Assembly: GCF_003369835.1 (NCBI RefSeq)
Contig: NZ_QPMJ01000004.1
Location: 124,001 to 188,000, forward strand
Source of the DNA: Halorussus rarus
GTDB taxonomy: Archaea > Halobacteriota > Halobacteria > Halobacteriales > Haladaptataceae
DNA length: 64,000 bases
Reading direction: 5' to 3'
A model generated the notes under the pieces. The model saw nothing but the letters and a program-made list of their open reading frames with translations, was not told where the DNA came from and did not search any database. How positions within the stretch are numbered: position 1 is the first letter of the stretch; each line of letters begins with the position of its first letter. A program made the position numbers and the translations under genes. Shown one piece after another: positions 1-64,000 of this stretch.

Positions 1-634
1 GGCGCAAATGGTCGCCGTCCGACACCGCGCCAGCGAGGTCGTGCTCGAGCAGGACCGGCACCTCGTCGTCGCCGTCGGGGTCGCGGACCGTCACCTCCTG
101 GGCGTCGACGTACTCGCTGGCTTCGGGCTCGAAGGAGAGGTAGCCCACCGAACTGCACCGCGGGCACTTGGCGTTGGTCCGGAACTCCCGGCCGGACTGG
201 GGGACGTGGCGGGTCACGTCCTCGCACTTCGCGCACCGGAACGCCGCGCGCACGACCTTGGGGCGGAGCGGCCCCGCGTCGGTGACGACGCAGCGCATCG
301 TGTGGAGGCTGTTGAGGTGCTCCGCGCGGAGGTCCGCGAGCGCGACCTCGCTCTCGCCGGGCAGGTCGCTGACCCGGAGGTAGACGTCCCGGAGCTCCCG
401 GTCGATCTCGCCCGAGAGGAACCGCGACAGCGCGGCCTTGCCCGCGCGCAGCGCCTCGTCGGGGTCCGCGAGCAGCGGCCTGACGAACCGGTAGTCGTGG
501 CCGAACCGCTCGGAGCTCACCGATAGCGCCCGCTCGTCGGGGTAGCGGTCCACGAACCGGCGGACCGTCTCGGTCTCGTCGCGGTACACGTACTCGTACC
601 ACTTCTCGGTCAGGTCGCCGCTTCGCGCTGACAT
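1..634 (-). CDS. MCM-like replicative helicase paralogue, N-terminal part (runs off the window)
   Basis: The reading frame is open from the ATG at 632-634 to the left edge, about 211 residues. It matches the MCM N-terminal region: a helical A domain, then an OB-fold with the phrase H-L-N-S-L-H-T-M-R-C, and a zinc-binding module CAKC...CPRC at about residues 133-155, followed by the MCM-typical E-x-S-E-Y-V-D-A-Q. MCM helicases unwind DNA at replication forks. The AAA+ part lies outside the window. From memory, the standard haloarchaeal Mcm has a different N-terminus, so this looks like a divergent extra copy. It is transcribed divergently from the dehydrogenase gene on its right. Confidence 0.72.
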   Translation of the reverse strand, partial: MSARSGDLTEKWYEYVYRDETETVRRFVDRYPDERALSVSSERFGHDYRFVRPLLADPDEALRAGKAALSRFLSGEIDRELRDVYLRVSDLPGESEVALADLRAEHLNSLHTMRCVVTDAGPLRPKVVRAAFRCAKCEDVTRHVPQSGREFRTNAKCPRCSSVGYLSFEPEASEYVDAQEVTVRDPDGDDEVPVLLEHDLAGAVSDGDHLR

Positions 635-848
635 GGGGGTGCGTTCCCCCGCGTCGGTCTTTGTTACACGCCACCTGTCCGCGGCGGGACCGGTTTAGCG
701 TGATCCTGCGACCCCGACGCTGCCGGGCGATACCTCAGCCGTTTTCGTTTACGTTTACGCTTCCGTTTCCGAAATCGTGTTCGAAGGCGCATCGGTCTAC
801 CGGCAGGTCGGTCGGGGACCGCCCTGCGACGGCGGGCGACACACCCGT

Positions 849-856
849 CTTTATGG
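849..856 (+). promoter_or_regulatory. TATA-like box of the FAD/Fe-S dehydrogenase gene
   Basis: The sequence TCTTTATG lies 24-31 nt before the ATG at 880. This is the spacing expected of a haloarchaeal leaderless promoter and argues that the ATG inside this box (853) is not the translation start. Confidence 0.5.
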
Positions 857-879
857 AGTCTCACGTGCCATCACCTCTC

Positions 880-3800
880 ATGTCATCTCCCCCCGCGGAC
901 GGGTCCGACTTCGAGAGCTACCGGGAGACGGTCGGCGTCGACGCGCCAGACGACGCGGCCCACGCCGACCTCGCCGGGGACCTCCGGTCGGCCTGCGACG
1001 GCGATGTCCGGTTCGACGAGTACACGCAGATCCTGTACGCGACCGACGGGAGCATCTACCAGGCCCGACCGGCGGGCGTCGTCTTCCCGACCGATACGGC
1101 CGATGTCCAGGCCGCGATGCGGGTGGCGGCCGACCACGACGCGACGGTCCTGCCCCGCGGCGCAGGCTCGTCGCTGGCGGGTCAGGCCGTCGGCTCCGGG
1201 TGCGTCGTGCTCGACTTCACCCGGCACATGGACGCGATTCTCGAGGTGGACGCCGACGCCAAGCGAGCGACGGTCCGCCCCGGCGTCGTCCAGGACCACC
1301 TCGACGCCCGGCTCGCCGAGGACGGCCTGAAGTTCGCGCCCGACCCGGCGTCGTCGAACCGGGCGACCGTCGGCGGCGGCATCGGCAACAACTCGACCGG
1401 CGCCCACTCGGTCCGGTACGGTATCACCGACGCGTACGTCGAGGAGTGCGAGGCGGTGCTGGCCGACGGGACGACGATTCGCGCACGCGAGGTCGAGCTC
1501 GACGGGCCCGAGTGGGACGAGATCGTGTCGGGCGACGACCGCGAGGCCGACCTCTACCGGACCGTCCGCGGCCTGGTCGAGGACAACGCCGACGAGATCG
1601 AGCGCCGGTATCCCGAGCTCAAGCGGTCGGTGTCGGGGTACAACCTCCACAAGTGCGTGTACGTAAACGAAAACGGAAACGAATGCGTAAACATCGCCAA
1701 GCTGCTGGTCGGCGCCGAGGGGACGCTGGGCGTCGTGACCGAAGCGACCCTCTCGCTGGTGTCGAAGCCCGACGAGACCGCCCTGGCGCTGTACTGCTTC
1801 GAGGACCTGTTGTCGGCGATGGAGGCCGTCCCGGTCGCGCTCGACTTCGATCCGAGCGCGGTCGAACTGATGGACGACGAGGTGTTCCGGCTCGCCCGGG
1901 AGTCGACCGAGTACGCCGAGTACGCCGAACCCATCCCCGACGAGGCGGCGGCCGCCCTGATGCTGGAGTTCGACTCGGAGGTCCGCGACGACCTCGAAGG
2001 GGCTATCGCCGAGACCAACGCCGAGTTCGTCCACGCGGGCGCGGCGTTCGACGTGCTGGAGGCCTACGACGACGAGTCCCAGGCGAAGCTCTGGAAGCTC
2101 CGGAAGGCCGCCATCCCGCTGCTGATGAGCATGGAGGGCGACCCCAAGCCCTACCCGTTCATCGAGGACGCCTCGGTCCCGCCCGCGGAGCTCGCCGAGT
2201 ACGTCCAGGGGTTCGAGGGCGTGTTGGAGGCCCACGACACCTCGGCGGCGTACTTCGCCCACGCCGGCAGCGGCACCCTCCACGTCCGGCCGGTGCTGAA
2301 CCTCAAGGACGCCGAAGGAGTCGAAAAGATGCGTTCCATCGCCGAGGACGTCACCTCGCTCGTGCTCGAACACCACGGGTCGTTCTCGGGCGAGCACGGC
2401 GACGGCCTCGCCCGGACCCAGTTCAACCCGAAGCTCTACGGCCCCGACCTCTGGGACGCCTTCAAGCGGCTCAAGACCGCGTTCGACCCCGACTGGCGCA
2501 TGAACCCCGGCAAGGTCGTCTACCGGGACTCGCCGGACGACTACGGACCGGACTCCGATAGGGCCGTCGGCGCGGACATCCGGGAGAACCTGCGGTACGG
2601 CCCGGCCTACTCGTCGCTCGAACCCGCGACCGAGCAGGACTTCTCGGACGACGGGGGCTTCTCGCACCTCGTCGAGCTCTGCAACGGCTGCGGCACCTGC
2701 CGCCAGACCGATTCGGAGGTGATGTGTCCCTCCTACCGCGGGATGGACGACGAGATGGCGACCACCCGCGGCCGGGCCAACATGCTCCGGGCGGCCATCT
2801 CGGGCGAGCTCCCGCCCGAGGAGATGTACACCGAGCGCTTCCAGAAGGAGGTGCTCGACCTCTGTCTCGGCTGCAAGGGCTGTCAGAGCGACTGCCCGAC
2901 GGGCGTCGACCTCGCGAAACTGAAGGCCGAAGTCAAGCATCGGTACCACCAGCGCGAGGGCGCGGGCCTCCGCGAGCGACTGTTCGCGGAGGTCGACCGG
3001 CTCGCGGCCGTGGGGTCGGCGCTCGCGCCCGTCTCGAACTGGCTGGTCGACCTGCCCGGCTCCGGCGTCGTCGCCGAGAAGGCGCTGGGCATCGCCCGCG
3101 AGCGGGACTTCCCCGAGTTCGCCGACCAGTCGTTCGCGGCGTGGTTCGAGGCCCGGGGCGGCCCCCGGATCTCCGCTTCCGAGGCGACCGAGCGCGTCCT
3201 GTTCGTTCCCGACACCTACACCAACTACGTCTACCCCGCGACCGGCCGGGCCGCGGTCCAGGTGCTCGAAGCCGCCGGCGTCAGGGTGGAGGTGCCCGAC
3301 GCCGACCCGAGCGGCCGGCCGGCGTACTCCGAGGGGTTTCTCGACGTCGCCCGCGACCGCGCCCGGTCGAACGTCGACCTGCTGGCGCCCCGGGTCCGCG
3401 ACGGCTGGTCGGTCGTCTACCCCGAACCGTCCGACGCCGCGATGGTCCAGGACGAGTACCGCGACCTGCTCCCGGACTCGGACGACGTCGACGAGGTCGC
3501 CGCCAGCGCCTACGGCGTCTGCGAGTACCTCGACACGCACCACGCCGGCGCGGTCGACTTCGAGGCGCCCGACCGCCGGCTGGCCTACCACGGCCACTGC
3601 AATCAGAAGGCGCTGGGTACCGCCGGCCACGCCGCCGCGGTGCTCTCCCGGGCGGGCTACGAGGTGGCCGCGCTCGACTCGGGCTGCTGCGGGATGGCCG
3701 GGTCGTTCGGCTACCACGCCGAGCACTACGACCTCTCGCAGTCCATCGGCGACATCCTGCGCGATCAGATCGCCGAGACCGACGCCGACGAGGTGGTCGC

Positions 3801-3885
3801 GCCCGGGGCGTCCTGCCGGTCGCAGCTCGACACCGAGCGACCGACCCACCCGGTCGAGGCGCTGGCCGCGGCGCTCCCTGACTGA
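880..3885 (+). CDS. FAD-linked oxidase / Fe-S dehydrogenase fusion (glycolate or D-lactate dehydrogenase type)
   Basis: A 1001-residue fusion protein. Residues about 50-240 form an FAD-binding type 4 (vanillyl-alcohol-oxidase-like) domain with PRGAGSSLAG near residue 92. Residues about 290-540 are the FAD-oxidase C-terminal domain. Two ferredoxin-like cysteine clusters follow (CNGCGTC near 601, CLGCKGC near 662), then two CCG-type motifs (HGHCNQK near 905, CCGMAGSFGY near 936). This is the GlcD+GlcF or Dld+LldE arrangement in one chain. Such enzymes oxidise 2-hydroxy acids and pass electrons to the respiratory chain; the substrate cannot be told from sequence. The start at 880 fits the TATA box at 849-856. 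Residues about 260-272 contain an unusual Asn/Glu-rich stretch encoded by AAACGR hexamers (see findings). The next gene begins 185 nt downstream with its own promoter. Confidence 0.88.
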   Translation: MSSPPADGSDFESYRETVGVDAPDDAAHADLAGDLRSACDGDVRFDEYTQILYATDGSIYQARPAGVVFPTDTADVQAAMRVAADHDATVLPRGAGSSLAGQAVGSGCVVLDFTRHMDAILEVDADAKRATVRPGVVQDHLDARLAEDGLKFAPDPASSNRATVGGGIGNNSTGAHSVRYGITDAYVEECEAVLADGTTIRAREVELDGPEWDEIVSGDDREADLYRTVRGLVEDNADEIERRYPELKRSVSGYNLHKCVYVNENGNECVNIAKLLVGAEGTLGVVTEATLSLVSKPDETALALYCFEDLLSAMEAVPVALDFDPSAVELMDDEVFRLARESTEYAEYAEPIPDEAAAALMLEFDSEVRDDLEGAIAETNAEFVHAGAAFDVLEAYDDESQAKLWKLRKAAIPLLMSMEGDPKPYPFIEDASVPPAELAEYVQGFEGVLEAHDTSAAYFAHAGSGTLHVRPVLNLKDAEGVEKMRSIAEDVTSLVLEHHGSFSGEHGDGLARTQFNPKLYGPDLWDAFKRLKTAFDPDWRMNPGKVVYRDSPDDYGPDSDRAVGADIRENLRYGPAYSSLEPATEQDFSDDGGFSHLVELCNGCGTCRQTDSEVMCPSYRGMDDEMATTRGRANMLRAAISGELPPEEMYTERFQKEVLDLCLGCKGCQSDCPTGVDLAKLKAEVKHRYHQREGAGLRERLFAEVDRLAAVGSALAPVSNWLVDLPGSGVVAEKALGIARERDFPEFADQSFAAWFEARGGPRISASEATERVLFVPDTYTNYVYPATGRAAVQVLEAAGVRVEVPDADPSGRPAYSEGFLDVARDRARSNVDLLAPRVRDGWSVVYPEPSDAAMVQDEYRDLLPDSDDVDEVAASAYGVCEYLDTHHAGAVDFEAPDRRLAYHGHCNQKALGTAGHAAAVLSRAGYEVAALDSGCCGMAGSFGYHAEHYDLSQSIGDILRDQIAETDADEVVAPGASCRSQLDTERPTHPVEALAAALPD

Positions 3886-4030
3886 CCGACGGACCGACTT
3901 TCCCCTCCGAGTAGGGTCTTCGGTACCGGAGTCTCACGGTTTCAGCTCCGGAAGCGGACGTATTTTCCGCCAGTTCGGTTGAACTGTCGGCCGAAACATT
4001 CAAAACCTTACGCTCGCCGTGTAGCAAGTA

Positions 4031-4045
4031 ATTAACATTATTAAT
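4031..4045 (+). promoter_or_regulatory. AT-rich inverted repeat and promoter region of the first Liv-type operon
   Basis: ATTAA-CATTA-TTAAT has perfect 5-nt arms and lies 26-40 nt before the ATG at 4071. It stands out from the GC-rich surroundings and covers the expected TATA position. It could be only the promoter core or also a regulator site; the symmetry is short. Confidence 0.4.
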
Positions 4046-4070
4046 CATTGGGTTGTCTGCCGGGACGGGT

Positions 4071-5318
4071 ATGTCAAGAAATGGCACGGTACTCGGACGG
4101 CGTCGATTCTTGCAACTGACCGGCGGGGCGAGCGCGGTCGGCTTCGCCGGCGTCGGGAGCGCGGTACAGGGGAACGTCCCGATCGGTCACCTGGCGCCGT
4201 TCAGCGGGGGGCTCGGCTGGATCGGCCCGAACGCGGAGAAGGCCGTGGCGCTGGCCCTCTCGGAGGTCAACGAGGCCGGTCTACTCGACGGCCGGCAGGT
4301 GAGCATCAACCGACAGGACAGCGAGACCAACCCGCAGGCCGCGCTGTCGGCGTTCCAGACCCTCGACAGTCAGGGGGTCGTCGCGGTCATCGGGCCGTCC
4401 AGTTCGGTGATGCCGAACCTGGTCCAGCCGGCCCAGGACGCCCAGCTCCCGTTGATATCGACGATGGCGGGCACGCTGCAGCTCGACGACGTCGGCGGCG
4501 AGTACATCTGGCGGACCGTCCCGAGCGACAGCATCGGCGGCCGGGCCCAGGGCGCGTACGCGGTCGACCAGGGGTGGGAGCGGATGGCCCTGACGTTCAA
4601 GAACGACAAGGGCTCCCAGAGCTTCTCGGCCGCCGTCGGCGAGTTCTTCCAGTCGCAGGGCGGGCAGTTGGTCTCCGAGACCCCGCTCGCGCTCAACGCC
4701 GACTCCTACCGCAGCGAGATCAACACGATCCAGAACTCGAACCCGGACGTCATCTCGATGACGGCCGGGACGGAGGTCTCGAGCCTGTTCATCCAGAACT
4801 ACCGCGAACTCGGCGTCGAGACGCCGCTGCTGTTGAGCAACGACGTCATCACGCCGGACTTCATCGAGCAGATGGGCGCCGACACGATGGACGGGATGCT
4901 CGGCCAGGCGCCGGCGCCGGGACCGGCGTTCGACCAGTTCGCACAGAAGTACCAGCAGATGCACGACGAGCAGCCGGGCACGTTCAGCGACTCGTCGTAC
5001 GACGCGATGAACCTCATCGCGCTGGCCATCGAACAGGCCGGCGAGGCCTCGCGGCAGGCGGTCGCACAGAACCTCCGTAGCGTCGGCACGCCGCCGGGCC
5101 AGAAGGTCACGACGTTCCAGGAGGGCAAGCAGGCGCTCGCGAACGGGAACGAGATCAACTACCAGGGTGCGTCCAACCCGCAGAACTTCGACGAGAACGG
5201 CAACGTCGTGGGGCCGTTCTCGATAGTCCGGGTCGAGAACGGCGAGTGGACCGAGGTGGAGACGTTCTCGACGTCCGAACTCACCCAGGGCGACGGGGCG
5301 ACGACGACCACGGCGTAG
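4071..5318 (+). CDS. Branched-chain amino acid-type ABC transporter, substrate-binding protein (LivK-like)
   Basis: A 415-residue periplasmic-binding-protein type 6 family member. The N-terminus has a twin-arginine motif (RRRFLQ, residues 10-15) and a hydrophobic stretch ending in A-V-Q-G, so Tat export is expected. The mature part begins VPIGHLAPFSGG and carries the G-P-S-S-S ligand-loop region typical of Leu/Ile/Val-type receptors. The C-terminal TTTTA tail is short. The ATG at 4071 is preferred over an upstream TTG because the Tat signal then starts normally. It is first in a five-gene cluster encoding a complete transporter. The ligand could be an amino acid, amide or urea; the sequence does not decide. 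Confidence 0.88.
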   Translation: MSRNGTVLGRRRFLQLTGGASAVGFAGVGSAVQGNVPIGHLAPFSGGLGWIGPNAEKAVALALSEVNEAGLLDGRQVSINRQDSETNPQAALSAFQTLDSQGVVAVIGPSSSVMPNLVQPAQDAQLPLISTMAGTLQLDDVGGEYIWRTVPSDSIGGRAQGAYAVDQGWERMALTFKNDKGSQSFSAAVGEFFQSQGGQLVSETPLALNADSYRSEINTIQNSNPDVISMTAGTEVSSLFIQNYRELGVETPLLLSNDVITPDFIEQMGADTMDGMLGQAPAPGPAFDQFAQKYQQMHDEQPGTFSDSSYDAMNLIALAIEQAGEASRQAVAQNLRSVGTPPGQKVTTFQEGKQALANGNEINYQGASNPQNFDENGNVVGPFSIVRVENGEWTEVETFSTSELTQGDGATTTTA

Positions 5319-5327
5319 GCGAACCCG

Positions 5328-5343
5328 CGTCGCTTTTCTTTCC
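5328..5343 (+). terminator. Possible T-rich (partial) terminator after the binding-protein gene
   Basis: A pyrimidine-rich tract (CTTTTCTTTCC) begins about 13 nt after the stop codon of the binding-protein gene and precedes the permease gene by 125 nt. Archaeal terminators are often simple T tracts. Partial termination here would explain how the binding protein could be made in excess over the membrane parts. Confidence 0.3.
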
Positions 5344-5468
5344 ATGCCACGTCAACACCTCGACACCTCGACGACGGACTGCACCGGAGACCAACCGCTG
5401 TACCGGCCGACACGGGACGCGAGCGAACGGGCCCCGGGGACGCCGCCTCACGCGCGGGGGACGAAGCG

Positions 5469-6419
5469 ATGGCTGTAGGCAGTCTCGTCCTGCTGGTGGC
5501 GACCATCATGGGCATCTACTCGCTGCTCGCCATCGGGCTCAACATGCACTGGGGCGACACCGGCCTGCTGAACTTCGCCCACGCCGCCTTCTTCGCCATC
5601 GGGGCGTACACCTCGGCCATCCTGACGACCCAGCCCGAGACCGGCCTCCTGGCCACCCGGACCGTGGGCGCCAGCCTGCCGATACCGGTGGGTATCGTCG
5701 CGGGAACGGCGCTCGCTGCGGTCGCGGGCGTTCTCATCGCGGTCACGAGCGTCAGACTCGAGGGCGACTACCTCGCGATGGTGACCCTGAGCTCGGCCGA
5801 ACTCATCCGGCTCGTCATCCACAACGAGGGGTGGCTGACCTCCGGCGCCCAGTCGCTGAAGGGCATCCAGCGCCCGCTTGAGGGCGCGGTCCCACTCCGG
5901 TACGACGTCTTCTACTTCCTGCTGGTCGTGGCGGTGCTCGCGGCGAGCTACCTCGTGTTCCGGCGTCTCGCGGGAAGTCCCTTCGGTCGGGTGCTCCACG
6001 CAGTTCGGGAGGACGAGGACGTCCCGCTCGCGCTCGGCAAGGACACCACGTGGTTCAAGCTCAAGTCGTTCGGCCTCGGCGCGGCCATCGCCGGCCTCGC
6101 CGGGGGTCTCTGGGCCCACTACGTCTACGCCATCACGCCCAGCATGTTCCTGCCGAACATCACCTTCACCATCTGGGCGGCGGTCATCATCGGCGGCGCG
6201 GGGAGCTACCTCGGCGCGATCGTCGGCACGGTGTTCATCGTCGGCATCCGCCAGATCACCCGGTTCGTCCCGTCGGACGTCCCGTTCGCCAGCGACCTGC
6301 CGTACATCCGGCTGGTGGTCATCGGCGTCCTGCTCATCGCGGTGCTGTACTACCGTCCGTACGGGCTGCTCGGCGACGAGGAGCGCATGCTCGCGGGAAC
6401 CGAGGAGGGGGCCGACTGA
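5469..6419 (+). CDS. Branched-chain amino acid-type ABC transporter permease (LivM-like)
   Basis: A 316-residue integral membrane protein with about eight to ten hydrophobic segments. It has the LivM-family stretch L-N-F-A-H-A-A-F-F-A-I-G-A-Y near the start and the cytoplasmic coupling region G-R-V-L-H-A-V-R-E-D-E that contacts the ATPases. It forms the translocation pore with the LivH-like protein. The stop TGA overlaps the next ATG (ATGATGG-type junction at 6417-6421), so translation is probably coupled. The position after the binding-protein gene and before LivH, G and F is a standard Liv order. Confidence 0.87.
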   Translation: MAVGSLVLLVATIMGIYSLLAIGLNMHWGDTGLLNFAHAAFFAIGAYTSAILTTQPETGLLATRTVGASLPIPVGIVAGTALAAVAGVLIAVTSVRLEGDYLAMVTLSSAELIRLVIHNEGWLTSGAQSLKGIQRPLEGAVPLRYDVFYFLLVVAVLAASYLVFRRLAGSPFGRVLHAVREDEDVPLALGKDTTWFKLKSFGLGAAIAGLAGGLWAHYVYAITPSMFLPNITFTIWAAVIIGGAGSYLGAIVGTVFIVGIRQITRFVPSDVPFASDLPYIRLVVIGVLLIAVLYYRPYGLLGDEERMLAGTEEGAD

Positions 6420-7285
6420 TGGCGGCGTTCGACCCGCAGTTCCTCTGGAACGGGCTGGTCGTCGGCAGCATCATCGCGGTCGCGGCGCTCGGCCTGACGC
6501 TCATCTTCGGCATCCTCAACTTCATCAACATCGCCTACGGCGACTACATGGCGCTGGGCGCCTACGTCGCGTTCGCGGCCAACGTCCAGTACGACCTCAA
6601 CATCGTGGTCGCCGCGCTGCTGGGCATGGTCGGGATGGCGGTCGGCGCGCTCGTCCTGGACAAGCTCGTCTTCGAGCGGTTCCGCTCGCGGAGCGCCATC
6701 GTCCTGCTGGTGGTCTCCATCGGGCTGGCGTTCGTCCTCCGGAACCTGATACGCATCGTCTGGGGGACGGGGAACCGCCGGTTCAGCGGCCCCATCGAGG
6801 CGGCCCCGCAGGTCCTCGGCGTCCGGATGCTCCCCGACCAGGTCGCCATCCTCGTCATCAGCGTCGCCATCCTCGCCGGGACCTACGTCCTGCTCCGGCG
6901 GACGAGGATCGGCATCGCCATGCGCGCCGCCTCGGACGACACGGACCTCGCCCGGGTGCGGGGCATCGACACCGAGCGGCTGGTGACCTACGTCTGGCTC
7001 GCGGGCGGGGCCATCGCGGGCATCGCGGGCATCCTGCTGGGGCTGGACGCCCAGATCCGGCCGAACATGGGGTTCACCTCGCTCATCCCAATCTTCGCCG
7101 CGGTCATCCTCGGCGGCATCGGCGACCCGATCGGCGCGGTCGCCGGCGGCTACGCAATCGGGGTCACCCAGGAGCTCAGCGTGATGGTCATCCCCTCGGA
7201 GTACAAGCCCGCGATCGGTCTGCTGCTGCTCATCATCGGGCTGCTGTCGCGGCCAGAGGGGCTGTTCGGGGAGGCGACCCGATGA
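6419..7285 (+). CDS. Branched-chain amino acid-type ABC transporter permease (LivH-like)
   Basis: A 288-residue membrane protein. The N-terminal I-L-N-F-I-N-I-A-Y-G-D-Y-M-A-L-G-A-Y and the later M-R-A-A-S-D-D-T-D-L-A coupling loop are hallmarks of LivH. The ATG at 6419 overlaps the preceding stop, and its own stop overlaps the next start (ATGA at 7282-7285). It is the second permease of the HAAT-type importer and pairs with the LivM-like protein. The ORF stays open far upstream of 6419, but that stretch overlaps the LivM gene and is rejected. Confidence 0.87.
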   Translation: MAAFDPQFLWNGLVVGSIIAVAALGLTLIFGILNFINIAYGDYMALGAYVAFAANVQYDLNIVVAALLGMVGMAVGALVLDKLVFERFRSRSAIVLLVVSIGLAFVLRNLIRIVWGTGNRRFSGPIEAAPQVLGVRMLPDQVAILVISVAILAGTYVLLRRTRIGIAMRAASDDTDLARVRGIDTERLVTYVWLAGGAIAGIAGILLGLDAQIRPNMGFTSLIPIFAAVILGGIGDPIGAVAGGYAIGVTQELSVMVIPSEYKPAIGLLLLIIGLLSRPEGLFGEATR

Positions 7286-8052
7286 CCGACCCCATCCTCC
7301 GGGCCGAGAACCTCCGGAAGTCGTTCGGCGGTCTGGTCGCGGTCGACGACGCCTCGTTCACGGTCGAGGAGGGCACCATCGTCGGGCTCATCGGTCCGAA
7401 CGGCGCGGGCAAGTCGACGACCTTCAACCTGCTCTCGGGCTTCCACGACCTCGACGCCGGCGAGGTCGTCTTCGAGGGGGAGTCGGTCACCGGGCTCTCG
7501 CCCGACGAGCGCGCCCAGCGGGGCATGGTCCGGACGTTCCAGATAACGCGGGAGCTCACGGGGATGCGGGTCACCTCGAACATGCTGCTTGCCGCGCAGG
7601 ACCACCCCGGGGAGAAGGTCCTGCCCGCGCTCCTCAACACCGACTCGGTCGAGACGCGGGAGGCCCAGGCGCGCGAGCGGGCCGAGGAGCTGCTGGAGTT
7701 CCTCGACCTCGGGGAACTCCGCGACGAGTACGCCGGCAACCTCTCGGGCGGCCAGCGCAAGCTGCTCGAACTCGGTCGGGCGCTGATGGCCGACCCCGAC
7801 CTGCTCCTGCTCGACGAGCCGATGGCCGGGGTGAACCCGGAGCTGACCGACCGGCTGCTCGCGCGCATCGACGACCTCCAGTCCGAGGAGGGGATGACGT
7901 TCGTCATCGTCGAGCACGACATGGACGTCATCATGTCGATCAGCGACAAGGTCATCGGGATGCACAACGGCGAGGTGCTGTCGGTCGGGACGCCCGACGA
8001 GGTCAGGAGCGACGACCGGATGCTCGAGGCCTACCTGGGGGGAACCGCGTGA
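7282..8052 (+). CDS. Branched-chain amino acid-type ABC transporter ATP-binding protein (LivG-like)
   Basis: A 256-residue ATPase with Walker A GPNGAGKST near residue 39, signature LSGGQRKLLELGRAL near 154 and Walker B LLLLDEP near 174, followed by the H-loop E-H-D-M-D-V. The insert after the Q-loop and the phrase M-A-G-V-N-P fit LivG rather than LivF. It energises import through the two permeases. The start overlaps the LivH stop by 4 nt and the stop overlaps the LivF GTG start by 4 nt, so the set is a tight operon. Confidence 0.9.
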   Translation: MTDPILRAENLRKSFGGLVAVDDASFTVEEGTIVGLIGPNGAGKSTTFNLLSGFHDLDAGEVVFEGESVTGLSPDERAQRGMVRTFQITRELTGMRVTSNMLLAAQDHPGEKVLPALLNTDSVETREAQARERAEELLEFLDLGELRDEYAGNLSGGQRKLLELGRALMADPDLLLLDEPMAGVNPELTDRLLARIDDLQSEEGMTFVIVEHDMDVIMSISDKVIGMHNGEVLSVGTPDEVRSDDRMLEAYLGGTA

Positions 8053-8756
8053 CGCTGCTCGAGGTCTCGGACGTCGAGAGCGGCTACGGCGACGTCCTGG
8101 TCATCCACGGCGTCGACCTCGCGGTGGCCGACGGCGAGATGGTCTCCGTCATCGGCCCGAACGGCGCGGGCAAGTCCACGCTGCTGAAGACCGTCGCGGG
8201 GCTGCTGCCGGCCCGGTCGGGGACGGTCCGGTTCGACGGTGAGGACATCACAGGCGTGCCCGCCGAGGAGATCATCTACCACGGCATCTGCTACGTCCCC
8301 CAGACCACCAACATCTTCGGCAAGCTGACGGTGCGCGAGAACCTGCTGATGGGCGCGTGGGCGCTCGACGAGGCTGCGTTCGAGGACCGGGTCGAGCGCG
8401 TCTACGACCGTTTCCCGGTGTTGGAGGAGCGACCGAACCAGCGCGCCGAGACCATGAGCGGGGGCCAGCAGCAGATGCTGGCGATGGGCGCGGCGCTGAT
8501 GCTGGACCCCGACCTGCTAATCCTCGACGAACCGTCCGCCGGCCTGGCCCCCCAGCTCATCGACGGCGTCTTCGAGAAGATCGGCGACATCAACGACGAC
8601 GGGACCGCGGTGCTGATGGTCGAGCAGAACGCCCGCCGCGCGCTCCGGGAGGCCGACCGCGGCGTCGTCCTCGATATGGGCGAGGACCGCTTCGAGGGGA
8701 CCGGCGAGGAACTGCTGGAGTCCGAGGAGATCGCGGAACTGTACCTGGGGTCGTGA
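8049..8756 (+). CDS. Branched-chain amino acid-type ABC transporter ATP-binding protein (LivF-like)
   Basis: A 235-residue ATPase beginning with GTG. Walker A GPNGAGKST lies near residue 37, signature MSGGQQQM near 136, Walker B LLILDEPSAGLAP near 156, and the H-loop V-E-Q-N-A-R-R-A near 195. V-E-Q-N is typical of LivF, in contrast to the E-H-D of LivG. It completes the five-component transporter. Because the second Liv-type set (25317-28543) has no ATPases, these two could serve both systems; that is an inference from gene content only. Confidence 0.9.
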   Translation: MTLLEVSDVESGYGDVLVIHGVDLAVADGEMVSVIGPNGAGKSTLLKTVAGLLPARSGTVRFDGEDITGVPAEEIIYHGICYVPQTTNIFGKLTVRENLLMGAWALDEAAFEDRVERVYDRFPVLEERPNQRAETMSGGQQQMLAMGAALMLDPDLLILDEPSAGLAPQLIDGVFEKIGDINDDGTAVLMVEQNARRALREADRGVVLDMGEDRFEGTGEELLESEEIAELYLGS

Positions 8757-8867
8757 CCGGGCCCACCGCCTCGCGGTCGGCCGACCGCCGCGGATCTCGA
8801 TTCTCTCCGGTGATAATCACTGGCTAACTTTAAACGTCTGGGCTGTGAACTGCCTGTCAGTAGCGAA

Positions 8868-9146
8868 ATGCAACCGATGGAAATCGCCTACGTGGTCCTC
8901 AGCGTGACCCTGGTAGTCGTGGGCCTGACGCTGGTCGGCATGGCGGCACGGGCCTACATCCAGACGGAGAATCGAGCGATGCTGCTGCTGTCGATCGGCT
9001 TCTCGTTCGTCGTGGCCGCGGCGGTCGCGACCACCTTCAGCGCGTTCCTGACCGACTTCTCCCGGAGCCGACTCCTGCTGACGGTCAACTACGCGGTCAC
9101 GACGATCGGCTACGTCTTCATCGTGTCGAGCGTCAGGGCGCAGTAG
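8868..9146 (+). CDS. Small three-helix membrane protein, function unknown
   Basis: A 92-residue protein with three hydrophobic segments (about residues 5-27, 38-60 and 67-87) and no recognisable catalytic residues. A TATA-like CTTTAAAC lies 34-41 nt upstream at 8827-8834. The topology and the loop R-A-Y-I-Q-T-E-N-R-A-M-L-L-L-S resemble the membrane protein at 59035-59457 (R-R-R-S-R-S-Y-L-L-V-T), which sits directly before a wHTH regulator. Both may belong to one haloarchaeal small-membrane-protein family (DUF7521-like from memory). No partner gene is obvious here. Confidence 0.68.
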   Translation: MQPMEIAYVVLSVTLVVVGLTLVGMAARAYIQTENRAMLLLSIGFSFVVAAAVATTFSAFLTDFSRSRLLLTVNYAVTTIGYVFIVSSVRAQ

Positions 9147-9256
9147 CGCGCCCGCGAACCGGAACCGTCGCACTTCCACGAAGCCCCTCCTCTTCTCTGT
9201 CGCGCCGGTCTGCCGCCTCGGAAACCTACTTGCCGCGGGGCGTCCTGGGTCCGTCC

Positions 9257-10027
9257 ATGACCGACACGCCGGAGTTCAAGCGACGGCTCGCCGACCGCGA
9301 CCCCGTGGTCGGCCACTGGCTCTCGGTCGGCCACCCCGCGGTCGCCGAGGTCTGTGCCCGCGAGGCCGACTTCGCGGTGATCGACACCGAGCACGCGCCG
9401 ACCGACCTCGAATCAGTGGCGAACGTCGCCCGGGCGGTCGAGGCCGCCGGCGACTGCTCCCTGCTCGCCCGGGTGGCGTGGAACGACCCCGTGCGAATCA
9501 AGCGGATACTCGACACCGGCGTTTCCGGTGTCCTCGTCCCGATGGTCGAGACCGAAGCCGAGGCCCGCGAGGCGGTCGAGGCGACGCGCTATCCGCCAGA
9601 GGGCGTCCGGGGAATCGCGGCCTCGCGGGGCAACGACTACGGCCGGGACCTGACCGACCAGGTCGAGAGCGCCGGCGACCACCTCGCGACCGTCGTGCAG
9701 GTCGAGACCGAGCGCGCGGTCGAGAACGCCGGCGACATCGCCGGCGTCGAGGGCGTCGACGCCCTGCTGGTCGGGCCGGCCGACCTCTCGGGGTCGCTCG
9801 ACGCCTTCGGCGAGTACGACGCCGAGCCGTTCCGCGGGGCGGTCGAGCGCGTGCTCGACGCGGCCCACGCCGAGGACGTCCCGGTCGGGACGCTGGCGAC
9901 CGGCGACGACGACATCCGGCGCTGGGCCGAGTACGGGTACGACTACCAGATCGTCGGCGTCGACGCGGGCTACCTCGAGACGGGCGCCGAGCGCGCCCGG
10001 CAGACCTTCGAAGAGTCGATGAAATGA
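9257..10027 (+). CDS. HpcH/HpaI-family aldolase
   Basis: A 256-residue class II pyruvate aldolase-type TIM barrel. Visible family motifs are V-I-D-T-E-H near residues 41-46, the R-x-x-x-N-D-P segment, V-P-M-V-E-T-E with the following R-Y-P-P-E-G-V-R-G, the metal-site V-Q-V-E-T-E and the terminal L-L-V-G-P-A-D-L-S. Family members cleave or form 2-oxo-3-deoxy acids using pyruvate and a divalent metal. The substrate is not deducible; sugar-acid or aromatic catabolism are the usual contexts. The ATG at 9257 is the first in-frame ATG with family-like sequence after it. Its stop overlaps the ATG of the threonine-synthase remnant. Confidence 0.87.
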   Translation: MTDTPEFKRRLADRDPVVGHWLSVGHPAVAEVCAREADFAVIDTEHAPTDLESVANVARAVEAAGDCSLLARVAWNDPVRIKRILDTGVSGVLVPMVETEAEAREAVEATRYPPEGVRGIAASRGNDYGRDLTDQVESAGDHLATVVQVETERAVENAGDIAGVEGVDALLVGPADLSGSLDAFGEYDAEPFRGAVERVLDAAHAEDVPVGTLATGDDDIRRWAEYGYDYQIVGVDAGYLETGAERARQTFEESMK

Positions 10028-10351
10028 CGGGGAAGCAGTCCGGCGCTTCGACGCCCGACCTGACCTGCTACCGGTGCGGCGGGACGGCCGCGTTCCCGGA
10101 CCGCAAGCGCTGCGAGTGCGGAGAACTGCTCTGGTTCGACACCGATGAGCGAATCTCATCGAGCCGTCGGACGCAGTCCGACGATACGGAAGAGTCGGCG
10201 GCTCTCGGCGCGGGGCGACCTCGCGGCCGACGACGAGGTGGTCGCCGTGCTCACCGGAACCGGACTCCGGGAACTGGACGCCGGGAGCCAGCGCCCCGAG
10301 ACCGTCGCGCTCGACGACCTGCCCGACAGGCTCCGGTCGCTCGCCGGGTAG
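10024..10351 (+). pseudogene. Threonine synthase-like remnant: N- and C-terminal ends only, out of frame
   Basis: From the ATG at 10024 the frame reads a zinc-ribbon start, L-T-C-Y-R-C-G-G ... C-E-C-G-E-L-L-W-F-D-T-D, typical of haloarchaeal threonine synthases and related PLP lyases. Near 10145 this similarity stops. In another frame, up to the TAG at 10351, the sequence reads R-G-D-L-A-A-D-D-E-V-V-A-V-L-T-G-T-G-L, the conserved C-terminal end of the same family. About 300 central residues, including the PLP lysine, are missing and the two ends are out of frame. Two perfect hairpins sit at the junction. I infer an internal deletion; the N-terminal piece could still be translated as a small zinc protein. 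Confidence 0.72.
10143..10183. repeat. Two adjacent perfect inverted repeats at the deletion junction
   Basis: Hairpin 1 is CGATGAG-CGAAT-CTCATCG (10143-10161). Hairpin 2 is CGTCGGAC-GCA-GTCCGACG (10165-10183). They lie exactly between the N-terminal and C-terminal remnants of the threonine-synthase-like gene. Each could form a stable cruciform or RNA stem. The second resembles the palindrome at 50251-50271 in its CGGAC...GTCCG arms. Confidence 0.8.
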
Positions 10352-10399
10352 CGGAGTTGTGTCGGCACGGCGAAGGAGTCAGACGCCGGCACCCCGGAC

Positions 10400-10645
10400 C
10401 TACTCGCTCTCGTCGGCGTAGATGACCTCCACGATCTCGCGGCGGTCGCCGTCCGGGTCGTCGCTCTCGTACTTGTACCGGACGCCCTCGGCCTCGTCCT
10501 CGGTGGCGCGGTGCGAGCCGTCGCAGAAGGGGTAGTCCTCCGAGAGGCCGCAGAGGCAGACCGCGACGTCGCCCTTCTCGTCGTCGATGTCGCTCTCGTC
10601 GAGTTTGAGCGGCCCGGTGGCCTCGTGCGTGACTTCGCGTGTCAT
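10400..10645 (-). CDS. CDGSH iron-sulfur domain protein
   Basis: An 81-residue protein with the full CDGSH signature: C30, C32, C41 and H45 in C-L-C-G-L-S-E-D-Y-P-F-C-D-G-S-H. These three Cys and one His bind a 2Fe-2S cluster in this family, which acts in redox or iron-sulfur handling in the cytoplasm. The ATG at 10645 is chosen over an upstream GTG because no family sequence precedes it. It is transcribed in the same direction as the flavin oxidoreductase gene and starts 86 nt after that gene's stop, so the two could be co-expressed. Confidence 0.87.
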   Translation of the reverse strand: MTREVTHEATGPLKLDESDIDDEKGDVAVCLCGLSEDYPFCDGSHRATEDEAEGVRYKYESDDPDGDRREIVEVIYADESE

Positions 10646-10730
10646 GTGCCCGGTTGGCACCGGAACGTCCTAACCCTTGCTCCGTCTCTCGCTTCCGTCG
10701 CTCGCCCTCGCCGGCCCGCAAGGCTTCGGA

Positions 10731-12038
10731 TTACTCCCGCTCGTAGGCGCCCTGTCGCTCCAGCTCCCCGCGCTCGGCCAGCACCTCCGGGGTCCGACAG
10801 ACGCCGGGCGCGCCGGCGACCTGCGGGACGGTGCAGTTGTTGCAGTTCTCGCAGACGACTTCGGCCTCGCTGCAGTCCAGGAGCCTGGCGGGGAGCCGGG
10901 GTTCGGCGTAGAACGGCCGGGCCATCCCCACCGCGTCGCAGACCGGCTCCCCGCCGTCGGCGCCCAGCAGGTCGTCGATCTGCTCGCGGGTCCGGACGCC
11001 GCCCTCCAGCAGGACCGGCACCGACACCGCCTCGCGCGCCCGCCGCGCCAGGTCGGCGTTCCACGCCGGCTCGAAGCCGTAGGCGAGCCCTTCCGCCCAG
11101 TTGGCGGCCGCGACCAGCGCGGCCTTCCACCGGCTGCCGAACGCCGCGACGTACCCCTCGCGGAACTGCTCGTCGCGCCACGCCCGCTCGGGGAACCGGC
11201 CGCGGACGATGCTCATGTCCCAGAACGTCGAGACCCGGACCGGCGCGACCGCGTCGTAGCCGATGCGGTCGAGTCGCGCACAGAGGTCGACCGCGTCGTC
11301 GGCGGTGAGCCGCCGCCGGACGAACGGCGGCGCCTCGGTCTCGGCGGGCACCTTGGTCACCAGCGGGACGTCGCCGGCCCGCGACCGGACCTCGTCGTGC
11401 ACCGCCTCGAAGAACCGGACGCCCTCGGCGAACTCGTCGCTCCGGCGGTTGTAGAACGGCGAGAGGAACTGCTGGAGGATGCCCATGTTCGCCCCGCCGA
11501 GGTGGACGCCGTCGTAGCCCGCGTCCACGGCGTTGGCGGCGCACCGCCCGAAGTCGGCCGCGAGCTCGTACACCTCGTCGGTCGAGAGGACGCGGACGTC
11601 GAGGTCGAGGAATCCGAGCCGGTCGGCGAGCCGCAGGGGCCGCGGCGGCCCGGACACCGCGAGCTGGGTCAGGTCGGGGTTCGCCCGGCGATAGCCCTCG
11701 TGCCAGGTCTCCAGGCTCCGGAGGCCGCCGTGGTCGAGCTGGACGAAGACGCGGCCGCCGTGGTCGTGGACGGCGTCGGTGAACGACGAGAGGGTTTCGG
11801 CGAACTCCGGGTCCGCGAGGCTCGTCATCGACGGCGCGACCCGTCCCCCGGTCTCGCGGACCGGCGACGCCCCCTGGAAGACCAACCCCGCCCCGGCGGC
11901 CGCGGCGGGCTCGAGCTCGGCCGCGAGGACGTCGGCTGCGTCCGGCCCCTCGCCGGCGCACTCGAGGAGCGGCGCGCGGTAGAGCCGGTTCGGGAGTTCG
12001 ACGCCGCCGATTTCGAGGGCAGATTCGAGTTCGGGCAC
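10731..12038 (-). CDS. Old Yellow Enzyme-type NADH:flavin oxidoreductase with Fe-S motif
   Basis: A 435-residue FMN TIM barrel starting at GTG 12038. The motif D-G-V-H-L-G-G-A-N...Q-F-L-S-P-F-Y-N-R-R-S-D-E-F corresponds to the active-site strand of the family; the first of the usual His/His or His/Asn pair aligns with Gly, while Asn is kept. The C-terminus carries C-E-N-C-N-N-C followed 12 residues later by Cys, like the 4Fe-4S site of 2,4-dienoyl-CoA reductase-type members, but the chain lacks their long FAD/NAD domain. Such enzymes reduce activated C=C bonds, quinones or enones. A shared palindromic operator lies upstream at 12093-12108, and a half-site CTTTACCGG (minus strand) sits at the expected TATA position, about 26-35 nt before the GTG. 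Confidence 0.83.
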   Translation of the reverse strand: MPELESALEIGGVELPNRLYRAPLLECAGEGPDAADVLAAELEPAAAAGAGLVFQGASPVRETGGRVAPSMTSLADPEFAETLSSFTDAVHDHGGRVFVQLDHGGLRSLETWHEGYRRANPDLTQLAVSGPPRPLRLADRLGFLDLDVRVLSTDEVYELAADFGRCAANAVDAGYDGVHLGGANMGILQQFLSPFYNRRSDEFAEGVRFFEAVHDEVRSRAGDVPLVTKVPAETEAPPFVRRRLTADDAVDLCARLDRIGYDAVAPVRVSTFWDMSIVRGRFPERAWRDEQFREGYVAAFGSRWKAALVAAANWAEGLAYGFEPAWNADLARRAREAVSVPVLLEGGVRTREQIDDLLGADGGEPVCDAVGMARPFYAEPRLPARLLDCSEAEVVCENCNNCTVPQVAGAPGVCRTPEVLAERGELERQGAYERE

Positions 12039-12092
12039 GCTGTGTCGAGACTTCGACGCGTTCCCGGTAAAGCGTTGGGCCCGGGAGGCACA

Positions 12093-12117
12093 TTTACTAT
12101 TCGGTAAAAATTTACCG
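12093..12117. promoter_or_regulatory. Operator upstream of the flavin oxidoreductase: two overlapping palindromes
   Basis: TTTACTATTCGGTAAA (12093-12108) has TTTAC/GTAAA arms around six bases and matches the sites before the pirin and aldehyde dehydrogenase genes. It overlaps a second perfect palindrome, CGGTAAAAATTTACCG (12102-12117). The pair lies 55-79 nt upstream of the GTG at 12038, with an isolated CGGTAAAG half-site nearer the gene at 12065-12072. Confidence 0.62.
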
Positions 12118-12285
12118 AGGCAGTCCGTAGTGGCGCTCGGCATCGGCGCGATGCCCCGGAGGAGCGGCCGACGGGCGAGCGAGTCCCGGCGGTCTACGGT
12201 CGAGGTATTCTACCGATCTCCCGTCTGCCGCTCCCGAGGGACGTTTCTGACGCAGGAAAGGTCTGGAGACTCAGCGAGCGCGCTG

Positions 12286-13038
12286 CTACAGCACGAACGG
12301 TCCGCGCTGGCGGATGGGCTCGCCGTGGGGCCGACCGGAGACGGCGACGACGCGGAGTCCGTCGTCGGTATCGAGGCCGACCGCCCGGTCGTCGGTGACC
12401 GGCAGAACGTCGCCCTCGGCGAACGCGTTCCCGTCGACCGTCCCCTCGCCGGCGACGCCGTAGACGAACCCGGACCAGTCCGTCGGCGTCGACCAGGACC
12501 AGGCGTCGGTCACGCTGACGTCGAGGTACTCCATCGGCGTGCGGAGCGAGAGCGGCGACCCCTCGCCGACGACCGTCGTCACTGTCGCGCCGTCGCGCTC
12601 CTCGGTCGGCAGGGCCGCGGGGTCGGCGTCCGCGTAGTCGGGTTCGGCGTCCTTCTCCTCGCGCGCGAGGTTCACCCAGAGCTGGAGGCCGTTGCAGGCC
12701 GCGCCGTCGGCCGGCATCTCGGAGTGTTCGATGCCGCGGCCCGTCGTGATGCGCATGGCCGCGCCCTCGCGCGCGGTGTGCGAGACGCCCAGCGAGTCCT
12801 CGTGGGCCATCCCGCCGTCGAGCATGTACGAGACGATCTCGAAGCCGCGGTGCGGGTGGGTCGGGAACCCGGTGTCGGGCTCGATGTAGAACCGCTCGAA
12901 GAGGACGAAGGGATCGAGGTTGTGGGGGTAGTTGCTCGTCGGGAACGCCCGGTTGGAGCTCACTCCCGTCCCGTGTCGGACAGTCTCGCCGGCCACCGGA
13001 CCGCGGCGGTCCCCGCTCGTCGAATCGGACTGGCTCAT
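12286..13038 (-). CDS. Pirin-family bicupin protein
   Basis: A 250-residue protein with the pirin N-terminal cupin. The metal ligands expected for pirins are present: H61 and H63 in T-H-P-H-R-G-F-E, then H105 and E107 in R-G-I-E-H-S-E. Some pirins oxidise flavonols or other quinol-like substrates, others act as redox sensors. The ATG at 13038 is preferred over one 63 nt upstream because the shared operator (13051-13066) and a TATA-like GGCTTTACC fall directly before it. It lies between, and shares regulation signals with, the flavin oxidoreductase and aldehyde dehydrogenase genes. Confidence 0.86.
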   Translation of the reverse strand: MSQSDSTSGDRRGPVAGETVRHGTGVSSNRAFPTSNYPHNLDPFVLFERFYIEPDTGFPTHPHRGFEIVSYMLDGGMAHEDSLGVSHTAREGAAMRITTGRGIEHSEMPADGAACNGLQLWVNLAREEKDAEPDYADADPAALPTEERDGATVTTVVGEGSPLSLRTPMEYLDVSVTDAWSWSTPTDWSGFVYGVAGEGTVDGNAFAEGDVLPVTDDRAVGLDTDDGLRVVAVSGRPHGEPIRQRGPFVL

Positions 13039-13050
13039 ACCGTCGCTTGG

Positions 13051-13066
13051 CTTACCATCCGGTAAA
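13051..13066. promoter_or_regulatory. Shared operator before the pirin gene
   Basis: CTTACCATCCGGTAAA has TTAC/GTAA arms around CATCCG. It lies 13-28 nt before the ATG at 13038 and overlaps the TATA-like sequence on the minus strand, a position suited to a repressor. Compare 12093-12108 and 13161-13176. Confidence 0.62.
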
Positions 13067-13160
13067 GCCTGTCGGAGGCGGTGAGGTTCCCCGAATTCCA
13101 CCCTCGTCCGCGACGGGCGAACCGGTCGCCCTCTCCGCGTTCGTATCCCTTTTACGTCGT

Positions 13161-13176
13161 TCTACCAAACGGTAAA
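13161..13176. promoter_or_regulatory. Shared operator before the aldehyde dehydrogenase gene
   Basis: TCTACCAAACGGTAAA has TAC/GTA arms around CAAACG. It sits between a TATA-like CTTTTACG (13149-13156) and the ATG at 13182, which is again a repressor position. Confidence 0.62.
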
Positions 13177-13181
13177 CGCAC

Positions 13182-14672
13182 ATGACGAACGACCTCACGA
13201 TAGACGCCGACTGGAACGCGCTCTACGTCGACGGCGAGTGGACCCCGAGCGGCAGCGGAGAGACACTGGCCGACGAGGACCCCTCGACCCGCGAGGTCGT
13301 CGCGGAGGTCCCCGCGGCGACCGAGGGAGACGTCGACGACGCGTACGAGGCCGCCGCGGCCGCCCAGGAGGAGTGGGCCGAGCAACCGCCCGCGCGGCGA
13401 CAGGCGGTCGTCCAGGAGTTCCTGCAGGTCCTCCAGGAACGCGCCGACGAGATCGCAGAACTGCTGGCGTACGAGGTCGGCGGGTCGCCCATCATGGGCG
13501 AGACGTCCGTCCAGATCGCCTCCGACCACGCCGCCGAGGCCGCGACGCTCCCCCGCCGGATGAAGGGCGAGCACGCCGACTCGAACATCCCGGGCAAGGA
13601 GAACGTCGTCCAGATTCGGCCGAAGGGCGTGGTCACGGTCATCTCGCCGTGGAACTTCCCGCTGAACCTCTCGATGCGGGCGGTCGCGCCGGCCATCGCC
13701 GCCGGCAACAGCGTCGTCCTCAAGCCCTCGACGAACTCGCCCATCACGGGCGGCCTGCTGTTCGGCAAGCTGTTCGAGGAGACCGACCTCCCCGAGGGCG
13801 TGCTCAACGTCGTGACGGGCAAGGGCTCGGAGATCGGCGACCGGGTCGCGAGTCACCCCGAGAGCGACGTCGTCTCGTTCACGGGCTCGACCGAGGTCGG
13901 CCGGCGCGTCGCGGGCCTCGCAGGGCAGAATCTCGCGGTGCCGGCGATGGAGCTCGGCGGCAACAACGCGTTCGTCGTCACGGAAGACGCCGACCTCGAC
14001 CGGGCCATCGACAGCGCGACCTTCGGCTCGTTCGTCCACCAGGGCCAGGTCTGCATCTCCATCAACCGCCACATCGTCCACGCGGACGTGTACGACGAGT
14101 ACGTCGACCGACTCGTCGAACGGGCCGAGAGCCTGCCGACCGGGAGCGCCCACGACGAGGACACGGTCGTCGGCCCCATCATCGACGAGTCCCAGCGCGA
14201 CGAGATGCTCGACTACGTCGAGCGCACCGTCGACGCCGGGGCCACCCTGGAGACCGGCGGCGAGACCGTCGACATCGACGGCGCCGACGACTCGCTGGTC
14301 GTCGCGCCCACGGTCCTGTCGGACGTGACCAACGACATGGCCGCGGCCTGTAACGAGCACTTCGGTCCAATCGCGCCGGTCATCCCGTTCTCGGACGTCG
14401 ACGAGGCGGTCGAGATCGCCAACGACACCGAGTACGGGCTGTCGGGCGCTGTCCACGCCGGCGACCTCGCGACCGGCAAGCGCATCGCCGAGCGCATGGA
14501 GACGGGCAACGTCCACGTCAACGACCAGCCGATCAACGACGAGGCCCACGTCCCGTTCAGCGGGACGAAGGCCTCCGGCGTGGGCACCTACAACAGCGAC
14601 GCGTTCCTCGACGAGATCACCGAGACCAAGTGGATCTCGCTCCAGCACGAGCCCCGCGACTACCCCTTCTAA
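13182..14672 (+). CDS. NAD(P)-dependent aldehyde dehydrogenase
   Basis: A 496-residue ALDH-superfamily enzyme of normal length. The catalytic Cys is C291 (G-Q-V-C-I), the general base Glu is E257 (M-E-L-G-G), and the cofactor-binding motifs I-S-P-W-N-F-P and F-T-G-S-T-E-V-G are intact. The sequence looks like the benzaldehyde/salicylaldehyde or vanillin dehydrogenase branch, but the substrate is an inference. It oxidises aldehydes to acids in the cytoplasm. It is divergent from the pirin gene, and both starts carry the same operator, so joint induction by an aldehyde or quinone stress is plausible. Confidence 0.9.
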   Translation: MTNDLTIDADWNALYVDGEWTPSGSGETLADEDPSTREVVAEVPAATEGDVDDAYEAAAAAQEEWAEQPPARRQAVVQEFLQVLQERADEIAELLAYEVGGSPIMGETSVQIASDHAAEAATLPRRMKGEHADSNIPGKENVVQIRPKGVVTVISPWNFPLNLSMRAVAPAIAAGNSVVLKPSTNSPITGGLLFGKLFEETDLPEGVLNVVTGKGSEIGDRVASHPESDVVSFTGSTEVGRRVAGLAGQNLAVPAMELGGNNAFVVTEDADLDRAIDSATFGSFVHQGQVCISINRHIVHADVYDEYVDRLVERAESLPTGSAHDEDTVVGPIIDESQRDEMLDYVERTVDAGATLETGGETVDIDGADDSLVVAPTVLSDVTNDMAAACNEHFGPIAPVIPFSDVDEAVEIANDTEYGLSGAVHAGDLATGKRIAERMETGNVHVNDQPINDEAHVPFSGTKASGVGTYNSDAFLDEITETKWISLQHEPRDYPF

Positions 14673-15039
14673 CAGGGTCGGCTTCCCGTATTTTCGGTTA
14701 CTATCGGCGGTGAACTGCGTCGCCCGGCGCTCACCTGTTTCGGTTCTATTCTAGAATCGACACTCAGGTTAATTTCTCTAGGATAATGTGGTGTTAAAGC
14801 ATTAGATAGTAGCACTAGCGAAACACTTATCTCCCCACACACCGAATTATTACATATAGAAAAATCGTGGAATGAAATCGGCGCTTTTTCTATCAATTCC
14901 GCATAGCTACTGCTCCGGCGCTCGAGCACGCCGGATTCGGACGCTCAGACGACGAACAGCGCGGAAACCGCCGCGACCAGCGACGCCCGACGGACCGCCC
15001 GCCGACCCGTCGAGCACCTCGATAGCCGACAGCAAATCC
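14673..15039. other. 367-nt intergenic stretch, AT-rich in its first half
   Basis: Between about 14690 and 14880 the sequence is much richer in A and T than the rest of the window, with TTCTAGAA (about 14752-14759), a TTAATTT tract and ACATATAGAAAAAT (about 14852-14865), which could be a promoter. The following 160 nt are open in the Nudix frame but read as a basic, low-complexity peptide and are not called coding. No gene or RNA recognised. Confidence 0.55.
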
Positions 15040-15594
15040 ATGCCAGATACATCTACGGAAGCCACCGACGACGTACCCCCGACCGACTCGCTCACCGACC
15101 CCGAGACGCTGCGCGACCGCGAGGACGTCCGCTTCACCGAGGAGACGGTCGTGCGCGGGGACCGCGACCACTGCGCGACCGACATCGCCGGCAGGGCCGT
15201 CGTCGGCGTCACCGACGGCGCGGGCGCGGTCCTGCTGGCGATTCACGAGGCCGATCAGGTCGGCATGCTACCCCACGGCCCGGTCGACCCGGGCGACGAC
15301 TGGGCCGAGGTGGCGCGCGACACGGTCGAACCGGTGACGGGCGTTCCCTTCGAACTCGACGGCGTCGAAGTCGTGCGCGAACTCGACCACGTCGTCGAGG
15401 GCGAGGACGAACCGCATTCGAGCACCCACAACGTCATCTTCCGGGCGTCGCTCGCGGACGCGGCGGCCCGCGAGGCGGACCCGAGCCTCGACGAGAACGA
15501 CCACTGGAACGCCGGGTGGTTCGACGAGGTCCCGGACGAACTCGTCCCGGACGAGGGGCCCGTTGAGGACGACGTCCGGATGTTCGTGGACTGA
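15040..15594 (+). CDS. Nudix-like protein with a degenerate Nudix box
   Basis: A 184-residue acidic protein. The middle reads V-V-G-V-T-D-G-A-G-A-V-L-L-A-I-H, a typical first Nudix strand, then G-P-V-D-P-G-D-D-W-A-E-V-A-R-D-T-V-E-P-V-T-G-V, which aligns with the Nudix box. At the metal-binding core REUxEExGU it has R-D-T-V-E-P-V-T-G-V, so one catalytic Glu is Asp and one is Pro. Hydrolysis of a nucleoside diphosphate compound is therefore uncertain. The ATG at 15040 is chosen because upstream codons look non-coding. It converges with the HTTM gene. Confidence 0.62.
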   Translation: MPDTSTEATDDVPPTDSLTDPETLRDREDVRFTEETVVRGDRDHCATDIAGRAVVGVTDGAGAVLLAIHEADQVGMLPHGPVDPGDDWAEVARDTVEPVTGVPFELDGVEVVRELDHVVEGEDEPHSSTHNVIFRASLADAAAREADPSLDENDHWNAGWFDEVPDELVPDEGPVEDDVRMFVD

Positions 15595-15616
15595 GTCCGG
15601 TAGGGACCGCCTGTCG

Positions 15617-15653
15617 TCCCCGTTTACGTTGCCGCAAACGTTTACGGAAACGC
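15617..15653. terminator. Hairpin-forming sequence between convergent genes
   Basis: CGTTT and AAACG arms (15621-15625 with 15636-15640), followed by CGTTTACGGAAACG, can fold in several ways. It lies in the 66-nt gap between the stops of the Nudix-like and HTTM genes, where a two-way terminator is expected. There is no clear T tract. Confidence 0.35.
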
Positions 15654-15660
15654 TCTCCGC

Positions 15661-17211
15661 TCAGCCGGTCACCGTCGCGTTCTTCGCACACGAGTACCGG
15701 AGGAGTTCGACCCGATTCGTCGGCTCGGGCCCGTCGAGCCGGACCGGCTGCTCGACGTAGTAGAGGCCGAGTCGCTCCACGCCGACCTCGCGGGTCGCGT
15801 TCCAGCGCCGGCAGAGGTAGTCGGCGAACGCCGGCCGGACCGGGGCGTTCGCGCCCGCCCGGAGGTCCATCATGTACTTGAACCACCTGACGTTCCGGTA
15901 GCTCCCCGCCACGTCGGGCGGCTCGTCCCATCTCACGCCTCTGCGGTGGAACACGTCGACGCGCTCGCCCGACGTCAGTCGTCCGGGGACCACGTACCAG
16001 CCGTCGGTCGTCCGGGGCTCGGGCGCGAACATGTCCCACCGGTACTCCCCGGGGTCGACCGACCCGTTCACGGCTTCGGGCGTGGCGACGTAGCCCAGGG
16101 TGGCCGCGTTCCAGAGCAGGACCAGGGCCAGGAGGCCCGCGACTACCGGCGGCCGAACGCGGCGCGCCCACCGCGCCACCGCGGCCGGGGTCGCGCCGAG
16201 CCGCGATCTCGGTAGCAGTCCATCGATTCGTTCGGGCAGGTCGGCGGCGGCTATCCGCCGGCCGACGTCGGACTCGCGGAACCGAGCCGTCGCGGCGTCC
16301 CAGAAGACCGGCGGCAGGAACGCGAGCAGGGCCGCGCTCGAGATCAGGGGGAAGACGGTGATCCGCATGGTCAGCGCCATCCCGAGGTGCATCCCGACGA
16401 ACAGCGCCGCGAACGCCGCCCGGGCCCACCCGGTCAGCAGGACGAGTCCGACCGAGGTTATCAGCAGGCCGAGCCAGAGCCTGTCGAAGGCCTGGAGGAG
16501 CGCCGGGTAGCCGGCGAGCGCGTCGCCGAGCCGCGTCGTCAGCTGGTCGAGGCCGAACACGTACAGGATGGCGTCGCCGGTCACCCAGAGGTCGCCCCGG
16601 AGCTTGAACAGCGCGTTCGCGGTGTAGACCAGGACCACCTGGAGCAGGAGCGCGGCGGAGGCGACGCCGGCGACGCGGTCGCCGCTCCCACCGAGCCCGC
16701 CGCGCTCGGTCCTCCCGCCACCGGCGCCTCGGCCGGCCCGGAGCGCGTCGACCGACCACCGCCGGCCGAGGGGAAGGAACAGCCCCCAGAACAGCAGGCG
16801 CCGGAGCAACGAGTCGCCGCCGTTGAGCAGCACCGGGTTCCGGGCCTGGAGCGACACCAGTAGGACGAACGAGACCGCTGCCGCGAGCCTGGTCCGGTAG
16901 CCCAGCGCGAGCGCCGCGGCCGCCGCGCCCGCGACCAGGAACAGCGCGGCCTGGAACCACGCCGCTCCCGAGAGGGCGTGGAGCGAGAGCGCGGCGATGC
17001 CGCCGAACTGCTCGCGGAGCACCGCCCGCGGGAGGACCCCGGCGTCGGTGTAGAAGGCCGCGAGGTCCCGCGATCGCAGGGCGAGGTCGGCGAGCAGCAG
17101 CAGGCCGAGCGCGACCCGGAGCGCGGCCAGCGCCCGGGCGTCGACGCCGAACCGGCGGGCCAGCGCGGTCCGACCGCGCCGGAGCGTCGCGCGGAGGGCG
17201 GAGACGTCCAT
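15661..17211 (-). CDS. HTTM-domain integral membrane protein (vitamin K gamma-carboxylase-like fold)
   Basis: A 516-residue membrane protein with about ten hydrophobic segments. The N-terminal part L-A-A-L-R-V-A-L-G-L-L-L-L-A-D followed by Y-T-D-A-G-V-L-P and later N-G-G-D-S-L-L-R matches the HTTM family, the bacterial and archaeal relatives of the gamma-carboxylase membrane region. The last 130 residues (E-Y-R-W-D-M-F-A-P-E-P-R-T-T-D-G-W-Y onward) are extracellular-like and also family-typical. The role in archaea is unknown. It lies between convergent and divergent neighbours, so it is probably monocistronic. Confidence 0.8.
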   Translation of the reverse strand: MDVSALRATLRRGRTALARRFGVDARALAALRVALGLLLLADLALRSRDLAAFYTDAGVLPRAVLREQFGGIAALSLHALSGAAWFQAALFLVAGAAAAALALGYRTRLAAAVSFVLLVSLQARNPVLLNGGDSLLRRLLFWGLFLPLGRRWSVDALRAGRGAGGGRTERGGLGGSGDRVAGVASAALLLQVVLVYTANALFKLRGDLWVTGDAILYVFGLDQLTTRLGDALAGYPALLQAFDRLWLGLLITSVGLVLLTGWARAAFAALFVGMHLGMALTMRITVFPLISSAALLAFLPPVFWDAATARFRESDVGRRIAAADLPERIDGLLPRSRLGATPAAVARWARRVRPPVVAGLLALVLLWNAATLGYVATPEAVNGSVDPGEYRWDMFAPEPRTTDGWYVVPGRLTSGERVDVFHRRGVRWDEPPDVAGSYRNVRWFKYMMDLRAGANAPVRPAFADYLCRRWNATREVGVERLGLYYVEQPVRLDGPEPTNRVELLRYSCAKNATVTG

Positions 17212-17384
17212 GATACCCGGGGTTGTCAGGAGCGTCTTGTAAACGTAGCGGAGCGCGCCGCCTCCGGCGGGGCCCTCGGCCGGGCCGACTGCGTCCTGTT
17301 CTAGGGATGGCAGTCGGTTCGGCGCGGTCGACTGCGATCGGTTCGGCGACGGGGCTTAAGTCGCGTATCGTCGTACTGGACTGC

Positions 17385-17864
17385 ATGACCGTCTACGAGA
17401 CGGACGTGCCCGGAGTGGGTCGGAAGTTCGAGTACGAGGTCGACGGCGACGACCGTCTCGTGGTCCTCATCCACCACGACGGCAAGCGCGAGGTGTTCCG
17501 CCGGCGCTCGGCCGAGGCCGACAGCGAGAAGCTCTTCGAGCTCGACGACCGCCAGGCACGGGAGTTCGGCACGCTGCTGGAGGGGGCGTACTTCCAGCCC
17601 GTGGATCTGGACACCGTCCAGGTGCCGCTCGGCGACGGCATCATCCAGTGGCACGACGTGGGGTCCGGCTCGCCGGTGGTCGGCCGATCGCTGAGCGACT
17701 GCGGCGTCCGCAGGCGGACCGGCGCGTCGGTCCTCGCGGTCCAGCGCGGCGACGAGACGGTCGCAAACCCGCCGGCCGACTTCGACCTCGACGCCGGCGA
17801 CGTCATCGTCGCGCTCGGGACCCGGGACGAGCAGCAGACGCTCGCCGACCTCGTGGCCGACTGA
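17385..17864 (+). CDS. TrkA-C domain regulatory subunit of a cation:proton antiporter
   Basis: A 159-residue soluble protein. The last 80 residues form a TrkA-C (RCK C-terminal) domain: V-G-R-S-L-S-D-C-G-V-R-R-R-T-G-A-S-V-L-A-V-Q-R, ending with D-V-I-V-A-L-G-T-R-D-E-Q. The first 75 residues form the small beta domain seen in KhtT/antiporter regulatory subunits. Such proteins bind a nucleotide and gate a CPA2 antiporter. The stop overlaps the antiporter ATG, and the pair matches the KhtT-KhtU arrangement. A TATA-like GGCTTAAG lies about 30 nt upstream. Confidence 0.85.
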   Translation: MTVYETDVPGVGRKFEYEVDGDDRLVVLIHHDGKREVFRRRSAEADSEKLFELDDRQAREFGTLLEGAYFQPVDLDTVQVPLGDGIIQWHDVGSGSPVVGRSLSDCGVRRRTGASVLAVQRGDETVANPPADFDLDAGDVIVALGTRDEQQTLADLVAD

Positions 17865-19054
17865 TGGCCGAGGTGCTGGTCGAACTCGGCATCGCCTTCA
17901 CCGCCCTCGCGGTCGCCGGCGCGCTCGCCGCCCGGGCGGACCAGTCGGTCATCCCGGCGTACATCCTGGCGGGCGTCGTGGTCGGCCCGTACCCGCCCCG
18001 GTCGCTGGGGCCGCTGGACCTGACGCTGGTCTCGGACCTGGAGGTCCTGGAGGTGGGCGCGGAGCTGGGCGTCGTCTTCCTGTTGTTCTTCCTCGGCCTG
18101 GAGTTCAGCCCCGACCGGTTGCTGGCCCGACCGACCCGGCTGCTGGGCGTGGGCGCGACCGACTTCCTCGTCAACTTCGGCGTCGGGCTGGGGCTGGCCG
18201 CGCTCTTCGGCTTTCCGTGGCTCACCGCCGCGTTCTTCGCGAGCATCGTCTACATCTCCTCGAGCGCGGTGGTCACGAAGTCGCTGGTCGACCGCGGTTG
18301 GATCGCCGACCCCGAGAGCGACGTCATCCTCGGGACGCTCGTGTTCGAGGACCTGCTCATCGCGGTCGTGCTCGCGGTGCTGACCGCGGTGGCGCTGGGC
18401 GGGGGCGGCGTCGGCGCCGTAGTGGCATCCGTCGGCACGGCCGCGGCGTTCCTCTCTGCGCTCGCGGCGGTCGCGGCCTACGGTACGCCGTACGTCCAGC
18501 GACTGCTGTCGGTCGAGGCAGACGAACTGTTCCTGCTGTTCGCTGTCGGGCTCACCACGCTGGTCGCGGGCGAGGCGCTCGCGCTCGGGGTCAGCGAGGC
18601 GGTCGCCGCGTTCTTCGTGGGTATCGCGTTCGGGCAGACCGACCACACCCACCGGCTCGAGGACGTTGTCGGACCCACGCGCGACCTGTTCGCCGCGGTG
18701 TTCTTCTTCTCCATCGGCCTGGGGACCGACGTGACCGCGTTCCTCGACGTCGGCGCGCTCCTGGCGGTCGCCGTGGTCGCGACGTCGGCTTCCAAGCTCG
18801 CCAGCGGCGTGCTCGGCGGCCGGTTCTACGGCCTGAACCGGCGGCGCTCGCTCCGGGTCGGGGTGGGGCTGGTCCCGCGCGGGGAGTTCTCGCTGGTCAT
18901 CGCCTCGCTGGCGGCCGGCGCCGGCACTCGGATTCCCCGTGCCGACGAACTCGTCTCCTTCACGGTCGGGTACGTGCTCGCGATGAGCGTTCTCGGCACG
19001 GTCGCGATGCAGTACGTCGACGCGCTGACCGCGTTCCGGGGCGGGGCCGACTGA
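17864..19054 (+). CDS. CPA2-family cation:proton antiporter (KhtU/KefB-like membrane subunit)
   Basis: A 396-residue membrane protein with about twelve hydrophobic segments. G-V-V-V-G-P-Y-P-P, E-L-G-V-V-F-L-L-F-F-L-G-L-E-F-S and the crossover-region S-S-S-A-V-V-T-K-S-L match the Na+/H+ exchanger family 2. It lacks the C-terminal RCK domain of KefB/C, which is supplied instead by the separate upstream subunit. It probably exports K+ or Na+ in exchange for protons, a core need of a salt-in cell. The ATG at 17864 overlaps the stop of the regulatory subunit, so stoichiometric expression is likely. Confidence 0.87.
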   Translation: MAEVLVELGIAFTALAVAGALAARADQSVIPAYILAGVVVGPYPPRSLGPLDLTLVSDLEVLEVGAELGVVFLLFFLGLEFSPDRLLARPTRLLGVGATDFLVNFGVGLGLAALFGFPWLTAAFFASIVYISSSAVVTKSLVDRGWIADPESDVILGTLVFEDLLIAVVLAVLTAVALGGGGVGAVVASVGTAAAFLSALAAVAAYGTPYVQRLLSVEADELFLLFAVGLTTLVAGEALALGVSEAVAAFFVGIAFGQTDHTHRLEDVVGPTRDLFAAVFFFSIGLGTDVTAFLDVGALLAVAVVATSASKLASGVLGGRFYGLNRRRSLRVGVGLVPRGEFSLVIASLAAGAGTRIPRADELVSFTVGYVLAMSVLGTVAMQYVDALTAFRGGAD

Positions 19055-19060
19055 GCGGAG

Positions 19061-19624
19061 TCAGCTCTCCTTCCACTTGATGGAGCAGCCCCGCGAGGGC
19101 ATGAACTCCAGGTCGACCTCCTCGCCGGCCAGCACCGCGTCGATGGCGTCGTCGGCGTACACCTCGGTCGCCTCGTCGTCCGGGCTGAGCGCGTCGTCGA
19201 GTCGGCCGTGGTACGCGAGGGTGAACTCGTCCCCCTCGTTGCGGAGGAGGAACGGGTCGGGCGTGCAGGCCGCGCCGTAGGCCTCCGCGACCGCCTGGGT
19301 GTCGTCCCGGAGGTACGCGTCGTACCGGATCGTCCCGTCCTCGACCAGTTCGACCATCTTCTCGTAGGAGTCGTCGGGGTACTCGACCTCGTCGTTGGGG
19401 TTGATACCGACGACCGCGGCGTCGTCGTACGCGTCGGCCAGGTCGTTCAGCAGGTCGAACTTGGCCTGGGCGTACGGGCAGTGGTTGCAGGTGAACACCA
19501 CCAGCACGGCGTCGTAGCCGGCGAAGTCCGAAAGCGAGTACGTCTCGCCGTCGGTCCCCTGCAGCTCGAAGTCGGGGACCGGTTCGCCGCGCTGGAGTTC
19601 CTCCTCGGATTCCCGGAGTACCAT
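19061..19624 (-). CDS. Thioredoxin-fold AhpC/TSA-type redox protein
   Basis: A 187-residue protein with the AhpC/TSA-like core F-E-L-Q-G-T-D-G-E-T-Y-S-L-S-D-F and the redox motif F-T-C-N-H-C-P-Y (C46, C49). The C-x-x-C arrangement fits the thioredoxin-like family that bacterial annotation calls redoxin or thiol:disulfide interchange protein, rather than a true peroxiredoxin with a lone peroxidatic Cys. No signal peptide is visible, so it is probably cytoplasmic. Another cysteine near the end (S-R-G-C-S-I-K-W) is family-typical. It converges with the antiporter gene, with 6 nt between the stops. Confidence 0.82.
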   Translation of the reverse strand: MVLRESEEELQRGEPVPDFELQGTDGETYSLSDFAGYDAVLVVFTCNHCPYAQAKFDLLNDLADAYDDAAVVGINPNDEVEYPDDSYEKMVELVEDGTIRYDAYLRDDTQAVAEAYGAACTPDPFLLRNEGDEFTLAYHGRLDDALSPDDEATEVYADDAIDAVLAGEEVDLEFMPSRGCSIKWKES

Positions 19625-19749
19625 GGGCGTCGATTGGTCGGCGAGCGAAAAATAGATTGGTCATCGCGGTCGGTTCCGGGGCGGACGGTCGCGCCGCCGG
19701 TTCGACGCCCTCCGCCGCGAACCGGCCGGCGACCCATCAGCGGACTGCG

Positions 19750-20433
19750 CTACCAGTTGTCTCTGACCCCATCGTTTGCCAGTCCGAGCATCTGTGCCGT
19801 CGGGAGCGTCCAGCCGTAGGTGACTGCCGCCAGTCGCGTCCCGACCGTCACCGCAGCACATACCGCTACGGCGACACGCCCTGCCCCAGTAGCGGTTACT
19901 ACCAGCCAATACGTGGTCCCGCCCAGAACTGCACAACTCGCGTAGAAGTCGTCGAACAGGATGAACGGCGAACGGTCCAGTAGAATGTCGGCGAACGCGC
20001 CGCCCCCCACCGCGTTGATCGTCGCGACAGCGACGACGCCGAAGGCAGAGACACCGGCGTCAGTCGCCACAATAGCGCCAGCCGTGGTGAACGCAGCGAG
20101 CCCGACCGCGTCAGCGACGAGTGTGATCGGATGGTCGTCTGGGGAATCAAGCACGACACTCACTCCGACTGCCAGTCCCACACCGAGCAATCCGAGACTG
20201 ATTTCGCCCAGCGACCGGAGTGCCAGCGGAACGCGATTCACGAGGATATCTCGGGTCGTCCCGCCGGCAAACGCCGTGGTGAGTCCGACGACAGCGATGC
20301 CGAACACGTCGAACTCCTCGCGGATCGCCTTGGTTGCGCCGACCAGAGCGAACGCCACCAGTCCGACTGCGTTCATGACGGCAAACGGGTCAGCAGGCAG
20401 CAACCCGAGGAGGTCCTGAATCACTGTTCCCAC
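19750..20433 (-). CDS. TRIC-type cation channel family protein (YadS/UPF0126)
   Basis: A 227-residue membrane protein with about seven hydrophobic segments and two internal repeats, each ending in a glycine-rich core: A-G-G-T-T-R-D-I-L-V and G-G-G-A-F-A-D-I-L-L. This duplicated three-helix pattern is the UPF0126/TRIC signature; prokaryotic members form K+-permeable trimers. In the second repeat the usual R-D is A-D. The local base composition is lower in GC than the flanks and is shared with the following acetyltransferase gene, which hints at separate acquisition. It is transcribed away from that gene. Confidence 0.86.
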   Translation of the reverse strand: MGTVIQDLLGLLPADPFAVMNAVGLVAFALVGATKAIREEFDVFGIAVVGLTTAFAGGTTRDILVNRVPLALRSLGEISLGLLGVGLAVGVSVVLDSPDDHPITLVADAVGLAAFTTAGAIVATDAGVSAFGVVAVATINAVGGGAFADILLDRSPFILFDDFYASCAVLGGTTYWLVVTATGAGRVAVAVCAAVTVGTRLAAVTYGWTLPTAQMLGLANDGVRDNW

Positions 20434-20689
20434 GTACGTAACTGGGGTTATTGAACGCTACGTATCGCCCCTCGACGACAGTGCTCCGCCGACTGATGAT
20501 CACTTGAACGCTCCGAGAGTGCAGCTTTCCTCGAGGGGACAGTAATACGTGATGCGTATCGGTCACAGGGTCCGGTCCGCTTTGCCGCCAGGTGTAGAGT
20601 CTATTCCGCGTTTTGTACTCCTTGGACGGTCGAGCCAGATGCTAACACACCGTGTACAGTTTGAAAAGTCACCCGAAGGGAACTGTTGT

Positions 20690-21157
20690 ATGGAACTCAT
20701 CGAAGCCACGGAGGATGACCTCGACGCGCTCGTCGAGCGCTGGTATTCTCTGGCGAAAGCAATGGAAGCGTACGATGAGCTGAATGAACTCGCCTATACG
20801 GCTGTTGACGCAGTTCCGGACGACGGCTTCCGCGCCCATCTCGACGACGAAGCGATCACCGACTACCTCATCCGGCACGAGGAGGAGACGATCGGCTTCG
20901 TCACGCTCCGCGAGGGCCACCACTCGTCCCGTCAGTACTCGAAATATCTTCGCATCGTGAACATCGCTATCGATGAATCCCATCGGAACCAGGGTCGCGG
21001 TACGAAAGTCATCGAGCGCGTCAAGGAGATGGCCCGCGACAGGGGGTGTGACCATCTCAAGGTCTCCTGCGAGTGGCACAACGAGGACGTACGCCGGTTC
21101 TACCGCGACACTGGTTTCCGACCGAAGCAAGTCGATTACGCACAACCGCTAGAGTGA
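20690..21157 (+). CDS. GNAT-family N-acetyltransferase
   Basis: A 155-residue protein with a standard GNAT fold: the N-terminal I-E-A-T-E-D-D-L-D-A-L, acetyl-CoA motif A in N-Q-G-R-G-T-K-V-I-E-R-V, and the C-terminal R-R-F-Y-R-D-T-G-F-R-P. The substrate is unknown. The ATG at 20690 gives the usual family N-terminus; an upstream ATG at 20639 would add a non-family stretch. Codons are less GC-rich at third positions than in most of the window. It is divergent from the TRIC gene with a 256-nt spacer in which I see no other gene. Confidence 0.82.
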   Translation: MELIEATEDDLDALVERWYSLAKAMEAYDELNELAYTAVDAVPDDGFRAHLDDEAITDYLIRHEEETIGFVTLREGHHSSRQYSKYLRIVNIAIDESHRNQGRGTKVIERVKEMARDRGCDHLKVSCEWHNEDVRRFYRDTGFRPKQVDYAQPLE

Positions 21158-21303
21158 GGCCGGACACGCGTTCGGTGCGAGCATCTGACGAGTCTACTTT
21201 CGAGACGCGAAACGAGTGACGACCACTCGCTGCCTACACACTCTGTACTACTCGCTGTTTCACCTCTCCGCTCGACAGGAAGACGGCGGCATGCCGACGG
21301 CCG

Positions 21304-22305
21304 TTACCGCGCGACCGCTTCGAGTTCCTCGGGGGGCCCGCCCGGCAACTCGTCGCGGTCGTGCGGCTCCTCGAAGTCGAGGGCCGGCCCCTTCGCCACG
21401 ATGCGCTTGGGGTTCAGGTCGGCGTGACTCCGGTAGTAGTGCTCCTTGATGTGGTCCATGTGGACCGTCTCGGCGACGCCCGGCGTCTGGTAGAGGTCCC
21501 GGAGGTACGGCCAGAGGTTGTCGTAGTCGGCGATCTGGCGGACGTTGCACTTGAAGTGGGTGTGGTACACCGCGTCGAACCGGACGAGCGTGGTGAACAT
21601 CGCGACGTCGGCCTCCGTCAGCCGGTCGCCGCAGAGGTACCGCCGGTCGGCCAGCCGGTCGTCGTACCGGTCGAGTGCGTCGAACAGTTCGGTGACCGCC
21701 TCGTCGTACGCCTCCTGGTTCCCCGCGAACCCGGCGCGGTAGACGCCGTTGTTGATGGGCTCGTAGATGTCGTCGATGGTCCCGTCGATCTCGTCGCGGT
21801 AGCCCTCCGGGTAGAGGGTGACGTCGCGGTCCGCCACGTCGTCAAATTCCGTGTCGAGCATCCGCATGATCTCCTCGGACTCGTTGTTCACGACGGTCTC
21901 GCGCTCTGTGTCCCAGAGCACCGGCACCGTGACCCGGCCGGTGAACTCGGGGTCGGCCGCGGCGTAGGTCTCCCGGAGGTAGTCGAAGCCGTTTATGTGG
22001 TCCTCGGTGCAGCCCTCCTTCTCCGGGGTGAACTCCCAGCCGTCGTCCTCGCGGTAGGGGTCCACGACCGAGACCGAGATGGCGTCCTCCAGCCCCTTGA
22101 GGCTGCGCGTGACCAGCGTTCGGTGAGCCCACGGGCAGGCGTACGAGACGTAGAGGTGGTAGCGGCCCGCCTCGGCCGGGAACTCGGCGTCGGGGTCGGC
22201 CTCGACCGAATCGCGGAACGACGTCTCCTGCCGGTCGAAGTTGCCCTCCTCGTCGGTGGATTCGTAGGCGTCCACGCGCCACTCGCCGTCCACGAGCATG
22301 TTCAT
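21304..22305 (-). CDS. Glutathionyl-hydroquinone reductase-type GST family protein
   Basis: A 333-residue Xi-class glutathione-transferase-like protein. The catalytic motif Y-A-C-P-W-A-H-R-T (C57) and the long C-terminal helical domain, with L-C-G-D-R-L-T-E-A-D-V-A-M-F-T-T-L-V-R-F-D-A-V-Y-H-T-H-F-K-C, match YqjG/ECM4/PcpF proteins. In bacteria these remove glutathione from glutathionyl-hydroquinones. Haloarchaea generally use gamma-glutamylcysteine instead of glutathione, so the thiol partner here is probably different; that is inference. It may cooperate with the quinone/electrophile genes at 10.7-14.7 kb, but no shared operator was found upstream of it. Confidence 0.9.
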   Translation of the reverse strand: MNMLVDGEWRVDAYESTDEEGNFDRQETSFRDSVEADPDAEFPAEAGRYHLYVSYACPWAHRTLVTRSLKGLEDAISVSVVDPYREDDGWEFTPEKEGCTEDHINGFDYLRETYAAADPEFTGRVTVPVLWDTERETVVNNESEEIMRMLDTEFDDVADRDVTLYPEGYRDEIDGTIDDIYEPINNGVYRAGFAGNQEAYDEAVTELFDALDRYDDRLADRRYLCGDRLTEADVAMFTTLVRFDAVYHTHFKCNVRQIADYDNLWPYLRDLYQTPGVAETVHMDHIKEHYYRSHADLNPKRIVAKGPALDFEEPHDRDELPGGPPEELEAVAR

Positions 22306-22515
22306 GGGGAAGTGTAGGCCACGAGTGCCTAAAGGACCACTGTCCGCGGCAGGCCAGACCGTGACTTGCGGACGTCTGCGAGCCCGGACGGACCCTTCTT
22401 GCGGCGGCCATGCACCGTGTCACGTGAAACCGTGAGACGCAGCGGCGCGGTCTCCTCCGGGGGTTTCAAAGCTTTGGCCCAACCTTTCTTAACGATGTAG
22501 TCCTCAGCATAGCGT

Positions 22516-24324
22516 ATGGTAGCTGCTGGGGAACTCGTACTGACTGCGGTGATGGGGGTACTCCTGGTCGCGGTCGCGGCCTACATCCTGAACATCGAGG
22601 ACTGGCGGTCGTACACGCCGCTGTCCGGCGGGGGTACCGGAGGCGGCTACGGCGAGCGCTCGGAGGCCGCCCACGAGGAGAAACCGGGCGGGTTGACCAG
22701 GTGGCTGACCACGGTCGACCACAAGGACATCGGCATCCTCTACGGTATCTTCGGCCTCACCGCGTTCGCGTGGGGCGGCATCGCCGTGCTGCTGATGCGG
22801 ACCGAGCTGCTGACGCCGGACTCGGCGATAATGGGGGCGAACTTCTACAACTCGCTGCTGACCTCCCACGGCATCACGATGCTGTTCCTGTTCGGGACGC
22901 CGATACTGTCGGCGTTCGGGAACTACTTCATCCCCCTGCTCATCGGCGCCGACGACATGGCGTTCCCCCGGATCAACGCCATCGCGTTCTGGCTCCTCCC
23001 GCCGGGCGCGCTGCTCATCTGGGCCGGGTTCTTCTTCGCGCCGATCGCCAGCATCGCCATCGAGCCCGCTCAGACCGCGTGGACGATGTACACGCCGCTG
23101 TCGGTCGAGCAGACCAACCCCGGCGTCGACCTGATGCTGCTCGGACTCCACCTGACCGGCGTGTCGGCGACGATGGGAGCGATCAACTTCATCGCGACAA
23201 TCTTCACCGAGCGCGGCGAGGACGTGGGCTGGGAGAACCTCGACATCTTCTCGTGGACGATGATCACCCAGTCGGGGCTCATCCTGTTCTCGTTCCCGCT
23301 GCTGGGCAGCGCGCTCGTGATGCTGCTGATGGACCGGAACCTCGGCACCACGTTCTTCGCAACCGAGGGCGGCGGCCCCATCCTGTGGCAGCACCTGTTC
23401 TGGTTCTTCGGCCACCCCGAAGTGTACATCCTGGTGCTGCCGCCGATGGGGCTCGTGAGCCTGATTCTCCCGAGATTCGCTGGCCGGAAGCTGTTCGGGT
23501 TCAAGTTCGTCGTCTACTCGACGCTGGCCATCGGCGTGCTGTCGTTCGGCGTCTGGGCCCACCACATGTTCGCCGTCGGGATGGACCCCCGGATTCGCGG
23601 GAGCTTCATGGCGGTGTCGCTGGCCATCGCGGTGCCGAGCGCGGTCAAGACCTTCAACTGGATCACCACCATGTGGAACGGGAAGCTCCGCATGACCGCG
23701 CCGATGCTGTTCTCCATCGGGTTCGTCCAGAACTTCATCATCGGCGGGGTGACCGGCGTCTTCCTCGCGTCGGTCCCGGTCGACCTCATCCTCCACGACA
23801 CCTACTACGTGGTCGGACACTTCCACTTCATCGTGATGGGCGCCATCGCGGTCGCCGGCTTCGCGGGCATCTACTACTGGTTCCCGATGTTCACCGGTCG
23901 GATGTACCAGCAGACCCTCGCGAAGTGGCACTTCTGGACCACCATGATCGGGAGCAACGTCACGTTCTTCGCGCTGCTCATCCTGGGCTACGGCGGGATG
24001 CCCCGGCGCTACGCCACCTACCTGCCGCAGTTCGCCGACCTCCACATCATCGCGTCGGCGGGCGCGTTCATCATGGGCTTCGGCCAGCTCATCTTCGTCT
24101 GGAACATCGTCACCTCCTGGATGGAGGGCCGCCGGGTCGAGTCCGGCGACCCGTGGAACCTCGAGGAGGACGGGCTCAAGACCAAGGACTGGGCGTGGTT
24201 CGAGCGCAAGCGCGAGACCGCTATCACCGACGGCGGGGAGGAAACCGTCGCCGACGGCGGCGAGAAAACTGCCACCGACGGCGGCGAGCCGACCGACGCT
24301 GACGAATCTTCGACCGACGACTGA
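22516..24324 (+). CDS. Heme-copper oxidase subunit I, stand-alone gene (first copy)
   Basis: A 602-residue A-family subunit I. All metal ligands are visible: low-spin heme His in S-H-G-I-T-M, CuB/heme motif G-H-P-E-V-Y (with the cross-linking Tyr and the D-channel Glu), W-A-H-H-M-F and V-G-H-F-H-F. The D-channel entry is in G-A-D-D-M-A-F-P-R-I-N and the K-channel Lys in V-P-S-A-V-K-T-F-N-W. The N-terminus adds one extra helix ending in E-D-W-R-S-Y-T-P-L, and the C-terminus has an acidic T-D-G-G-E repeat tail. It reduces O2 and pumps protons in the cytoplasmic membrane. No subunit II or III is adjacent. A TATA-like TTTCTTAACG lies about 30 nt before the ATG. Confidence 0.92.
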   Translation: MVAAGELVLTAVMGVLLVAVAAYILNIEDWRSYTPLSGGGTGGGYGERSEAAHEEKPGGLTRWLTTVDHKDIGILYGIFGLTAFAWGGIAVLLMRTELLTPDSAIMGANFYNSLLTSHGITMLFLFGTPILSAFGNYFIPLLIGADDMAFPRINAIAFWLLPPGALLIWAGFFFAPIASIAIEPAQTAWTMYTPLSVEQTNPGVDLMLLGLHLTGVSATMGAINFIATIFTERGEDVGWENLDIFSWTMITQSGLILFSFPLLGSALVMLLMDRNLGTTFFATEGGGPILWQHLFWFFGHPEVYILVLPPMGLVSLILPRFAGRKLFGFKFVVYSTLAIGVLSFGVWAHHMFAVGMDPRIRGSFMAVSLAIAVPSAVKTFNWITTMWNGKLRMTAPMLFSIGFVQNFIIGGVTGVFLASVPVDLILHDTYYVVGHFHFIVMGAIAVAGFAGIYYWFPMFTGRMYQQTLAKWHFWTTMIGSNVTFFALLILGYGGMPRRYATYLPQFADLHIIASAGAFIMGFGQLIFVWNIVTSWMEGRRVESGDPWNLEEDGLKTKDWAWFERKRETAITDGGEETVADGGEKTATDGGEPTDADESSTDD

Positions 24325-24363
24325 CGCCAACTGCCGATTCGCTCCGCTCCGTTCTGGACCGCG

Positions 24364-24792
24364 CTATTCGCCGGTTGCGAACGGGCCGACCTCGTCGACC
24401 GGGATCACCGAGTAATCGACCGTGAGGGTGTCCTGGGTCGCCCGGATCTTGCCGACGAACGTCGAGATGTCTTCGAGGCTCCCCTCGAGGATGAACAGCT
24501 CCATGCAGTAGTGGTCGCCGACGTGGTTGTGGACGTTCGAGGTGACCAGTCCCTCGTACTCGTGGCGGAGGTGTATCATCCGCTCCTCGACGACCGAGTT
24601 CTCGTAGTTGAACAGCACCGTGACCACGCCCATCAGGTCGCGGTCCTCGAGCTTCTTGTCCTCGAACTCCCCCAGGAGGTTGCGGGCGGCCTCGCGGAAC
24701 ACCTCGCTCCGTCCGGTGTAGCCGTGCTCGTCGGCGAACTCGTCGACGCGGTCGAGCAGTTCGTCGGGCATCGAGATGCTGACGACGGTCAT
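24364..24792 (-). CDS. nikR: NikR-type metal-responsive regulator
   Basis: A 142-residue protein with an N-terminal ribbon-helix-helix domain ([15 protein letters not shown]) and a C-terminal ACT-like metal domain. The nickel ligands of NikR are all present: H77, H88, H90 and C96, the last three in [10 protein letters not shown]. NikR represses nickel uptake genes when nickel is bound. No nickel transporter or nickel enzyme is visible in the window, so its targets lie elsewhere or it controls something nearby. It converges with the oxidase subunit I gene. Confidence 0.88.
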
Positions 24793-24896
24793 GTTGTTAA
24801 CCGAGCGCCGCGAAAATGATAGCTCTTGTTATCGACCGGCGGTTACAGCGGGTCGAGTTACTAGCTCGGGACCGACGACCGTATCGCCGGTCGGGC

Positions 24897-25259
24897 TCAC
24901 AACCGTTCGATGCACTCGCGCATGAACTCGTTGAGCTGGCGCGCCACGTCGGAGTCGAGCGTCACGACGATGCCCCGTTCCTGGGGGAGCGGGAAGTGCA
25001 TCACGACCGCCTCGTCGAACGACCGGACCGTCCCGTTGAGGTCGCTGAACGGGAACTCCCGCTGCTCCCGGGCGCGGGACTCGCCCCGGAGGTGGTCGAC
25101 CGTCCGCGCTATCTCGGCGTCGAGCGTCTCGCGCCGGAGGTCGGGTCTGACGTACTGCACCTCGTACCCCTCGGCGTCGTACCGGCAGACGACCCGGAGC
25201 GACTCGCCGGTCGAGTCCCGGAGGTACGCGGTCAGGTCGTCGACGTTGGCGCGCGGCAT
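24897..25259 (-). CDS. Conserved haloarchaeal protein of unknown function (DUF7522-like)
   Basis: A 120-residue acidic soluble protein without signal peptide or membrane segment. The pattern L-T-A-Y-L-R-D-S-T-G-E-S-L-R-V-V-C-R-Y-D followed by Y-E-V-Q-Y-V-R-P-D-L resembles a family I remember from haloarchaeal genomes with no assigned role. Its start is the ATG at 25259; a GTG lies one codon upstream. The gene lies between NikR and the ATPase-less Liv-type set, all on the minus strand, but the gaps (57 and 104 nt) and an AT-rich spacer upstream suggest its own promoter. Confidence 0.65.
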   Translation of the reverse strand: MPRANVDDLTAYLRDSTGESLRVVCRYDAEGYEVQYVRPDLRRETLDAEIARTVDHLRGESRAREQREFPFSDLNGTVRSFDEAVVMHFPLPQERGIVVTLDSDVARQLNEFMRECIERL

Positions 25260-25316
25260 CACGTTAAAAATCCTATCCGACTACTTATAAATTTAGTGGC
25301 CACTCTGCGGCCGCCC

Positions 25317-26336
25317 TCATCCCTCACGGCGCATCGCCTCGGGGTCGCCGAGGACGCCCCACGGTCGGTAGGTCATCACGAGGATGACCAGCAGCCCGAT
25401 GACCAGCAGCCGGAGGTTGGTCACGACGCTCTCGAACGGGACGTAGTCCCGGAGGAAGCGGGGCAGTTCCAGCAAGACCGCCAACAGGAACCCGCCCAGC
25501 ACCGCCCCGCGGTTGGTCCCGCTGCCCCCGACGATGACCGCGATGTAGACGTAGAACGCCCACCGCGGCGAGAACTGGCCGGGGACCAGGAAGTTGAGCT
25601 GGAGCGCGGTGATGGTGCCGGCCGCGCCCATCACCATGCTCCCGAGCACGAAGCTCTGGGTCTTGAACGCGAAGGTGTCCTTGCCGACGCTCTCGGCGAC
25701 CCGCTCGTCCTCCCGGACCGCCTTCAGCACCCGGCCCCACGGGCTGTCGACGCCGGTCTCCAGCAGCCAGTAGGTGACGCCCAGCAGGGCGAGCGCGACC
25801 CCGAGCAGAATCAGGTTCGAGTAGTCCATCCCGAGGATGGGGTTCGACACCGTCAGTCCCCGCGCGCCCTGGGTCAGCCACCCCTCGTTCGTCAGTATCA
25901 GCCGGATGACCTCGGCGAGCCCGAGCGTGGCGATGGCGAGGTAGTCGTCCCGGAGTCGGAGCGTCGGCAGCGCGATGAGCAGCCCGACCGCCCCGGCGGC
26001 GAGCGCGCCCGCGACCACGGCGGGCGCGAGCGGGAGCGGGACCCCGGCCACGTCGACCCAGAGGTACGGCAGGTTCAGCCCCAGCGCGGTCGGCGCGCTC
26101 GGGGGCTTGGTGACCAGCGCCGCGGTGTACGCCCCGATGCCCCAGAACGCGGCCACGCTGATGTTGAACAGCCCGGTGTACCCCCACTGGAGGTTGAGCC
26201 CGAGCGCCAGAATCATGTAGACGACTGCGAACGTGGCGACGTTGACGAGGAACGCCGGCAGGCCCGTCAGGCCGGCCAGCGGGGCGAGACCCGCGGCGGC
26301 GTCGGCGGCGAGGCCGGCGACAGCCACCCCCGCCAT
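25317..26336 (-). CDS. Branched-chain amino acid-type ABC permease, second system (LivM-like)
   Basis: A 339-residue membrane protein with about ten hydrophobic segments. It has L-N-L-Q-W-G-Y-T-G-L-F-N-I-S-V-A-A-F-W-G-I-G-A-Y and the coupling loop G-R-V-L-K-A-V-R-E-D-E-R, both LivM-typical. The ATG at 26334-26336 overlaps the LivH stop (TGATG), so it is the distal gene of a binding protein-LivH-LivM operon. No ATPase genes follow; downstream come the small unknown and NikR. It is only a distant paralogue of the LivM at 5469. Confidence 0.86.
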   Translation of the reverse strand: MAGVAVAGLAADAAAGLAPLAGLTGLPAFLVNVATFAVVYMILALGLNLQWGYTGLFNISVAAFWGIGAYTAALVTKPPSAPTALGLNLPYLWVDVAGVPLPLAPAVVAGALAAGAVGLLIALPTLRLRDDYLAIATLGLAEVIRLILTNEGWLTQGARGLTVSNPILGMDYSNLILLGVALALLGVTYWLLETGVDSPWGRVLKAVREDERVAESVGKDTFAFKTQSFVLGSMVMGAAGTITALQLNFLVPGQFSPRWAFYVYIAVIVGGSGTNRGAVLGGFLLAVLLELPRFLRDYVPFESVVTNLRLLVIGLLVILVMTYRPWGVLGDPEAMRREG

Positions 26337-27244
26337 CACCACTGCCCTCCAGCGATGCCGTCGGGCTTGACCAGCAGCACCCCGACCAGGATGAGGAACG
26401 ACACCGCCGCCCGGTAGCTCGCGCTCACGCCCGGTATCGCGATGGACATCTCCTGGGCGATGCCGATGACGTAGGCGCCGACCATCGCGCCGTAGGGGCT
26501 CCCGATGCCGCCGAGGATGACCGCGGCGAACGCCACCAGCAGCACGTTGAACCCCATCCGTGGCTGGATGACGCCGGTCTGGACGCCGAGGAACGCGCCG
26601 CCGACCGCCGCGAGCGCGCCCGACAGCCCCCACGTCGCCCGGAGAACCCTGTCGGTGTCGATGCCCGTGACCTTCGCCAGCGACCGGTTGTCCGCGGTCG
26701 CGCGCATCGCCACGCCCATCGTGGTCCGGGTCAGGAACAGGTGGGTCGCGAGCGCGAACAGCGCCGCGACCGCCACGATGACCAGCCCGTCCCGCGTGAG
26801 CCGCAGCCGGAGCACGAGGTCGTAGCCCCCGACTGGGAGCGTCGTGTCCACGAACTGGACGCCCCGCCGAAGCGGCAGCCCGTACGACCGGAGCTGGTTC
26901 GACCAGACGATGCGGATCAGGCTCCGAAGCACCAGCGCCACCCCGATGGTGACGACCAGCAGCACGATGGGCGAGGAGTCGCGGTGGCGCACGAACAGCA
27001 CCCGGTCGAGCGCGACGCCGAGCACCGCGGTGGCGACGACGCTCGCCCCCACCGCCGCCGCGAACGGGAGGCCGAGCGCGACCGTCGCGACGTAGGCGAC
27101 GTACGCGCCGACGGTCAGCAGCTCGCCGTGCGCGAAGTTGGCGAAGTTGCCGATGCCGTACAGCAGCGACAGCCCGACCGACGCCAGCAGGACGATGCTC
27201 CCGAAGACGACCCCGTTGGCGAACAGCTGGAGGAGGCTAGCCAT
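26336..27244 (-). CDS. Branched-chain amino acid-type ABC permease, second system (LivH-like)
   Basis: A 302-residue membrane protein. Early G-I-G-N-F-A-N-F-A-H-G-E-L-L-T-V-G-A-Y and the coupling segment G-V-A-M-R-A-T-A-D-N-R-S-L-A are LivH hallmarks. Its ATG is 9 nt after the stop of the binding-protein gene, and its stop overlaps the LivM start. Together they form the membrane channel of a second HAAT-type importer. The ligand is unknown. Confidence 0.86.
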   Translation of the reverse strand: MASLLQLFANGVVFGSIVLLASVGLSLLYGIGNFANFAHGELLTVGAYVAYVATVALGLPFAAAVGASVVATAVLGVALDRVLFVRHRDSSPIVLLVVTIGVALVLRSLIRIVWSNQLRSYGLPLRRGVQFVDTTLPVGGYDLVLRLRLTRDGLVIVAVAALFALATHLFLTRTTMGVAMRATADNRSLAKVTGIDTDRVLRATWGLSGALAAVGGAFLGVQTGVIQPRMGFNVLLVAFAAVILGGIGSPYGAMVGAYVIGIAQEMSIAIPGVSASYRAAVSFLILVGVLLVKPDGIAGGQW

Positions 27245-27253
27245 CGCCGGCGC

Positions 27254-28543
27254 CTACTGCCCCTGCGTCGCGGTGGCGTTCCCCGTCGTCGTGGTCGCGG
27301 TTCCGCCGCCCGAGCCCTGCTCGACGTCGAGGAACCCCTGCATCCGGTAGTCGCCGTTCGCGAACCGCCACCACTTGTAGGTGCCCGGCACGTCGCCGGC
27401 CTCGTTCAGGTCGATGGACCCCGACACGCCCGCGTAGTTGATCTGGCCGCCGCCACCCAGCGCCTCCTTCGCGGCCTCGAACGACGAGACGGTCTCGCCC
27501 TCGGGTCGGGAGACCGGGTAGATGGTCTCGCGGAGCGCCGCGCTGCCGAACTCGTCGGCGGCCTCGATGGCGAGCGCCGACAGCATCGTGGCGTCGTACG
27601 AGTAGGCCGCCCACACGGACGGCTGGGTGTCGTAGCGGTCCTGGAACGCCGACACGAACGACTGCCACGCCTCGGACTCGGTCGGCGCGCTCGGGGTCGT
27701 GCCGATCATCCCGTCGAGCGCCCGGGCCGGGACGTTCTCCCGGATGGGCTCGGCGAGCGTGCTCTCGGCGCCGACGTACTGGACCCGGTCTTTGATACCC
27801 ATCTCGAACGCCTGGCGGGCCATCGTGGTGAACGACTCGGGGTACGCCACGAACATGATGGCGTCGGGGTCGCCCTGCATCGCCTGGTTCAGCTGCGGGC
27901 GGTACGACGCCCGCCCGGAGTTGTACGGCACGGTGTTGGTGATGGTGCCGCCGGCCGCCTCGAACCGCGCCTCCAGGACGTCGGTGAATCCCCTGCCGTA
28001 GTCGTTGTTGACCAGGATGACCGACGCCGACTCGATGCCCCGGTCGCGCGCAAGCTGGGCCATCGCCGCGCCCTGGAACGCGTCCGACGGAGCGGTCCGG
28101 AGCACGTAGCCGTTATCGTCGAGCGTGGTTATCTGCGGGCTGGTGCTGTGCGGGCTCACCTGGACGACCTGGTTCGGGATCGTCACCGACCGCGCGATGG
28201 CCATGGTCACGCCGCTGGACACCGCCGCGATGAGCAGCGGGACGCCCTCCTGGTTGACCAGCTTCTGGGCCGCGCTCACGCCCGTCTGGGGCGCGCTCGC
28301 GGTGTCCTCGACCGACACCGCCAGCTCGCCGCCGTCCTTCAGTCCGACCTGGTTGACGCGGTCGACCGCGAGGTTCATCCCCCGCTCGTGGCGCTGGCCG
28401 TACACCGCGAGGTCGCCCGAGCTCGACACCGCCGACCCGATTCGGTACGTCTGTCCCTGCCGCAGCAGGCCGGTCGTGGTCGCCGCGACGCTCCCCGCGC
28501 CGAGCGCCGCGAGCACCGACCGGCGTGTGGTGTGTGTTTGCAT
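27254..28543 (-). CDS. Branched-chain amino acid-type ABC substrate-binding protein, second system
   Basis: A 429-residue periplasmic-binding-protein type 6 protein. The N-terminus M-Q-T-H-T-T-R-R-S-V-L-A-A-L-G-A-G-S has a twin-arginine motif and hydrophobic core, so Tat export is expected. The mature part includes Y-R-I-G-S-A-V-S-S-S-G-D-L-A-V-Y-G and S-P-H-S-T-S-P-Q-I, matching amino-acid receptor sites. The C-terminus is a low-complexity G/T/N tail. The ATG at 28543 is chosen because it begins the Tat signal; an ATG 24 nt upstream is possible. First gene of the ATPase-less set. Confidence 0.86.
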   Translation of the reverse strand: MQTHTTRRSVLAALGAGSVAATTTGLLRQGQTYRIGSAVSSSGDLAVYGQRHERGMNLAVDRVNQVGLKDGGELAVSVEDTASAPQTGVSAAQKLVNQEGVPLLIAAVSSGVTMAIARSVTIPNQVVQVSPHSTSPQITTLDDNGYVLRTAPSDAFQGAAMAQLARDRGIESASVILVNNDYGRGFTDVLEARFEAAGGTITNTVPYNSGRASYRPQLNQAMQGDPDAIMFVAYPESFTTMARQAFEMGIKDRVQYVGAESTLAEPIRENVPARALDGMIGTTPSAPTESEAWQSFVSAFQDRYDTQPSVWAAYSYDATMLSALAIEAADEFGSAALRETIYPVSRPEGETVSSFEAAKEALGGGGQINYAGVSGSIDLNEAGDVPGTYKWWRFANGDYRMQGFLDVEQGSGGGTATTTTGNATATQGQ

Positions 28544-28708
28544 TTCCCCCACCAACGCTCCCGTCAACCCTCTCCGCCTAATACCCTTCGGTGGTACGAC
28601 AGGTTCGCGCCGCGGACCATCCGAGAAATCTCTGGTTACGCGTCACGCGCGGCCGAACGCCCGGACCGATACTCGGAACGACGGGGCAGGAGCCCCCTCG
28701 ACGCCGGG

Positions 28709-29266
28709 TCACTGCTCCTGCTTGGGCGTGGTGAACGGGATGGTCGCCGCGGTCCGCTCGGTCACGGTCGCGATCCGGACGATGAACGACACCAGCAGCG
28801 CGAGCGGGAGGAACGCGACGGTCACGGCCACCGGCAGGACGACCTGGGCGTACTGCAACAGCGTCGTCCCCTGCTGAGCCGTGAACCCGAGCAGGAACAG
28901 CACCGACACCAGCTCCGCCGGGATTCCGGCGTACAGCAGCACCCGCGACAGCGACGAGAGCTCCTCCTGGAGGTAGAGCGACTTGAAGTACTGGCGGGCC
29001 ACGTCGACCTTCTGGAGGTGCTCGATGAGGTTGTCCAGCGCGTCCATCACCGACTCCGGCAGCTCGTCGCCGCGCCGCGAGCGGATCCGCCGGATGCGGT
29101 TTATCTCCTGGGCGTAGTTGGTCGTCAGCGTCACCGAGAGCACGTCGAACGTGTCGGCGCCCGAATCGTCGAGGATGTCGACGATGTGGTCGGCGTGGTC
29201 GGTGAGCGACTCCACCACGTCGTCGACCTCCGAGCGGGTCTCCTCGCCGACCGCGCCGAACGTCAT
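28709..29266 (-). CDS. Membrane protein of unknown function with two C-terminal helices
   Basis: A 185-residue protein. Residues 1-100 are soluble, charged and probably helical, with the dibasic stretch E-I-N-R-I-R-R-I-R-S-R-R-G-D. Residues about 107-130 and 137-165 are membrane segments. No catalytic motif is recognised. It starts 13 nt after the stop of the PKD-repeat surface protein and is on the same strand, so co-transcription with that gene is likely and it may act with it at the membrane. Confidence 0.68.
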   Translation of the reverse strand: MTFGAVGEETRSEVDDVVESLTDHADHIVDILDDSGADTFDVLSVTLTTNYAQEINRIRRIRSRRGDELPESVMDALDNLIEHLQKVDVARQYFKSLYLQEELSSLSRVLLYAGIPAELVSVLFLLGFTAQQGTTLLQYAQVVLPVAVTVAFLPLALLVSFIVRIATVTERTAATIPFTTPKQEQ

Positions 29267-29279
29267 CCCGCCGATGCGC

Positions 29280-32200
29280 TCAGTCCCGCAACCGCGCCAG
29301 CAGCGTCGCGGCGAGCAGCGCGACGAGCGTCACCTCGACGCCGAATCCGGGCACGTCGGGCGCGGCGGAGCCGAGCCCGCCGTCCTCGCCGCCGGTCACG
29401 CCGAGCGACGCCGTCCGGCTCCCGACCTCGACCGTGTAGTTGCCCGCGGCGTTGACCTGTCGGACGAAGGTGACCTCCCTGGTCTCGCCGCCGGGAACCG
29501 TGACGTTCTTCGTCGCCACCGCCTCGCCGAACATGGTCAGCGTCACCGCGCGCTCGCCCGGTTCGCCGCCGGCGTTCTCGACCGTGGCGGTGATCTCCAC
29601 GCGCTCGCCCGCTTCGATGGTCGACGCGTTGAGCGCCACGCCGGTCACCGACGTGTCGGCGGGAATCGTCTCCTTGACGGTCAGGTTCCCGACCGCGGCG
29701 CCGCCGACCGAGACGTCGTAGCTCCCGGCGGCCGGCGCCGGTCCGGACAGGGTCACCTCGGTCGTCTCGCCCGCCGGCACCTCGACCGTCCGGGAGGCGA
29801 CGGCGGTCCCGTCGAGCGTGAGGTTCAGCGTCGCGCTCCGGGCCGCCGTGCCGGCGTTCTCGACGGTGGCGGTCGCCTCGACCGGGTCGCCGGTGGCCAC
29901 CGTCCCGCTCTCGAGCGACGCGTCGCCGACCGCGAGCGGGCTGTTCGCGCCGACCGCGAGCGTCCCGAGGCCGTCGGCGGTGGCGCGCAGGCGGTACCTG
30001 TCGCCGGTCGCGGCCACGACCGACGCGTCCACCGGCTGCCAGCCGGCGTCGTACCGGTAGACCGCGACGTCGTCGCCGGCGGACAGTCCGCCGAGCGCGG
30101 ACCGATTCACCGTGAACTCGACCGTCGCGTTCGCCACCGCGGTGTCGAGGTACTTCGCGTCGAGGTCGAGGTACGCCAGCGTCTCGTCGGGCGCGTCGAG
30201 TTCGGCGACACCCTTCGGGACGGTCGCCCCGGCCGCGCTCTCGAAGGCGACGTGGGTGTCGTCGTCCCGGAGGTCGAGCGCCAGGCGCTCGAAGCCGACG
30301 CCGGTCTCCTCGGTCGCGTCGCTCTCGGGCAAGTCGGCCTCGACGGTCTCGTCGCTCCGGGCGTTGCGCACGTCGACGAGCGCGCTGTTCGGACCGGCTT
30401 TCTCGGTCTGGATGACGACCGGCGGCGGGCCGAGGCTCGTTCCGCCGCCGCCACCGCCGGAATCGCTGAGGGCTTTTCGGTCCTCGGACGAGTCGTCCCC
30501 GCCGGATTGCGAGGAGTCCCGCTCCTCGACCGCGATGCTCGCGGACTCGCTGGCGGTCTGTCCGTCTTCGTCGACGACCGTCACGGTCGGCTCGTAGGTG
30601 TCGGCGCTCTCGTAAGTGTACGACACCGTGGCTTCGTCGGTGGTGTTGCGGTCGACCTCGCCGTCACCGTCGAAGTCCCACCGGTACTCCCTGATCTCGC
30701 CGTCTTCGTCGCTCGACCCGCTCGCGTCGAGGGTGACCGAGTCCCCGACGTCGGCCTCGTCGGGCACCGAGAGCGACGCGCTGGGCGCGGCGGTCACGGA
30801 GACGGTGGTCCAGTTGCTCTCGACCGCGCGTCCGGCGGCGTCGCGGACCGTGAGTTTGACCGAGGCGTCGCCGACCTCGTCGAACTGGTAGCTCGCGCTA
30901 CGACCGGTCGCGTCATCGACGTTCCCGTTCTGCCGGAAGCTCCAGACGTAGTCCAACGACCCGCTACTGTTGTCCCTCGCGCTTGCCGACACGTCGAGCG
31001 TTCCGCTGACCGACACCTCGCTCGGGACGTCCGTACTTTCGATGACGGGATCGTCCCCGGGCGTGACGTCGACCGCCACGCTGTCGGTGTCGGTGTTGCC
31101 GTTGGTGTCGGTGACGGTGAGGTTGACCCGGTATTCGCCCGACGACTCGAAGGTGACGTCGGCCTCGGGGGTGCTCGCGTCGTCGTCGCTTACGGTACCT
31201 GCGCCCGAGGGCACGCTCCACTCGTAGGTGTCGACGCTCGCGTTCCCGTCGCTGCTATCGCTTCCGTCGAGAGTTATCGGCGCGCCCGCCTCGACCTGTG
31301 TCGGGGAGGCCTCCGCCGCGGCGCTCGGGTCGTCCTGCGCGAGGACGGTCACCGATTTCGTGACGGTATCGGTCCGGCCGGTCGCATCGGTCACCGCCAG
31401 GGTGACGTCGTAGGTGCCCGGCGAGTCGAACGCGTGCCGAGTCCGGTCGCCGGTCTTCGTCGTCCCGTCGACGGACCACTCGTAGCCGTCGATCACCCCC
31501 GAGTTGTCGGAACTGGCCGACCCATCGAGGGTGACCGTCTCGCCGGCGACGAGGTGGTCGGCGTCGCCCGCGTTGTCGTCCACGCCGAAGTCGGCCGTCG
31601 GCGGTTCACCGGCTTGCACTTCGACCGTCGTCGCCGCCTCTTGGGTCCCGCCGCCGGTGACCAGCGTCACTGTCGCCTCCATCTCACCGTCGGTCTCGTA
31701 CGCGTGGGAGACCGACGCGTCGGTGGTGTTCTGCTCGACCGCCCCGTCGCCGTCGAAGTCCCACTGGTACTGGTCGGCGTCGCCGTCGACGGTGAAGGTG
31801 ACGCTCTGGCCGACCTCGGGGGTGGTCGGACTCGCCTCGAAGTTTCCGCTGAAGCAGTTCGCGCCGCGCTCGATGACGACCGACCGGTTCATCCGGAGCT
31901 CCTCCATCGTGCCGTTCATGTCGTCGTGTCCCGTGTTGCTCCGGACCTCCCACGCGTCGACGTTCCGGAACGACTCGGGTTCGATGGTGACGCTCTCGTC
32001 CTCGGCGAGATTCTGCATTCCGCGGTACGCGCCGCCGTCGTTGCCGCCCGGCCCCCAGAACCAGTTGACGTTGAACTCCCCGCCCGAGAACTCGCGGAGC
32101 GGCCGGGACTCGTACTCGGCCTCGCGGTGGCCGTACCGGGTGCCGTCGCCGTCGGTGTACACGTCGTCCATGTTCTGCCGGGGGTACATGTCGTCGATGT

Positions 32201-32840
32201 AGGCCCACTCGCCCTCTGGGAGGTTCCGGAACTGCCACGTTGCCTCACCGCCTCCGGGCGAATCCACGTGGAACCCGTCGCCGGCGATGCCGCCGTAGAT
32301 TCCGTTGTACTTCCGGTGGGAGGCCGTCGGATACTCGTCGTCGTTCATGCGGTCGTGTCTGACGACGAGGCTGACCTCGCCGTTCGCGTTCTCGTAGAAG
32401 AACATGTGGCTCTCGCCGTTGTCGGACCAGTTGTAGAGCCCGTAGGTGCCGTAGTTCCAGTTCTCGTACATGTACGGGGTGTTGAGATACGGCGCGTAGT
32501 ACTCGGTCTGTCCGCGCCCGTCGTCGTGGTACCGGTAGTCCATGATGGACTCGATGCTCTCGAACCCGTCCCAGTCGGGGTCCCGGTACGGTCCCGTCAC
32601 GTCGCCGACCGTGTTCGTCCCTCGCACCTCCACCTCCGGGACCATCTTGGGGTGGTCGTGGCTGTACGCCTTGATCTCGTAACAGAGGTCCGTGCCGGGT
32701 TGCCGCACGGTGTACACCGGCGCGTCGTGGTGGTCGGCGCTCGCCGTCCCGACCAGCCCCGCGAGGCCGGGCGGGAGTACCGACGCGACCAGCAGCACCG
32801 TCAATCCCAGGCTCAGAACCGCGGTTCTATCGAGATTCAT
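29280..32840 (-). CDS. Secreted PKD-repeat surface protein with PGF-CTERM anchor
   Basis: An 1186-residue protein. It has a Sec-type signal peptide (residues 1-35, ending T-A-S-A), an unrecognised Tyr/Trp/Asn-rich globular domain (36-325), then five PKD or Ig-like repeats (about 328-770) with the family W-D-F-D-G-D-G motif in several. A P/G/S linker leads to a PGF-pre-PGF-type domain (about 805-965), two CARDB-like repeats (965-1150) and a C-terminal P-G-F-G-V helix ending R-L-R-D. That tail is the recognition signal of archaeosortase A, which replaces it with a lipid anchor. It is therefore a cell-surface protein, probably adhesive or enzymatic. It is followed by a membrane-protein gene 13 nt downstream. 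Confidence 0.87.
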   Translation of the reverse strand: MNLDRTAVLSLGLTVLLVASVLPPGLAGLVGTASADHHDAPVYTVRQPGTDLCYEIKAYSHDHPKMVPEVEVRGTNTVGDVTGPYRDPDWDGFESIESIMDYRYHDDGRGQTEYYAPYLNTPYMYENWNYGTYGLYNWSDNGESHMFFYENANGEVSLVVRHDRMNDDEYPTASHRKYNGIYGGIAGDGFHVDSPGGGEATWQFRNLPEGEWAYIDDMYPRQNMDDVYTDGDGTRYGHREAEYESRPLREFSGGEFNVNWFWGPGGNDGGAYRGMQNLAEDESVTIEPESFRNVDAWEVRSNTGHDDMNGTMEELRMNRSVVIERGANCFSGNFEASPTTPEVGQSVTFTVDGDADQYQWDFDGDGAVEQNTTDASVSHAYETDGEMEATVTLVTGGGTQEAATTVEVQAGEPPTADFGVDDNAGDADHLVAGETVTLDGSASSDNSGVIDGYEWSVDGTTKTGDRTRHAFDSPGTYDVTLAVTDATGRTDTVTKSVTVLAQDDPSAAAEASPTQVEAGAPITLDGSDSSDGNASVDTYEWSVPSGAGTVSDDDASTPEADVTFESSGEYRVNLTVTDTNGNTDTDSVAVDVTPGDDPVIESTDVPSEVSVSGTLDVSASARDNSSGSLDYVWSFRQNGNVDDATGRSASYQFDEVGDASVKLTVRDAAGRAVESNWTTVSVTAAPSASLSVPDEADVGDSVTLDASGSSDEDGEIREYRWDFDGDGEVDRNTTDEATVSYTYESADTYEPTVTVVDEDGQTASESASIAVEERDSSQSGGDDSSEDRKALSDSGGGGGGTSLGPPPVVIQTEKAGPNSALVDVRNARSDETVEADLPESDATEETGVGFERLALDLRDDDTHVAFESAAGATVPKGVAELDAPDETLAYLDLDAKYLDTAVANATVEFTVNRSALGGLSAGDDVAVYRYDAGWQPVDASVVAATGDRYRLRATADGLGTLAVGANSPLAVGDASLESGTVATGDPVEATATVENAGTAARSATLNLTLDGTAVASRTVEVPAGETTEVTLSGPAPAAGSYDVSVGGAAVGNLTVKETIPADTSVTGVALNASTIEAGERVEITATVENAGGEPGERAVTLTMFGEAVATKNVTVPGGETREVTFVRQVNAAGNYTVEVGSRTASLGVTGGEDGGLGSAAPDVPGFGVEVTLVALLAATLLARLRD

Positions 32841-33191
32841 CTCGCGCTTATCGTCCGTATCCCGGTATTTCCCTTTGTTATGGCCTCTCTGTCCGGAATT
32901 CTGGCCGCGGCTACGGTCGCGTAGCCGGCGCGTACGCGCCCGACCGACGCGAATCGCGCTGTCACAGGCGACGCTTACGTGCGGTGCGTCGCTTGGGGTG
33001 GCCGGTCAGCGACCGGCCGAGCAGTTCGGGGTTTTCGCGAAAGAGATTCCACACCCGGAAAGCGACGAACGCCAGTCCCGGCTGGCCGGTTGTTCTCGCT
33101 GGCCGATGCCGCGGCGTCTCGCGCCGACCAACTGTCGTACCGGGCACGGGCGACCGAAGAAAGCAGCCGACGCGGGGTCGCGCCGCAGGGG
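32841..33191. other. 351-nt intergenic region without recognised gene
   Basis: The right-hand side is downstream of the NosD-like gene and the left-hand side is the promoter region of the PKD protein gene (AT-rich GGTATTTCCCTTTGTTATGG around 32862-32881). A 61-codon minus-strand frame (32962-33147) is open but basic and without family features. Confidence 0.5.
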
Positions 33192-33776
33192 TCAGTCGCG
33201 CTGGACCTCTATCTCGTTGCCGGAGAACTCGTTGTCCGCGAGCGTAACGGTCTGGTTTATCGCCGAGACGCCGACCAGGTTGTCCTCGACGGTGCTGTTC
33301 TCGACGGTGGCGCTCGTGGCGTTCTCCAGCCGGACCCCGAAGGCGTTCGAGTAGGTCCTCACGTCGCGGACGGTCGCCGACCCGCCCTCGACGAGCACGC
33401 CCGCGTGCCAGTCGTCGACTTCGACGTTCCGGATCACGACGTTCTCGGTGTCGACGGCCGCGATGCCCTTGGTGTCGCTCACGCCCCGGCCGTCGACGAG
33501 GTGGCCCCCGCCGTCGAGGGTCACCCCGTCGGCGGTGATCCTGATGCAGGACTTCGAGATGGGCGTCTTGCCGCCGTTCTCGATGTCGGACGTCAGGACG
33601 TACTCGCCGGGCTGGTCGATGGTCGTGCAGGAACTGATCTGCGTCTGGGCCGCGTCGGTCGCCGCCGCGCCGTGGAGGGTCGCGGTCGTCAGCGCCGCGC
33701 CGCCGCAGACCGCGACGAACGCGACGGCGAGGACGCCGAGCGCCCGGAGGTCTCGGAGAGTCACGGTTCCGGCCAC
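33192..33776 (-). CDS. Secreted NosD-like parallel beta-helix protein, short
   Basis: A 194-residue protein. The N-terminus has a hydrophobic export segment (about residues 12-32). The mature part starts S-S-C-T-T-I-D-Q-P-G-E-Y-V-L-T-S-D-I and contains C-I-R-I-T-A-D-G-V-T-L-D-G-G-G-H-L-V-D-G-R-G, then repeated V-x-N-x-x-V turns of a right-handed beta-helix (NosD/PbH1 type). Only about four coils are present. Two cysteines probably form a disulfide. It closely matches the N-terminal half of the protein at 36448-37509, so the two are paralogues on either side of the helicase gene. Function unknown. Confidence 0.8.
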   Translation of the reverse strand: MAGTVTLRDLRALGVLAVAFVAVCGGAALTTATLHGAAATDAAQTQISSCTTIDQPGEYVLTSDIENGGKTPISKSCIRITADGVTLDGGGHLVDGRGVSDTKGIAAVDTENVVIRNVEVDDWHAGVLVEGGSATVRDVRTYSNAFGVRLENATSATVENSTVEDNLVGVSAINQTVTLADNEFSGNEIEVQRD

Positions 33777-34138
33777 GACGGAGGGACAGTTAAGCCCTCT
33801 TGCCGGTTCACGCGCGAACGGCGACGAACGGAACGGTAAGGGCAGGGTACTCCCGGTCCGTCGCCGTGCTCCTGGGTCGCGTCGAAAGCGTGTCGCGGCG
33901 ACGGCGTCCCGACGGCGGACGCGAACCGCCCGCTCTCTGGCGAGGGCCTACGGCGCGGCAGTCTCGCTCGCCGCCATCTCGCGGCATCTCCGAGCCTTCA
34001 CGTCCGCGTCTCCGCGCCGTACGGTCCCTGGATTTGCACGTCTCTGTCCGTGCCCGCGAGGCCGCCTCCCGACCGCGACCGGGTCACCGTCGGTCCGCGT
34101 TCCCGGCGCTGACACCAGGTCGGCGTCGCGTCCGGGAC
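33777..34138. other. 362-nt region without recognised gene
   Basis: Frames in this stretch are short or read as Arg/Pro-rich peptides typical of antisense or non-coding GC-rich DNA. The right part follows the small zinc-protein gene at 34139-34282, the left part is the promoter region of the short NosD-like gene. I see nothing else. Confidence 0.45.
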
Positions 34139-34282
34139 TCAGCGCCCGTCGGTCCGGCAGTCCTCGCAGACGGCCACCTCGGCCGAAATCGCTCCGTCTC
34201 CGTGGCCGACAGGCAAGACCGTAATCGGCACGTACTCCCGGCAGTACGCACAGCGTTCGATGGCCGCGATTCCCGTGTCCAT
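34139..34282 (-). CDS. Small two-CxxC zinc-finger protein (47 residues)
   Basis: A short frame from ATG 34282 to TGA 34139. It encodes C-A-Y-C-R-E-Y-V-P near residue 11 and C-E-D-C near residue 39, the spaced CxxC pairs of a zinc ribbon. Between them lies V-L-P-V-G-H-G-D-G-A. Many haloarchaea have families of such micro-proteins. It is divergent from the helicase gene with a 161-nt AT-rich spacer that holds promoters for both. The neat Cys spacing supports a real gene despite its size. Confidence 0.68.
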   Translation of the reverse strand: MDTGIAAIERCAYCREYVPITVLPVGHGDGAISAEVAVCEDCRTDGR

Positions 34283-34443
34283 ACCTCCCTCTCATACCCC
34301 CACTACTCAAATTTTACTCCGGCTGTCAGCCAATAGATGTAAATCTTGTGGCCAATTGTTGGAAAAACAACGTGGTGTTCAATGGAATATATACATCTTT
34401 TATAGCACAACTCGTTTATTCCCCGTGTCCCTACAGGCGATGG

Positions 34444-36366
34444 ATGACTGACCCCGAGGACGCTCTGGACGCCGACCCGGCGGGTGGGGACCCGGCCGAC
34501 CCCGACCCGCCGGGCGAGGACCCCGCCGACGCTGCACCGTCGGACGAGGACGACGGACCGGTCGACGTCGAGGACTTCCACGACGCCGTCGAGCAGTTCG
34601 GCCGCCCGGTCGTCACCGCCGGGGAGGTCGCACGGGCGCTCGACCGCTCGCAGGCCGAGACCGACGACGCGCTCGCCGGCCTCGCGGAGGGCGAGGGCGT
34701 CGAGCGGCTCGACGTGTCGAACGACCCCGTGGTCTGGTACCCGACCGATTGGGGGAAGCTGGCCGACCGCGAGCGCGTCGTCGTCTTCCCGAAGCGCCGG
34801 GAACTGGTGGTCGACCAGCCGACCCAGTTCACCCGGGCCCAGCTCTCGCAGTTCGCCCACCTGGTCGACACCACCCGCGACGGCGGATACATGTACGAGA
34901 TCCGCCAGGAGGACGTCTGGGCCGCGCCGTTCGACGACTTCGAGGGACTACTCGGCACCGTCCGGGACGTGCTGCCCGAGCGGTCGCCCCACCTCGAGGA
35001 GTGGATCGAGAGCCAGTGGAAGCGCGCCCGACAGTTCGTCCTCCGGACCCACGAGGACGGCTACGTCGTGCTGGAGGCCGCCAGCGAGGACCTGATGGGC
35101 AACGTCGCGCGCCAGAAGCTCGACGAGGACCACCTCCGGGCGCCCATCTCGGACACCGAGAGCTGGGTCGCCGAGGAGTCGGTCGCGGCGGTCAAGCGCG
35201 TCCTCTACGAGGCCGGCTACCCGGTCCGCGACGAGCGCGACCTCGAGACCGGCGAGGAGCTGGACGTCGAGCTCCGACTCGACCTCAGGGAGTACCAGCA
35301 GGAGTGGGTGAACGAGTTCGTCCGGTCGAAGTCCGGCGTCCTGGTCGGCCCGCCGGGCAGCGGGAAGACGGTGGCGGGGATGGGCGCGATAGAGGCCGTC
35401 GGGGGCGAAACCCTGATCCTGGTGCCGGGCCGCGAACTTGCGAGTCAGTGGCACGACGAACTGCTGGCCCACACCACCCTGACGCCCGACCAGATCGGCG
35501 AGTATCACGGCGGGACCAAGGACGTCCGGCCGGTGACCATCGCAACCTACCAGACCGCCGGGATGGACCGCCACCGTCAGCTGTTCGACAGCCGCGAGTG
35601 GGGGCTCATCGTCTACGACGAGGTCCACCACGTTCCGTCCCGGGTGTTCCGGCGGTCGGCGGACCTCCAGAGCAAGCACCGGCTGGGGCTGTCGGCGACG
35701 CCGGTCCGCGAGGACGAGAAGGAGGAGGAGATATTCACCCTCATCGGCCCGCCCATCGGCACCGACTGGGACGCGCTGTTCGACGCGGGCTACGTCCAGG
35801 AGCCGGAGGTCCAGATCCGCTACGTGCCGTGGGACGACGAGACCTACCGCCACGAGTACGGCAGCGCCGACGGCCACGAGAAGCGCCAGCTCGCCGCGAG
35901 CAACCCGGCGAAGCTCCGCGAAATCAGACACCTCCGGGCCGAGCACCCCCACGCGAAGGCGCTGATCTTCGTCGAGTACCTCGACCAGGGCGACGAACTG
36001 GCCGAGGCGCTCAACGTCCCGTTCATCTCGGGCGAGATGCGCCACGCCCGGCGCGAGCACCTGCTCCAGGAGTTCAAGTCGGGCGACCGCGACACCCTCG
36101 TGGTCTCGCGGGTCGGCGACGAGGGCATCGACCTGCCCGACGCCGAACTCGCCGTCGTCGCCTCCGGGCTCGGCGGCTCCCGCCGGCAGGGCGCCCAGCG
36201 CGCCGGCCGGACGATGCGCCCGACCGGCAACGCCCGGATGTACGTGCTGGCGACCCGCGGCACCACCGAGGAGGACTTCGCCCGCCGCCGGATGCAGCAC
36301 CTCTCGGCGAAGGGCGTGCGGGTCACCGAGCGGAGCGCGGAGGCGGTCGAGGACCGCCGGCCGTAG
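34444..36366 (+). CDS. XPB/Rad25-type DNA helicase
   Basis: A 640-residue superfamily 2 helicase. Residues 1-45 are acidic and disordered; 50-270 contain a wHTH-like start and an XPB damage-recognition-like region; Walker A G-P-P-G-S-G-K-T is at about 300, motif II D-E-V-H-H at about 392, S-A-T-P at about 418 and motif VI Q-R-A-G-R-T-M-R near 590. XPB-type proteins unwind or translocate on DNA in repair and transcription; archaeal copies act with nucleases such as Bax1, which is not visible nearby. The ATG at 34444 is the first in the acidic segment; TATA-like sequences (ATATATAC, TTTTATAG) lie 40-57 nt upstream. Confidence 0.87.
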   Translation: MTDPEDALDADPAGGDPADPDPPGEDPADAAPSDEDDGPVDVEDFHDAVEQFGRPVVTAGEVARALDRSQAETDDALAGLAEGEGVERLDVSNDPVVWYPTDWGKLADRERVVVFPKRRELVVDQPTQFTRAQLSQFAHLVDTTRDGGYMYEIRQEDVWAAPFDDFEGLLGTVRDVLPERSPHLEEWIESQWKRARQFVLRTHEDGYVVLEAASEDLMGNVARQKLDEDHLRAPISDTESWVAEESVAAVKRVLYEAGYPVRDERDLETGEELDVELRLDLREYQQEWVNEFVRSKSGVLVGPPGSGKTVAGMGAIEAVGGETLILVPGRELASQWHDELLAHTTLTPDQIGEYHGGTKDVRPVTIATYQTAGMDRHRQLFDSREWGLIVYDEVHHVPSRVFRRSADLQSKHRLGLSATPVREDEKEEEIFTLIGPPIGTDWDALFDAGYVQEPEVQIRYVPWDDETYRHEYGSADGHEKRQLAASNPAKLREIRHLRAEHPHAKALIFVEYLDQGDELAEALNVPFISGEMRHARREHLLQEFKSGDRDTLVVSRVGDEGIDLPDAELAVVASGLGGSRRQGAQRAGRTMRPTGNARMYVLATRGTTEEDFARRRMQHLSAKGVRVTERSAEAVEDRRP

Positions 36367-36447
36367 TCGAGGCTGCTGCCGTCCGTAACCAGAGTTACCG
36401 GGGCGAATCGGCCGAATAACGATGGCCGTCGGGGTCGAAGCGCCGGC

Positions 36448-37509
36448 ATGCGCCGCGCGACACTTGCGGTCGCCACGCTGCTCGCGGTCGCCGCGGTTTC
36501 GCCGACCCTCGGGAACGCCGTTCAGGATTCAGGAGACCCCGAGCGAATCGACTCCTGCACCACCATCGACGACCCCGGCCGGTACGCGCTGGTCGACGAC
36601 GTCCGGAACGCCTCGGCCGGCCAGTGTATCCGCATCCGGGCGAGCGACGTCGTGCTCGATGGCCGGGGCCACCTCGTCGACGGCCGAGGCTCCTTCGGCA
36701 CCGCCGGAGTCGCGGTCGGCGCGTGGGCCCGCCCCGTCTCGAACGTCACCGTCCGGAACCTGACGGTGGCCGACTGGGACGACGGGGTCCGGCTGACCGA
36801 AGCCGACCGCGGCGCGTTTCTCGACGTCACCGCGATCAGAAGCAGGGTCGGGGTTCGGCTCTACTCGTCGAGCCGGAACCGACTCGCGGACGTGCGCGCG
36901 AGCGACAACGCGGTCCACGGGCTCTCGCTGCTGGACGACAGCGACGGGAACCGCGCATCGAACGTCACCGCCGCCGGCAACGCGCTGTTCGGCGTCCACC
37001 TCGGCGCCGACTCCTCCGGGAACCGGGTCGAGAACGCGATCGCCCGCGCCAACGAGTACGGCGTCGTGGCGGTCGGCGCCGACGGGAACCATATCGTCGG
37101 CGGCCGCGCGACCGGGAATCGAATCGCTGGCGTGTGGCTCTCTGCCGCCGACGATACCCGGGTCGCGGACCTCCGGCTCTCCAACCGGTTCTACGGGGTC
37201 TTCGTCGCCGACGGTTCGACGAACAACTCGCTGGCGGGGAACCGCGCCGTCGACAGCGCGGTCGGATTCCGCCTCCGGAACGCCGACGGGAACCGCCTCC
37301 GGGACAACCGGGCGTCGGGCAACCGCGACGGCGTCCTGCTCGTCGAGAGCGACCGGAACGCGGTGGTCGACAACCGCATCACCGACAACCGGCGGGGCGT
37401 CTCGCTGCTGGCCGCCGACGACAACCGCTTCCGCGGGAACGCCGTGCGCGACAACCGCCGGAACTTCGTGGTGGCCCGCGGGAGCGAGAACAACAGCGTG
37501 CCGGCGTGA
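36448..37509 (+). CDS. Secreted NosD-like parallel beta-helix protein, long
   Basis: A 353-residue protein with a signal peptide (residues 1-26) and a mature region that begins D-S-C-T-T-I-D-D-P-G-R-Y-A-L. It continues as a right-handed beta-helix of about thirteen coils, each with the pattern N-x-x-x-x-N-x-A-x-x-x-x-x-G-V-x-L (PbH1/NosD). Function is unknown; such folds often bind or process carbohydrates or copper, but no catalytic residues are visible. It lies 81 nt after the helicase gene on the same strand. See 33192-33776 for the shorter paralogue. Confidence 0.82.
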   Translation: MRRATLAVATLLAVAAVSPTLGNAVQDSGDPERIDSCTTIDDPGRYALVDDVRNASAGQCIRIRASDVVLDGRGHLVDGRGSFGTAGVAVGAWARPVSNVTVRNLTVADWDDGVRLTEADRGAFLDVTAIRSRVGVRLYSSSRNRLADVRASDNAVHGLSLLDDSDGNRASNVTAAGNALFGVHLGADSSGNRVENAIARANEYGVVAVGADGNHIVGGRATGNRIAGVWLSAADDTRVADLRLSNRFYGVFVADGSTNNSLAGNRAVDSAVGFRLRNADGNRLRDNRASGNRDGVLLVESDRNAVVDNRITDNRRGVSLLAADDNRFRGNAVRDNRRNFVVARGSENNSVPA

Positions 37510-37773
37510 AAACCGGACCTCTGTGGGAGCGCTTTCTCACCCGAAGCTACTTCGGCGCGCGCTGGCGGACCCTCGTGGTCCGTCACGCCGTGCGAGGGAC
37601 GAGGAGCGCAGGCCTTTGGCCGAGCACCGCAGGAGGCTGGGGAGGCGTGAGGCGGTTGCGGGGCGGTGCTGTGCGGGACATCTGTGACGGCAGTAGCTAG
37701 CTTCTCCTGTCCTATCCTCGGTATCGGTCTGTCCCGTACCAGACCATCAACCGACCGATTTCCCCGAACTCGA

Positions 37774-37782
37774 CATTTAAGT
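37774..37782 (+). promoter_or_regulatory. TATA-like box before the tRNA-binding domain gene
   Basis: CATTTAAGT lies 26-34 nt before the ATG at 37808, the leaderless-promoter spacing. The rest of the 298-nt gap 37510-37807 is GC-rich; no gene is recognised in it. Confidence 0.5.
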
Positions 37783-37807
37783 CGACCGCCGTACAACCCC
37801 GACCCGC

Positions 37808-38131
37808 ATGACCGAGAGCCCGTTCGACACCACCTTCCGCGTCGGCGAGGTGCTCGACGCCGAGTCGTTCCCCGAGACGAACAAGCCGGAGATGGCCATC
37901 CTGCAGATCGACCTGGGCGACGAGGAGGTCCAGTCGGTGGCCCAGACCGGGTACAACTACGACCCCGACGACCTCGTGGGCCGGCAGGTGCTCTGCGCGA
38001 CGGACCTCGGCTCGGTCCGCATCGCGGGCGAGAAGAGCGAGGCGCTGACGGTCGGCGTCCCCGACGAGGAGGGCCACCCGGTGCTGGTCGGCCCCGACGA
38101 GGACGTGCCGCTCGGCGGCGAACTGTACTGA
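37808..38131 (+). CDS. CsaA-like tRNA-binding OB-fold protein
   Basis: A 107-residue protein that consists of a single tRNA-binding domain (EMAP/Trbp111/CsaA type): F-R-V-G-E-V-L-D-A-E-S-F-P-E-T-N-K-P, then the dimer-core strand and V-G-R-Q-V-L-C-A-T-D-L, ending with V-P-L-G-G-E-L-Y. Members bind RNA or act as chaperones in protein export; the precise role in archaea is unknown. It is short but complete for CsaA. It stands alone between a NosD-like gene and the convergent glycoside hydrolase gene. Confidence 0.85.
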   Translation: MTESPFDTTFRVGEVLDAESFPETNKPEMAILQIDLGDEEVQSVAQTGYNYDPDDLVGRQVLCATDLGSVRIAGEKSEALTVGVPDEEGHPVLVGPDEDVPLGGELY

Positions 38132-38180
38132 CCCGGCCGTCGGGAGTCCCGGTCTTCGACCGTCGGCGTGTCCCGTCGGA

Positions 38181-39425
38181 CTACTCCCCCGCTTCCGAGC
38201 CGCTCCCGAAGGCGTGGCGCTTGATCTTCGTCGCCCACTGGGGCCACTCCTGACGCTGTTCGAGCTCGGAGACGTCGTCCTCGCCCGACATCGCCTTGAT
38301 GGCCCTCGCGTCGCTCTTGTGCCAGACCGAGCCGTCCTCGTGGAATAGCCCGTTGATGATGCCGCGCTTGCGCATATACCGGACGTAGGCGGGTTTGACC
38401 ATCAGCGACCAGAAGAAGTTGCCCACGCCGTGCTGGTGGATGACCGGCGCGAGCGAGTCGTAGTCGGGCTGCCAGTTGTCGACGACCCCGGTCTCGCCCC
38501 AGCCGAAGTTCGCGACCTTCTGCCACTCGCTCAGGTACACCGGCATGTCGAGGTCCTCGCCGAGCCGAATCGCCTCCGGAAGCAGCTCGTGGTACATGTC
38601 GGGTTCGTTCGGGAAGTTGTAGTGGAACTGGAGCACGTCGGCGCCCCAGTCGACGTAGTCGGCGTTGTTGGCCAGGCTGGTCGACCCGACGGTCAGCGGG
38701 ACCGACCCGCGGTTCTCGGCCATGGTCTCGAACATGCCGGCGGCGAACCGCTTCATCGTCGGGAGCCACCCCGGTTCGTTCATCGCCTCGATGGCAAGCA
38801 GCCGGTCGTCGTCCTTCCACCGGTCCATGAACCACCGGACGTACCCTCCGGGTTCGTCCCACCGGTCGGGGTTCTGCATGACGTCGCTCGACGGCGACTG
38901 GACCGGCGGCGCGGTCAGCGGGTCGGTGGCGTGGAGGTTCTCCTCGGACGGCTCCTTGCCCACGCTCTCGAACAGGCCGAACAGCACCTCCATTCCGCGG
39001 TCGTCGGCCGCGGTCAGGAAGTGCTCGATGGACCGCTCGAGCGCCTCGGCGTCGGCGAGCCACTGCTCGTAGCTGATCCACGTCCGGATGGCGTTGATGT
39101 TCACCCGGTCGGCGTACCCCAGGTCGCGCTCGATGACGCTCTCGTCGTAGTCGTGCCACATCTGGAACGTGTTCCACGCGCGTGCGGGGACGTACAGCGC
39201 GCCCCGGACGTCGATCGGTTCGGCGTCGGCCTGCGCCGGCTCCTCGGTCGTCGTCGCCTCGGTCGTCGGGTCGGGGGTCGCGGAGGTCGGCGTGCCGCTG
39301 GCCCCGCTCCCGGTGTCGTTGCGCCGCCGCCGACTCCCGAAGGGGGCGGCGCAGCCCGCCGTACCGAAGAGTCCGACCGACGCGCTGGCCCCCAGAAACT
39401 GCCGACGAGTCTGCCGACTGGTCAT
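38181..39425 (-). CDS. Tat-exported lipoprotein glycoside hydrolase (GH5-like, cellulase/mannanase clan)
   Basis: A 414-residue enzyme. The N-terminus has R-R-Q-F-L-G-A-S-A-S-V-G-L-F-G-T-A-G-C, a twin-arginine motif plus lipobox, so it is a surface-anchored Tat lipoprotein with a Thr-rich linker. The TIM-barrel domain carries A-M-N-E-P-G (acid/base Glu, E217) and V-Y-L-S-E-W-Q (nucleophile Glu, E300), the two catalytic carboxylates of clan GH-A/GH5. It probably hydrolyses a beta-glucan or mannan outside the cell. The ATG at 39425 is chosen for the Tat signal; upstream codons look non-coding. Confidence 0.8.
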   Translation of the reverse strand: MTSRQTRRQFLGASASVGLFGTAGCAAPFGSRRRRNDTGSGASGTPTSATPDPTTEATTTEEPAQADAEPIDVRGALYVPARAWNTFQMWHDYDESVIERDLGYADRVNINAIRTWISYEQWLADAEALERSIEHFLTAADDRGMEVLFGLFESVGKEPSEENLHATDPLTAPPVQSPSSDVMQNPDRWDEPGGYVRWFMDRWKDDDRLLAIEAMNEPGWLPTMKRFAAGMFETMAENRGSVPLTVGSTSLANNADYVDWGADVLQFHYNFPNEPDMYHELLPEAIRLGEDLDMPVYLSEWQKVANFGWGETGVVDNWQPDYDSLAPVIHQHGVGNFFWSLMVKPAYVRYMRKRGIINGLFHEDGSVWHKSDARAIKAMSGEDDVSELEQRQEWPQWATKIKRHAFGSGSEAGE

Positions 39426-39676
39426 TGGAACCCGCCACGGGACCGCCGGGTGTAAAAGTGTCCTTACGTTGCGCCGGAGGGTCCCGGTTACACGCCGCAT
39501 AACGAGGAGTTTCCGGGCACGTCGGCCGCCGGTCGCCGGGTTCAAATCCACCTCGGAGAATCGTCGTGTCGCGCGGGCGCCCGACACATCGGGGCGCCGA
39601 CAGCGTCTCGAATCGCGGTCGCGTCGGTCGGTTCCGTTCGATGCGGCTTCAGTCGGTCCCTCCGCCCGATGCCGGA

Positions 39677-39958
39677 TTATCGCGTCCCTCGGAGGACGAT
39701 CTCGGCGTCGCACTCGGGACAGGCGCCGCGGTCGGCGTCGAACTCGGTCTCGCAGAACGGGCAGACGTGGGCGTCGTCTCGATCGGCGTCGCTCGACGCC
39801 GAGTCGTCGTCCGTCGACTCCTCGCCGTCGGACGCGGCGTCGGTCGCCGAGTCGCGGTCGGTCGACGGCCTGGAGTCGGTCTCCGCTCCCGGCTCGTCGT
39901 CGGTTAGCGTGGCGTCCTCTCCCCCTCGCAGTCCGCGCGTGATGTCTTTCAGGTCCAT
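39677..39958 (-). CDS. Small acidic zinc-ribbon protein
   Basis: A 93-residue protein. After an N-terminal M-D-L-K-D-I-T-R-G-L-R-G-G it has a very acidic Asp/Ser-rich linker and a C-terminal zinc ribbon C-P-F-C-E-T-E-F-D-A-D-R-G-A-C-P-E-C. An alternative ATG at 39988 would add ten residues. The composition is typical of haloarchaeal zinc-ribbon proteins of unknown role. It stands between the glycoside hydrolase and a small membrane protein, all on the minus strand. Confidence 0.7.
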   Translation of the reverse strand: MDLKDITRGLRGGEDATLTDDEPGAETDSRPSTDRDSATDAASDGEESTDDDSASSDADRDDAHVCPFCETEFDADRGACPECDAEIVLRGTR

Positions 39959-40139
39959 GCCATCGGGTCCTCTGGGCTCCGTTTCCATTGTTATGGCGGG
40001 CCTTCCCGGCCGTAAGGACCGCCTATCGGCTGCGAACGCGGGAAGGGGCCGTCGATTCCGGCCCAAAGGCGCCGCCGTGCCGAAGGGTCCGAGCGCGCCA
40101 ACGCCGAGCCTCCGCCCGTCGCAGGGGTCGAGGACCGCC

Positions 40140-40466
40140 TCACGCGAGGCGGTCGAGCCCCCGGAGGGTGGCCCGGGCCGCGGCCAGCGCCACCAGGGGC
40201 AGCGCGGCGACCGCGCCGACCACCGTGGCGGTGGCGCCGAGCAGGGCGGGCAGGCCGAGGAGGGCCGACGGGCCAGCGGGCAGGTTCGTCACGACGACGC
40301 CGAGCAGTACCGCGGCGGCCGCGGTGCCGACTGCGAAGGCGGCGGCCGCTGCGACCAGGACGGCCGCCCGCTCGGCGGACCGGCCGGTCGCGGCGAGCGC
40401 TCGCGCGGCGGCGTCTCGCAGCGTCGTTCTCGTGGGCAGTTCGGTCGTGTGCAGCGTGTGTCGCAT
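40140..40466 (-). CDS. Small membrane protein of unknown function
   Basis: A 108-residue protein with an Arg/Thr-rich start (T-L-R-D-A-A-A-R-A-L-A-A-T-G-R-S-A-E-R) and two strongly hydrophobic, Ala-rich segments (about residues 34-62 and 68-98). It has no recognisable motifs. Codon third positions are GC-rich as in its neighbours. It is followed at 40582 by another small gene on the same strand upstream of it, so the two may be co-expressed. Confidence 0.6.
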   Translation of the reverse strand: MRHTLHTTELPTRTTLRDAAARALAATGRSAERAAVLVAAAAAFAVGTAAAAVLLGVVVTNLPAGPSALLGLPALLGATATVVGAVAALPLVALAAARATLRGLDRLA

Positions 40467-40581
40467 CGGTCTGAGTCGAGTCGAATCGGTTCGGTGAGCG
40501 AGTGGTGCGTCGGGTCCGCGCGGCGCGCCGGAGCGTCGACGATAGCGTCGGCGTCGGCCGGACTCCGGTCCCGGTCGGCGG

Positions 40582-40887
40582 TCACGCCGAGCGGTCGGTC
40601 TCGACGGCGGTGACGGCCCGGACGCCGAACTGGTCGGCGACCGTCTCCCGGACCGCGGCCCGCTCGTCCTCGACCGAGTCGTCCAGCCGGACGTGGAGCC
40701 GGACCGAGGCGTCGACCCGGAGGTCGTTGAGCGTCGGGGTGACCCCCGAGATGTCGACGACCTCCGTGCGGTCGACCGCGGCGCTCCGGGCCAGGACGTC
40801 GGCGATGCCGTCCTGGAGGGTGCCGTCGCCGCCGCGGGGGACGTGTACTTCGAGGTCTGCCGTCGCGTCGATTGTCGGGTCGGTCAT
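40582..40887 (-). CDS. Small acidic protein of unknown function
   Basis: A 101-residue soluble acidic protein with alternating short strands and helices (L-E-V-H-V-P-R-G-G-D-G-T-L ... V-R-L-H-V-R-L-D-D-S-V-E). No family recognised. It starts at the ATG 40887 and is followed, after 115 nt, by the small membrane-protein gene at 40140-40466. The halophile-like composition supports a real gene. Confidence 0.58.
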   Translation of the reverse strand: MTDPTIDATADLEVHVPRGGDGTLQDGIADVLARSAAVDRTEVVDISGVTPTLNDLRVDASVRLHVRLDDSVEDERAAVRETVADQFGVRAVTAVETDRSA

Positions 40888-41294
40888 GGGTCGTGTCGTT
40901 GGTGTGGTCGGTGTGGCGTTCGGCGGGTCGGTGCGATCAGGGTCGTCGGGTGCGTGCTGGGCCGGTCACGGATTTCGGGTGCGTCGGTCGCAGTGCGTTG
41001 TTCGTCGGTGCGGTCGGGTCGCGTCGATGCGGTCGCGGTCGGTGCCTCCCGGCGAGCTCTCGCCCGCGGCCGCCGGCGGCGGCGCCGTCGGGAGCGCAGA
41101 TGCGTCTGGTCGATGGGTGGCCGACTCGCGACGGCGAGTCGCGGTACCGGGTCGGTGCGCCGGAGAAGGACGTGGCCGAACGGACCACGCGCCCGACGCA
41201 CGCGGCTCGCTTCCGAGTCGTGGGTTCGGGAGGAAGCGAGCCGACCCGGCGTCGCGTTGCCGACGGAACCGTTCCGTCGGCGGCCGCGGACGCC
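40888..41294. other. 407-nt region without recognised gene; three strong hairpins in its right half
   Basis: The left half is a G/T-biased stretch rich in GGTCGG and GTGTGGTCGG-like runs, with no convincing frame. The right half holds three perfect inverted repeats (listed separately). The region lies between a small acidic-protein gene and a possible 57-residue gene. Confidence 0.5.
41122..41280. repeat. Cluster of three perfect inverted repeats
   Basis: Arms are CGACTCGC/GCGAGTCG (41122-41141, 4-nt loop), CGGCTCGCTTCC/GGAAGCGAGCCG (41203-41243, 17-nt loop) and CCGACGGAAC/GTTCCGTCGG (41260-41280, 1-nt centre). All are perfect. The last lies 15 nt past the stop of the small minus-strand gene at 41295 and could end its transcript. 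Confidence 0.82.
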
Positions 41295-41468
41295 CTACGC
41301 GGTCGGGGTGGTCCGTTCGAGGCGATACGTACTATCGCCCATGTGGGTCCCCCGCTCGGCATCGGCCACCGGGATACTCCCGGCGGCGTTCCCGAACGCC
41401 TTCACCCCGGACGCGGCGCTTGCGGCGAAGCTGCCGAAGGCGCGTGCCCGGAGTGGGGGACAGTTCAT
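41295..41468 (-). CDS. Possible 57-residue protein of unknown function
   Basis: A short frame from ATG 41468 to TAG 41295. It reads M-N-C-P-P-L-R-A-R-A-F-G-S-F-A-A-S-A-A-S, continues V-K-A-F-G-N-A-A-G-S-I-P-V-A-D-A-E-R-G-T-H, and ends M-G-D-S-T-Y-R-L-E-R-T-T-P-T-A, which looks like genuine haloarchaeal protein sequence. A strong hairpin follows the stop. A shorter product from the internal ATG is also possible. No family recognised. Confidence 0.42.
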   Translation of the reverse strand: MNCPPLRARAFGSFAASAASGVKAFGNAAGSIPVADAERGTHMGDSTYRLERTTPTA

Positions 41469-41610
41469 GGGTGTATCACCTCGCGCGCCCGGTCGGTCCG
41501 GGCGGCTGAAGTGTTCAGTGCTATAACCGGTTCCGTATTAAAACTGGCTGAGCAGTGTTACCTCTTCACATGAATCCTCTGCAGACGCCCGGCCCGGGTC
41601 AACTTTTATG

Positions 41611-41629
41611 ATTGTTACTATCTAACAAT
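41611..41629. promoter_or_regulatory. Perfect inverted repeat at the promoter of the oxidase-region membrane protein
   Basis: ATTGTTA-CTATC-TAACAAT has perfect 7-nt arms. It lies just after a TATA-like ACTTTTATG (41602-41610) and 18-36 nt before the ATG at 41648, so it would cover the transcription start. This is a good position for a repressor. Confidence 0.6.
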
Positions 41630-41647
41630 GGTTCAGGAACGACTCAC

Positions 41648-42082
41648 ATGGCCGAAACTGCCTACCTGACGAGCGCCCTCGCGACCGGCGCCGTGCTGCT
41701 CGCGGTCTGGGCGTTCGTCGGCAGGATGGAGAACTGGCGAAGCTACGACCCCGCGGACGGGACGGCGCGCGACCTGCCGCGGTCGGCGGACGCGAGCGAG
41801 TCGGTCGGGACCTGGATCGCCGGGTTCTTCGCGCTGGTCCTGGTCGCCGGCGGCGGCGCGGTGCTGCTCGTCAGCGACGCCGGCTTCGCGGCCGCCGTCG
41901 GCAGCTGGACGGCCATCGCGCTGGTGTTCGCCGTCCTGCTCGTCGGGTTCCTGCTCTGGGGAACCTACAGCTCCGCGCGGTTCCGCGGGCTGGCGAGCGC
42001 GCAGGCGGCGCTCCTGAGCCTGTGGGTGTTCGGCTCGCTGTTCGTGGCCGGCGTCACCGTCAAACTCGTCCTCGGTGGGTGA
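41648..42082 (+). CDS. Membrane protein of the oxidase region with a subunit I-like N-terminal module
   Basis: A 144-residue protein with four hydrophobic segments. Its start, one helix followed by R-M-E-N-W-R-S-Y-D-P-A-D-G, is strikingly like the starts of both stand-alone oxidase subunit I proteins (E-D-W-R-S-Y-T-P-L and E-D-W-H-S-Y-A-P-A). The remaining three helices (about 57-78, 84-105 and 114-140) have no metal ligands. It may be an accessory or structural oxidase subunit. The stop overlaps the GTG start of the next gene. Transcription is governed by the inverted repeat at 41611-41629. Confidence 0.72.
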   Translation: MAETAYLTSALATGAVLLAVWAFVGRMENWRSYDPADGTARDLPRSADASESVGTWIAGFFALVLVAGGGAVLLVSDAGFAAAVGSWTAIALVFAVLLVGFLLWGTYSSARFRGLASAQAALLSLWVFGSLFVAGVTVKLVLGG

Positions 42083-42372
42083 CCGTGTCGGTCGCCGACT
42101 CGGAGGTGCGGGTGCCCGACGGCGAGACGCCGACCCGGTGCCCCCACTGCCGCCGGCCGTTCCGGAGCGAGCGACTGCTCGCGCTCCACGTCGGTGATCT
42201 CCACACCGAGGCCTGCTCAGTCGACCAGCGCGAGGCCTACGAGGACGCGCTGGAGGCCGAGCGCGAGGACCTGTTCCTCTACCACCTCAAGGTCGTGGCG
42301 GCGCTGGTCGCGGTGTACGCCTTCCTCCTGCTGTCGTACATGGCGGTGTCGGCGATGCAGGCGCCGGGATGA
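42079..42372 (+). CDS. C2H2 zinc-finger protein with one membrane helix
   Basis: A 97-residue protein starting at a GTG that overlaps the preceding stop (GTGA); a second GTG two codons later is possible. It contains C-P-H-C-R-R-P-F-R-S-E-R-L-L-A-L-H-V-G-D-L-H, a C2H2 zinc finger, then an acidic helix and a single membrane segment (about residues 72-93). A zinc finger tethered to the membrane beside oxidase genes suggests a role in assembly or maturation, which is inference. Confidence 0.75.
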   Translation: MTVSVADSEVRVPDGETPTRCPHCRRPFRSERLLALHVGDLHTEACSVDQREAYEDALEAEREDLFLYHLKVVAALVAVYAFLLLSYMAVSAMQAPG

Positions 42373-42401
42373 CCGGCCGAGGACCGGCTCCGGCCGCCAG
42401 T

Positions 42402-43604
42402 TCAGGTGGGGTCGAACGCGTACGCCCGGTCGGCCGCGTCCGACCGCCGCGTCACGGCCAGCAGCGCCCCGTCGGCAACCGTCAGCCCGCCGGTCGGCGT
42501 GCCGGGGATATCGCGCTTCCACCGCGGTTTCGGCCCGTCGCTGAAGAGCCCGTCGCTCCCGCCGAGCGGGTAGGCGGCGAGGTAGCCGCCCTCCGAGTCG
42601 TCCTCGTGCTCGTCGCCGACGTAGAACGTGTCGCCGGCCGCGGCGGGGGCACAGCTGGCGCCGCCGGAGCGCGACCACCGCTTCTCGCCGTCCCGGAGGC
42701 CGATGCTCGCCGTCGATGAGAGGTTCGTCCCGACGACACGGGAGCCGGCCAGGAGCAAGTCGTTGGCGGTGAACGCCGCCCGCCACCGGCTCGTCCCGGC
42801 GTGGGAGCCGTTCTGGAGTCGGTAGACGTGGTCGCCGAACACCGAGACGAGGACCGATCCGCCGTCCTCTATCGCGAGGTCCTGGACGCCGCCCGCGACC
42901 CGGCGCCGCCAGAGCGGGTAGAACGCGTCGCCGTCGTCGTACAGCTCGTAGACCTGGCCGCCGTTCGTCCCGACGACGACCGTTATCCGGTCCGTCGCGA
43001 GCGCGGTGACCTCGCCGACCGCGTCGTAACTGCGCTCGACCGCGCCGTCGGCGACTCCGACGACGTACACGCGACCGGTGTCGTCGCCGGCGTAGACCCG
43101 CTTCCCGTTGTGGCTCGGCACGATTGCGGCCTGGACCGACCCGCGGGTCTCGACCGACCACCTGACGTCGCCGGTCTCGGCGTCGAGCGCCCAGACGCCG
43201 TCGTCGTCCGCGAAGCCGGCGTAGGCGGTCCGCTCGTGGACCGTGGGCGAGCACGCCCACGACTGGTCGGAGGGCGAGAACGACCACAGTTCGTCGCCGG
43301 TCGTCAGGTCGAGCGCGACGAGGCCGTCGATGGCCGGCACGAAGGCGGTCCCGTCGGCGACCACCGGCCGGCCGTTCGCGCCGGGGATCTCCACCTGCCA
43401 GCGCTCGGTGACGCCGGTCCGCGGGGCGACGGCGTCCCGACTGTAGGCGGCCGACCAGCGGTCGTAGTCGGGAAATCGCCACTCGGTCGCGTCGTCTGTT
43501 CCGGGAGAGAACGACGCGTCGGTGTCTCCCCGGCCCGTACAGCCCGCGAGGGCCGCGCTGCCGGCGGCGGCGACGGCGAGGAACTGCCTGCGTGAGGAGG
43601 GCAT
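42402..43604 (-). CDS. Tat lipoprotein with PQQ-like beta-propeller repeats
   Basis: A 400-residue protein. The N-terminus R-R-Q-F-L-A-V-A-A-A-G-S-A-A-L-A-G-C is a twin-arginine lipoprotein signal. The rest contains repeats of the PQQ-enzyme/BamB type (G-L-V-A-L-D-L-T-T-G-D-E-L-W-S-F; G-V-W-A-L-D-A-E-T-G-D-V-R-W-S), about seven blades. No PQQ-enzyme catalytic residues are evident, so it is probably a structural or binding protein on the outer face of the membrane. It converges with the zinc-finger gene and lies after the cox operon on the same strand. Confidence 0.83.
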   Translation of the reverse strand: MPSSRRQFLAVAAAGSAALAGCTGRGDTDASFSPGTDDATEWRFPDYDRWSAAYSRDAVAPRTGVTERWQVEIPGANGRPVVADGTAFVPAIDGLVALDLTTGDELWSFSPSDQSWACSPTVHERTAYAGFADDDGVWALDAETGDVRWSVETRGSVQAAIVPSHNGKRVYAGDDTGRVYVVGVADGAVERSYDAVGEVTALATDRITVVVGTNGGQVYELYDDGDAFYPLWRRRVAGGVQDLAIEDGGSVLVSVFGDHVYRLQNGSHAGTSRWRAAFTANDLLLAGSRVVGTNLSSTASIGLRDGEKRWSRSGGASCAPAAAGDTFYVGDEHEDDSEGGYLAAYPLGGSDGLFSDGPKPRWKRDIPGTPTGGLTVADGALLAVTRRSDAADRAYAFDPT

Positions 43605-43749
43605 CGCCCGAAGGATTCCACCGGAGAAGCAAAATCTTTGTGACACGCCGAGGCCGAATCCGAGCCGCGATGCGGACCGGTCCCGCCCAGAGCGGAACGG
43701 TCCAGTTCCGCGACGGTCGAATCGGCGCGGGGACCGGAGTCCCGGCCCC

Positions 43750-44013
43750 TCAGAGTATCGAGTAGGCTGCCGCGGTCGTCAGCGCCAGCGCCGCTAACAG
43801 GCCGACGAACATCGTGAACGATACCGACCGGGGCTCCCACTTGAGGTGCTGGTAGTACCACGCGACCATCACCGCCTTCACGAACGACAGCGCGATGATG
43901 ACCCAGAACGCGGTCCAGTACGGCAGGCCGCCCGACTGTTCGACGAGCAGCTGGACGGTCGCGAAGGCGAACAGTACGACGTATATCGCGGTGTAGAGTT
44001 TGAGTCGTGTCAT
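43750..44013 (-). CDS. Cytochrome oxidase subunit IV-type small membrane protein
   Basis: An 87-residue protein with three hydrophobic segments. The pattern L-Y-T-A-I-Y-V-V-L-F-A-F-A-T-V-Q, then V-K-A-V-M-V-A-W-Y-Y-Q-H-L-K-W-E, is the prokaryotic CtaF/CyoD-like subunit IV signature. It starts 2 nt after the stop of the I+III fusion gene and is the last gene of the operon subunit II - I+III - IV. It probably stabilises the oxidase. Confidence 0.85.
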   Translation of the reverse strand: MTRLKLYTAIYVVLFAFATVQLLVEQSGGLPYWTAFWVIIALSFVKAVMVAWYYQHLKWEPRSVSFTMFVGLLAALALTTAAAYSIL

Positions 44014-44015
44014 GG

Positions 44016-46607
44016 TCACAGGATGTAGAACAGCGGGAACAGGAACAGCCACACGATGTCCACGAAGTGCCAGTACAGCCCGAAGTACTCGACCGGCCGG
44101 TCGTCGTCGAGGTACGCGCCGTTCCACGCCCGCACCAGGAGGTAGAGCGTGACCACCAGCCCCGCGATGACGTGGAGCCCGTGCAACCCGGTGGTCAGGT
44201 AGAACGTCGACGAGGCCACGTTCGTGCCGATGTCCCAGCCCTGCGGGAACGCCTCGGTGTGGACGTGGAACAGGTGGAGCCACTCCAGAGCCTTGTTGAC
44301 GAGGAACGCGACCCCGAGCACGAACGTCGTCGCCAGCGACGCGACGAGTCCGAGTCGGCTCCCCTTCTCGGCGGCCACCAGCGCGAGAACGACCGTGAAA
44401 CTGCTCGTCAGCAGGATGTAGGTGTTGATGAGCCCCGGCAGCGGGACGTGGGCCGCGGGAATCAGGTGGTGCCAGTCGGTCCACCCCTCTGCGACCCGGA
44501 TGAAGGCGTACGAGCCGATGAACGCCCCGAACAGCACCACGTCGCTGGCCAGGAACAGCCACATGCCGAGCTTGGTGTTCTCGACGGCCTCGAACGGCCA
44601 GCTCTCGCCGAACGGCTCGGTCAGCCCGTGGAACTCCTCGCCGGCCATCCGGACCAGGGTCCACAGGAGCGCAAGCAGGCCGCCGACCGTCAGCGCGAGG
44701 TAGCCCGCGCCTTCGAGCCCGGCGGGATAGCTCGCGTCCTGCATCCCCGACATGCCGAGCAGCAGCACGAACGACGCGATTCCGATGGCGAACGGCCAGA
44801 TGCTGGCGTGGCTCTCGGACTCGGACTCCTCGCCCGCGACCGCGGCGGCCTCGACGTCGGCCTCGATCGCTCCGCCGTCGGAGGCGGTCCGCGGGTCGGG
44901 GTCGCCGGGCTCGCGCTCTCCTCCGTTCGCGACGCCCGCGCCCGGCCGGAACTCGAGCGACCCGCTGGAGAACGACGGCCGGCCGGGGAAGTTCTCCAGC
45001 GGCGGCGGCGAGGGGACGGCCCACTCGGTCGTGGTCGAGTACCGCCAGGGGTTGTCGCCGGCCTCCTCGCCCGACCACAGGCTGACCGCGAGGTTGTAGA
45101 ACATCACCAGGAACGACGCGCCGAGGACGAACCCGCCCACGGTCGCCAGCTGGTGCAGGCCGACGAACGCCTCGGGGTAGACGAAGTCCCGGCGGGGCGT
45201 CTCCCACGCGATGAACATCGGGAAGTACAGGAGATTGAAGCCGACGAAGTACAGCGCGAAGTGGACCTTCCCGAGGAACTCGTCGTACATCTTCCCGGTC
45301 ATCTTCGGGTACCAGTAGTAGAGACCCCCGACGAGCGCGGTGACCCCGCCCACCATCACGTAGTGGAAGTGGGCGACGACCCAGTAGGTGCCGCGGAACT
45401 CGTAGTCGAGCACGACCGCACCGAGGAACACGCCCGTGATGCCCCCGAGGATGAACAGGATGAGCGCGCCGAACGAGAACAGGAACGGCGTGGTGAACCG
45501 GACCTTCCCCTTGACGGTGGTGTAGATGAGCGCGAACACCATCAGGTCGAACGGCAGCGAGATGCCGATGGTGGTCGCCATGAACAGCGTCTTGATCTGG
45601 AGGTTGATGCTGGTCAGGAACATGTGGTGCATCCAGACCAGGAAGCTCTGGAGCGCGACCAGCACCATCGCGGCGATGAACCACTTCCGGCCGACGAGCC
45701 GCCGTCCGGTGAACGTCTGGAAGCACTCGGCCATCACGCCGAGCGCCGGGAAGAAGACGATGTACACCTCGGGGTGGCCGAAGAACCAGAACAGGTGGGC
45801 CCACAGCAGCGACCCGGCGTGACCCGTGGCCGCGAAGTACTGGGTGCCCAGCAGGCGGTCGGCCGACAGTATCATCAGCGCCGCCAGCAGCGCCGCGAAC
45901 GCGAACAGCATCATCCAGGTCGTCAGCAGGATGGTCCACGTGAACAGCGGCATCCGCCGGAGGGTCAGCCCCTCGGCGCGCATCCGGTGCATCGTCGTCA
46001 GGAAGTTCACCGACCCGACGGTCACCGAGGCGGTGAACATCAGGAGCGCCAGCACCGCGGTGCTCGCGCCGATGTTCGGGGTGTACACCGGGAGGTTCAG
46101 CGGCGCGTACATCGTCCAGCCCCCCGCGAAGGTGCTGCCCTGGAAGAACGAGACGCCAAGCAGGACGCCCGAGAACAGGTAGAGCCAGTACGACAGCGCG
46201 TTCAGCCGCGGGAACGCGAGGTCCTTCGCACCGATCTGGAGCGGGACCACGTAGTTGGCGAACCCGAACGCGAACGGCGAGAGGAACCAGAAGATCATGA
46301 TGAGGCCGTGGGCCGAGACGGCCTGGTTGTACTGGAGCGGTTCGAGCAGGCCCGCGCCCGGCGTCCAGAGCTGGAGCCGCATCAACAGTGCGAGCACGCC
46401 GCCGAACACCAGGAAGAACAGCGCCGTGACGGTGTAGAGCACGCCGACGTCCTTGTGGTTGGTCGTGACCAGCCACCGCTTGACGCTGCCGGGGTCGGGC
46501 AGGTCGTGGTGGTGGTCGGCGCCGTGGGACGCGTCGGCGTAGCCGCCGTCCGACGCCGCGCCGCCGTCGGCTGGCGCGCCACCGTCGCGTACGTCCTCGT
46601 CGCTCAT
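44016..46607 (-). CDS. Heme-copper oxidase subunit I+III fusion with altered K-channel residues
   Basis: An 863-residue fusion. Residues about 45-545 are subunit I with heme ligand S-A-H-G-L-I-M, G-H-P-E-V-Y (E280), W-M-H-H-M-F and V-A-H-F-H-Y. Residues 600-863 are a complete subunit III (M-W-L-F-L-A-S-D-V-V-L-F through Y-W-H-F-V-D-I-V-W-L-F). The D-channel Asp is kept in G-A-K-D-L-A-F-P-R-L-N. At the K-channel, canonical V-P-T-G-x-K-x-F aligns with L-P-F-D-L-M-V-F: Thr becomes F353 and Lys becomes M356. It is in an operon with subunits II (4-nt overlap) and IV. It reduces O2; how it takes up K-channel protons is open. Confidence 0.9.
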   Translation of the reverse strand: MSDEDVRDGGAPADGGAASDGGYADASHGADHHHDLPDPGSVKRWLVTTNHKDVGVLYTVTALFFLVFGGVLALLMRLQLWTPGAGLLEPLQYNQAVSAHGLIMIFWFLSPFAFGFANYVVPLQIGAKDLAFPRLNALSYWLYLFSGVLLGVSFFQGSTFAGGWTMYAPLNLPVYTPNIGASTAVLALLMFTASVTVGSVNFLTTMHRMRAEGLTLRRMPLFTWTILLTTWMMLFAFAALLAALMILSADRLLGTQYFAATGHAGSLLWAHLFWFFGHPEVYIVFFPALGVMAECFQTFTGRRLVGRKWFIAAMVLVALQSFLVWMHHMFLTSINLQIKTLFMATTIGISLPFDLMVFALIYTTVKGKVRFTTPFLFSFGALILFILGGITGVFLGAVVLDYEFRGTYWVVAHFHYVMVGGVTALVGGLYYWYPKMTGKMYDEFLGKVHFALYFVGFNLLYFPMFIAWETPRRDFVYPEAFVGLHQLATVGGFVLGASFLVMFYNLAVSLWSGEEAGDNPWRYSTTTEWAVPSPPPLENFPGRPSFSSGSLEFRPGAGVANGGEREPGDPDPRTASDGGAIEADVEAAAVAGEESESESHASIWPFAIGIASFVLLLGMSGMQDASYPAGLEGAGYLALTVGGLLALLWTLVRMAGEEFHGLTEPFGESWPFEAVENTKLGMWLFLASDVVLFGAFIGSYAFIRVAEGWTDWHHLIPAAHVPLPGLINTYILLTSSFTVVLALVAAEKGSRLGLVASLATTFVLGVAFLVNKALEWLHLFHVHTEAFPQGWDIGTNVASSTFYLTTGLHGLHVIAGLVVTLYLLVRAWNGAYLDDDRPVEYFGLYWHFVDIVWLFLFPLFYIL

Positions 46608-47410
46608 GCGACCACCCGCTGCGGATTCGCTACCTGCCCGGTCCGGGCGCTACCCGCGACTGACGGCGCGTCGAGCGCGGAACTGTTCGACGACGACTCG
46701 TTCTGGCTCGTGGTGTTCGCGTACCAGGACTCGTACTCGTCGGGCTCCATCACCACGACCTCGGCGGTCATGTACGAGTGGCCCCGGCCGCAGAGCTCGA
46801 AGCACCGGGCCTCGTAGGTCCCGGTCTCGTTCGTCTCGAGCCAGGTGTCGGTCCGCTGACCCGGAATCGCGTCGGTCTTCACTCGCAACCCGGGCACCCC
46901 GAACGTGTGGAACACGTCGTCGGAGGTGACGTTGAGACGGACCGTCTCGCCCGCGGGTACGCGCAACGTGCTGGCGGTGTGGCCGTTGGGGTAGACGAAC
47001 TCCCAGCCGAACCGGAAGCCGACCACCTCGACCTCGAGTCCCCGCTCGCCCTCGCCGGGCGAGTCGGCCTCCACGTACAGCAGCGTCCCGTAGGTCCACG
47101 CGATGAGCGAGACCACGATCACCGTGCTGAGGCCGAACGAGACGAACAGCTTCCGCCCGCCACCGCCGCCGGACGGCAGTTCGCCCAGATCGGGAACGTC
47201 GTCGTCGACCGACCGGCCGTCTCCGTCGCGGTACTTGTAGGCGTTGTACACCATGTAGCCGATGACGACGACGCCGACGAGCGTCCCCAGAACCAGGAAC
47301 ACCGTGAATATTCGTTGGAACACCTCTACTCTCGTCCCCTTCGGGATTATCCCGGACTGGGCCGGGAAGGCGCGAACGGCGACGAGTAACGCTCCGGCCA
47401 ACTGAACCAT
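46604..47410 (-). CDS. Cytochrome oxidase subunit II with CuA site
   Basis: A 268-residue protein with an N-terminal export-like helix, two membrane helices (about residues 30-56 and 84-108) and a C-terminal cupredoxin domain. The CuA ligands are present: V-F-H-T-F-G-V-P and C-F-E-L-C-G-R-G-H-S-Y-M. It accepts electrons from a soluble or membrane-bound donor (halocyanin or cytochrome c type) and passes them to subunit I. The ATG at 47410 begins the operon; its stop overlaps the next ATG. The C-terminal Ser/Asn tail is unusual but common in halophile surface domains. Confidence 0.9.
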   Translation of the reverse strand: MVQLAGALLVAVRAFPAQSGIIPKGTRVEVFQRIFTVFLVLGTLVGVVVIGYMVYNAYKYRDGDGRSVDDDVPDLGELPSGGGGGRKLFVSFGLSTVIVVSLIAWTYGTLLYVEADSPGEGERGLEVEVVGFRFGWEFVYPNGHTASTLRVPAGETVRLNVTSDDVFHTFGVPGLRVKTDAIPGQRTDTWLETNETGTYEARCFELCGRGHSYMTAEVVVMEPDEYESWYANTTSQNESSSNSSALDAPSVAGSARTGQVANPQRVVA

Positions 47411-47505
47411 GGGTGGTGATAACACGCTTCATATACTTATTGGTTCCCCACTATTTTATGTTACATAGAGCAACGCTTATCCCTTGGTGTGTGGTAACTA
47501 CAGAC
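47411..47505. promoter_or_regulatory. Divergent AT-rich promoter region between the cox operon and a membrane-protein gene
   Basis: A 95-nt spacer. CATATACTTATT (about 47430-47441) fits a TATA element for the minus-strand cox operon, and CTATTTTATG (about 47452-47461) or GCTTATCCC (about 47475-47483) for the plus-strand gene. Shared regulation is likely given the distance. Confidence 0.5.
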
Positions 47506-48036
47506 ATGGATGGGGAGGAGACCGAGTTCACGACGGAACTGCCCGGCGAGTCGACCGAGACCGCGGAACCGGACTTCGACCACCTCTGGGGTATCATCAC
47601 CGACGGGTTCATCGGCGCGGTCGGGGGCCTGGTCGGGACCGGGTCGCTGACGGTGGGTCTGCTCATCGCCGCCTCGCTCGGCGCGTTCGACATCAACGAG
47701 TTCGCCACCCTCGCCGAACTCACCGGCCTCGACGCCCTGTTCGCGGCGAACCCGCCCGCGGTCGGCTACGTGCTGTTCCTGCTGACCGGGATGGTGATGT
47801 GGCCGCTGCTGTTCGCGTCCATCGGGTCGTACCTGCCGGGCGACCGGTACGCGATAAAGGGCCTCCCGTTCGGGTTCGTGCTCTGGACCGGGTTCGCACC
47901 CGCGTTCTACGTCGACTACACCGGGCTGACGATGGCGTTGTACCTGGTGCTGACGCTCGGTGCGCACTTCTCGTACGGGTTCACGCTCGGGGCGGTGTTC
48001 GACTACCTCGGCGACAGGCCCGAGACGCTGGTGTAG
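47506..48036 (+). CDS. Membrane protein divergent from the cox operon (DUF6789-like)
   Basis: A 176-residue protein with an acidic cytoplasmic start (M-D-G-E-E-T-E-F-T-T-E-L-P-G-E) and four hydrophobic segments. G-V-x-G-x-x-G-T-like glycine spacing in the first helix (F-I-G-A-V-G-G-L-V-G-T-G-S) is a feature of a family that I recall next to haloarchaeal oxidase genes. No metal ligands. The role is unknown, possibly oxidase assembly. It is transcribed divergently from the subunit II gene out of a shared 95-nt promoter region. Confidence 0.75.
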   Translation: MDGEETEFTTELPGESTETAEPDFDHLWGIITDGFIGAVGGLVGTGSLTVGLLIAASLGAFDINEFATLAELTGLDALFAANPPAVGYVLFLLTGMVMWPLLFASIGSYLPGDRYAIKGLPFGFVLWTGFAPAFYVDYTGLTMALYLVLTLGAHFSYGFTLGAVFDYLGDRPETLV

Positions 48037-48142
48037 GCCGGGCCCGACCGATTCCGCCGGCGCGCCCCGCCCTCGGGACGCCCTCGGACCCCCCGAAGAC
48101 GTTCGGCGCAACGCACCTGGTGGTCTCCCTCGTTGCTCCGGT

Positions 48143-48298
48143 ATGGACACGGCGGCTCTCGGACTCGTCTTCGGCATCGTCGGCCTCGCGGTCGGACTCG
48201 CCCTCGGCGACGCGGCGACAGCGACGCTCGGGGGGATTTTCGGATTCTTCGGCGGGAAGGTCGCCGACAGCCTGTCGAGAACGGTCGCGGCCGAGTGA
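48143..48298 (+). CDS. Small glycine-zipper membrane protein
   Basis: A 51-residue protein, nearly all membrane: G-L-V-F-G-I-V-G-L-A-V-G-L-A-L-G-D-A-A-T-A, then G-G-I-F-G-F-F-G-G-K-V-A-D. The G-x-x-x-G pattern suggests tight helix packing or oligomers. The ATG at 48143 is the first in frame with protein-like sequence. It lies between the membrane-protein gene at 47506 and the convergent subunit I gene, so it may be a small accessory subunit. Confidence 0.58.
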   Translation: MDTAALGLVFGIVGLAVGLALGDAATATLGGIFGFFGGKVADSLSRTVAAE

Positions 48299-48340
48299 TC
48301 GCCTCGGCCGCCGTCGAGTCGGCGGGTCGCGACGTGTCGA

Positions 48341-50080
48341 CTACTCCTCCTCGCCCGATTCGCCGCCGTCCGCGAGCGCGGTCTCGACCTTCCGCTCGAA
48401 CCACGCCCACTCCTTGGTTTTGAGGCCGTCCTCCTCGAGGCTCCACGGGTCGGGGTCCTCGACCCGCGGCCCCTCCAGCCACGACTGGACCACGTTCCAG
48501 AGGAAGACGAGCTGGCCGAGCGCGAGCAGGTACACGCCGAGCGTCGCGACCTGGTGGAGGTCCGCGAAGTAGGCGGCCGGGCCGACCGTCAGGTCGTAGC
48601 CCGCGTACCGGCGGGGCATGCCGCCGTAGCCCAGCAGGATCATCGGGAAGAAGGTGACGTTGGTGCCGACCATCGACAGCCAGAAGTGCCACTTCGCCAG
48701 CGTCCGCTGGTACCACCGGCCGGTGTAGAGCGGGAACCAGTAGTAGACGGCGGCGAACACCGCGAACGCGATGCCGCCCATGATGACGTAGTGGAAGTGC
48801 GCGACGACGTGGTACGTGTCGTGGAGCACGAGGTCGACCGGAATCGCCGCCTCGAACACGCCGGTCACGCCGCCGACGATGAAGTTCGCCACGAAGCCGA
48901 CGCAGAACAGCATCGGCGCGGTGAGCCGGACGCGTCCGTTCCACATGGTGGTGATCCAGTTGAAGGTCTTGACCGCGCTCGGCACCGCGATGGCGATGGA
49001 GACCGCCATGAAGCTGGCCCGGACTCGCGGGTCGATGCCCGTCGCGAACATGTGGTGGGCCCAGACGCCGAACGAGAGCACGCCCAGCGCGAGCGTCGAG
49101 TAGACGACGAACTTGAACCCGAACAGCTTCCGACCAGCGAATCGCGGGAGAATCAGGCTCACGAGCCCCATCGGCGGCAGCACCAGGATGTACACCTCGG
49201 GGTGGCCGAAGAACCAGAACAGGTGCTGCCACAGCAGCGGACCGCCGCCTTCGACGGCGAAGAAGGCGGTTCCGAAATTCCTGTCCAGCAGCAGCATCAC
49301 GAGCGCGCTGCCCAGCAGCGGGAACGAGAACAGGATCTGGCCAGACTGGACCAGCACGGTCCAGGAGAACAGGTCGAGGTTCTCCCAGCCGACGTCCTCG
49401 CCGCGCTCGGCGATGATGGTCGCGATGAAGTTGATCGCCCCCATCGTCGCCGACACGCCCGAGAGATGCAACCCGAGCAGCATCAGGTCGACGCCGGGAT
49501 TGGCCTGCTCGACGGAGAGCGGCGGGTACATCGTCCACGCGGTCTGGGCGCCCGAGACGTCGCCGACGAACGGCCCCAGCAGGACGCCGCCCCAGATGAG
49601 CAGGGCCGCGGGCGGGAGGAGCCAGAACGCAATGGCGTTGATCCGGGGGAACGCCATGTCGTCGGCGCCGATCAGCAGCGGAATGAGGTAGTTCGAGATC
49701 GACGCCAGTATCGGCGTCCCGAACAGGAACAGCATCGTGATGCCGTGGGTGGTCATCAGCGCGTTGTAAAAGTTCGCTCCCAGCAGGTCGACCGGCGGGG
49801 TCACGAGTTCGGTCCGCATCAGCAGGACGGCGATGCCGCCCCACGCGAACGAGACGAGCGCGAAGACCCCGTAGAGCAGGCCGACGTCCTTGTGGTCGAC
49901 CGTGGTCAGCCACCGAATCAGTCCCGAGGGTTTCTCCGTCAGCGTCCCGGTCGCCTCCGCGCCGGACTGGCCGCCGGCCGGCGCGTAGGAGTGCCAATCC
50001 TCCAGCCTCGCGACCCACCAGCCGACCCCGACCAGCAGGAGGCCCATCGCCACTGCGAGGGTCGGTCGAAGCGCTACCAT
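48341..50080 (-). CDS. Heme-copper oxidase subunit I, stand-alone gene (second copy)
   Basis: A 579-residue A-family subunit I, a close paralogue of the protein at 22516-24324. Ligands and channel residues are intact: T-H-G-I-T-M, G-A-D-D-M-A-F-P-R-I-N, G-H-P-E-V-Y, W-A-H-H-M-F, V-P-S-A-V-K-T-F and V-A-H-F-H-Y. The N-terminal helix ends L-E-D-W-H-S-Y-A-P. The C-terminus has the same L-E-E-D-G-L-K-T-K-E-W-A-W-F-E-R-K as its paralogue, a feature not found in the I+III fusion. The ATG at 50080 aligns with the start of the paralogue; one nine bases upstream is also possible. No subunit II of its own is near, but the subunit II gene is 1 kb away. Confidence 0.92.
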   Translation of the reverse strand: MVALRPTLAVAMGLLLVGVGWWVARLEDWHSYAPAGGQSGAEATGTLTEKPSGLIRWLTTVDHKDVGLLYGVFALVSFAWGGIAVLLMRTELVTPPVDLLGANFYNALMTTHGITMLFLFGTPILASISNYLIPLLIGADDMAFPRINAIAFWLLPPAALLIWGGVLLGPFVGDVSGAQTAWTMYPPLSVEQANPGVDLMLLGLHLSGVSATMGAINFIATIIAERGEDVGWENLDLFSWTVLVQSGQILFSFPLLGSALVMLLLDRNFGTAFFAVEGGGPLLWQHLFWFFGHPEVYILVLPPMGLVSLILPRFAGRKLFGFKFVVYSTLALGVLSFGVWAHHMFATGIDPRVRASFMAVSIAIAVPSAVKTFNWITTMWNGRVRLTAPMLFCVGFVANFIVGGVTGVFEAAIPVDLVLHDTYHVVAHFHYVIMGGIAFAVFAAVYYWFPLYTGRWYQRTLAKWHFWLSMVGTNVTFFPMILLGYGGMPRRYAGYDLTVGPAAYFADLHQVATLGVYLLALGQLVFLWNVVQSWLEGPRVEDPDPWSLEEDGLKTKEWAWFERKVETALADGGESGEEE

Positions 50081-50250
50081 GTGGGCCACCTTCTCGGGAT
50101 ACCGCCGTGGAACTTGTCCGGCACATGTTCGGTCGGTTCACGTACCCGTTTCGCGCAGGGCCTCTCGAGCGGGACTCCGGATAAAATTCTGTATACCAAA
50201 ATATGATTTATGAGTCCTGCCGGCGACGCGGCCGTATTTCCCGTGGGTCT

Positions 50251-50271
50251 AACGGACTCCACCAGTCCGTT
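50251..50271. repeat. Perfect 8-nt inverted repeat upstream of the recombinase-like gene
   Basis: Arms AACGGACT (50251-50258) and AGTCCGTT (50264-50271) around CCACC. It lies 11 nt before a TATA-like AATTATAAGC (50282-50291). It could be an operator for the gene at 50399 or a member of the palindrome family seen at 10165-10183. Confidence 0.68.
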
Positions 50272-50398
50272 GCCCCCATAGAATTATAAGCGAAGCGTGA
50301 GAAGCGGCGAAGCGTCCGAAAATGCCGCGCTTGAAATCCGGTACCGGCGCAGTTCCCGGCCTTCCCCGTCCGAGAAACGTCCCGAGGAGGGTCCGGCC

Positions 50399-51679
50399 GT
50401 GAGCGAGCGCCTCGAATCCGAATCCGGGAGTGCCGAAGACTCCTTCGCCGACGTGCGCTGGACGACCTGCACGCTCGGCGACTTCCGGGACCTCTACTGG
50501 GACGTCGTCGCGCCCCGCCTCGAAGCCGCGGGACGCGACCCCGAGACCCACCGGCCGACCCACCAGTGGTTCCGCGAGAAGGGACTCCGAGCCTTCCTCG
50601 CCGCGCTCCGACGGCACCACGACCGGTCGTTCGGCGAGTTCTGGCGCGAGGACCTGGGGCTCGGTGACGAGGACCCCGGCTACGACTGGGCGACCGACCA
50701 CGACCCGACCGTGGAGGCGGTCCGCTCCTTCCTCGAGAGCCGGCGGTCGCGCCACTCGCTCCGGGAGTCGTCCATCGCTGCGAAGCGGACGCGGCTCAAC
50801 CTCTACGTCAGGGCCTACCGCGAGGCCAACGGCGACGACGACCTGCTCTCGCCGGTGGCGATCGACTCGTCGGTGCCGACCCACGAGGCGGTCCACGCCT
50901 GCTACGCCGCGTTCGACTGGCTGAACGACCGGGAGTACGGCGCCAGGACGAAGACCCGCGTCCGGAGCGTCGTCGACGACTGGTACCAGCATCTGGTGGG
51001 CCGGCGCCTCGCGGCGGTCAACCCCGCGACCGGCCTCTACGACGAGTTCAAGTGGCAGGTCGCGGAGTCCGACCCCGCTCGACTGTCGACCACGCACGTG
51101 CGCGCGCTCGTCCGGACCGCCGACTCGCCCCGCGAGCGCCTGCTGGTCGTCGCGCTCGCGGCGTGGGGGCTCCGTGCCAACGAGGTGGCCGCCCTCCACG
51201 TCTCCCAGTTCGTCCGGGACGTCGGCGAGGGGGAGGTGCCGTACGTCACCTTCGCGGAGCGCAAGAACGGGCCGGGCGAGGTCAACCTCGTCTACGGGCT
51301 CGACGCGCTCGACGACCGCCTCGACGAACTCGCCGCGCGCGACGACTGGTCGGGCCACCTGTTCCCGTCCGAGCAGGGTGCAGACCCGCACGCGACCCGG
51401 GAGACGATCTGGTCGCGATTCGGCGACCTGGCCGACCGGGCGGGCCTCCCCGAGGAAATCGACGGCGAGCGCCCGAGCCCCCAGCTCTGCCGGCGGTACT
51501 GGTACGACACCTACACGTCGGCGCTGGAGGCCGTCCTCGAGGGGCTGGAGGACATCGCGGCCGAGCAGGGCAGCGACGACCCCAGGGTGGTCCTCTCGAA
51601 CTACCTCTCGGAGGAGCGCTCCCGGAAGGTCCGGCGGGAGTTCATGCGCCGGGAGCTCGCGGCCGCGTTCGAGCAATAA
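50399..51679 (+). CDS. Tyrosine recombinase/integrase-like protein
   Basis: A 426-residue protein resembling phage-integrase-family proteins. An N-terminal helical (core-binding-like) part (residues 20-220) is followed by A-A-W-G-L-R-A-N-E-V-A-A-L, which fits the catalytic box I Arg. Box II, normally H-x-x-R, reads P-Q-L-C-R-R-Y-W-Y-D-T-Y, so the His is Gln. A Tyr in L-S-N-Y-L-S-E-E near the end could be the nucleophile. Activity is therefore uncertain. GTG 50399 is preferred since upstream codons are short of protein-like sequence; the frame extends to GTG 50297. No direct repeats or other phage genes flank it, so it may be a domesticated chromosomal protein. Confidence 0.65.
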   Translation: MSERLESESGSAEDSFADVRWTTCTLGDFRDLYWDVVAPRLEAAGRDPETHRPTHQWFREKGLRAFLAALRRHHDRSFGEFWREDLGLGDEDPGYDWATDHDPTVEAVRSFLESRRSRHSLRESSIAAKRTRLNLYVRAYREANGDDDLLSPVAIDSSVPTHEAVHACYAAFDWLNDREYGARTKTRVRSVVDDWYQHLVGRRLAAVNPATGLYDEFKWQVAESDPARLSTTHVRALVRTADSPRERLLVVALAAWGLRANEVAALHVSQFVRDVGEGEVPYVTFAERKNGPGEVNLVYGLDALDDRLDELAARDDWSGHLFPSEQGADPHATRETIWSRFGDLADRAGLPEEIDGERPSPQLCRRYWYDTYTSALEAVLEGLEDIAAEQGSDDPRVVLSNYLSEERSRKVRREFMRRELAAAFEQ

Positions 51680-51908
51680 ATCGTCGAGTGATATACGGAA
51701 GTCTCGGGTTGCCGATTCCCGTTTCGCCGTCCCGGCAGTATCTTCGATTGGCCGGAATCGGTGCCGTTGTATCCACGACGTCCGCGTGCATCGAGTGTGA
51801 ACTCGACCAATCGGTCTTTCGTCCGGCGCCCGGCCTACGGAATGATGGCGACGGGCGACTGGGAAATATTGACGTCGCTCCGCGAACCTACTCCGAACGA
51901 GCGCAGCC

Positions 51909-52916
51909 ATGGACGACTCCACCTCACCGCCGCCGGCCGAACGCGTGCCGGCGCTCGTCGAACGAGGCGCGACCGACGAGGCCGTCGCCGCGCTCGACCG
52001 GTTGCGGTCGGCTCCCGCCGACGAGCGCAAGGAGGCGATGCAGTCGCTCGAATCGAGCGCCGGCGACCTCGCCAGCGCCCCGGACCCCGTGCTCACTGCG
52101 CTGGCGGGGTTCCTCGAGGATTCGGACCGGTCGGTCCGGCTCGCCGCCGCGAAACTGCTCGTCACCCTCGCCGAGGCGGCGCCGGACGCGGTCGCCCCGG
52201 TCGTTCCGGCGCTCGCCGACCGACTCGCAGACGAGGGTGAGTTCTACTTCGTCCGGGCGCGCGCGGCCGAGGCGCTCGGCTACGTCGCGCTGGAGCGCCC
52301 CGACGACGTCGCTTCCCCGGAGACGCTGGCGGACCTCCGGGTCGGACTGTCGTTCGACGAACCCGAGGTGCGCGAGAAGCTCGCGAAGGCGCTCGAACAC
52401 GTCGCGCTCGGCGATCCCGGACGGCTCCGCCACCAGGCGGCGACCCTGGCCGACCACCTCGACGACGAGAACGACCTCGTGCGCTATCACATGTGTACCG
52501 CGCTCGCGGTCGTCGGGTGCGAGCACCCCGCGGCGCTCGCGGACGCCCGCGACGCCCTCGGCGAGAGACTAGCCGACGAGAACCGCCACGTCCGCGGCCG
52601 GGCCGCAGAGGCGCTCGGACTGCTCGGGCGAGCGCCGGCGGACGAACGTTCGACTCCGCGCTCGGACCTCGCGGAACTGACCGACGACGAGCCGTTCGTA
52701 GCCGAGCGGGCCCGGTTCGCCGTCCGGGCGGGGGACGACGGGTCGGGTCCGGACGACATCCCGGACGCCGTCGGCTCCGTAGCGGCGATTCGGGAGACGA
52801 CCGGCGATGTTGCCGACGACGTGGCGTCGGCCGACGGCGAGGAGTGTCCGGGTTGCGGGCTCGAACTCCCGGACGCGGGGCCGCCGATGTGCCCCCGCTG
52901 TGGCGCGCCGCGGTGA
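51909..52916 (+). CDS. HEAT-repeat protein with C-terminal zinc ribbon
   Basis: A 335-residue protein. Residues 20-260 form about six HEAT-like helical repeats, with lines such as D-S-D-R-S-V-R-L-A-A-A-K-L-L and D-E-N-R-H-V-R-G-R-A-A-E-A-L-G-L-L. An acidic linker leads to a C-terminal zinc ribbon C-P-G-C-G-L-E-L-P-D-A-G-P-P-M-C-P-R-C-G. Such proteins act as protein-binding scaffolds; the partner is unknown. The ribbon indicates nucleic-acid or protein contacts. It precedes the iron-box promoter of the siderophore genes and is not part of that operon. Confidence 0.8.
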   Translation: MDDSTSPPPAERVPALVERGATDEAVAALDRLRSAPADERKEAMQSLESSAGDLASAPDPVLTALAGFLEDSDRSVRLAAAKLLVTLAEAAPDAVAPVVPALADRLADEGEFYFVRARAAEALGYVALERPDDVASPETLADLRVGLSFDEPEVREKLAKALEHVALGDPGRLRHQAATLADHLDDENDLVRYHMCTALAVVGCEHPAALADARDALGERLADENRHVRGRAAEALGLLGRAPADERSTPRSDLAELTDDEPFVAERARFAVRAGDDGSGPDDIPDAVGSVAAIRETTGDVADDVASADGEECPGCGLELPDAGPPMCPRCGAPR

Positions 52917-52926
52917 GCCGATCTCG

Positions 52927-52979
52927 TTTTAGGCGCGCCGAAAAGTCGAAATCTCTTTATCGGTTTAGGCGAACCTAAA
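52927..52979. promoter_or_regulatory. Two iron-box-like palindromes before the siderophore-type binding protein
   Basis: TTTAGG-CGAA-CCTAAA (52964-52979) is a perfect palindrome ending 4 nt before the ATG at 52984. It resembles the TTAGGY...RCCTAA boxes of DtxR/SirR/Idr iron regulators. Upstream, TTTTaGGCGCGCCgAAAA (52927-52944) is a second near-perfect palindrome of similar shape. A TATA-like CTCTTTATC (52953-52961) lies between them. Confidence 0.72.
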
Positions 52980-52983
52980 TTCC

Positions 52984-54183
52984 ATGGCGCGAGATTCGCG
53001 GTACGACTCGACCCGGCGTCGACTGCTGAGAACCGGCGCGGCCGTGGGCGTCGGCGGGCTCCTCGCCGGCTGTGCGGGCCGGAGCGAGACGTCGACGACC
53101 GCCGAGGGGACGACCGACGCGACCACCGGCGCGGGGGCGACGACCTCCGGGTCGTCGACCGAAGACGGCGAATCGACGACCGAGGCCCAGGGGTCGTACT
53201 CGGTGACGATGGAACCGGTGGGCGCCGTCGAGTTCGAGTCGCCGCCCGAGACGTGGTTCCCGTACACGGCCGACTACGCCGACATGGGCGTCGCGCTCGG
53301 GCAGGCGGACGGGCTGTCGGCCATCGGCGTCAAGGCGCGGTTCGGCTCGCACCTCTACGAGGAACTGCCCGGCGTCTCCGTCGACAAGGCCGAGCTGACC
53401 CAGCTCTGGCAGGAGGGCACCGACAAGGAGATCTTCTACGAGCTCGACGCCGACCTCCACGTCGTCGACCCCCACTTCATGCTCAACCGGCTCCAGTGGA
53501 AGCAGAGTGACGTCGACGAGATCCGGGAGAACGTCGCGCCGTTCCTCGGCAACACCATCTTCACGCGCGTGTACGATTGGCACGACTACCCCTACTACTC
53601 GATGTACGAGGCCTTCGAGAAGCTCGCCGAGGTCTTCCGGGAGCGGGCGCGCTACGAGGCGTTCGAGCGGTACCACGACGAGGTGCTCGCGGACGTGCAG
53701 TCGCGCCTCCCCGACGAGACGCCCGACGTCGCCATCCTGTATCCCGCCGACGTGCCCCCGGAGGCGTTCTACCCGTACCTCGTGGGTGACGGCACCCAGT
53801 CGAAGCACTGGACGGACCTGCGGGTCGGCGACGCGCTCGCGAAGAACGACGTCACCGACGCGCAGGCCGGCGGCGGCACCGTCGACTTCGAGACCCTGCT
53901 GGAGATCGACCCCGACGCGCTGGCCATCCGGCTTCAGGGCGAGATCACGCGGGAGTACTTCGAGCGAGAGATCGTCTCCCATCTCAAGGACCACCCGGTC
54001 GCGAGCGATCTCACCGCGGTGCAGGACGACCGGGTCGTCTACGGCGGGCTGACCTACCAGGGGCCGATCATCCACCTCTTCCAGCTCGAACGCGCCGCAC
54101 AGGGGCTCTACCCCGGCACCTTCGGCGGCGAAAAGCTGTTCGACCGGCAGCGCGTGGCCGACATCGTGAAGGGAGACGTCTGA
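52984..54183 (+). CDS. Tat lipoprotein siderophore/iron-type ABC substrate-binding protein
   Basis: A 399-residue protein. R-R-R-L-L-R-T-G-A-A-V-G-V-G-G-L-L-A-G-C gives a Tat lipoprotein signal with lipobox Cys at residue 30, followed by a Thr/Ser-rich linker. The mature part starts S-Y-S-V-T-M-E-P-V-G-A-V-E-F and has the two-lobed FepB/FecB-like layout with a long linking helix (Y-E-A-F-E-K-L-A-E-V-F-R-E-R). It binds an iron-siderophore or related ligand outside the cell. No permease or ATPase genes are adjacent. Both iron-box palindromes lie upstream; a flavoprotein gene follows after 2 nt. Confidence 0.85.
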   Translation: MARDSRYDSTRRRLLRTGAAVGVGGLLAGCAGRSETSTTAEGTTDATTGAGATTSGSSTEDGESTTEAQGSYSVTMEPVGAVEFESPPETWFPYTADYADMGVALGQADGLSAIGVKARFGSHLYEELPGVSVDKAELTQLWQEGTDKEIFYELDADLHVVDPHFMLNRLQWKQSDVDEIRENVAPFLGNTIFTRVYDWHDYPYYSMYEAFEKLAEVFRERARYEAFERYHDEVLADVQSRLPDETPDVAILYPADVPPEAFYPYLVGDGTQSKHWTDLRVGDALAKNDVTDAQAGGGTVDFETLLEIDPDALAIRLQGEITREYFEREIVSHLKDHPVASDLTAVQDDRVVYGGLTYQGPIIHLFQLERAAQGLYPGTFGGEKLFDRQRVADIVKGDV

Positions 54184-54185
54184 CG

Positions 54186-55184
54186 ATGAGCTCCGCCGAC
54201 ACCGACACCGAGTCCGACGCGGACGCCGACCCCCGGGAGACGACCGCTCCCGACGCCGACCGGGACTGGGACGCCGACCACGACTGCGAGTACGATGTCG
54301 CGGTCGTCGGCGGCGGACCCGCGGGCTGTTCGGCGGGCGTGTTCACCGCGCGCTACGGTCTCGACACCGTCGTCTTCGACCGGGGGCGCTCGTCGATCCA
54401 GCGGTGCGCCTTCCTCGAGAACTACCTCGGCTTCCCGGCAGGCATCGACGTCGAGACGTTCTACGAGCTGCTGCACGACCACGTCGAGGAGACCGGCTGC
54501 GATCTCGTCGCGGACATGGTCGAGTCTGTCTCCCGCGCCGACGGCGACGGCTTCGTCGTCGCGACCCAGGAGGACCGGCGCGTCACCGCACGGCGGGTCA
54601 TCGCCGCCACGCGGTACGGCGGCGAGTACCTCCGCGGCCTCGACGACGAGGACGCCATGTTCGAGACCCACTCTCACGGCGGCGAGGAACACGAGCACTT
54701 CGACCGGGAGTACGCCGAGCGCGACGGGCGGACCCCGGTCGAGGACCTCTACGTCGCCTCGCCCTCCGCGGAGGCCGACCGCCAGGCGGTCGTGGCCGCC
54801 GGGCGAGGCGCCAGGGTCGCGCTGACGGTCCTCGCCGACGTCCGGCGCGACCGGGGCTACCCCGACGCGTTCGCCGACCACTACGACTGGCTCCGCCGGG
54901 AGGCCGAACTCGACGGCGAGTGGGGCGACCGCGACCGGTGGCGCGAGTGGTTCGCCGACCGGAAACCCGACGGTCTCGACGTCTCGGAGGACCGACTCGT
55001 CGAACTCCGCGAGCGCGAGATAGACAGGCGGTTCGACACGTACCTCGCGGACGACGAGATAGAGCGCCGCGTCGCGCGCGGTCAGCGCCGACTGCTCGAC
55101 CACGTCGACGACGAGTACATCCTCGAGGCCGCCCGCGAAATCGAGGCCGAGACCGAGCCCGGTTCCGCGGAGACTCGCGACTGA
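54186..55184 (+). CDS. FAD-dependent oxidoreductase in the iron-regulated operon
   Basis: A 332-residue protein. After a 35-residue acidic start it has the FAD dinucleotide fold V-A-V-V-G-G-G-P-A-G-C-S-A-G-V-F-T-A-R-Y-G-L, with C-A-F-L-E-N-Y-L-G-F-P-A-G-I-D and a second glycine-rich stretch. It resembles the FAD part of thioredoxin reductase, but the redox C-x-x-C is missing and the C-terminal half is a unique charged helical region. It starts 2 nt after the binding-protein stop, so it is co-transcribed under the iron boxes. A role in siderophore handling or ferric reduction is plausible but not shown by sequence. Confidence 0.75.
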   Translation: MSSADTDTESDADADPRETTAPDADRDWDADHDCEYDVAVVGGGPAGCSAGVFTARYGLDTVVFDRGRSSIQRCAFLENYLGFPAGIDVETFYELLHDHVEETGCDLVADMVESVSRADGDGFVVATQEDRRVTARRVIAATRYGGEYLRGLDDEDAMFETHSHGGEEHEHFDREYAERDGRTPVEDLYVASPSAEADRQAVVAAGRGARVALTVLADVRRDRGYPDAFADHYDWLRREAELDGEWGDRDRWREWFADRKPDGLDVSEDRLVELREREIDRRFDTYLADDEIERRVARGQRRLLDHVDDEYILEAAREIEAETEPGSAETRD

Positions 55185-55274
55185 CCGGTCGCTCAGATCG
55201 CTCGGACTTCGGCACGGGTCGCGAGAAAAGGCCGCTGGTACGTCTGTACCGTCGCGTTCGATGCAGCGCGTCGG

Positions 55275-55475
55275 TTACGCGTTGTTCATCCGCTTGCTCG
55301 TCGTCTCCCCGCACTCCAGACACTCCGCGACGCGGTACGGTTCGCGCGAGAACTCGGTGTTCTCGGACTTCTTGCTCTCGGTCTGGATCTCGATGGTCAC
55401 GTCGTGAGGCGTCGACTCCCCGCACTCCTCGCAGGACTCGACGGTCTCCGAGAACGCCGAACTTGGTGTCGTCAT
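55275..55475 (-). CDS. Small two-CxxC zinc-ribbon protein
   Basis: A 66-residue protein with C-E-E-C-G-E-S-T-P-H-D-V at about residue 15 and C-L-E-C-G-E-T-T-S-K at about residue 52, joined by a charged strand region. This spacing is that of a haloarchaeal zinc-ribbon family (DUF7835-like from memory). The ATG at 55475 starts directly before the domain. It converges with the flavoprotein gene. Function unknown. Confidence 0.76.
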   Translation of the reverse strand: MTTPSSAFSETVESCEECGESTPHDVTIEIQTESKKSENTEFSREPYRVAECLECGETTSKRMNNA

Positions 55476-55987
55476 TTGGTGTTCCCCCGTTAGACTCCTC
55501 TCGCTACAGGCCCATGAAGTGGTAACTCGGTTGAACCGCGTTTCGCGGGTTCGAACGGTTCCGGGCCGGGACAATCCGGGGTTTGGAACGGTAGCTCTCG
55601 GTTCGACACACAGTTCACGAATCGTTCAAACGTTTCACCGTTCCGGGACCGTCGCGCGGGTCCGTGCTTGCATAGTAACGCTCGGCTAATAGCTCGGGGG
55701 CCGGCGCGTAACCGGCAAGCGTCACCGCGGCCCGCCGCAGGATTCCACGATTTTACGCACGCAGCCCGTAGTGACACGTGATAGCGAGTGACGACCTCGC
55801 CGGCATCGTCGCGGTCTGGGGCGTACCTCGCCGGCGTCTCGCGGTCGCTGGCCGAGCAGGTCGGGACCGACGGGCGCCGGTCCGACTGATTCGCGCCGCG
55901 GCGCAACCGTCCTCGTCGTCGGGGTCTCCCGACCGCCGACCCGCCTGCCGTTACACCTCTATGTCTCCTGCTCGTAGCACGCCGACG
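55476..55987. other. 512-nt region without a confident gene
   Basis: It holds promoters of the small zinc protein (left) and of the gene at 55988 (right). A short frame from GTG 55790 to the TGA at 55886-55888 reads T-T-S-P-A-S-S-R-S-G-A-Y-L-A-G-V-S-R-S-L and ends G-T-D-G-R-R-S-D; it looks protein-like but is too short to call. Confidence 0.45.
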
Positions 55988-56392
55988 ATGACCGACCCAG
56001 ACCACCCGTTCTCCCGGGACCGAATCGCGGCGGTCGCCGACGAACGCGGCGTCGGCGATGCCGACCTCGAAGACGCGCTCGCCGGCGTCCAGTCCGCCGT
56101 CGCCAGGGGCGAGGGCGAGTACGAGTACTCCTCGGAGCACAACTTCGGCTGGCGCGACGACGAGGCCTACTACCTCAACGGCGACGGCATCTGGCGGACG
56201 CTCGCAGACCAACTCTCGCTCGACGAGGAACTGGCCGGGGCCGCGCGCGAGGTCCACCGTCGGCGGATGACCGAGTCGGCCGACGAACGCGGCGAGGCCG
56301 ACGCCGTCGCGGAGATGTTCGCCGACGGCGCCGAACCGCTCGTCGTGGTCGACACCGCCAGCGACCCGCCGCTGTACGGACAGGACGTGTGA
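55988..56392 (+). CDS. Conserved-looking acidic protein of unknown function
   Basis: A 134-residue soluble acidic protein. Its features are an N-terminal helical part (R-I-A-A-V-A-D-E-R-G-V-G-D-A-D-L-E-D-A-L), a Tyr/Trp-rich middle (Y-E-Y-S-S-E-H-N-F-G-W-R-D-D-E-A-Y-Y) and W-R-T-L-A-D-Q-L. No enzyme motif is visible. The ATG at 55988 is the first in frame after non-coding-like sequence. It converges with the flavoprotein gene at 56414, with 21 nt between stops. Confidence 0.65.
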   Translation: MTDPDHPFSRDRIAAVADERGVGDADLEDALAGVQSAVARGEGEYEYSSEHNFGWRDDEAYYLNGDGIWRTLADQLSLDEELAGAAREVHRRRMTESADERGEADAVAEMFADGAEPLVVVDTASDPPLYGQDV

Positions 56393-56413
56393 GGAATCAG
56401 AGGGGCGGTCGCG

Positions 56414-56992
56414 CTACTCGTCGGACGCGCTCAGTTCCGGCACGTCGGCGGGCGTGTCGAAGTCGTGGTACTGCTCGCCCTTCTCCTCGCTGAGGATGTC
56501 GAGCGCGGCCGCGCCGCCGTCGCCGGCCGAGATGACCGCCTGCCACTCCTGGTCGCGGATCATCGCGCCGGTGGCGTAGGCGTTCTCGACGCTGGTCTCC
56601 ATCGAGAGGTCCACGTCCACGAGGTCGTCGTCGGTGAACTCGACGCCGAGGTCCTCGAGCAGGCTGGTGTCGGTTCCGGTGGCGAAGACGACGTACGTCG
56701 CGTCGTACTCGTCGTCCTCGGTCGCCACGGTGAATCCATCGCCCGACTCCTCGACGCCGGTGACCTCCTCGCCCATGTGGACCTCGCCGCCGCGGTCCTC
56801 GACCTGCCCGCGGGCGATCGCCTGGAACTCGTCGCCCGCGATGGACCGGATTCCGAGGTAGTTGAACAGGTGAGCCTTGTGCATCCACGTCTCGTCGGTG
56901 TCGAACACGACCGTCTCGAGGCCGTTCTTCGCGGTGAACAGGCCGGCGCTGAGTCCCGCGGGACCCCCGCCGACGATTGCGACGTCTACCAT
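56414..56992 (-). CDS. Short FAD-dependent oxidoreductase (thioredoxin reductase-like, no CxxC)
   Basis: A 192-residue protein that contains only the FAD domain of thioredoxin-reductase-like enzymes: V-D-V-A-I-V-G-G-G-P-A-G-L-S-A-G-L-F-T-A, V-V-F-A-T-G-T-D, and the terminal A-Y-A-T-G-A-M-I-R-D-Q-E-W-Q-A-V-I-S-A-G-D-G. The NAD domain and the redox C-x-x-C are absent. Such half-size flavoproteins are common in haloarchaea; their partner is unknown. It is upstream of, and divergent in sequence from, the one at 54186. Confidence 0.78.
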   Translation of the reverse strand: MVDVAIVGGGPAGLSAGLFTAKNGLETVVFDTDETWMHKAHLFNYLGIRSIAGDEFQAIARGQVEDRGGEVHMGEEVTGVEESGDGFTVATEDDEYDATYVVFATGTDTSLLEDLGVEFTDDDLVDVDLSMETSVENAYATGAMIRDQEWQAVISAGDGGAAALDILSEEKGEQYHDFDTPADVPELSASDE

Positions 56993-57098
56993 GATCTCTC
57001 GAACGCCATTCGGAGATGTAAACGTTGACCACGCGGTCGGTTCTGCCGACTTCGGGACGACCGCGAGTCCCGTATTCGAGGGCAGTCGCTCGGGCCGG

Positions 57099-58139
57099 TC
57101 AGAAGTCGTCGAGCCGGGTCTGGTCGCCCAGCAGGGGTCGCGCGTCGTAGCCGTGGTGGGTGGCGAGGTGGTCGGCGAACGCCTCGTCGAAGCCGTGGTG
57201 GGTGTAGACGACCTCGGGGTCGACCGCGCGGACGGTCGCGACCAGTTCGTCGAAGTCGCAGTGGTCGGTCAGCGGGAAGGTGACGTCGTAGCCGCCGCGG
57301 TACCGGAACGACCGGTCGACCGCCCAGCCCGAGAAGCCCGCCTTGAGGGCGTCGTGACGCTCGACCAGGTCGGTCACCCAGTCGGTCCGCGAGAGGTGGG
57401 TCGGCAGGACCACGACCTCGTCGCCGCCGTCGGCCGACAGTGACTCAGCCGGGAAGGAGAGGTCGGTCGCCGCCTCGATTGCGTCGTTGACGGTCCGGAT
57501 CGCGTCGTGGACCACTAGCCGACGGTCGGTCGCCTGGCGGGCGAGCCGCTGGAGCTTCTGGGCCCGGCCCAGCGAGTAGCCGAACAGGAAGAGGGGCCGG
57601 TCGGGCGCGTCGGCCAGCCAGTCCCGGATTCCGGCCTGCAGTTCGTCCTCCGGCGGGAAGCGGTACTTCGACTTCCCGTAGGTCGTCTCCATCACCAGCA
57701 CGTCGGCGTCGACCGGGTCGAACCCCTCGAGGTAGAGCCGGTCCCGGACCGAGAAGTCGCCGGTGTAGAGGTAGCGCCGGGTCGCCCCGTCGGGCCGGTC
57801 GGCCCCGTCGGCCTCGACCAGCGCGGCGCGCGACCCGACGACGTGGCCCGAGGGGTACAGCGTCACCTCGTCGGTGCCCTCGCGGAACGCCGGCAGCGAC
57901 GCGCCGGTCCGGGCCTCGACCAGCGCCGCAGTGGCCGCCGAGCAGACGACGGTCTCCGGCGTCCGGCGGAAGGTGTGGTCGGCGTGAGCGTGACTCACGA
58001 CGTTCACGTCGCCGACCGCGCTGGACGCGTCAGCGACGAAGGTCCGCCCGCTGCGCTCGCCGGTCGCGCCGCCCGACTCGCCGGCAGCTCCGCTCGCGGG
58101 AATCTCGATGTGGATGCCGTCTCGCCGTCGTACTGCCAT
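57099..58139 (-). CDS. Metallo-beta-lactamase-fold nuclease-like protein (mRNA 3'-end processing factor-like)
   Basis: A 346-residue protein. The metal-binding motif V-S-H-A-H-A-D-H near residue 50 is the MBL-fold signature; later come G-H-V-V-G-S-R-A-A-L, Y-T-G-D-F-S-V-R-D (metal Asp) and M-E-T-T-Y-G, typical of the beta-CASP-like or DNA-ligase-associated nuclease branch. Near the end T-D-H-C-D-F-D-E-L and Y-T-H-H-G-F hold further ligands. It probably cuts RNA or DNA ends in the cytoplasm; which one is not clear from sequence. The ATG at 58139 starts shortly before the first motif; upstream sequence is repeat-rich spacer. Confidence 0.8.
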   Translation of the reverse strand: MAVRRRDGIHIEIPASGAAGESGGATGERSGRTFVADASSAVGDVNVVSHAHADHTFRRTPETVVCSAATAALVEARTGASLPAFREGTDEVTLYPSGHVVGSRAALVEADGADRPDGATRRYLYTGDFSVRDRLYLEGFDPVDADVLVMETTYGKSKYRFPPEDELQAGIRDWLADAPDRPLFLFGYSLGRAQKLQRLARQATDRRLVVHDAIRTVNDAIEAATDLSFPAESLSADGGDEVVVLPTHLSRTDWVTDLVERHDALKAGFSGWAVDRSFRYRGGYDVTFPLTDHCDFDELVATVRAVDPEVVYTHHGFDEAFADHLATHHGYDARPLLGDQTRLDDF

Positions 58140-58208
58140 CGTCGGAGCCTGGGGCCCGAGCGGTATCAGTCCCGCGCTCGGTCCTCGCGCCCCGCTCGCC
58201 GCTTCTCG

Positions 58209-58299
58209 GCCACCCCGTCGTTTCCGCTGTCCTCGCGAAGGGGCTGCGCTCGATTCCGGCGAGGCACTCCGTTCTCCGCCACACCGGGATTTCCGCTGT
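58209..58299. repeat. Two copies of a degenerate spacer repeat
   Basis: Copies 58209-58230 and 58278-58299 share C-C-A-C-M-C-C-G-N-N-R followed by TTTCCGCTGT. Two further copies are at 58667-58688 and 58768-58791. See findings. Confidence 0.65.
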
Positions 58300-58435
58300 T
58301 TTTCGCCCGACACGAGGGAGGTGACGGACACGGGTGGAGCGAGGTGTCGGCGTGTCCGGTGATCTTGAATCGCGACACCGACCGGTGGTCTCGCCCGGCG
58401 ACCGGCTTTTGGTCGTCCGGCCCGTCTCTCCGGCC

Positions 58436-58576
58436 GTGATCCGACTCCCGATCCGGCGGTGTCCCGACTGCTGGTACGTCGGGCCGACCCGGAAGTTCGC
58501 CGCCGAGGACGGCGCGCGCTACCGGTGTCCGCGCTGCGGCCACGAGGTCGAAGCCCCCGACGCCCGCCTCGCCTGA
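58436..58576 (+). CDS. Small zinc-ribbon protein (46 residues)
   Basis: Starts at GTG 58436. It encodes C-P-D-C-W-Y-V-G-P-T-R-K-F at residue 9 and C-P-R-C-G-H-E-V at residue 31, a full two-CxxC zinc ribbon. The frame is open further upstream, but that part reads as non-coding spacer with a degenerate repeat. Function unknown. It lies alone in the repeat-rich stretch between the MBL-fold gene and a small membrane protein. Confidence 0.66.
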   Translation: MIRLPIRRCPDCWYVGPTRKFAAEDGARYRCPRCGHEVEAPDARLA

Positions 58577-58666
58577 GCTGCGGAGTCCGAGTCGCTTCCG
58601 AGCGCTCGATTCACTCTCGTCGGCGCTGTCGCGCCGGCCGTTCGACGCTGTCGCTTCCGCCGTCGC

Positions 58667-58791
58667 TCGACCCCGCGGTTTCCGCTGCTCTCGTCGGACC
58701 GTTGCTCCCGCCGGGTCGCTGACCTCGTCGATTCGCTCCCGCCGCCGTTTCCGAGATTCCGTCGCTCGGTCGACACCGGCGTTTCCGCTGT
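58667..58791. repeat. Two further copies of the degenerate spacer repeat
   Basis: Copies at 58667-58688 and 58768-58791 have the form Y-C-G-A-C-M-C-C-G-N-G-N followed by TTTCCGCTG. The surrounding 58577-59034 (458 nt) has no recognised gene; a TATA-like CCGTAAATC lies at about 59003-59011 before the ATG at 59035. Confidence 0.62.
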
Positions 58792-59034
58792 CTCGGTTCG
58801 GTCGGCGATGCGCCATCACCGAGACCGACTACTTCCCGATGCCCTGCGACCGCAGCGGAGTTCGAAACCGACGCATAAACGGCCGACATCGTTCGACTCT
58901 TCGAACGGTTACCGAAGGCGCAATCGCGGATTTCCGTCCGTAATGGGGCGTTTGGTCGGGTCGATGCGGCGGACCGCCTCCGACCGGACCGTCGAACCCG
59001 AATCCGTAAATCTCCCGAACGAGTAAGGGGAAGC

Positions 59035-59457
59035 ATGCAACCGACGCTGTCGCGACTGGTCGTCCTCCACGGCGGGCCGGTCGCGAGCCCCGACCCGACC
59101 TTCGTCGCGCTGCTCGCGCTGGCAGGTCTGGGCTCCGCGGTCGTGCTCGGCCTCGCGCTCGCCGCGCTGGTCCGGCGGCGCTCGCGGTCGTACCTGCTGG
59201 TGACGCTGGCGCTGGCGACCCTGCTGGCCCGGACCGGGGTGGCGGTGCTGTCGCTCACCGGGTCGGTCGCCGCCGGGTCCCACCACCTGCTCGAACACGG
59301 CCTCGACGCGGCGATGGCCGCGCTGGTCGTCGCGGCCGTCTACGACGCCCGCTCGGCCCGGAAGGCGGCGAGCGACCGGACGGAGTCGCGCGTCCGGAGC
59401 GACGGCGGGCGCACGCGAGAACGCGAAACCGAGGTCGACCGGGAGGGCCGGCGATGA
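59035..59457 (+). CDS. Small membrane protein co-encoded with a wHTH regulator
   Basis: A 140-residue protein with three hydrophobic segments (about residues 23-48, 55-78 and 85-106) and a charged C-terminal tail. The first two segments and the loop R-R-R-S-R-S-Y-L-L resemble the protein at 8868-9146. Its stop overlaps the next ATG (ATGA), and the pair membrane protein plus wHTH regulator is a repeated arrangement in haloarchaea, as I recall. It may sense a membrane-related signal, which is inference. The TATA-like box lies 24-32 nt upstream. Confidence 0.74.
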   Translation: MQPTLSRLVVLHGGPVASPDPTFVALLALAGLGSAVVLGLALAALVRRRSRSYLLVTLALATLLARTGVAVLSLTGSVAAGSHHLLEHGLDAAMAALVVAAVYDARSARKAASDRTESRVRSDGGRTRERETEVDREGRR

Positions 59458-59966
59458 ACGCGACGCGCCGCGCCATCGCCGACCACGTCCGGGCGAACCC
59501 GGGCGTCCACTTCAACGCGGTGGTCCGGGGGCTCGACGTCGCGCCGGGCCAGGTCCAGTACCACCTCCGGCGGCTCCGCGACGAGGGCGAGGTCGTGGCC
59601 GACGAGGTCCAGGGCCGGACCCACCTCTACCCGCCGGCGTACGGCGACTGGGAGCGGTCGGCGCTCGCGATGTTCCGGCGCGAGACCGCGCGCGACGTGC
59701 TGGCCCACCTGCTCGACGCGGGCGAGACTACCCCCGCCGCGCTCGCCGACGAACTGGACCTCGCCCGGAGCACGGTCGAGTGGCACCTCGACAACCTGAC
59801 CGACTACGACCTGGTCGAGAAGCGCCGGGAGGGCAACCGGGTCTTCCTCGAACCAGCCCGACCGGCGGCCACCGCCGACCTCCTCGGCGAGATAACCCCG
59901 TCGCTACCCGAGCGGCTGGTCGACCGGTTCGCGAACCTGGTCGACGGACTCGTCGAGGAGGGATGA
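59454..59966 (+). CDS. Transcription regulator with two winged-helix domains
   Basis: A 170-residue protein. Residues 1-65 form one wHTH (V-H-F-N-A-V-V-R-G-L-D-V-A-P-G-Q-V-Q-Y-H-L-R-R-L), residues 75-140 a second (T-T-P-A-A-L-A-D-E-L-D-L-A-R-S-T-V-E-W-H-L-D-N-L), as in the ArsR-like two-domain haloarchaeal regulators. It probably acts with the membrane protein that overlaps its start by 4 nt. Its 3' end is contained in the first unit of a 29-nt tandem repeat, so its C-terminal residues L-V-D-G-L-V-E-E-G are encoded by repeat DNA. Confidence 0.85.
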   Translation: MNATRRAIADHVRANPGVHFNAVVRGLDVAPGQVQYHLRRLRDEGEVVADEVQGRTHLYPPAYGDWERSALAMFRRETARDVLAHLLDAGETTPAALADELDLARSTVEWHLDNLTDYDLVEKRREGNRVFLEPARPAATADLLGEITPSLPERLVDRFANLVDGLVEEG

Positions 59967-60055
59967 GGGTCGACGGACTCGTCGAGGAGGGATGAGGGTC
60001 GACGGACTCGTCGCAGCGAGGTGAGGGTCGATGGCCCCGCCGAAGCGGGGTGAGC
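59940..60055. repeat. Four tandem copies of a 29-nt unit containing the regulator's stop codon
   Basis: Copies are 59940-59968, 59969-59997 (identical), 59998-60026 and 60027-60055 (increasingly diverged). The first unit covers the end of the regulator gene and its TGA. The next 300 nt to the trkA start include a TATA-like GTTTATTGC (about 60149-60157); no gene was recognised there. Confidence 0.85.
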
Positions 60056-60354
60056 CGGTAGACCGGGACGTCGCTCCTCGCCCGCTCTCGGCAGTTATCC
60101 GTCCGGTTCTCGGTCGAAACGACGACGCCACCGGTAGAAACGTCAAACCGTTTATTGCAGAGAGGGTTGATTGCGAGCGATCGGCGGCGGTCTCCCGGAG
60201 GGAATCACTCCCGACTCCTCTCGATGCCCTTCCGTCTCGGCCGGTCCTCCCGTCGCGCGGCGGAGGTCCGTCCTGCCGGACGATTCGGTCGCCGGTCGCG
60301 TCCGGAAAGGAAATCGTCATAGGTCGGGACTTGTAAAGGCCTGCAAGGATGACC

Positions 60355-60361
60355 AAGGAGG
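60355..60361 (+). promoter_or_regulatory. Strong Shine-Dalgarno sequence of trkA
   Basis: AAGGAGG lies 6 nt before the ATG at 60368. Most genes in the window lack such a site, so the trkA mRNA probably has a 5' leader and uses SD-directed initiation. Confidence 0.65.
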
Positions 60362-60367
60362 GTTCCG

Positions 60368-61711
60368 ATGCGCGTAATCATCGTCGGGGCGGGTGAGGTC
60401 GGGTCGTCCATCGCGGCCAGCCTCGCGGACGCCCACGAGGTGGTCGTGGTGGACACCGACCCGGAGCGCGTGGACACGCTGACCTACTCGCTCGACGTGC
60501 TCGCCATCGAGGGCGACGGCACGTCGCTCGCGACGCTCCGGGAGGCGGGCATCGGCGACGCGGACATGATAATCGCCAGCACCGACGACGACGAGACCAA
60601 CCTGGTGACCTGCGGCACCGCCAAGACCGTCGACGACCCGTTCACCATCGCCCGGGTCAAGAACGTCGACTACCTCGAGACCTGGCAGCACGCCGCCGAC
60701 CGGCGGGCGTTCGGCGTCGACTTCATGGTCTGCACGAACCTGCTCACCGCCGAAGACATCGTTCGCGTCGTCGGCCTCCCGGCGGCCCGCGACGTCGACC
60801 CGTTCGCGGGCGGGACGGTCCAGATGGCGGAGTTCGCCGTCGGCGATGGGAGCCCGGTCGCCGACCAGACCGTCCGGGAGGCCGACCGGTTCGACTCGCT
60901 GACGTTCGCGGCGCTGCTCCGGAACGGCGACGTCGAGATCGCCCGCGGGGAGTCCCGCATCCGGGCGGGCGACAAGGTGGTCGTCATCGGCAGCCCCGAG
61001 AGCGTCCAGGCGTTCGCCCGCGAGGTCGCGCCCGCCGAGACGCCGTCGGGCAGCGAGGACCTCGTCATCATCGGCGGCAGCGAGATCGGCTACCACACCG
61101 CACGGGAGCTCGAGGAGCGGGGGCTCCACCCCCGACTCATCGAGCGCGACCCCGACCGCGCCCGGGAACTGGCCGAGAAGCTGCCCGACACCGTGGTGAT
61201 GGAGAGCGACGCGACCGACGCCGAGTTCCTCGCGCGCGAGCACGTCGACGAGGCCGACGCCGTGGTCACGACGCTCGAGAGCGACGAGAAGAACCTGCTG
61301 GTGTCGGTACTCGCCAAGCGACTCGGCGCCGACAGGACCGTGGCGGTCGTCGAGACCGCCGAGTACGTCGACCTCTTCGAGACCGTCGGCGTCGACGTGG
61401 CGGTCAACCCCCGCGAGGTCACCGCCGAGGAGATCACCCGGTTCACCCGCGAGCTCCACACCGAGAAGGTCGCGCTTATCGAGGACGACAAGGCCGAAGT
61501 GCTCGAGATCGAGGTCGACGGCGACAGCGTCCTCATCGACCGGCCCATCCGGGAGGCGGTCGCGGACCTGCCCGACGGGTTCGTCATCGGCGCCATCACC
61601 CGCGAGGGCCGGTTCATCGTCCCGCGGGGCGACACCGTGATCGAGCCGGGCGACCACGTCGTCGCGTTCGCGGAGCGCGACGCCCTGGAGGCCATCAGCG
61701 ACCGACTGTAG
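60368..61711 (+). CDS. trkA: Trk potassium uptake system NAD-binding subunit TrkA
   Basis: A 447-residue protein with two full RCK units. The first starts M-R-V-I-I-V-G-A-G-E-V-G-S-S-I-A with the Rossmann G-x-G-x-x-G; the second starts L-V-I-I-G-G-S-E-I-G-Y-H-T-A. Each is followed by a TrkA-C domain, the last ending E-P-G-D-H-V-V-A-F. TrkA gates the TrkH channel in the cytoplasm. It is followed by trkH after 9 nt. The start is fixed by the SD AAGGAGG at 60355-60361. Confidence 0.92.
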   Translation: MRVIIVGAGEVGSSIAASLADAHEVVVVDTDPERVDTLTYSLDVLAIEGDGTSLATLREAGIGDADMIIASTDDDETNLVTCGTAKTVDDPFTIARVKNVDYLETWQHAADRRAFGVDFMVCTNLLTAEDIVRVVGLPAARDVDPFAGGTVQMAEFAVGDGSPVADQTVREADRFDSLTFAALLRNGDVEIARGESRIRAGDKVVVIGSPESVQAFAREVAPAETPSGSEDLVIIGGSEIGYHTARELEERGLHPRLIERDPDRARELAEKLPDTVVMESDATDAEFLAREHVDEADAVVTTLESDEKNLLVSVLAKRLGADRTVAVVETAEYVDLFETVGVDVAVNPREVTAEEITRFTRELHTEKVALIEDDKAEVLEIEVDGDSVLIDRPIREAVADLPDGFVIGAITREGRFIVPRGDTVIEPGDHVVAFAERDALEAISDRL

Positions 61712-61720
61712 GAGTACACA

Positions 61721-63250
61721 ATGGTGAATCTCAGGGTCGACTGGCGGGCCAGCGTGGCGCTCGTCGGCACGGTGATGAAGTGGCTGGCGGTAGCGATGGT
61801 GTTCCCGCTCGCGCTGGCGGCGTTCTACGGCGAGGGGCTGGTCACGTTCCTCGCTGCGATGACCGTCGCGGTCGCGGCGGGCTGGAGCCTCGAACGACTG
61901 GACGACGACCCCGACCTCGGCGCCCGCGAGGGGTTCCTGATGGTGGGGCTGACGTGGCTCGCGGTCTCGGTGGTCGGCGCGCTCCCCTACGTCATCGCCG
62001 GCCAGGGGACGATCGCCCACCCCGTCAACGCCCTGTTCGAGTCGATGAGCGGGTTCACGACCACGGGCGCGACCGTGATGGGCGACATCGGCTTCGACAC
62101 CCATTCGCGGGCGCTGATGATGTGGCGCCAGCAGACCCAGTGGCTCGGCGGGATGGGCATCGTGGTGCTGGCGGTCGCCATCCTGCCGGAGCTGTCGGTC
62201 GGCGGCGCTCAGCTGATGGACGCCGAGGCGCCCGGTCCGGGCATCCAGAAGCTCACGCCCCGGATCGCCGAGACCGCCCGCGCGCTCTGGAAGGCGTACC
62301 TCGGCATCACCGCATTGGAGGTCGTCCTGCTGATCGGTCTCAACGCCGTCGGCGTCGCCCCGAACGTGACCGTCTACCAGGCGGTCGCCCACGGATTCAC
62401 CACGATGGCGACCGGCGGCTTCTCGCCCGCGGCCCGAAGCATCGAGTACTTCTCGGCCGCGGTCCAGTGGCTCATCGTCCCGTTCATGGTAGCGGCCGGC
62501 ACCAACTTCGCGCTGTTCTGGCACGCGCTCAACGGCGAGCCCGAGGCGTTCGGCGAGGACACCGAGTTCCGGTTCTACGTCGGCGTGCTGGCGGTGTTCA
62601 CCGGACTGACCGCGGTCCTGCTGTTCACCGGTGGTACCCTCCAGCCGACCCGGGTCGGTCCACTCTCCGGGAACCTCGAGCAGTCGGTCCGCCACGCGGT
62701 CTTCCAGGTCGTCTCGCTCGTGACGACCACGGGGTACGCCAGCATGGACTTCGCGCAGTGGGGCCGCCCGGCCCAGTACGTGCTGTTCGTGGCGCTGTTC
62801 GTCGGCGGGTCGGCCGGGTCGACCGGCGGGGCGGTCAAGATCGTGCGGTGGCTCGTCATCCTCAAGTCGCTCAAGCGCGAGTTGTTCACCACGGTCCACC
62901 CCGAGGCGGTCCGTCCGGTCCGGCTCGGCGGCCGCGCGCTCGACGAGCGCGCGATTCGGGGCATCTACGCGTTCACCCTGCTCTACCTGGTCATCTTCTT
63001 CGCCGCGACCACGCTGGTGTACGTCGACGCCGCCCGCGTCGGACTGGACCTCATCGCGCTCGACGCGATGAGCGCGGTGGCCGCCACGCTCGGCAACGTC
63101 GGGCCGGGGTTCGGCATCGTCGGGCCGATGGAGAACTACCGGCCGTTCCCGAACAGCACGAAGCTGTTCATGGTGTTCCTGATGTGGATCGGCCGGCTCG
63201 AGATCCTTCCGGTGCTGGTGCTGCTGACGCCGGCGTACTGGCAGTCGTAG
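61721..63250 (+). CDS. trkH: Trk potassium uptake system membrane subunit TrkH
   Basis: A 509-residue membrane protein with about twelve hydrophobic segments and four pore loops. Selectivity-filter motifs are visible as S-M-S-G-F-T-T-T-G-A-T (first loop), M-A-T-G-G-F-S (second), V-S-L-V-T-T-T-G-Y (third) and A-T-L-G-N-V-G-P-G-F-G (fourth). It conducts K+ into the cell, which salt-in halophiles hold at molar levels. A GGAG precedes the ATG by 7 nt. It is in an operon with trkA. Confidence 0.93.
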   Translation: MVNLRVDWRASVALVGTVMKWLAVAMVFPLALAAFYGEGLVTFLAAMTVAVAAGWSLERLDDDPDLGAREGFLMVGLTWLAVSVVGALPYVIAGQGTIAHPVNALFESMSGFTTTGATVMGDIGFDTHSRALMMWRQQTQWLGGMGIVVLAVAILPELSVGGAQLMDAEAPGPGIQKLTPRIAETARALWKAYLGITALEVVLLIGLNAVGVAPNVTVYQAVAHGFTTMATGGFSPAARSIEYFSAAVQWLIVPFMVAAGTNFALFWHALNGEPEAFGEDTEFRFYVGVLAVFTGLTAVLLFTGGTLQPTRVGPLSGNLEQSVRHAVFQVVSLVTTTGYASMDFAQWGRPAQYVLFVALFVGGSAGSTGGAVKIVRWLVILKSLKRELFTTVHPEAVRPVRLGGRALDERAIRGIYAFTLLYLVIFFAATTLVYVDAARVGLDLIALDAMSAVAATLGNVGPGFGIVGPMENYRPFPNSTKLFMVFLMWIGRLEILPVLVLLTPAYWQS

Positions 63251-63379
63251 CGACAGGGTGCTACGGTTAGCGCCGTTCGATGTGCGACGCGCTTCGGGGA
63301 ACCTGAACTGGCGTTGGCGGTGAGGACCGCGGTCGTCAGCCGAACTCCTTATTACCGAGCCTATAGAGGTTCGACACCG

Positions 63380-64000
63380 ATGAATTTCAATTTTCTAGAC
63401 GTGTTCGGAGGCAGTTGGAAATCGAACCTTGACGACGTTATCGGATACACATCGAGCCTCGCCTTCCTCGGAAGAACGCTGAAATATCTGTCTGTCACGC
63501 CGCTACTGCCTACCCTCGTCGCCCTCTATTACGGCGAGAGCCCGGTCCCCTTTCTGGCGACGTCCGGCGTGATGATCGGCCTGGGACTGGCGCTCGAACG
63601 GTTACAGTCGGAGCCGAATCTGGGCCACCGCGAGGCGTTCCTGTTCGTGAGCCTCACGTGGTTCGTCGTCCCGCTCGTCGGGATGCTCCCCTACCTGATA
63701 GCGGGGCAAGGGACGGTCGCCCATCCCGTCAACGCCCTGTTCGAGAGCATGAGCGGGTTCACGACCACGGGGTCGACCGTACTCGCGGAAATCTCGTTCG
63801 AGCGCCACTCGCGGTCGATACTCATGTGGCGGCAGCTGACGCAGTGGCTCGGCGGGATGGGGATACTGGTGCTCATGGTCGCGATACTCCCGGAACTATC
63901 GGTCGGGGGAGCCCAGATCATCCGAGAGGAATCCCCGGGACTGTCGATCGAGAAGCTCACGCCCCGCATCCAGGATACGGCCCGCGCTTTATGGGTCATC
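63380..64000 (+). CDS. Second TrkH-type potassium channel subunit, 5' part
   Basis: A frame of 207 codons from ATG 63380 to the window end. It matches TrkH above from S-M-S-G-F-T-T-T-G-S-T (first pore loop) to E-K-L-T-P-R-I-Q-D-T-A-R-A-L, but has a different N-terminus (M-N-F-N-F-L-D-V-F-G-G-S-W-K) and lower-GC codons. A TATA-like CCTATAGAGG (63359-63368) lies shortly before the start. It is a divergent paralogue, perhaps a second-affinity or second-hand acquired K+ channel using the same TrkA. Confidence 0.85.
   Translation, partial: MNFNFLDVFGGSWKSNLDDVIGYTSSLAFLGRTLKYLSVTPLLPTLVALYYGESPVPFLATSGVMIGLGLALERLQSEPNLGHREAFLFVSLTWFVVPLVGMLPYLIAGQGTVAHPVNALFESMSGFTTTGSTVLAEISFERHSRSILMWRQLTQWLGGMGILVLMVAILPELSVGGAQIIREESPGLSIEKLTPRIQDTARALWVI

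Follow-up and report, generated by a model that had tools for sequence, protein, structure and literature searches.

The window, the whole stretch of 64,000 nucleotides from Halorussus rarus, harbors several genes of terminal oxidases and, near to them, a gene for a small membrane protein starting at position 41648 (Table 1). The motif ENWRSYDP is located at residues 28-35 of this protein, directly after one hydrophobic helix. A preliminary description of the DNA had depicted the protein as an N-terminal module followed by three further helices and lacking the catalytic domain of oxidase subunit I. This picture is borne out, since four helices are predicted in total and a profile scan gave no match to the catalytic domain of COX1 (PF00115). 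The curated cut-offs of Pfam and NCBIfam were not reached either, and a single-sequence search against the PDB returned no match. A low-confidence AlphaFold2 model based on a 3-sequence alignment displays four helices (pLDDT 57.6), but both this model and the one obtained for the stand-alone subunit I at 48341 from 4 sequences (pLDDT 33.8) were unusable.

Table 1. Coordinates of the small membrane protein, its neighbors and the oxidase genes within the window.
Feature	Position	Strand	Remarks
Second stand-alone subunit I, with module	22516..24324	+	COX1 protein
N-terminal module of the 22516 subunit I, IEDWRSYTP	22516..22632	+	
Small membrane protein, 144 aa	41648..42082	+	four predicted helices, 0 His, 0 Cys
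Shared N-terminal module, residues 1-38: helix and ENWRSYDP	41648..41761	+	
DUF7410 zinc finger and one helix	42085..42372	+	GTG start 2 bases past the stop of 41648
Oxidase subunit IV	43750..44013	-	assigned to COX4_pro via a same-cluster relative; convergent with 41648
Fused subunits I and III, CoxAC, core of the most likely partner oxidase	44016..46607	-	no helix ahead of the first COX1 helix
Subunit II, CoxB	46604..47410	-	reads C-x3-C-x3-H
DUF6789 membrane protein, recurrent operon neighbor	47413..48036	+	open frame as listed; true start may be later
Stand-alone subunit I, module in cis	48341..50080	-	COX1 protein
N-terminal module of the 48341 subunit I, LEDWHSYAP	49967..50080	-	

Terminal oxidases are called highly diverse in haloarchaea, and coxA1, coxAC2 and cbaA are given as those of Haloferax volcanii, in the available part of PMC8305020; the stand-alone subunit I of the window is perhaps a candidate for the coxA1 type named there. 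Whether an extra helix (TM0) precedes the first COX1 helix was assessed in a cluster of 50 COX1 proteins, from which the 7 without an anchor match were left out. No helix is found before the anchor in 34 of the remaining 43 (hydropathy maximum <= 0.25, or too short), in contrast to the other nine, which do carry one (hydropathy maximum >= 1.72). These nine are of stand-alone size, one of them being cut by the locus end, and eight of the nine display W..Y. None of the CoxAC proteins inspected has this helix, and the CoxAC oxidase is thus considered to be devoid of TM0.

The preliminary description had further claimed that the module is common to the proteins at 41648, 22516 and 48341, which the motif scan, the profile comparisons and a decoy test confirm. 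EDWRSYTP in 22516 and EDWHSYAP in 48341, the latter on the minus strand, each follow one hydrophobic helix, and a six-frame scan of the window with the pattern E[DN]W[RH]SY.P gave three matches, solely in these three proteins, with none in 100 residue shuffles. When 41648 was searched against its own genome by tblastn, the next matches after itself fell on three frames of 596-603 codons, at their N-termini and with E values of 0.21-0.96 that are insignificant singly; two of these frames lie in the window. The link becomes significant through the profile comparisons. Aligned by hhalign at full length, the family alignment matches the stand-alone subunit I with a Prob of 96.3 (P 1.6e-9), compared with a Prob below 2 for each of seven further membrane families encoded at these loci. 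With split alignments, residues 1-38 reach a Prob of 98.8 against subunit I (P 6e-17) and helices 2-4 a Prob of 0.1 against COX1. A first impression that helix 2 resembles COX1 helix I was gone once the parts were compared separately.

For the decoy test, Halorussus was taken out of both sides, and 799 decoys were obtained from 841 called neighborhood proteins by removing 42 that had been matched earlier (34 family members and 8 COX1 proteins). Here, the N-terminal profile retrieved 21 of 21 subunit I N-termini by hmmsearch at E 2.5e-12 to 7.7e-9 with the best decoy at 0.29; the full-length profile gave E 2.2e-9 to 3.6e-7 for the same 21 and 0.0024 for the best decoy. By sequence comparison, about 38 residues are thus homologous between 41648 and the stand-alone subunit I, comprising the helix and E[DN]W[RH]SYxP. 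Beyond them the two proteins differ, as the COX1 domain is present in subunit I and helices 2-4 of 41648 match nothing in it.

A profile search with the module, as suggested in the preliminary description, was run in 40 relatives and yielded 80 matches at E <= 3.5e-8, followed below a gap by 18 weaker ones at E 0.0027-0.092. Assigned by frame length rather than by translation one by one, 57 of the strong matches lie in frames as long as a subunit I (581-687 codons) and 22 in shorter ones of 150-416 codons, consistent with the small family; the remaining match is in a broken subunit I frame of 312 codons. Since the profile was built from both kinds of protein, only the lack of strong matches elsewhere is informative; among the strong matches in these 40 relatives, the module was not seen to be widespread in unrelated membrane proteins. 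In one Halorussus genome (G374, locus L133), the gene of a module-bearing subunit I is apparently split into two reading frames, and this genome revealed neither a clear family gene nor a gene for the CoxAC subunit IV.

The 41648 protein is the first member of an undescribed haloarchaeal family. This family was followed within Halobacteria and, beyond them, in the profile libraries, in the PDB, on named plasmids and in a pattern-based scan of genome contigs, the latter returning two Halorussus loci only. The family gene is annotated as "hypothetical protein" in all eight named plasmid records found, and among the titles and abstract starts of the open-access literature no paper about the family was found. 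Compared with Pfam and NCBIfam, the 32 aligned members gave no match below E 0.01 with the exception of one, which weakly matches Pfam Cyt_c_ox_IV (PF12270) at E 0.0016; 41648 itself shows no such match. Five divergent members, searched against Pfam only, reached no curated cut-off, and an RDD identity for one divergent member (E 0.0065, below the cut-off) was set aside. No His or Cys column is conserved in 90% of the 32 members. The W..Y.P part is not universal, as the W is present in 26 and the Y in 22 of the 32 sequences, and it is absent from the members of two loci (L071 and L072).

To see which oxidase the family accompanies, 391 haloarchaeal genomes were surveyed with three profiles, representing the family, the module of subunit I together with its linker, and the subunit IV of the CoxB-CoxAC operon, which serves as marker for this oxidase. 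The family was detected in 186 genomes (E < 1e-12, a cut-off placed once the E values had been seen to leave a gap from 9.3e-13 to 2.2e-8), the module-bearing subunit I in 229 (E <= 1e-8) and subunit IV in 276 (E <= 1e-6). The genome, genus and coordinate lists used for the co-occurrence, genus and linkage tests were transcribed by hand. Family and subunit IV occur together in 185 genomes, the family alone in one, subunit IV alone in 91 and neither in 114 (Fisher p 5e-40); the sole family genome without subunit IV (G377) is an assembly in 360 contigs. In contrast, no significant association was seen between the family and the module-bearing subunit I: the two coincide in 113 genomes, 73 have just the family, 116 just this subunit I and 89 neither of them (p 0.41; 0.13 without 8 weak matches to subunit I). 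Within the 18 genera that are polymorphic for the family, genomes without a genus label being left out, its presence agrees with that of subunit IV in 190 of 194 genomes (CMH p 1e-21). Repeated for the module-bearing subunit I, the test gave p 0.64 but had little power, since this protein varies within only one of the 18 genera. Within Halorussus, subunit IV and the family are present in the same 15 of 18 genomes (family E <= 5.5e-27).

Weak matches to the family profile were obtained in 113 further genomes, of which 104 carry a module-bearing subunit I and the other nine all carry subunit IV. No clear family member is present in 91 of the 276 subunit IV genomes (nine of the 91 with weak profile matches), and 20 loci fetched from subunit IV genomes without a detected member revealed no clear divergent member near subunit IV. 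Owing to these 91 genomes, the family is not regarded as essential everywhere.

It had been proposed that 41648 looks like an accessory part of the stand-alone oxidases, and a constant co-occurrence of its homologues with them had been suggested as a check. The constant co-occurrence fails, since 73 of 186 family genomes lack a module-bearing subunit I. An accessory role for an oxidase is retained; what has to be replaced is the partner, as the family follows CoxAC in 185 of 186 genomes. The family travels with the fused CoxAC oxidase, and its partner is most likely a different oxidase from the one originally named. One genus (g24) is instructive, in which six genomes contain the family without a module-bearing subunit I, and the two members inspected (L027 and L035) have kept W-x-x-Y-T-P. 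This pattern is a better fit to a helix acting in trans on CoxAC than to a contact between two module-bearing proteins.

The gene order points in the same direction. Coordinates of both genes were taken in 114 of the 186 family genomes, rows lacking one of the two being left out, and in all 114 the family gene and the subunit IV gene are found on one contig, at a distance of at most 5 kb in 108 and of 29-161 kb in three. The two genes are convergent in 106 of the 114, and therefore no co-transcription with subunit IV takes place there. Two loci (L058 and L062) display the tandem order coxB, coxAC, subunit IV, family gene, and in three others (L070, L071 and L077) the family gene lies head-to-head beside coxB; because of these arrangements, the linkage to the CoxAC operon is seen to survive rearrangement. 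The joint loss of the family and subunit IV may partly reflect this physical linkage. On two named plasmids, the neighborhood includes subunit IV, coxB and a subunit I gene annotated as cbb3-type. At 8 of the 42 loci, the family gene was not picked up by the gene caller. As a side observation, the block at 36448-41200 of the window that adjoins 41648 encodes a NosD-like protein, a tRNA-binding protein, a Tat-type protein and small unknown proteins, and the same block is found again next to the family gene at several loci of Halorussus.

Taken together, 41648 may be a small accessory subunit, or a long-bound assembly partner, of the A-type CoxB-CoxAC-subunit IV oxidase, a reading to which we give about an even chance. 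Its first helix and the W..Y.P segment correspond by homology to the extra N-terminal helix TM0 of the stand-alone subunit I. Since CoxAC has no TM0, such a helix would be provided in trans by the small protein and would lie against the first helices of CoxAC, with the three other helices anchoring the protein in the membrane at the periphery of the complex. Judged from the positions of its Arg residues, the end of the module and the Arg-rich loop would face the cytoplasm. We infer a physical binding of 41648 to CoxAC, and a docking site as well as an effect on the activity or stability of CoxAC are presumed along with it.

A different reading would have 41648 act as an assembly factor only, which holds the newly made CoxAC during insertion of heme and copper by its operon partners and then leaves. 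The genes downstream are of interest here. In the window, the DUF7410 gene is a probable operon partner of 41648, and its zinc finger is C2H2-like and joined to a membrane helix. Across 34 loci, the co-directional next gene encodes a membrane protein of about 490 aa with conserved His (nine loci), DUF7546 (six) or DUF7410 (six), and these 21 cases look like a biogenesis cassette; that the family gene is mostly convergent with the oxidase genes also fits. In the other 13 loci, none of the three is the co-directional next gene, which speaks against this view. The protein of about 490 aa is present in 20 of 42 loci (e.g., L061, L063 and L068) and contains four invariant His (HxxH and HxxxxxxxH); one member gave no Pfam match and another no PDB match, and it is possibly a heme or copper factor of oxidase biogenesis. 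DUF7546, a membrane protein of the same neighborhood (e.g., L065 and L066), has a CxxC that is invariant in 13 of 13 aligned members. Metal chaperones of the CtaG, Cox11 and Sco types are marked by conserved His or Cys ligands. In contrast to these, 41648 itself has no His and no Cys and none is conserved in its family, a finding that argues against its having a metal or heme function. Furthermore, a helix that the other oxidase retains in cis is in keeping with a permanent structural position. A role in assembly only is therefore considered rather unlikely, but it has to be weighed seriously.

Improbable is the partnership that was originally suggested, in which 41648 serves as accessory or docking part of the oxidases with a stand-alone subunit I. 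The module common to both proteins speaks for it, as does a module-bearing subunit I in the fetched neighborhood of 8 of 42 loci (the window, L005, L006, L077, L079, L080, L081 and L094), a count that one would expect if the suggestion were partly right or if oxidase genes cluster. It is countered by the lack of a significant association across genomes, by the 73 family genomes devoid of such a subunit I and, with its little power, by the test within genera. In addition, the module-bearing subunit I already has its own TM0.

Very improbable, in our judgment, is a bridging function, by which 41648 would connect the CoxAC oxidase to another respiratory complex in the manner of actinobacterial supernumerary subunits. 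It is suggested by the best PDB match of the family profile, chain J of 7qhm (E 0.0018), a hypothetical membrane protein in a supercomplex entry of C. glutamicum, and by the single member that resembles Cyt_c_ox_IV. These two matches are weak, though, and located in hydrophobic stretches, and two members searched singly gave no such PDB match. The available part of PMC8795186 names supernumerary subunits but not chain J, and the match to this chain is treated as no more than a lead. Finally, a convergent or compositional origin of the module, conceivable since the common part spans only about 38 mostly hydrophobic residues, is strongly disfavoured and appears most improbable by sequence comparison, as the decoy test without Halorussus separates 21 of 21 subunit I N-termini from 799 decoys and frames of other sizes in 40 genomes hold no strong match bar one broken subunit I.

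Returning to 41648 as a partner of CoxAC, small proteins associated with other oxidases can be compared. Subunit IV of the COX4_pro family (PF03626) is likewise a small membrane protein encoded with the same oxidase, but it shares no profile-profile similarity with 41648 (hhalign Prob 0.3 or less). For this reason, COX4_pro was rejected as a relative of helices 2-4, an idea that had come from several subunit IV proteins among the top hmmsearch matches at E 3e-4 to 0.08. Another case is subunit IIa of B-type oxidases, a helix that, depending on the oxidase, is either fused or forms a small subunit by itself, haloarchaea included, as stated in the available part of PMC3128077. Like the module, it is one helix that is either fused or separate; unlike 41648 with its four predicted helices and a module related to subunit I, it is a single helix equivalent to a helix of subunit II. 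A comparison of the family with CoxB by hhalign gave a Prob of 1.95.

Aligned to aa3-600, the 48341 protein carries Trp, Ala, Phe and Ala at four positions that are occupied in aa3-600 by Arg, Asp, His and Glu, all four of which we take to be quinol-site residues. For the bo3 quinol oxidase, Arg71 and Asp75 are named as quinone contacts, and TM0 is stated to occur only in quinol oxidases, in the available part of PMC9731990. The extra N-terminal helix of 48341, which is devoid of the aa3-600 quinol-site residues, runs counter to this statement. According to the same source, the pocket beside TM1-3 of subunit I is lined by TM0 in the bo3 oxidase and covered by COX7C in the mitochondrial oxidase. 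The haloarchaeal pair resembles the TM0 of the bo3 and aa3-600 quinol oxidases and COX7C (PMC9731990, available part) in that a helix by TM1-3 would be part of subunit I or belong to a separate subunit. No sequence match was found between the haloarchaeal module and a solved TM0; among the PDB matches listed, all begin at position 46 of the module profile or later, which is behind the helix and the motif. It is a tentative and somewhat doubtful extension of our reading that the TM0 pocket of haloarchaea, beside TM1-3 of subunit I, is filled either in cis by the extra helix of the stand-alone subunit I or in trans by the four-helix protein on CoxAC.

If true, this would represent an independent archaeal counterpart of the relation between the TM0 of quinol oxidases and mitochondrial COX7C. 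A TM0 in enzymes without the canonical quinol residues would then point to sealing or regulation rather than to quinol binding. The family is a probable added subunit of a widespread haloarchaeal oxidase, and together with the stand-alone subunit I it forms a natural cis/trans pair in which the role of an extra TM0 outside quinol oxidases can be addressed.
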